DNA of 14,636 nucleotides from an uncultured Roseateles sp. GTDB lineage: Bacteria; Pseudomonadota; Gammaproteobacteria; Burkholderiales; Burkholderiaceae. Positions 1-14,636 of this stretch are shown here, piece by piece. A model generated the notes under the pieces. It did no database searches. It was not told the DNA's origin and saw only the letters and a list, made by a program, of their open reading frames with translations. Each line of letters begins with the position of its first letter. The stretch's first letter is position 1. The stretch is taken from positions 1-14,636 of the forward strand of contig CAMLKW010000104.1 in the NCBI GenBank assembly GCA_946480605.1, read 5' to 3'. A program made the position numbers and the translations under genes.

Positions 1-128
1 ACGGCCCAGCCGGCACCGTGGACGTGGGCCCCGGCCAGGGCGCCGTCATCCCGCCGGGCTTCGAGGGGGAGTTCGAAGTGGTGGAGGCCGTGCGAAAGCA
101 GTTTGTGTTGGTGGACGTGGCGGGCTGA
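1..128 (+). CDS. Cupin-domain protein, C-terminal fragment (5' end outside window)
   Basis: The reading frame is open from base 3 and ends at TGA 126-128, giving the last 41 residues of a protein whose start lies outside the window. The visible part reads GTVDVGPGQGAVIPPGFEGE, followed by a strand ending VRKQFVLVDVAG. The pattern of a Gly-Pro-rich turn, 'IPPGFEG', a short acidic strand and a closing 'RKxFVL' strand is typical of the C-terminal half of cupin_3 (DUF861) small single-domain cupins, which form a beta-barrel and are often linked to amino-acid or ureide metabolism. No metal-binding histidines can be checked because the core of the barrel is missing. It has no evident link with the sugar locus on the opposite strand. 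The cupin call is fairly safe; the exact subfamily and substrate cannot be given. Confidence 0.7.
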   Translation, partial: GPAGTVDVGPGQGAVIPPGFEGEFEVVEAVRKQFVLVDVAG

Positions 129-141
129 GCAGCTTCAGCGG

Positions 142-159
142 CTTGGCGAGCAGGCCAAG
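142..159 (+). terminator. Weak hairpin after the cupin gene, possible terminator
   Basis: A perfect 6-bp inverted repeat, CTTGGC (142-147) and GCCAAG (154-159), with a 6-nt loop, starts 14 nt after the cupin stop codon. It is not followed by a T tract, so it is at best a weak intrinsic terminator. It is listed because it is the only terminator-like structure between the cupin gene and the reversed cassette. Confidence 0.25.
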
Positions 160-264
160 AGATGGTTTCAGGCCGGTCGTAGTCTTTCGCCGGCGTGTTT
201 GGCGACGAGCTGCTCACGATCCGAGCTGCCGGTCCACCACCTTGGGGCCTGCCCGAAAGCAGTC
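160..264. other. Non-coding stretch between cupin gene and attC site
   Basis: No reading frame here looks like a real protein. There is no second attC, no tRNA-like fold and no transposase remnant that I can recognise. It is the outer flank of the cassette, so the attI or neighbouring attC of a once larger array would be expected here; neither is seen. Confidence 0.4.
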
Positions 265-342
265 GCTCAGCGTTTGACATGAGAGGCGGCTTGCTGCTGG
301 CGAAGCCAGCTGTAAGACGTCCTCTCGATGGAAGGGTTAGGC
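265..342 (-). repeat. attC: Integron attC recombination site (59-base-element type), outer core site degenerate
   Basis: Read on the minus strand, the site opens with GCCTAAC (342-336), a perfect match to the RYYYAAC inverse core. Next comes CCATCGAGAGG, then a central GCTGGC-TTC-GCCAGC hairpin, then CCTCTCATGTCAAAC and finally GCTGAGC (271-265) where GTTRRRY is expected. The two inner arms pair as CATCGAGAGG against CATGAGAGG on the other strand, leaving one unpaired C. Such an extrahelical base is the hallmark of folded attC sites recognised by IntI. The 78-bp length is normal for the family. The outer core differs from consensus at its second base (GC instead of GT), which removes the T next to the expected crossover G. 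The site begins 16 nt after the stop of the minus-strand gene, the usual compact layout of a gene cassette. Confidence 0.85.
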
Positions 343-358
343 GCATGCGCGGCGAAGT

Positions 359-832
359 TCATTCGGTGTTTCCCTGCACCCACGCAGCAGCTTGTTCCCC
401 AAGTGCCTGGGAATCTACAACGACTACCACTGGACACGAACCTTCGTCGACTTCGTCGGGGCCTTTGCCGTTATAGAAGGCAAACCACAGAGCCTCTTCC
501 AGAGGCTCATCCTTGTGGCTTGTCGTCATGAGGGTAAAAGGGATTGGCTCACCTAGTTCCGGGAGGAAGGCTGCGTAGTCGAAGGCTTCCTCAACCTCTG
601 GAGAGTTGGGACCCCAGGCGCAAACGTAGACGGCACCGGCCTCCACCCATGCGCGTGCAGCCTCAATCTTGGAGTGCAGCGCCTGGCGGTCGCTCGCCGT
701 GAGAAGCACGTAATTGCCCTGCTGAACAGAGACAGGCAAACATTCCCAAAGGCTCTTCGCCTGAATGATCGTGGCGAGCCTACCGGTGCCGGGATGCTTT
801 AGCGGCAGCTCGACACTGCGCGGACGTTGCAT
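359..832 (-). CDS. Integron cassette-borne hypothetical protein, 157 aa
   Basis: The ATG (832-830) lies 7 nt downstream of a GTTAGGC core site, and the TGA stop lies 16 nt before an attC, so this is the single gene of an integron cassette. There is no Shine-Dalgarno sequence between core site and ATG, as in many cassettes, where translation may be leaderless or depend on upstream transcription. The protein is soluble, with no signal peptide or membrane segment. It has a conserved-looking centre, 'ARAWVEAGAVYVCAWGP' then 'EVEEAFDYAAFLPELGEP', followed by 'TLMTTSHKDEPLEEALWFAF' and a hydrophobic strand 'CPVVVVVD'. It resembles cassette-encoded hypothetical proteins that I recall being grouped as DUF7684, but I cannot confirm that. 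Base composition is visibly less GC-rich than the neighbouring genes, in keeping with transfer. Function unknown; a role in phage defence, toxin immunity or stress would be a guess. Confidence 0.8.
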   Translation of the reverse strand: MQRPRSVELPLKHPGTGRLATIIQAKSLWECLPVSVQQGNYVLLTASDRQALHSKIEAARAWVEAGAVYVCAWGPNSPEVEEAFDYAAFLPELGEPIPFTLMTTSHKDEPLEEALWFAFYNGKGPDEVDEGSCPVVVVVDSQALGEQAAAWVQGNTE

Positions 833-839
833 TGCAGGC

Positions 840-846
840 GCCTAAC
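840..846 (-). repeat. Cassette core site GTTAGGC (cassette insertion boundary)
   Basis: The minus strand reads ACAACAA then GTTAGGC at 846-840, a perfect match to the integron core GTTRRRY. It stands immediately before the cassette gene, where the crossover between attI, or a preceding attC, and the cassette would have occurred. The AACAA just before the core resembles the ends of known attI/attC sites. I see no paired inverse core (RYYYAAC) at the proper distance upstream on this strand, so it is not a complete second attC. Confidence 0.7.
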
Positions 847-1058
847 TTGTTGTATGTAGATCGTTAACGATCACCATATCACTGGACCCATTCAGCTGTC
901 GCTGGACAGAGTCCGCTGCTGGCCGCCAGCAGACCACAAGCATCGGTCAACTGACCGGCAGTGGCCGCTGCAGCGAGGCCTCAGCGGCACTCCCGAATGA
1001 TCCCCGCGCCTGCCCCTACATTTGCAGCCTGCAAACTCGTCCATCGAATGGAGAACTC
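847..1058. other. 212-bp intergenic region with a 14-bp palindrome and small hairpins
   Basis: No credible gene. Visible structures are a perfect palindrome GATCGTTAACGATC at 859-872, a 7-bp stem CTGCTGG/CCAGCAG at 916-932 with a 3-nt loop, a 6-bp stem CGGTCA/TGACCG at 944-957, and a 7-bp stem GCCGCTG/CAGCGGC at 964-988. The region must hold the promoter of the rightward gene at 1059 and lies upstream of the leftward cassette gene. I could not identify convincing -35/-10 pairs for either. It would also be the place for an attI site if an integrase had been present. Confidence 0.45.
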
Positions 1059-1784
1059 TTGAGCAAGACCACGGCCTTTCTGAGCGGCTGCGCGGCCAGC
1101 GCCACCGCCATCATTGCGATCACGCTGCTGACCGGCGCCAAGGCGCCGCCCACCAGGTTCGAGGAGATCGACGTGGGCCGCATCAACGTGCGCGAGCCCG
1201 ACGGCACGCTGCGCATGGTCATCGCCAACCGCGCGCAGTTCCCCGGCCTGCCCTGGAAGGGCGGCGAGAAGCCGCGCCCGGACCGCACGGCCTTCGCCGG
1301 CATGCTGTTCGTCAACGACGAGGGCACCGAGAACGGCGGCCTGATCCAGAAGGGCGTCATCGGCGCCGACGGCAAGCCCGACGCCGGCCTGAGCCTGACC
1401 TTCGACCGCTTCCGCCAGGACCAGGTCATCCAGCTGCTGCATGCCGAGCAGGGCGGCCAGCCGATCAGCACGCTGGTCATCAACGACGAACCCGACGGCA
1501 TGCAGATGGACGTGCTGCAGCGCACCGAGAAGGTCGATGCCGCCTTCAAGCTGGAGCCCGACGCGCGCAAGGCCGCGATCCAGGCGCTGCGCGAGCAGGG
1601 TCAGCTGACGGCCAACCGCGTGCGCCTGGGCACCACGCTCAGCAAGGCCTCGGCGCTGACGCTCAGCGACGCCAGCGGCAAGCCACGGCTGATGCTGATG
1701 GTCACGCCCGACGGCAAGCCCAGCATCCAGTTCCTGGACGACAAGGGCAAGCCAGCCAAGACCATCGACCTGGACACGAAGTAA
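1059..1784 (+). CDS. Conserved hypothetical membrane-anchored periplasmic protein, 241 aa
   Basis: Translation probably starts at TTG 1059, supported by GGAGA at 1050-1054, four bases upstream. No ATG start in this frame would keep the N-terminal hydrophobic segment. Residues 6-27 form one hydrophobic helix without an obvious cleavage motif, so the protein is likely anchored in the inner membrane with about 210 residues in the periplasm. The exported part contains recurring Asp-Gly turn motifs: 'RINVREPDGTLRMVIAN' near residue 40, 'MLFVNDEGTENGGLI' near 86, 'GVIGADGKPDAGLSLTFDRF' near 98, and 'DASGKPRLMLMVTPDGKPS' near the C-terminus. This suggests a repetitive beta-strand fold. Proteins of this type occur in several proteobacterial groups as unnamed hypotheticals. 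It runs towards the sugar operon and ends 6 nt from it, so it is probably not functionally linked. Function unknown. Confidence 0.75.
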   Translation: MSKTTAFLSGCAASATAIIAITLLTGAKAPPTRFEEIDVGRINVREPDGTLRMVIANRAQFPGLPWKGGEKPRPDRTAFAGMLFVNDEGTENGGLIQKGVIGADGKPDAGLSLTFDRFRQDQVIQLLHAEQGGQPISTLVINDEPDGMQMDVLQRTEKVDAAFKLEPDARKAAIQALREQGQLTANRVRLGTTLSKASALTLSDASGKPRLMLMVTPDGKPSIQFLDDKGKPAKTIDLDTK

Positions 1785-1790
1785 GCCGCC

Positions 1791-4700
1791 TCAGCCGAGT
1801 TCTATCGTCCAGCGGCTGGTGCTGCCCGGCGCCGGTCGCGGCAGCGCCAGCGCGCCCATGCGGTAGGCATGGGGCCGGCGCGTGGCCGGCAGCTCGGCGC
1901 CGGCCTCGTCGCGCACGCGCTCCACGCCATGGCCGCGCGGGCCCACGCGGTAGTTCAGCTCGAACTGCAGGTCGGCGAGCTGCACCTGCACCTGCAGGCC
2001 GTCCAGCCGCTGCGGCATCACCGGGTCGATGACCAGTTCGCCCTGCTCCAGCCGCAGGCCCAGCAGCGAGCCGATCACCAGGCCCAGCGCGATGCCGGGG
2101 CCGCTGGAGTAAATGCGCCAGCCGCCGTCCAGCGCGACCTCGCCCGCCAGCGCGCGGCCGTATTCGGCCTGGGCGACATAACGGTCCGGGAAGGCGGCAT
2201 CGGAGCTGGAGTAGTAGCAGTTGGCCTGGCGCAGGCTGGCGCTGGGCACGCGCTCGCGCAGCGCGATGGGGTGGGCCTGCATCAGCGCCTGCAGGAAGGC
2301 CTCGGCATGGCCCAGGTGGGCCAGCATCTGCGCATAGCGCAGGTGGGCGTGCATGTACATGATGCCGATCTCGCGGCCGAAGAAGGTGCTGGTCTCGGCA
2401 CGCTGGAACAGTCGCGACGGCCCGCCGCGGTAGGGCAGCGGCGCGTCGAAGAGGCGGGCGCCGTCGGGGCCCTTCAGGTGCTGCTCGATCAGCGCGGCCT
2501 GGGCGCGCGCCTGCTCGGGCGTCAGCAGGCTGTCGATGACGGCATGCATCATCGGCAGCAGGCTGTAGCGCAGGCCGGTGCGGGTGTCGGCCGGGTGTAT
2601 CCACAGCTCGCGTGCGCCCTGTTCCGGGAACAGCGCATAGCCGGCCACCACGCCGTCCTGCACCAGCAGGCGCTGGAACTCGGCGCGCACGCCGGCCGCC
2701 TCGGCCACCAGCCGCGCCGACTCGTCGCCGCGGCCGATCTGGCCGAACGCGCGCGCCAGCGTGTGCAGCATCTGGTGGTGCAGCGTCACGGTCCAGGCGC
2801 TGCACAGGCGCTCGCGCAGTGCAGCGTCGGCGGGCTGCAGCGAGTCGTTCCAGTCGCCGTGCCAGTAGGCGGCCAGGCCGGTGCCGGGCACCACGCGCTG
2901 GCGGATCAGGCCCAGCGCCCGCTCGACATGCGCCGCCAGCGGTGCAGCGGCTTCGCCATGGAAGGGCAGCGGCTCGTCCAGCACGGCAGCGTCGCCGCTG
3001 GCGATGAGGTATTGCGCCAGCGCCAGCAGCGGCCAGAACACGATGTCGCCATGCGAGTCACCCGCGCGGATGCCGGCCTCGCGCTCGAAGAACATGAACC
3101 ACTGCGGCCAGTCGCCGTCGGGGTTCTGCGCAGCGAAGGTGCGCAGCAGCAGGTCACGCACGGGCACCGTCTGGCCCAGGGCCAGCAGCATCTCCAGCGG
3201 CCCCTGGCAGACGTCACGCGTGCCCCAGCCGCCGCCGGAGTACTGCTCCAGCCCGCGCGGCGACAGGTAGTGCACCAGCGCGTTGTGGGCGTACCAGGGC
3301 AGGATGTCGCGCAGCTGGGCCAGTGCCGCATGGCGCCATTGCGGCAGCGCCAGCGGCTGGGCGGACGGCGGCGCGACCGACAGCAGCTCGCCGCGCAGCG
3401 TCAGCGTGAAGGCATGGCCCGGCGAGAAGTCGAGGCAGACCAGGGGCTCGCCGCGGCTGACGCCGTCGTCGTACAGCCGGCCGTCGTCGCCGACGATGGC
3501 CAGGCCCGGTGCCTCGACGACCAGCGCCCCGCCCGGGAAGCGCTCGGCCAGCGCGCTGCCGGCCGGCGGCGTGATGCGCAGGCGGTCGCCGCTGTGTTCC
3601 CACGCGGGTTTGTGCGGCGCGGCGCCGTCGTCGCCGCCCAGCGCGAGATTCAGGCTGGCGCGCAGGCGCAGGCCGCGCCCCTTCAGCACGCGCAGCGTCA
3701 GCGCCATCTCGTCCGGCACGGCGCCGGCCGAGGCAAGCACTTCGATGACACTACCCGCGTGGGCATAAAGCCAGCGGCACTGCTGCGGCTGCATCTCGAA
3801 GGCAGAGGGCAGATCCAGCAGCTGCCAGTCGGCCATCTGCGGCTGCACGAACAGCCGCAGGCCGGCCGTGCGGAACAGGCCCAACAGGCTGCGCTGCGTG
3901 GACAGCAGCCGGTTGATGCTGACATGGCCCTGGGTCAGCATGGAATGGAACACGCCGGCCATCCAGCAGGTGGAGGTCAGCGCGCCCTCGTCGGGCACGA
4001 GGTGGGCGCCCGCGCGCAGGATGTGGCCGTGCGGACGCTGCACCCGCAGCTCCTTGGCGCGCAGCACGACGTGGCCGGCATCGCCGGTGAAGAAGCTCAA
4101 CAGCCGGCCCGCGTCGTCGCGCTCCTCGTGGCGGCGCTCGCCGGGGAACAGCTCGCTGCAGGCCGCGTCGTCCAGGTCCGCGGCGGCCAGCGGCGCCGCC
4201 GTGGCGAACAGGCTGGCCGCAGGCGGCTGGCCGGGCGCATCCAGCGCCGGGCCGGGCCGCGCCTCGGGCAGCGCCAGCAGCGCGGGCAAGCTGGCCAGGT
4301 CGGCGTCGCCGCTGGCATTGGGGTGATGGGCTTGCAGCGCCAGGAAGAAGCCGGCCGACGTGCTGGCGCCGGGCACCAGCGTGACGGCCTGGTCCTGCAG
4401 CGCCACCACGGCGTGCTCCTGCTGCAGCCGCTCACCCGGCAGGCCGGCCAGCACGGCGGGCGGCACCACGGCGCCGTCGCGGGCCGCATGGCCCCAGACC
4501 TGCGCGGCGTCGGTCGCAAAACTCTCCGCGCGCGCCAGCGAGCCGGCCAGCAGCCAGGGATGTTGACCGCGCTGCGCCTGGTTCTGCCGCACGGCCAGCA
4601 GCGTGCCGTGCTGCGCATGCTGCAGCGGCTGCAGGTCGATGTAGTGGCTGACGTAGAACTCGTTGGTGCGCACGGCGCCGTAGTCGGCCAGGCCCACGTC

Positions 4701-5081
4701 GTGCACCAGCACGGGCGCGATGTCGCAGGCGGTGCCGCTGTCGTTGATGGCCTGCAGATGCCAGAACAGCACCGGCTCGTCAGCCGCCAGCCGCAGCTGC
4801 AGCCGCAGCGCCAGGCCGTCCCAGACGCCGCGCATCTCGAAGGCGTTGTCGCCGACATGCGCGCTCAGTGGCGAATGCGGCCCCAGCAGCGGCACGGCGC
4901 GCCAGTCGCCGCTACCGGCGTCACGGCGGCGCAACCAGAGGTTGGAAGGCCCGCCCTCCAGCTCGTTGCCGGGGAAGAGGTTGAGCAGCAGCCCGGAAGC
5001 GAGCTGCAACCGGCGCAGCGCGCCGTGGGACAGCAGCTCGGCTTCGAGGCCGGCAGCGTTGCGGATCAGGTGCGGTTCCAT
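1791..5081 (-). CDS. GH94 1,2-beta-oligoglucan (sophorooligosaccharide) phosphorylase, 1096 aa
   Basis: Predicted cytoplasmic inverting phosphorylase that splits glucose 1-phosphate from the non-reducing end of beta-1,2-linked glucose oligomers. Residues 1-300 form a beta-sandwich region typical of GH94, and an (alpha/alpha)6 domain spans about 580-1010. The GH94 signature GDWNDSLQP lies at 742-750; by analogy with cellobiose phosphorylase, D746 (after W744-N745) is the general acid. Other family blocks are GGGWGTRDVCQGPLE (616-630) and GDWPQWFMF (656-664). The length matches the known oligoglucan phosphorylases (about 1100 aa) rather than cellobiose phosphorylases (about 800). No signal peptide. 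The start ATG (5081-5079) is 2 nt after the esterase stop and lacks a Shine-Dalgarno, so coupled translation is likely; the frame is open further upstream but would overlap the esterase. It is the last gene of the run. A cyclic-glucan synthase-like phosphorylase domain is the main alternative, but the transferase part is absent. Confidence 0.85.
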   Translation of the reverse strand: MEPHLIRNAAGLEAELLSHGALRRLQLASGLLLNLFPGNELEGGPSNLWLRRRDAGSGDWRAVPLLGPHSPLSAHVGDNAFEMRGVWDGLALRLQLRLAADEPVLFWHLQAINDSGTACDIAPVLVHDVGLADYGAVRTNEFYVSHYIDLQPLQHAQHGTLLAVRQNQAQRGQHPWLLAGSLARAESFATDAAQVWGHAARDGAVVPPAVLAGLPGERLQQEHAVVALQDQAVTLVPGASTSAGFFLALQAHHPNASGDADLASLPALLALPEARPGPALDAPGQPPAASLFATAAPLAAADLDDAACSELFPGERRHEERDDAGRLLSFFTGDAGHVVLRAKELRVQRPHGHILRAGAHLVPDEGALTSTCWMAGVFHSMLTQGHVSINRLLSTQRSLLGLFRTAGLRLFVQPQMADWQLLDLPSAFEMQPQQCRWLYAHAGSVIEVLASAGAVPDEMALTLRVLKGRGLRLRASLNLALGGDDGAAPHKPAWEHSGDRLRITPPAGSALAERFPGGALVVEAPGLAIVGDDGRLYDDGVSRGEPLVCLDFSPGHAFTLTLRGELLSVAPPSAQPLALPQWRHAALAQLRDILPWYAHNALVHYLSPRGLEQYSGGGWGTRDVCQGPLEMLLALGQTVPVRDLLLRTFAAQNPDGDWPQWFMFFEREAGIRAGDSHGDIVFWPLLALAQYLIASGDAAVLDEPLPFHGEAAAPLAAHVERALGLIRQRVVPGTGLAAYWHGDWNDSLQPADAALRERLCSAWTVTLHHQMLHTLARAFGQIGRGDESARLVAEAAGVRAEFQRLLVQDGVVAGYALFPEQGARELWIHPADTRTGLRYSLLPMMHAVIDSLLTPEQARAQAALIEQHLKGPDGARLFDAPLPYRGGPSRLFQRAETSTFFGREIGIMYMHAHLRYAQMLAHLGHAEAFLQALMQAHPIALRERVPSASLRQANCYYSSSDAAFPDRYVAQAEYGRALAGEVALDGGWRIYSSGPGIALGLVIGSLLGLRLEQGELVIDPVMPQRLDGLQVQVQLADLQFELNYRVGPRGHGVERVRDEAGAELPATRRPHAYRMGALALPRPAPGSTSRWTIELG

Positions 5082-5083
5082 GT

Positions 5084-5806
5084 TCAGGTCTGGCGTTGAG
5101 ACAGCAGCCAGGGCAGCAGGTCGGGGTCGTTGTAGGCAGGCGTCCACGAGTCGTGGCCCACGCCGGGATAGATGGTCAGCGAGGCGGTGCCGCCGGCGGC
5201 ACGCAGCGCTTCGACGCAGGCGACGTGCGGCGCCAGCGGCACCACCGTGTCCTGGTCGCCGTGGTAGGCCCGCACGGGCACTGCGCGCATCGCGCCCACC
5301 TTGGCCGGGTCGCCAAAGCCGCAGACTGGCACGATGGCCGCCAGGTCGCGCGGGTGGGCCGTGGCCCAGTGCCACATGCCGAAGCCGCCCATGGACAGGC
5401 CCGTGCCGACGCAGCGCTGCGGGTCCACGTGCAGCCTGGCCTTCAAGGCCACCAGCAGCTTGTGCAGGCGCTCGGGGTCCCAGCGCTGGCCGTCTTCGCA
5501 CTGCGGGCTGACGAGGATGGCGGGCCAGGCCGCGCCGGCGGCCACCAGCTTGGGCGGGCCATGGACCTTGACCTTCTGCAGGTCGGTGCCGCGCTCACCG
5601 GAGCCGTGCAGGAAGATCACCAGCGGCCAGCGCTCGCTGCGCTGCGCGTAGTCGCGCGGCAGCCAGATCCAGAAGCGCTGCCCCTCCAGCTCCCAGGCGC
5701 GCTGCTCGCCTGCGGCCAGGCCATCGGGCACGGTGGGCGGCAACGCCGCGCAGGCGCTCAACAGCGCAGGTGTCGTCAACAGCAACTGGCGGCGGTTCAT
5801 CGTCAT
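5084..5806 (-). CDS. Alpha/beta-hydrolase esterase, predicted lipoprotein, 240 aa
   Basis: Predicted exported serine esterase of the CE1/PHB-depolymerase-like group. The N-terminus (NRRQLLLTTPALLSAC) is a signal peptide with lipobox LSAC and lipidation Cys19. The alpha/beta-hydrolase core has the oxyanion-strand motif FLHGSGERG (65-73), the nucleophile elbow GLSMGG with Ser138, HGDQDTVVP with Asp186, and GVGHDSW with His218, so the catalytic triad appears intact. The first ATG (5806) is preferred because GGAG stands 8 nt upstream (5818-5815); it overlaps the preceding gene by the 4-nt ATGA. It ends 2 nt before the GH94 phosphorylase gene. Within this locus it probably removes ester groups (for example succinyl or acetyl) from periplasmic glucans before hydrolysis or uptake. 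That substrate is inferred from context only; a feruloyl-esterase-like or general carboxylesterase activity cannot be excluded. Confidence 0.8.
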   Translation of the reverse strand: MTMNRRQLLLTTPALLSACAALPPTVPDGLAAGEQRAWELEGQRFWIWLPRDYAQRSERWPLVIFLHGSGERGTDLQKVKVHGPPKLVAAGAAWPAILVSPQCEDGQRWDPERLHKLLVALKARLHVDPQRCVGTGLSMGGFGMWHWATAHPRDLAAIVPVCGFGDPAKVGAMRAVPVRAYHGDQDTVVPLAPHVACVEALRAAGGTASLTIYPGVGHDSWTPAYNDPDLLPWLLSQRQT

Positions 5807-8775
5807 GGCGCGGGCTCCAGATGGATGGTGGTGGCGTGGGCGGGCAGCGGCAGCTCGCGGCCCTGCCAGCTCAACAGCGTGGACTCGACGCTAGCGCGCG
5901 GCAGCGGCGCCGTGCCAGGCCAGGCCAGGCGCAGCTCGCCGGGCAGGCGCTCGGGGCGGCGGTCGATGTGCAGCGTCCAGCCGCCGTCGGCGCGACGCAG
6001 CAGCCGGTAGTCCAGCCGCCCCCAGGCGGTGGACAGGCCCGTCACCGCGATGTCGCCGGCCGCGCGCCAGGCGGGCGACAGGCCGGCTCCCAGCACGATG
6101 GCGCCGCTGGCTTCGCGCTCGTAGGCCAGCAGGTCCAGCGCGGCGCGCAGGTAGTCCGACGAGATCCACGCATGCGGCATGTCGCCCAGGAAGCGCGGCT
6201 CGCGCGCATCGGGCAGCACGACCTCGGCCCAGCTGTGCCAACCGGCCGGCCGCTGGTGCGTGAAGAACCAGGCCAGCAGCCGGTGCGCGTCGTCCACGCG
6301 GCCCAGACGTGCCAGCGCGCTGACGTTGCGCAGCTCGTAGGGCGTGTAGTCGCGCCAAACCTTGGCGCCGCTGATGCGCGCATCGGCCTCACCCACATAG
6401 CGGTCGAAGGTGCCGCGCAGCAGGTCTGCCGGCAGCTTGCCTTCCGCCTGGGCCGGGTTCAGCGCCATCGTCGTGGAGGTCGCATCGAAGTCGCCGCGGT
6501 CGGCGGCACCGGCGATGTGGTCGAGCTTGTAGTGACTTGCCGTGGCCGTGATGGACGCGAACAGATCCGCCTCGAACTCGTCGCGCCAGCCGGCCCAGCG
6601 CTGGGCCAGCGCGGCATCGCCCAGCGCCCGGGCCATCTGCACCGCGTCCTTGTAGCCGCGCAGCGCCCAGAAGTCGTCCCAGTAGGAATAGGCCGGCTTG
6701 TCGCTGTAGCCCTCGTGGCTGATGGACGGCGGCATCAGGCCTTTGAACCTGGGGTCGGCGCCCGGCAGGCGCTCGCTCTGGCGCAGGCCTTCCATCCATG
6801 CCATCACCTTCTGCACCTTGGGCCAGTGGCGATCCAGCTGCGCCCGATCCTGCGTGTGCCGCCACAGCTCGGCGACGGAGAACAGGTACTGGCCGTGGCT
6901 GTCGTTCTCGACGACGGGGTCCGCACCGCGCTGGTCCACGCAGCAGGGCACCTTGCCGGATTCGAAGATGTAGCCGCCGAACCAGTCGACGAACTCGCGC
7001 GCCGCCTTCACCTCGCCCATGCGCACCAGGCCCGCCACCATCATGGCGCCGTCGCGTATCCACGAGCGTGCGTAGGAGCGCGTGCCGGGCCGCAGGGCGG
7101 GGCCCTCGCGAGACATCAGCATCTGTGCCAGCGCGGCGCGCATGGTGTCGACCACGGGCTGGGCCTGTGGCGGCAGCCGCAACTCCAGCACGCCCAGGCG
7201 GTCGCGCCACTGCGCGGCGGCGACGGCGAGGCGCGTGTCCAGCGCTGAGGCCTCGACGGCGCCAGCGCCCGACACCCATCCCAGCGTGCGGGACTGGCCC
7301 GGCGCCAGCTCCACGTCGAAGCGCATGACGGCGGAGGGCAGTCCCTCGGTGTCGGCCAGATGCACGAGCGGCGCGGCCTGCAGCAGCGAGGCCATGCCGG
7401 GGCCGGCACTCCACGGCGCCGCGCGGACCTCGGCCGGCGCTTTGCGCGGCTTCAGGTTCAGGCCCGCGGCGCTGAGCCGGCCATCCGCCCAGGTGATGGT
7501 GGGCAGCGGGCTGATGCCACCGGGGGTGGACAGGAACTGCTGCGGCGGGTTGACCTGCCAGGGGCGCAGCGTCAGCAGCAGCGCGACCCGCTGCGGTTTG
7601 CTCGTCGGATTGCGCAGCGTGTAGCGCGCCAGCAGTTGCGGGTCCTGGGCCTGGCCGTCGGCCCCTGCCTCGATGCGCAGTTCCACGTCCGCATGCCGCC
7701 ACTGCACGACGGGCAGCGCATGCTCGACGAGGCTGTGCTCGGCGCGCACCTGGGCCCAGGTGATGAGGCGGCCATCGGCCAGCCGGATGGTGGGTTCGAT
7801 GCTGGGCCCACCTCGGGTCAGCTCGATGGCGCCGTCTTCGCTGACCAGGCCGGAGCGCTGCGCGCCGCCGTCCACGCCCACGACGGTCCAATAGTTCTGC
7901 TCGCCGATGAAGCCGCGCGGCAACTCGCCACGGGGCAACGCCTTGGCCAACTCGGTCACGGCCGCATTGCGGTCGGGCCATTGCGCGGCATCGCGCAGCT
8001 CGACCTCGGGCGGCTTGCGGCCCTCATGGCGGATGCGCAGCCAGCGCCACTCCTGTTCACCGAGGAATAGCGCGCGGCCCGGGCGCGAAGACAGCAGCTT
8101 CCAGCGCCGGTTGTCGTCCGACACCTCCACCCGCGTGGCCGCGCCATTGGTGAACCACAGCCCGTTGAACTCGCGCAGGCGCTGGAAGTCCAGCGTCACC
8201 TCGCCGCCACCCAGCCTGCGCTTCGGCTCGGGCCACTTGTCGGGCGCCGGCTCGCGCGGCTCCAGGTTCAGCGCGCCGACGCACAGCTGCCCTGCACCGC
8301 CGCCCTGCTGCTGGCCGGCGACGACGACGAACTCGATGAACTGGCTGCGGGCGAGCGTGCGGTCTGTCGTGGGGCCCCAGGCAAACGCAACGTGGCGACG
8401 CTTGAAGCTCATGTCGGTCAGCGTGTCGGGCAGCGCCAGTGCGGGGCGGTTGACCCACCAGACGTTGTCGCCGCTGGCATCGACGAACTTGATCTGCACA
8501 TCGTTGTGCCTGCTGCTGCCCTTGAGCTGCGCGGTCAGCGCGAAGTCGGCGGGCCAGTCCAGCGGCAGCTCGCGACGCAGCACGGCATAGCCGGACACGC
8601 CCGCGAAGTCGTAGTCCAGGCACAGGCTGTCGTCCTTGACGTCACGGCGCAGCGCTGCCTTGACCTGGTCGGAGGCCGTGGCTTTCCAGACGGAGGCGTC
8701 CTTCATGTCGTCCAGCACCGCGGCGCCCGCCAACGGCGCAGCCAGCAGCAGGGCGATGGCAAGAGACTTCTTCAC
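5803..8775 (-). CDS. Exported six-hairpin glycosidase-like protein with N-terminal sugar-binding-like domains, 990 aa (family unassigned)
   Basis: Start is GTG 8775, overlapping the permease stop as GTGA; a GGGAAG ribosome-binding site lies 6 nt upstream. MKKSLAIALLLAAPLAGA is a Sec signal peptide (cleavage near AGA-AV, residue 19). Residues 20-175 look like a beta-sandwich carbohydrate-binding domain and 185-265 like a discoidin (F5/8 type C) domain. About 290-530 is a beta-rich domain as found before (alpha/alpha)6 catalytic domains, and 535-885 is the (alpha/alpha)6 domain. Candidate active-site motifs are RSYARSWIRDGAMM (566-579), VENDSHGQY (622-630), SYWDDFWALRGYKD (697-710) and DMPHAWISSDYLRA (865-878). 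The 'W-I-R-D' block recalls GH15, GH63 and glycogen-debranching enzymes. A beta-sandwich tail follows. It probably acts in the periplasm on the glucan that GH144 and GH94 process, but linkage and family are unknown. The glycosidase call rests on fold-level resemblance only. Confidence 0.75.
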   Translation of the reverse strand: MKKSLAIALLLAAPLAGAAVLDDMKDASVWKATASDQVKAALRRDVKDDSLCLDYDFAGVSGYAVLRRELPLDWPADFALTAQLKGSSRHNDVQIKFVDASGDNVWWVNRPALALPDTLTDMSFKRRHVAFAWGPTTDRTLARSQFIEFVVVAGQQQGGGAGQLCVGALNLEPREPAPDKWPEPKRRLGGGEVTLDFQRLREFNGLWFTNGAATRVEVSDDNRRWKLLSSRPGRALFLGEQEWRWLRIRHEGRKPPEVELRDAAQWPDRNAAVTELAKALPRGELPRGFIGEQNYWTVVGVDGGAQRSGLVSEDGAIELTRGGPSIEPTIRLADGRLITWAQVRAEHSLVEHALPVVQWRHADVELRIEAGADGQAQDPQLLARYTLRNPTSKPQRVALLLTLRPWQVNPPQQFLSTPGGISPLPTITWADGRLSAAGLNLKPRKAPAEVRAAPWSAGPGMASLLQAAPLVHLADTEGLPSAVMRFDVELAPGQSRTLGWVSGAGAVEASALDTRLAVAAAQWRDRLGVLELRLPPQAQPVVDTMRAALAQMLMSREGPALRPGTRSYARSWIRDGAMMVAGLVRMGEVKAAREFVDWFGGYIFESGKVPCCVDQRGADPVVENDSHGQYLFSVAELWRHTQDRAQLDRHWPKVQKVMAWMEGLRQSERLPGADPRFKGLMPPSISHEGYSDKPAYSYWDDFWALRGYKDAVQMARALGDAALAQRWAGWRDEFEADLFASITATASHYKLDHIAGAADRGDFDATSTTMALNPAQAEGKLPADLLRGTFDRYVGEADARISGAKVWRDYTPYELRNVSALARLGRVDDAHRLLAWFFTHQRPAGWHSWAEVVLPDAREPRFLGDMPHAWISSDYLRAALDLLAYEREASGAIVLGAGLSPAWRAAGDIAVTGLSTAWGRLDYRLLRRADGGWTLHIDRRPERLPGELRLAWPGTAPLPRASVESTLLSWQGRELPLPAHATTIHLEPAP

Positions 8776-9578
8776 TTCACGCTTCCCATCAGCAGGCCTT
8801 GCATGTAGTAGCGCTGCAAGGCCACAAACAACACCAGCACCGGCAGCACGGTGATCACCGCGCCGGCCATCATCAGCTCGCTGTCCTGCACGTGTTCACG
8901 AGACAGCGCCGCCAAAGCCACCGGCAGCGTGTGCATGTCGCCATCCGTCAGCACGATCAACGGCCACATGAAATCGTTCCAGCTGCCCAGGAACGCAAAC
9001 ACCGCCAGCGTCACCAGCACCGGCTTCAAGGTCGGCAGCACGATGTTCCAGAAGATGCGCCATTCACCGGCGCCATCCAGCCGCGCCGCTTCCAGCAACT
9101 CGTCGGGCACGCCCCGCGCGTACTGCCGCACGAGGAAGATGCCGAAGATGCCCGCCATCGACGGAATCAGCACGCCCATCCAGGTGTTCACCAGGCCCAT
9201 GCCCTTGAGCATCAGGAACAGCGGCAGCATGGCCACCTGGCCCGGGATCACCAGCGCGGCGATCAGCAGCCCGAACACGCGCTCGCGGTGCCGGAAGCGC
9301 AGCTTGGCGAAGGCATAGCCGGCCAGCGTGTTGAAGCTGACCGAAACAAACGTGGCCACCACCGCCAGCCCCAGGCTGTTGACGAAGGCGCGCTTGAGGC
9401 CGCCGTCGCCCAGCAGCTTCTCGTAGTGCACGAGCGTGGGCTCGCGCGGCAGCAGCGGCGGCGGCAGGCTGGAGGCGCTGCCGGCCGGCATCAGCGACAC
9501 GCAGACCATCCACACCAGCGGAAACACCGCCAGCGCGGCGAAGGCCCACAGCAGCGCGTTGACGAGGAGCTTCTTCAT
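8772..9578 (-). CDS. Sugar ABC transporter permease (MalG/UgpE/MsmG type), 268 aa
   Basis: Inner-membrane permease subunit of a CUT1-family oligosaccharide importer. The protein begins MKKLLVNALLWAFAALAVF, which is the first transmembrane helix; further helices lie near 65-90, 101-122, 132-150, 185-205 and 236-255. The cytoplasmic EAA loop that docks on the ATPase reads EAARLDGAGEWRIFWNIVLP at 163-182, a near-textbook match. The ATG at 9578 overlaps the stop of the other permease gene as ATGA and has a strong GGAGG ribosome-binding site (9587-9583). An in-frame extension upstream is open but would run through the partner permease and is rejected. Its 3' end overlaps the next gene by 4 nt. It forms a heterodimeric channel with the upstream permease; by context it carries beta-1,2-glucooligosaccharides to the cytoplasmic phosphorylase. 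Confidence 0.93.
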   Translation of the reverse strand: MKKLLVNALLWAFAALAVFPLVWMVCVSLMPAGSASSLPPPLLPREPTLVHYEKLLGDGGLKRAFVNSLGLAVVATFVSVSFNTLAGYAFAKLRFRHRERVFGLLIAALVIPGQVAMLPLFLMLKGMGLVNTWMGVLIPSMAGIFGIFLVRQYARGVPDELLEAARLDGAGEWRIFWNIVLPTLKPVLVTLAVFAFLGSWNDFMWPLIVLTDGDMHTLPVALAALSREHVQDSELMMAGAVITVLPVLVLFVALQRYYMQGLLMGSVK

Positions 9579-10468
9579 GCGCCCTCCCCCGTCAGCCGAC
9601 GCTGCAGCGCGATCAGCCCCTTGCTGACCCCCACGATGATGACGAACAGCACGAAGGCCACCGCCGAGGCCAGGCCCAGGTTCCACCACTTGAAGCCTTC
9701 GTCGTACATCAGGTACAGCACGCTGACCGTGCTCTGCAGCGGGCCGCCCTGCGTCATCACATAGGGCTCGGCGAACAGCTGGAAGTAGCCGGCCGTCGTC
9801 AGGATGGTGACCATCAGCAGCGTCGGCGCGATGCTGGGCAGCGTGATGTGTCTGAACTGCGCCCAGGAGCGCGCACCATCCAGCCGCGCGGCTTCGTAGA
9901 GGTCGTGCGGCACCGCCTGCAGCGCGGCGATGAAGATGATCATGTTGCCGCCGAAGTTCTTCCAAGCCGCGAAGCCGATGATGGTGGGCATGGACCAGTG
10001 CGGGTCGCCCAGCCAGTCGATGGGATCGATGCCCAGCGATTGCAGCGTGTAGTTCACCAGCCCGTACTTGACGTGGAACAGGTAGCGCCAGATGACGGCC
10101 ACGGCCACCAGCGTCGTCACCACCGGCGCGAACAGCGCCGTGCGCAGCAGCGGCTTGAAGCGCACCAGCTTGCTCTGCAGCAGCACCGCCGCGGCCAGCG
10201 ACAGGACGATGGACAGCGGCACGCCCAGCACGACGAAATAGGCCGTATTGCCCAGCGCCTGCCAGAACAGCGGCATGGACAGCACCTGCACATAGTTGTC
10301 CCAGCCCTGCCAGCGCAGGTTGCGCAGATCGGCCAGCGCGTAGATGTCGAAGTCGGTCAGGCTCAGCGCGAGGCCGGCAAACACCGGCACGCCGAAGAAC
10401 AGCGCGATGACGATCAGCGCCGGAGCGGCGAAGGCCCAGCCGGCCAGGGATTCCTTGCTGGCGCTCAT
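9575..10468 (-). CDS. Sugar ABC transporter permease (MalF/UgpA/MsmF type), 297 aa
   Basis: Partner permease of the CUT1-type sugar importer. The first membrane helix starts at about residue 10 (GWAFAAPALIVIALFFG), and the periplasmic loop contains the family's 'LSLTDFDIY...NY' segment. Helices near 75-98, 108-128, 162-184, 214-232 and 264-284 follow. The EAA loop EAARLDGARSWAQFRHITLP at 192-211 contacts the ATPase. An AGGAAG ribosome-binding site (10479-10474) lies 5 nt before the ATG, which overlaps the binding-protein stop as ATGA. The TGA stop overlaps the start of the second permease in the same way. This order (binding protein, F-type permease, G-type permease) is standard for the family. 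The ATPase gene is not in the window. Substrate by context: sophorooligosaccharides. Confidence 0.93.
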   Translation of the reverse strand: MSASKESLAGWAFAAPALIVIALFFGVPVFAGLALSLTDFDIYALADLRNLRWQGWDNYVQVLSMPLFWQALGNTAYFVVLGVPLSIVLSLAAAVLLQSKLVRFKPLLRTALFAPVVTTLVAVAVIWRYLFHVKYGLVNYTLQSLGIDPIDWLGDPHWSMPTIIGFAAWKNFGGNMIIFIAALQAVPHDLYEAARLDGARSWAQFRHITLPSIAPTLLMVTILTTAGYFQLFAEPYVMTQGGPLQSTVSVLYLMYDEGFKWWNLGLASAVAFVLFVIIVGVSKGLIALQRRLTGEGA

Positions 10469-11736
10469 GCGGTCTTCCTGTCCAGCATCCAGCGGCGCTT
10501 CTCCAGGATGCCATCCACGCGTGCATCCAGGCCGCGCACGGCGGCGTCAATGGGCTCGCGTCCTCCGACCACGCGCGCCGCGGCCAGCTGCATCTCGTTG
10601 GCGATGCGCTCCCACTCGGGCACGGCCGGCGTGGGGCGCACGCGCTCCAGCTGGCGGCGGAAGGCCGCGGCGTGGCGGTCCTCGGCCAGCGTGGCGCCGC
10701 CTTCCAGCGGCATGGCCCAGGTGCTGCGCCGCGGCGGCAGGTCGCCGGTCAGGCGGTAAAACTGCTGCTGCACGTCGGGCCGACTCAGGTAGCTGATAAG
10801 CGCCCAGGCCTGGGGCTTGTGGCGCGAGCGCTTGAACATCGCGAGGCTGGCACCGCCGGCGACGGACGCGCCCAGGCCGCTCGGCCCGGGCAGCTCCGCG
10901 GTGGTCCACGCATCGTCCAGTTCGGCCGGCAGGCGGCGCTTGAACTCGCCGATGTTCCACGGGCCCGAGATGTAGAACGCGAACGTGCCGCGCCCGAACT
11001 CCTGCCAGAGGTTGGCGACCTGGTTGTTGGTCAGCCCCGGCGCATCGCCGCGCTCGAAGCGCTCGGCGTAGAAGCCCAAGGCGCGGCGGAAGTCGGGCGA
11101 CGAGAAGTTGCCGAAGCGGCCGCCGTCGCGCAGCACCTCGCCCGGCTGCTGCAGCGCCAGCGCCAGCAGCGGCTCGAACTCGTTGGTGGGCAGCAGGATG
11201 GGCGTGGCCATGCCGTGCTCGCGCAGGCGGGTCAGCGCGTTGCGCCACTCGTCCCAGTCCTGCGGTATGCGCGGGATGCCGGCGCGCTTCAGCAGGTCCT
11301 GCCGCACGAACAGCAGCCGCGTGTCCACATACCAGGGCAGGCCCACGCGCTGGCCGTCGGGCGCGTTGGTGGCCCAGATGCCGTCGAAGTAGTCGGCCGG
11401 TTGCAGCAGGGGCGTGCGCGCGATCCACGGGTCCAGCGGCTCCAGCGCACCGAGCGCCTGCATCTCGGGCAGCCAGGTGTTGCCGACCTGGGCGAGGTCG
11501 GGCGTGGCGTCGCCGGCAAAGGCCGTCAGCAGCTTCTCGTGCGCGGCGGTCCACGGCAGCTGCTCGACCTTGACGCGCACGGTGGGGTGCTCGCGCTCGA
11601 AGCCGGCGATCAGCTCGGACGCAACCTCGGCCTCGCGGCCCATGGCCCAGAAGCGCAGCGTGGTGGTGCCGGTGTCGCGGGCGCAGCCTGTCAAAGCTGC
11701 TGCGCCCGCGGCGGTGAGGAGACTGCGACGGCGCAT
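10465..11736 (-). CDS. Sugar ABC transporter substrate-binding lipoprotein, 423 aa
   Basis: Extracytoplasmic solute-binding protein of family 1 (MalE/UgpB-like), anchored by lipid. MRRRSLLTAAGAAALTGC carries a twin-arginine-like start and lipobox LTGC with Cys18. The mature part opens with TTTLRFWAMGREAE, the usual first strand and helix of this family. Further family features are 'TPDLAQVGNTWLPEM' (near 78-92), 'GLPWYVDTRLLFVRQDLL' (131-148), 'GTFAFYISGPWNIGEF' and 'VAGGASLAMFKRS' in the second lobe. Length is normal. The gene begins 8 nt after the GH144 stop with no clear Shine-Dalgarno, suggesting coupling, and overlaps the first permease by ATGA. By analogy with the Listeria innocua oligoglucan cluster, where a binding protein and permeases accompany the phosphorylase, the ligand is likely beta-1,2-glucooligosaccharide; that is context inference, not read from binding residues. 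Confidence 0.9.
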   Translation of the reverse strand: MRRRSLLTAAGAAALTGCARDTGTTTLRFWAMGREAEVASELIAGFEREHPTVRVKVEQLPWTAAHEKLLTAFAGDATPDLAQVGNTWLPEMQALGALEPLDPWIARTPLLQPADYFDGIWATNAPDGQRVGLPWYVDTRLLFVRQDLLKRAGIPRIPQDWDEWRNALTRLREHGMATPILLPTNEFEPLLALALQQPGEVLRDGGRFGNFSSPDFRRALGFYAERFERGDAPGLTNNQVANLWQEFGRGTFAFYISGPWNIGEFKRRLPAELDDAWTTAELPGPSGLGASVAGGASLAMFKRSRHKPQAWALISYLSRPDVQQQFYRLTGDLPPRRSTWAMPLEGGATLAEDRHAAAFRRQLERVRPTPAVPEWERIANEMQLAAARVVGGREPIDAAVRGLDARVDGILEKRRWMLDRKTA

Positions 11737-11744
11737 GAACGAGA

Positions 11745-13163
11745 TCAGCCCAGCCAGCCGCCCGTGAAACCCGCGCGCTTCAAACCGCGCACCAGATGCG
11801 CGTTCTTGCGCATCACCTGCCAGATCAGCTCGCCCTTGTGGTTGCCCATCATGGCCAGCATGGGGCCTTGGTCTATGCCCAGCATGTCGGTGTCCACCCA
11901 GCCCTTGCCGGGTTCGATGCGGCCGTGCTGCAGCTTCACGTCGGCGTAGTCGAAGCTGGGGTTGAACGAGTCCCAGAAGCCGTAGCGGCCCCAGGAGTGC
12001 GGGTAGCGCTGCTTGATGGCCATCAACGCGGGAATGCAGATCTCCGGCGCGAAGGCGATGGAGCTGCCGGCCGCATAGGGCGCCAGCGTGCCGTCGTCAT
12101 GCTCACCCATGCCTCGGCCGGCATAGCTGATGAAGCGGCGCTGCTCGACCTTGCCCGTGGTGGTCTTGTAGGGCCGCGTGACGTCGGCCGGGCCGTCGCT
12201 GGCGCTGACGCCCCAGACCTCGGCGCTATAGCCCTGCCAGCCCAGCGGGTTGGCGGCGGCATAGGCCTGTTGCGCGTAGGTGGCGCGGCGCGAGTTCTCG
12301 AAGTAGTCCAGGCCCTTTTTACGCATGTAGGCGTCGCGGATGCCGCGGAAGTCCACCCAGCAGTGCGTGAACTGGTGGCCGAACAGCGGCGGGAAGCGCA
12401 GCAGGCTGTGGCCGTAGCTCTCGCCCCAGCTGCGGTCGTAGGTGCTGAGCCAGGCGTCATAGGCCTCCGCCTTGACCGGCCGCGTGGGCGAACCCAGCGC
12501 CAGCAGGTAGACCATCATGGCCTCGTTGTAGCCCTTCCAGTCGTTGGGGATGTGACCCTTCTCGGGCGTCCAGCCGTGGCCGATGGACGGCGGGCGCACC
12601 TGGGCCCAGGCCCAGTCGACGCGGCCGTACAACTCGTCCACGAGGCTGCGGATGCTGGCCTCTTCGGGCTGCTCGGCATCGAAGAAGCTCTGCGCGTGCA
12701 ATGCGCCCATCAGCAGCAGCGCGGTGTCCACCGTGGACAGCTCGCAGCCGCCGAAGCGCAGCCCTTCCTTCATGTCGAGGAAGTGATAGAAAAAGCCCTT
12801 GTAGCCGGCCACGCCGGTCTTGCCCGGGCCTTGCGGCAGGCCGGCGAAGAAGCGCAGCGTCGTCAGCGTGCGGTCGCGCGCCTGGGTGCGCGTGATGTAG
12901 CCGCGCGCCACGCCCACCGGATAGGCGCTGAGCGCGAAGCCGACGGCCGCAATGCTGGCGAACGAGGGCGTGGGCCAGCGGTCCGGCGCGAGTCCGGTCC
13001 TCGCGTCGGTCGTGTCCCAGAAGAAGTCGAAGGTGCGGCGTTCGAGGTCGGCCAGGAAGGCCTCGGCGCCCGGGGAGGCGGGGGCGGCCCAGGCCGGCTG
13101 GGTGGCGGCCAGCGCCAGGCCGGCGCCTTGCGCCAGCAGCGCGCGTCGTGTCAGCAGATCCAT
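11745..13163 (-). CDS. GH144 endo-beta-1,2-glucanase (exported), 472 aa
   Basis: Predicted periplasmic endo-hydrolase that cuts beta-1,2-glucan into sophorooligosaccharides. It shows the 'glucoamylase-like' (PF10091) domain on which GH144 is founded: FFYHFLDM (124-131), CELSTVDTALLLMGAL (140-155), DWKGYNEAMM (208-217), FGHQFTHCWVDFRGI (261-275), YFENSRRATYAQQAYAAANP (287-306) and GMGEHDDGTLAPYAA (351-365). E141, D146 and E214 are the likely catalytic-cleft acids. The N-terminus LLTRRALLAQGAG with cleavage after AWA (residue 26) is a probable Tat signal. I chose ATG 13163; a TTG 12 nt upstream (13175) is also in frame, and neither has a clear Shine-Dalgarno. Length fits the family. It lies 55 nt after the receptor gene with a hairpin between, and 8 nt before the binding-protein gene. 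Automated pipelines often name such proteins glucoamylase, which I consider misleading. Confidence 0.88.
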   Translation of the reverse strand: MDLLTRRALLAQGAGLALAATQPAWAAPASPGAEAFLADLERRTFDFFWDTTDARTGLAPDRWPTPSFASIAAVGFALSAYPVGVARGYITRTQARDRTLTTLRFFAGLPQGPGKTGVAGYKGFFYHFLDMKEGLRFGGCELSTVDTALLLMGALHAQSFFDAEQPEEASIRSLVDELYGRVDWAWAQVRPPSIGHGWTPEKGHIPNDWKGYNEAMMVYLLALGSPTRPVKAEAYDAWLSTYDRSWGESYGHSLLRFPPLFGHQFTHCWVDFRGIRDAYMRKKGLDYFENSRRATYAQQAYAAANPLGWQGYSAEVWGVSASDGPADVTRPYKTTTGKVEQRRFISYAGRGMGEHDDGTLAPYAAGSSIAFAPEICIPALMAIKQRYPHSWGRYGFWDSFNPSFDYADVKLQHGRIEPGKGWVDTDMLGIDQGPMLAMMGNHKGELIWQVMRKNAHLVRGLKRAGFTGGWLG

Positions 13164-13179
13164 GATGTGAAGCAATTGT

Positions 13180-13203
13180 GGGAGCCGGCGGTGACCGGCT
13201 CCC
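13180..13203 (-). promoter_or_regulatory. Perfect 9-bp hairpin between receptor and GH144 genes
   Basis: GGGAGCCGG (13180-13188) and CCGGCTCCC (13195-13203) pair perfectly with a 6-nt loop. On the transcribed (minus) strand the hairpin begins 15 nt after the receptor stop and ends 16 nt before the glucanase ATG. It is preceded by AAAA and followed by ACAATTG, so it lacks the U tract of an intrinsic terminator in this direction; the T run (13204-13207) would serve only the opposite strand. A role as an mRNA processing, stability or read-through-limiting element that lets receptor and enzymes be made at different levels is the likeliest reading. Confidence 0.6.
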
Positions 13204-13218
13204 TTTTCCAGGCCGAGG

Positions 13219-14636
13219 TCAGAACTTGTAGCTCAGGACCAGGCGCACGGTACGGTTGTCGCCACGGATGGCGTTGGGCTTGCCGACGTTGAGGTTGTCG
13301 CCGCCGTACTGGTTGGCCTTGCCGCCGGCACCGACGGGACCGCCGCCCCAGTCGTCGAAGCCACCGTAGTTCTCGACGCCGAACACGTTGAGCACATCGC
13401 CGCGCAGCGTGAAGCGGTGCTGACCGAAGCCCAACTCCTTGCCCAAGCTCAGGTCCACCTGGCGGAAGCTGGGCGCGTCGCCCTCGACGTAGACGCACTG
13501 GTTCCAGCCCGCGGCGCAGGACGTGACCCGGCGCGGCATGCCGCTGGCCCAGGTGGCCTTGGTCGAGAAGGTCATGCCCCAGGGCAGCAGCTTGTCGGTC
13601 ATGAAGGCGCCGACGATGCGGTGCTTGTCGACCAGCGTGCTGGGGTTGTAGCCACGATTGGGCTTGCCCACGGTCCAGTCGAAGATGTCGTTGGTCCACT
13701 CCTTGTTGGTGGTCTTGGCATCGCTGTAGGTGTAGGCGATGGTGGCCGTCCAGCCCGACGCGGCGGTGTAGGGCTTCTCCAGCTTGCCGTAGATGGAATC
13801 GGTCTTGCTGGCGCCGACGAAGTCGCCCAGGATCAGCGTGCCGAAGCCGTTCGGGCCGCCCCACAGCGGGTCGATGGGGCTTTGCGTGGCCCAGCCGCCG
13901 TTGGCGTCGCGGTTGCCGCCGTACCAGGTGAACTGGTTCTTGGCGTGCACGCGGCCGACGGCGATCTCGCCGTTCCAGCCGCCCAGCGCCTGGCGCAGGC
14001 CGAAGGTCAGCTGGTCGGCATAGGGCATCTTGAACTCATTGCGGATCAGCCAGATCTCGCCGCCCGGCGACGCGTTCTTCTGCATCTCGTCCAGCGCATG
14101 GTTGGCCATCGTGCGGTCATAGCTGCGGCCCCAGCCGCCGAACAGCACGCTGTTGCGGTCGCCCAGCACGTCGAACGAGAAGCCGACGCGCGGCGCGAAC
14201 GCGCCCTTGTAGGCGCTGCGCGAGTTGCCGGTGGCGATGAAGTCGTCGATGTTGATGCCGCCCTTGGCCAGCGACTGCGCATAGGTCTGGCCGGCCGGCG
14301 GCGTGATGCCGTAGCGCGGCACGTCCAGCGCCTTCAGCGCGGCGACGCGGTCGGCCGGCGTCTTGTAGTCGTTGTTCAACATGTTGTCCTCGTAGTCGTA
14401 GCGGACCCCGAGGTTCAGCTCCAGCTGCGGCGTGACGGTCCAGTCGTCCTGCAGATAGAAGCCGTACTGCTTGTTGCTGAAGTTGACGCCGACAGGCGCC
14501 AGCGCACGGTCGATCTTGCACTGGTCGCTGTTGGCGCCGTTGTTGGTGATGTTGGGGCCGGTGCAGCTGCTGCCGCTGTAGACCGGGTTGCCACTGGTGC
14601 GGTCGATCAGAACCTCGACGATGTCGACGGAGCGGG
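13219..14636 (-). CDS. TonB-dependent outer-membrane receptor, C-terminal 471 aa (5' end outside window)
   Basis: The frame is open from the window edge to TGA 13221-13219, so the N-terminal plug and TonB box are missing and the true start is beyond 14636. The visible part is a beta-barrel: amphipathic strands such as QYGFYLQDDWTVTPQLELNL followed by GVRYDYEDN, periodic aromatic residues, and a final strand VRLVLSYKF ending in Phe, the signal for outer-membrane assembly. 'LRGDVLNVFGVENYGGF' near the end is the usual penultimate barrel segment. The style matches the large Oar-like / carboxypeptidase-regulatory-domain receptors common in Xanthomonadales and Burkholderiales. As the first visible gene of the run it probably imports the large glucan across the outer membrane. 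Two cysteine pairs in loops (around CTGPN/DQCK and TSCAAGWNQC) may form disulfides. The substrate is inferred from neighbours. Confidence 0.88.
   Translation of the reverse strand, partial: RSVDIVEVLIDRTSGNPVYSGSSCTGPNITNNGANSDQCKIDRALAPVGVNFSNKQYGFYLQDDWTVTPQLELNLGVRYDYEDNMLNNDYKTPADRVAALKALDVPRYGITPPAGQTYAQSLAKGGINIDDFIATGNSRSAYKGAFAPRVGFSFDVLGDRNSVLFGGWGRSYDRTMANHALDEMQKNASPGGEIWLIRNEFKMPYADQLTFGLRQALGGWNGEIAVGRVHAKNQFTWYGGNRDANGGWATQSPIDPLWGGPNGFGTLILGDFVGASKTDSIYGKLEKPYTAASGWTATIAYTYSDAKTTNKEWTNDIFDWTVGKPNRGYNPSTLVDKHRIVGAFMTDKLLPWGMTFSTKATWASGMPRRVTSCAAGWNQCVYVEGDAPSFRQVDLSLGKELGFGQHRFTLRGDVLNVFGVENYGGFDDWGGGPVGAGGKANQYGGDNLNVGKPNAIRGDNRTVRLVLSYKF

Follow-up and report, generated by a model that had tools for sequence, protein, structure and literature searches.

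The locus and its genes

The window, i.e. the whole stretch of 14,636 nucleotides analysed, carries a beta-1,2-glucan locus, whose features are collected in Table 1. At its center lies six990, a gene for an exported-looking protein with an (alpha/alpha)6 domain, accompanied by genes for GH144-type and SOGP-type proteins, in agreement with the setting described by the initial annotation. The cluster also holds a LacI regulator, a TonB receptor and an importer. The adjacent alpha/beta-hydrolase could be a deacylase for substituted glucan.

Table 1. Features of the six990 locus; residues are numbered along the six990 protein.
Feature	Position	Strand	Basis or remark
SOGP-type GH94 1,2-beta-oligoglucan phosphorylase	1791..5081	-	SOGP_N and SOGP_2nd above cut-off
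alpha/beta-hydrolase	5084..5806	-	
six990, exported GH15-like (alpha/alpha)6 protein, 990 aa	5803..8775	-	ORF calls, structure model, relatives
(alpha/alpha)6 barrel, residues ~536-885	6121..7170	-	predicted model, fold matches
E851, proposed general base, loop before last barrel helix	6223..6225	-	aligns with the base Glu of GH15 and MGH1-type enzymes
E688, proposed general acid, in loop joining barrel helices 5 and 6	6712..6714	-	conservation, loop position
W572-I-R574-D575-G, GH15-type -1 subsite motif	7048..7062	-	aligns with GH15 W-x-R-D
Pre-barrel beta-sandwich, residues ~286-535	7171..7920	-	secondary structure of model; fold alignments
F5/8-type C / CBM32-like domain, residues ~183-285	7921..8229	-	family profile matches CBM32-type chains
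CBM11-like beta-sandwich domain, residues ~18-182	8230..8724	-	
Apparent Sec signal peptide, residues 1-18	8722..8775	-	by eye; low pLDDT at 1-4 and 9-14
ABC permease 2	8772..9578	-	C-terminal part of ORF 8772-10550; start picked by eye
ABC permease 1	9575..10468	-	
Sugar ABC solute-binding protein	10465..11736	-	lipoprotein-like signal by eye
GH144-type protein, presumed beta-1,2-glucanase partner	11745..13175	-	PF10091
TonB-dependent receptor, C-terminal part	13219..14634	-	window end cuts gene

The six990 ORF is a real, conserved gene. Its family counts at least 7,320 database proteins, whose named members are reported as "hypothetical", "discoidin domain-containing" or "coagulation factor 5/8 type domain". 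The signal peptide and the two binding-like N-terminal domains, already noticed in the initial annotation, are found again, and the domains can be described as CBM11-like and CBM32-like. For the latter, PF00754 scores above the Pfam cut-off in six990 relatives, while the window protein, searched by itself, gives no match to it. The AlphaFold model (pLDDT 90.6) features a beta-sandwich followed by an (alpha/alpha)6 catalytic domain, a trait of GH15 enzymes. DSSP recognizes 11 regular barrel helices on the model, along with a poorly formed one near residues 757-777. The fold alignments take in the beta-sandwich, starting at residue 293 for dextran dextrinase (DDase) and at residue 286 for the GH65 structure 7fe3.

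Family placement

Two profile libraries were searched, Pfam and NCBIfam, and six990 scores above no family cut-off in either, in line with the initial annotation, which could not place it in a CAZy family. The window protein matches neither PF00723 (GH15; gathering cut-off 22 bits) nor PF22422 (GH63-like), PF10091 (GH144), PF17167 or the SOGP domains (GH94). Its relatives show some weak matches: L084 reaches 15.3 bits with PF00723, under the cut-off of 22, one distant relative matches PF22422 beneath the Pfam cut-off, and matches to PF17389 and GH95 are also sub-threshold. The GDE_C profile, which concerns one locus only, was left out of comparisons. A single-sequence search for relatives of solved structure found none.

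Comparison of the predicted model with known folds, a check suggested at the outset, gives GH15 enzymes as best matches, with dextran dextrinase first, followed by isomaltose glucohydrolase; GH65, GH116, GH125, GH78 and GH95 also occur among the matches listed. When family profiles are compared by HHalign, six990 scores 95-96% against the full GH15 set and 35% against a narrower one. The strongest local match is to the GH63-like PF22422 (97.6%), limited to 95 well-aligned columns at residues ~572-667. GH94 (17-23%) and GH144 (~1%), both also without a Pfam match, were set aside as possible families. GH144 proteins fold into an (alpha/alpha)6 barrel; the GH144 beta-1,2-glucanase shares with six990 the locus and a presumed pathway, and differs from it by profile.

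These scores bear on the specificity of the enzyme. A beta-specific enzyme of the same fold might remove beta-1,6-glucosyl side chains of E. coli-type osmoregulated periplasmic glucan (OPG), or cut beta-1,2 chains from their ends, releasing sophorose or glucose. This is unlikely, as similarity to the GH94 and GH144 profiles is below that to the full GH15 set, and exo-cleavage of beta-1,2 linkages presumably falls to SOGP, GH1 or GH3, depending on the lineage.

Three GH15 enzymes may be compared with six990: DDase (9JU0), Kribbella isomaltose glucohydrolase (5Z3A) and Arthrobacter glucodextranase (1UG9). They share with it a beta-sandwich joined to an (alpha/alpha)6 barrel (5Z3A: barrel alone), the Y-x3-W-x-R-D motif, a Glu in each of the loops that would carry acid and base, and profile similarity along the barrel, but E688 is not confidently aligned with their acid residue. 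Identity, in contrast, is only ~13-16% in the fold alignments, and six990 differs also by its score under the Pfam cut-off, two extra binding domains and its tie to GH144 loci. The similarity to DDase, the closest fold and a retaining transglucosidase, would fit a transglycosylase or disproportionating enzyme, remodelling imported glucan with retention; moreover, sequence by itself does not tell GH15 mechanisms apart (PMC12446779). However, six990 lacks a Gly-Glu dyad known from the DDase cluster and the loci look degradative, making such an activity highly improbable. Six990 is best read as a member of a GH15-like family that is undescribed as judged by Pfam and NCBIfam; no HMM of these two libraries assigns it to a characterised family.

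A sister family of uncharacterised proteins of ~835 aa (P0127-P0246) aligns with six990 by HHalign at 99.9% over 670 columns. The residues corresponding to E688, D700 and W-x-R-D are present in all 120 proteins listed. A W-x-E-Q-H motif, equated with the E851 site, is found in 119 of them; gap placement by HHalign is ambiguous here, and MAFFT sets E851 against different residues. Where a source is named, it is for instance Chloroflexota or Streptomyces. Unlike six990, no obvious signal peptide is seen in 15 sequences, and no glucan context is present at the one neighbourhood examined. This family shows no similarity to the GH15 profile (HHalign 1.7%), which slightly lowers confidence in the preferred explanation for six990.

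Active-site residues

The likeness of W-I-R-D to GH15, pointed out in the initial annotation, is borne out by motif alignment: Y-x3-W-x-R-D occurs in 27 out of 27 GH15 proteins used, and is invariant in the six990 family too. The acidic blocks, which had looked conserved, are indeed retained in homologues; of the two outcomes named in the initial annotation as refuting it, neither came about in the libraries and relatives searched. D575 is kept in 81 of 82 aligned relatives, while E688 and E851 are Glu in all 82, as well as in the 120 close proteins listed. In GH15 the general acid Glu sits in the alpha5-alpha6 loop (PMC12446779). E688 occupies this loop in the model, yet HHalign leaves it unaligned with the GH15 acid. 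E851 aligns with the GH15 base Glu and, in the model, precedes the last barrel helix, as does the base in the GH15 alpha11-alpha12 loop; the base Glu of the GH63-type mannosylglycerate hydrolase-like profile aligns near it in a forced full-length alignment.

Because of the invariance of Y-x3-W-x-R-D, E688 and E851, the last two residues are probably the catalytic pair. The initial annotation had indicated D575, E623 and D625 as targets for mutation: these are less likely candidates, since D575 matches the GH15 sugar-binding Asp, and is therefore more likely a sugar-binding residue of the -1 subsite, while E623 and D625 directly precede helix 626-641. D700, invariant like E688, was also considered as general acid and is a less likely candidate: it lies within helix 694-717 and is lost in the distant relative L142, which retains a Glu near E688, with a one-residue gap.

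Genomic association with GH144

GH144 is present in 70 of the 80 loci of six990 relatives; the other 10 end too early to show it. Among 398 sampled Pseudomonadota genomes, all 12 six990 carriers feature GH144, while six990 is absent from 24 of the 36 GH144 genomes. The pairing persists through rearrangement in other lineages, and six990 is retained where lineages differ in their beta-1,2 exo-enzymes. Three Roseateles-group genomes contain six990 without GH144. A phosphodiesterase was discarded as a conserved neighbour: Exo_endo_phos directly follows six990 in only three of the 80 loci (L079, L080, L039), and a copy is found 7-9 kb away in six alphaproteobacterial ones.

An alpha-glucosidase of GH15-like mechanism might act on a different alpha-glucose, by exo-cleavage of alpha-glucosyl decorations of beta-1,2-glucans or of accompanying short alpha-gluco-oligosaccharides from the non-reducing end. 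The three carriers without GH144 would suit such a self-sufficient exo enzyme. Methylosinus, where a distant relative adjoins both SOGP and a GH15, also speaks for this reading. These glucans are not known to bear alpha-glucosyl decorations, and the tracking of GH144 would be left unexplained. Overall, this is unlikely, although the GH15 hydrolases described in PMC12446779 do act at non-reducing terminal linkages.

The MdoG family (OpgG/OpgD) gives no match at E <= 1e-10 in 10 of the 11 carrier genomes checked, suggesting that carriers scavenge foreign glucan. A role in maturing or turning over OPG made by the cell itself, which the MdoG of the Xanthomonas carrier G001 might indicate, was set aside on this search as very unlikely; the presence in the cluster of regulator, receptor and importer also speaks against it.

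Proposed function

The preferred explanation, still tentative, is that six990 is a periplasmic GH15-like hydrolase, taking part in beta-1,2-glucan scavenging as an inverting alpha-glucosidase, with the alpha-1,6 ring bond as its likeliest substrate. The outer-membrane receptor would take up OPG from other bacteria and GH144 would cleave its beta-1,2 backbone, six990 removing a bond resistant to both GH144 and the beta-1,2 exo-enzymes; sophoro-oligosaccharides would then be imported by the ABC transporter and finished by SOGP (GH1 or GH3 elsewhere). At the active site, E688 would protonate the glycosidic oxygen and E851 activate water, the -1 glucose being held by W572, R574 and D575, the latter through O4 and O6.

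The likeliest target may be the single alpha-1,6 bond of alpha-1,6-cyclised beta-1,2-glucan, whether in the ring itself or in fragments left by GH144. The earlier hypothesis of an enzyme acting on alpha-1,6-closed glucans gains circumstantial support: the closest folds, DDase and isomaltose glucohydrolase, are GH15 enzymes with alpha-1,6 chemistry, and the gene stays while the beta-1,2 exo-enzymes change. A more specific proposal is somewhat doubtful: a GH15-like alpha-1,6-glucanase whose -1 subsite is open and which linearises alpha-1,6-cyclised beta-1,2-glucans, founding a new GH family within a widespread OPG-scavenging locus.

XccOpgD was reported in 2024 as a GH186 alpha-1,6-cyclised glucohexadecaose synthase; it belongs to another family and makes the ring, working on the same presumed bond as six990 in the reverse direction, and the available part of that report gives no enzyme opening the ring (PMC11228985). 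If six990 does so, the degradation pathway would be complete, with a counterpart to the GH186 cyclase. It would also provide a tool for the analysis of alpha-1,6-cyclised beta-1,2-glucans, and a function would be named for a family of thousands of proteins. Even with a different bond, the family is a well-bounded target, with one operon and a few residues to test.

Gene cluster and family size

The initial annotation had described the 990-aa protein, here six990, as an unassigned enzyme in a glucan locus, and this is confirmed: no Pfam family is assigned to it, and both GH144 and SOGP, a GH94-type 1,2-beta-oligoglucan phosphorylase, are present in its cluster. The minus-strand gene order is TonB receptor (cut), GH144, ABC binding protein, two permeases, six990, alpha/beta-hydrolase and SOGP-type GH94, with 4-base overlaps between six990 and both the preceding permease gene and the following hydrolase gene. 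The alpha/beta-hydrolase, present in 16 of the 80 loci of six990 relatives (the best 80 of 417 from a genome-contig scan), may remove acyl groups from osmoregulated periplasmic glucan (OPG).

Features of the window and their localization
Feature	Position	Strand	Remarks
six990	5803-8775	minus	990 aa, GTG start
alpha/beta-hydrolase	5084-5806	minus	overlaps six990 end; SOGP comes next
DUF7684 protein	359-832	minus	small

Six990 has no match among PDB sequences; in NCBIfam it matches TreH1 and TIGR01577, which we take to be GH15-type, at sub-threshold level only. At least 7,320 proteins, among 7,998 scored candidates, are found by a protein search at E <= 1e-3.

Association with GH144

GH144 is found upstream of six990 relatives in 70 of the 80 loci, at a median distance of some 5 kb and a minimum of some 3.1 kb; the contigs of the remaining ten extend only 3 to 3,117 bases upstream. 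Three of these ten (L012, L013 and L016, from Paucibacter and Roseateles) are a true exception to the pairing: whole-genome searches gave no match to GH144 or SOGP, and the scanned neighbours are ordinary genes.

Of 398 Pseudomonadota genomes sampled, 71 have PF10091 matches; by the split applied here, 36 of these contain strong matches of GH144 size (>200 bits) and 35 only weak ones, which almost all lie in frames of 2,100-3,000 aa, presumably cyclic-glucan-synthase-like. Six990 or a paralogue (E <= 1e-30) is found in 12 genomes, all within the 36, where chance would give 1.1 (hypergeometric 4e-14, or 5e-13 without the centre genome, which was picked for carrying six990; both figures ignore kinship). 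Both genes lie within about 7 kb in ten carriers and on two contigs in one, while G485 features only a paralogue, not linked to GH144. Six990 is absent from 24 of the 36 GH144 genomes; since at most two candidates were scored per genome, misses are possible.

The GH144-six990 link survives rearrangement across lineages. In three genomes of the phylum of locus L018, six990 is divergent to TonB-GH144-binding protein genes, with an intervening LacI gene in two of these genomes; in L141, whose stretch reaches far enough, permeases and GH1 are found further along. In Croceibacterium six990 directly follows GH144, GH3 is close by, and no ABC gene is annotated in the incomplete gene table. The Xanthomonas sacchari cluster lies in a glucose-catabolic setting, adjoining zwf, glk, pgl, edd and ugpC. 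A 32% relative in Methylosinus adjoins SOGP and a GH15; near a 34% relative in Methylocystis no sugar gene is annotated. A second subfamily (L190-L196 and L146:11554-14427; 32-35% identity) has identical active-site residues, a signal-like N-terminus in three of four members examined by eye, and no adjoining GH144; its Methylosinus member is the one beside SOGP and GH15. The presumed beta-1,2 exo-cleavage enzyme is SOGP in 25 of the 80 loci, GH1 or GH3 in some clusters, and not seen in others: as it varies while six990 stays, we argue that six990 does another job.

Two side observations concern Xanthomonadaceae. The six990 copy on the X. sacchari R1 plasmid (L148, about 9001-11871) is unannotated and matches in three pieces, indicating either a broken gene or an assembly error. 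An Exo_endo_phos protein lies directly behind six990 in three loci (L079:13141-14118, L080 and L039, in the last inside a longer open frame), and perhaps removes OPG phosphoryl substituents.

Active-site residues and relation to GH15

The likeness of W-I-R-D to GH15, suggested initially, holds: Y-x3-W-x-R-D is found in six990 and in all 27 GH15 proteins compared (from sampled Pseudomonadota genomes; 30 loci, with L092, L096 and L100 excluded). The residues then chosen for mutation, D575, E623 and D625, are probably wrong. The GH15 base is aligned with E851, near which a forced alignment also places an MGH1-type Glu, and the candidate acid, E688, falls in an inter-helix loop. By DSSP on the predicted model, this loop separates helices 644-667 and 694-717, and E851 lies between helices 827-839 and 869-883. 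From residue 536 onwards 11 regular barrel helices are assigned; a further one, at about 757-777, is badly defined in a stretch of low pLDDT, and the last is therefore counted as alpha12. Glucodextranase-like GH15 has WEE-x-x-GYSPST in the acid region and six990 has SHEGYS, a sequence likeness that is suggestive only. Y568, W572, R574, E623, D625, E688, W699, D700, E851 and H868 are invariant in all 82 rows of an alignment (84 minus two distant ones); of the 80 loci, 78 are included, since L009 and L015 were left out for low ORF coverage. Ten residues checked are kept in 120 of 120 close proteins among the matches listed, window protein included.

A search with the distant relative L143 found 356 proteins; the 120 among the matches listed (P0127-P0246) form a sister family of uncharacterised proteins of about 835 aa, with no Pfam domain listed. 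Its homology to six990 scores 99.9% in HHalign across 670 columns. It shares the proposed acid and sugar-binding residues, with E688 kept in all 120, and D700 is likewise kept in all 120.

When the six990-family profile, enriched with distant relatives, is compared by HHalign, the probability is 96.4 (366 columns) for the GH15 set, 97.6 (95 columns) for a GH63-like set, 23 for SOGP and 0.1-1.2 for GH144, MalG, SBP and TonB; between reference sets, GH63-like versus GH15 scores 96.5 and SOGP versus GH15 0.8. A narrower six990 profile (A1) scores 95.5 with all 27 GH15 proteins, but 35 with the 23 typical ones alone and 3 with the glucodextranase-like four. As the figure varies with the sets used, and the sister family reaches only 1.7 against the 27, the profile score supports a GH15 link best carried by fold and motifs.

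Novelty and possible substrate

Six990 probably represents a new GH15-like family within a known fold class. Among the matches listed from the open PMC literature (subscription papers, preprints and CAZy fall outside this scope), none describes this family or an enzyme opening alpha-1,6-cyclised beta-1,2-glucan. PMC12102758 reports additional families of beta-1,2-glucanases akin to GH144, which PMC12369401 numbers GH192-194; the main text of PMC12102758 mentions none of Roseateles, Pelomonas, discoidin and GH15.

The general direction initially proposed is good, with an alpha-1,6-closed glucan as substrate an unproven hypothesis. Such beta-1,2-glucans are described from Ralstonia, Xanthomonas and Cereibacter (PMC11842490), and the GH186 cyclase in PMC11228985. 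The alpha-1,6 linkage should be the one ring bond left uncut by beta-1,2 enzymes, and the folds nearest to the six990 model are those of GH15 enzymes of alpha-1,6 chemistry. The alpha-linked glucose of such a ring has O3, O4 and O6 free, suiting contacts with the conserved R574 and D575; its O2 is substituted, and the pocket is therefore predicted to be open there. MdoG (the OpgG/OpgD family) has no match in 10 of 11 carrier genomes, and its absence fits the scavenging of foreign glucan.
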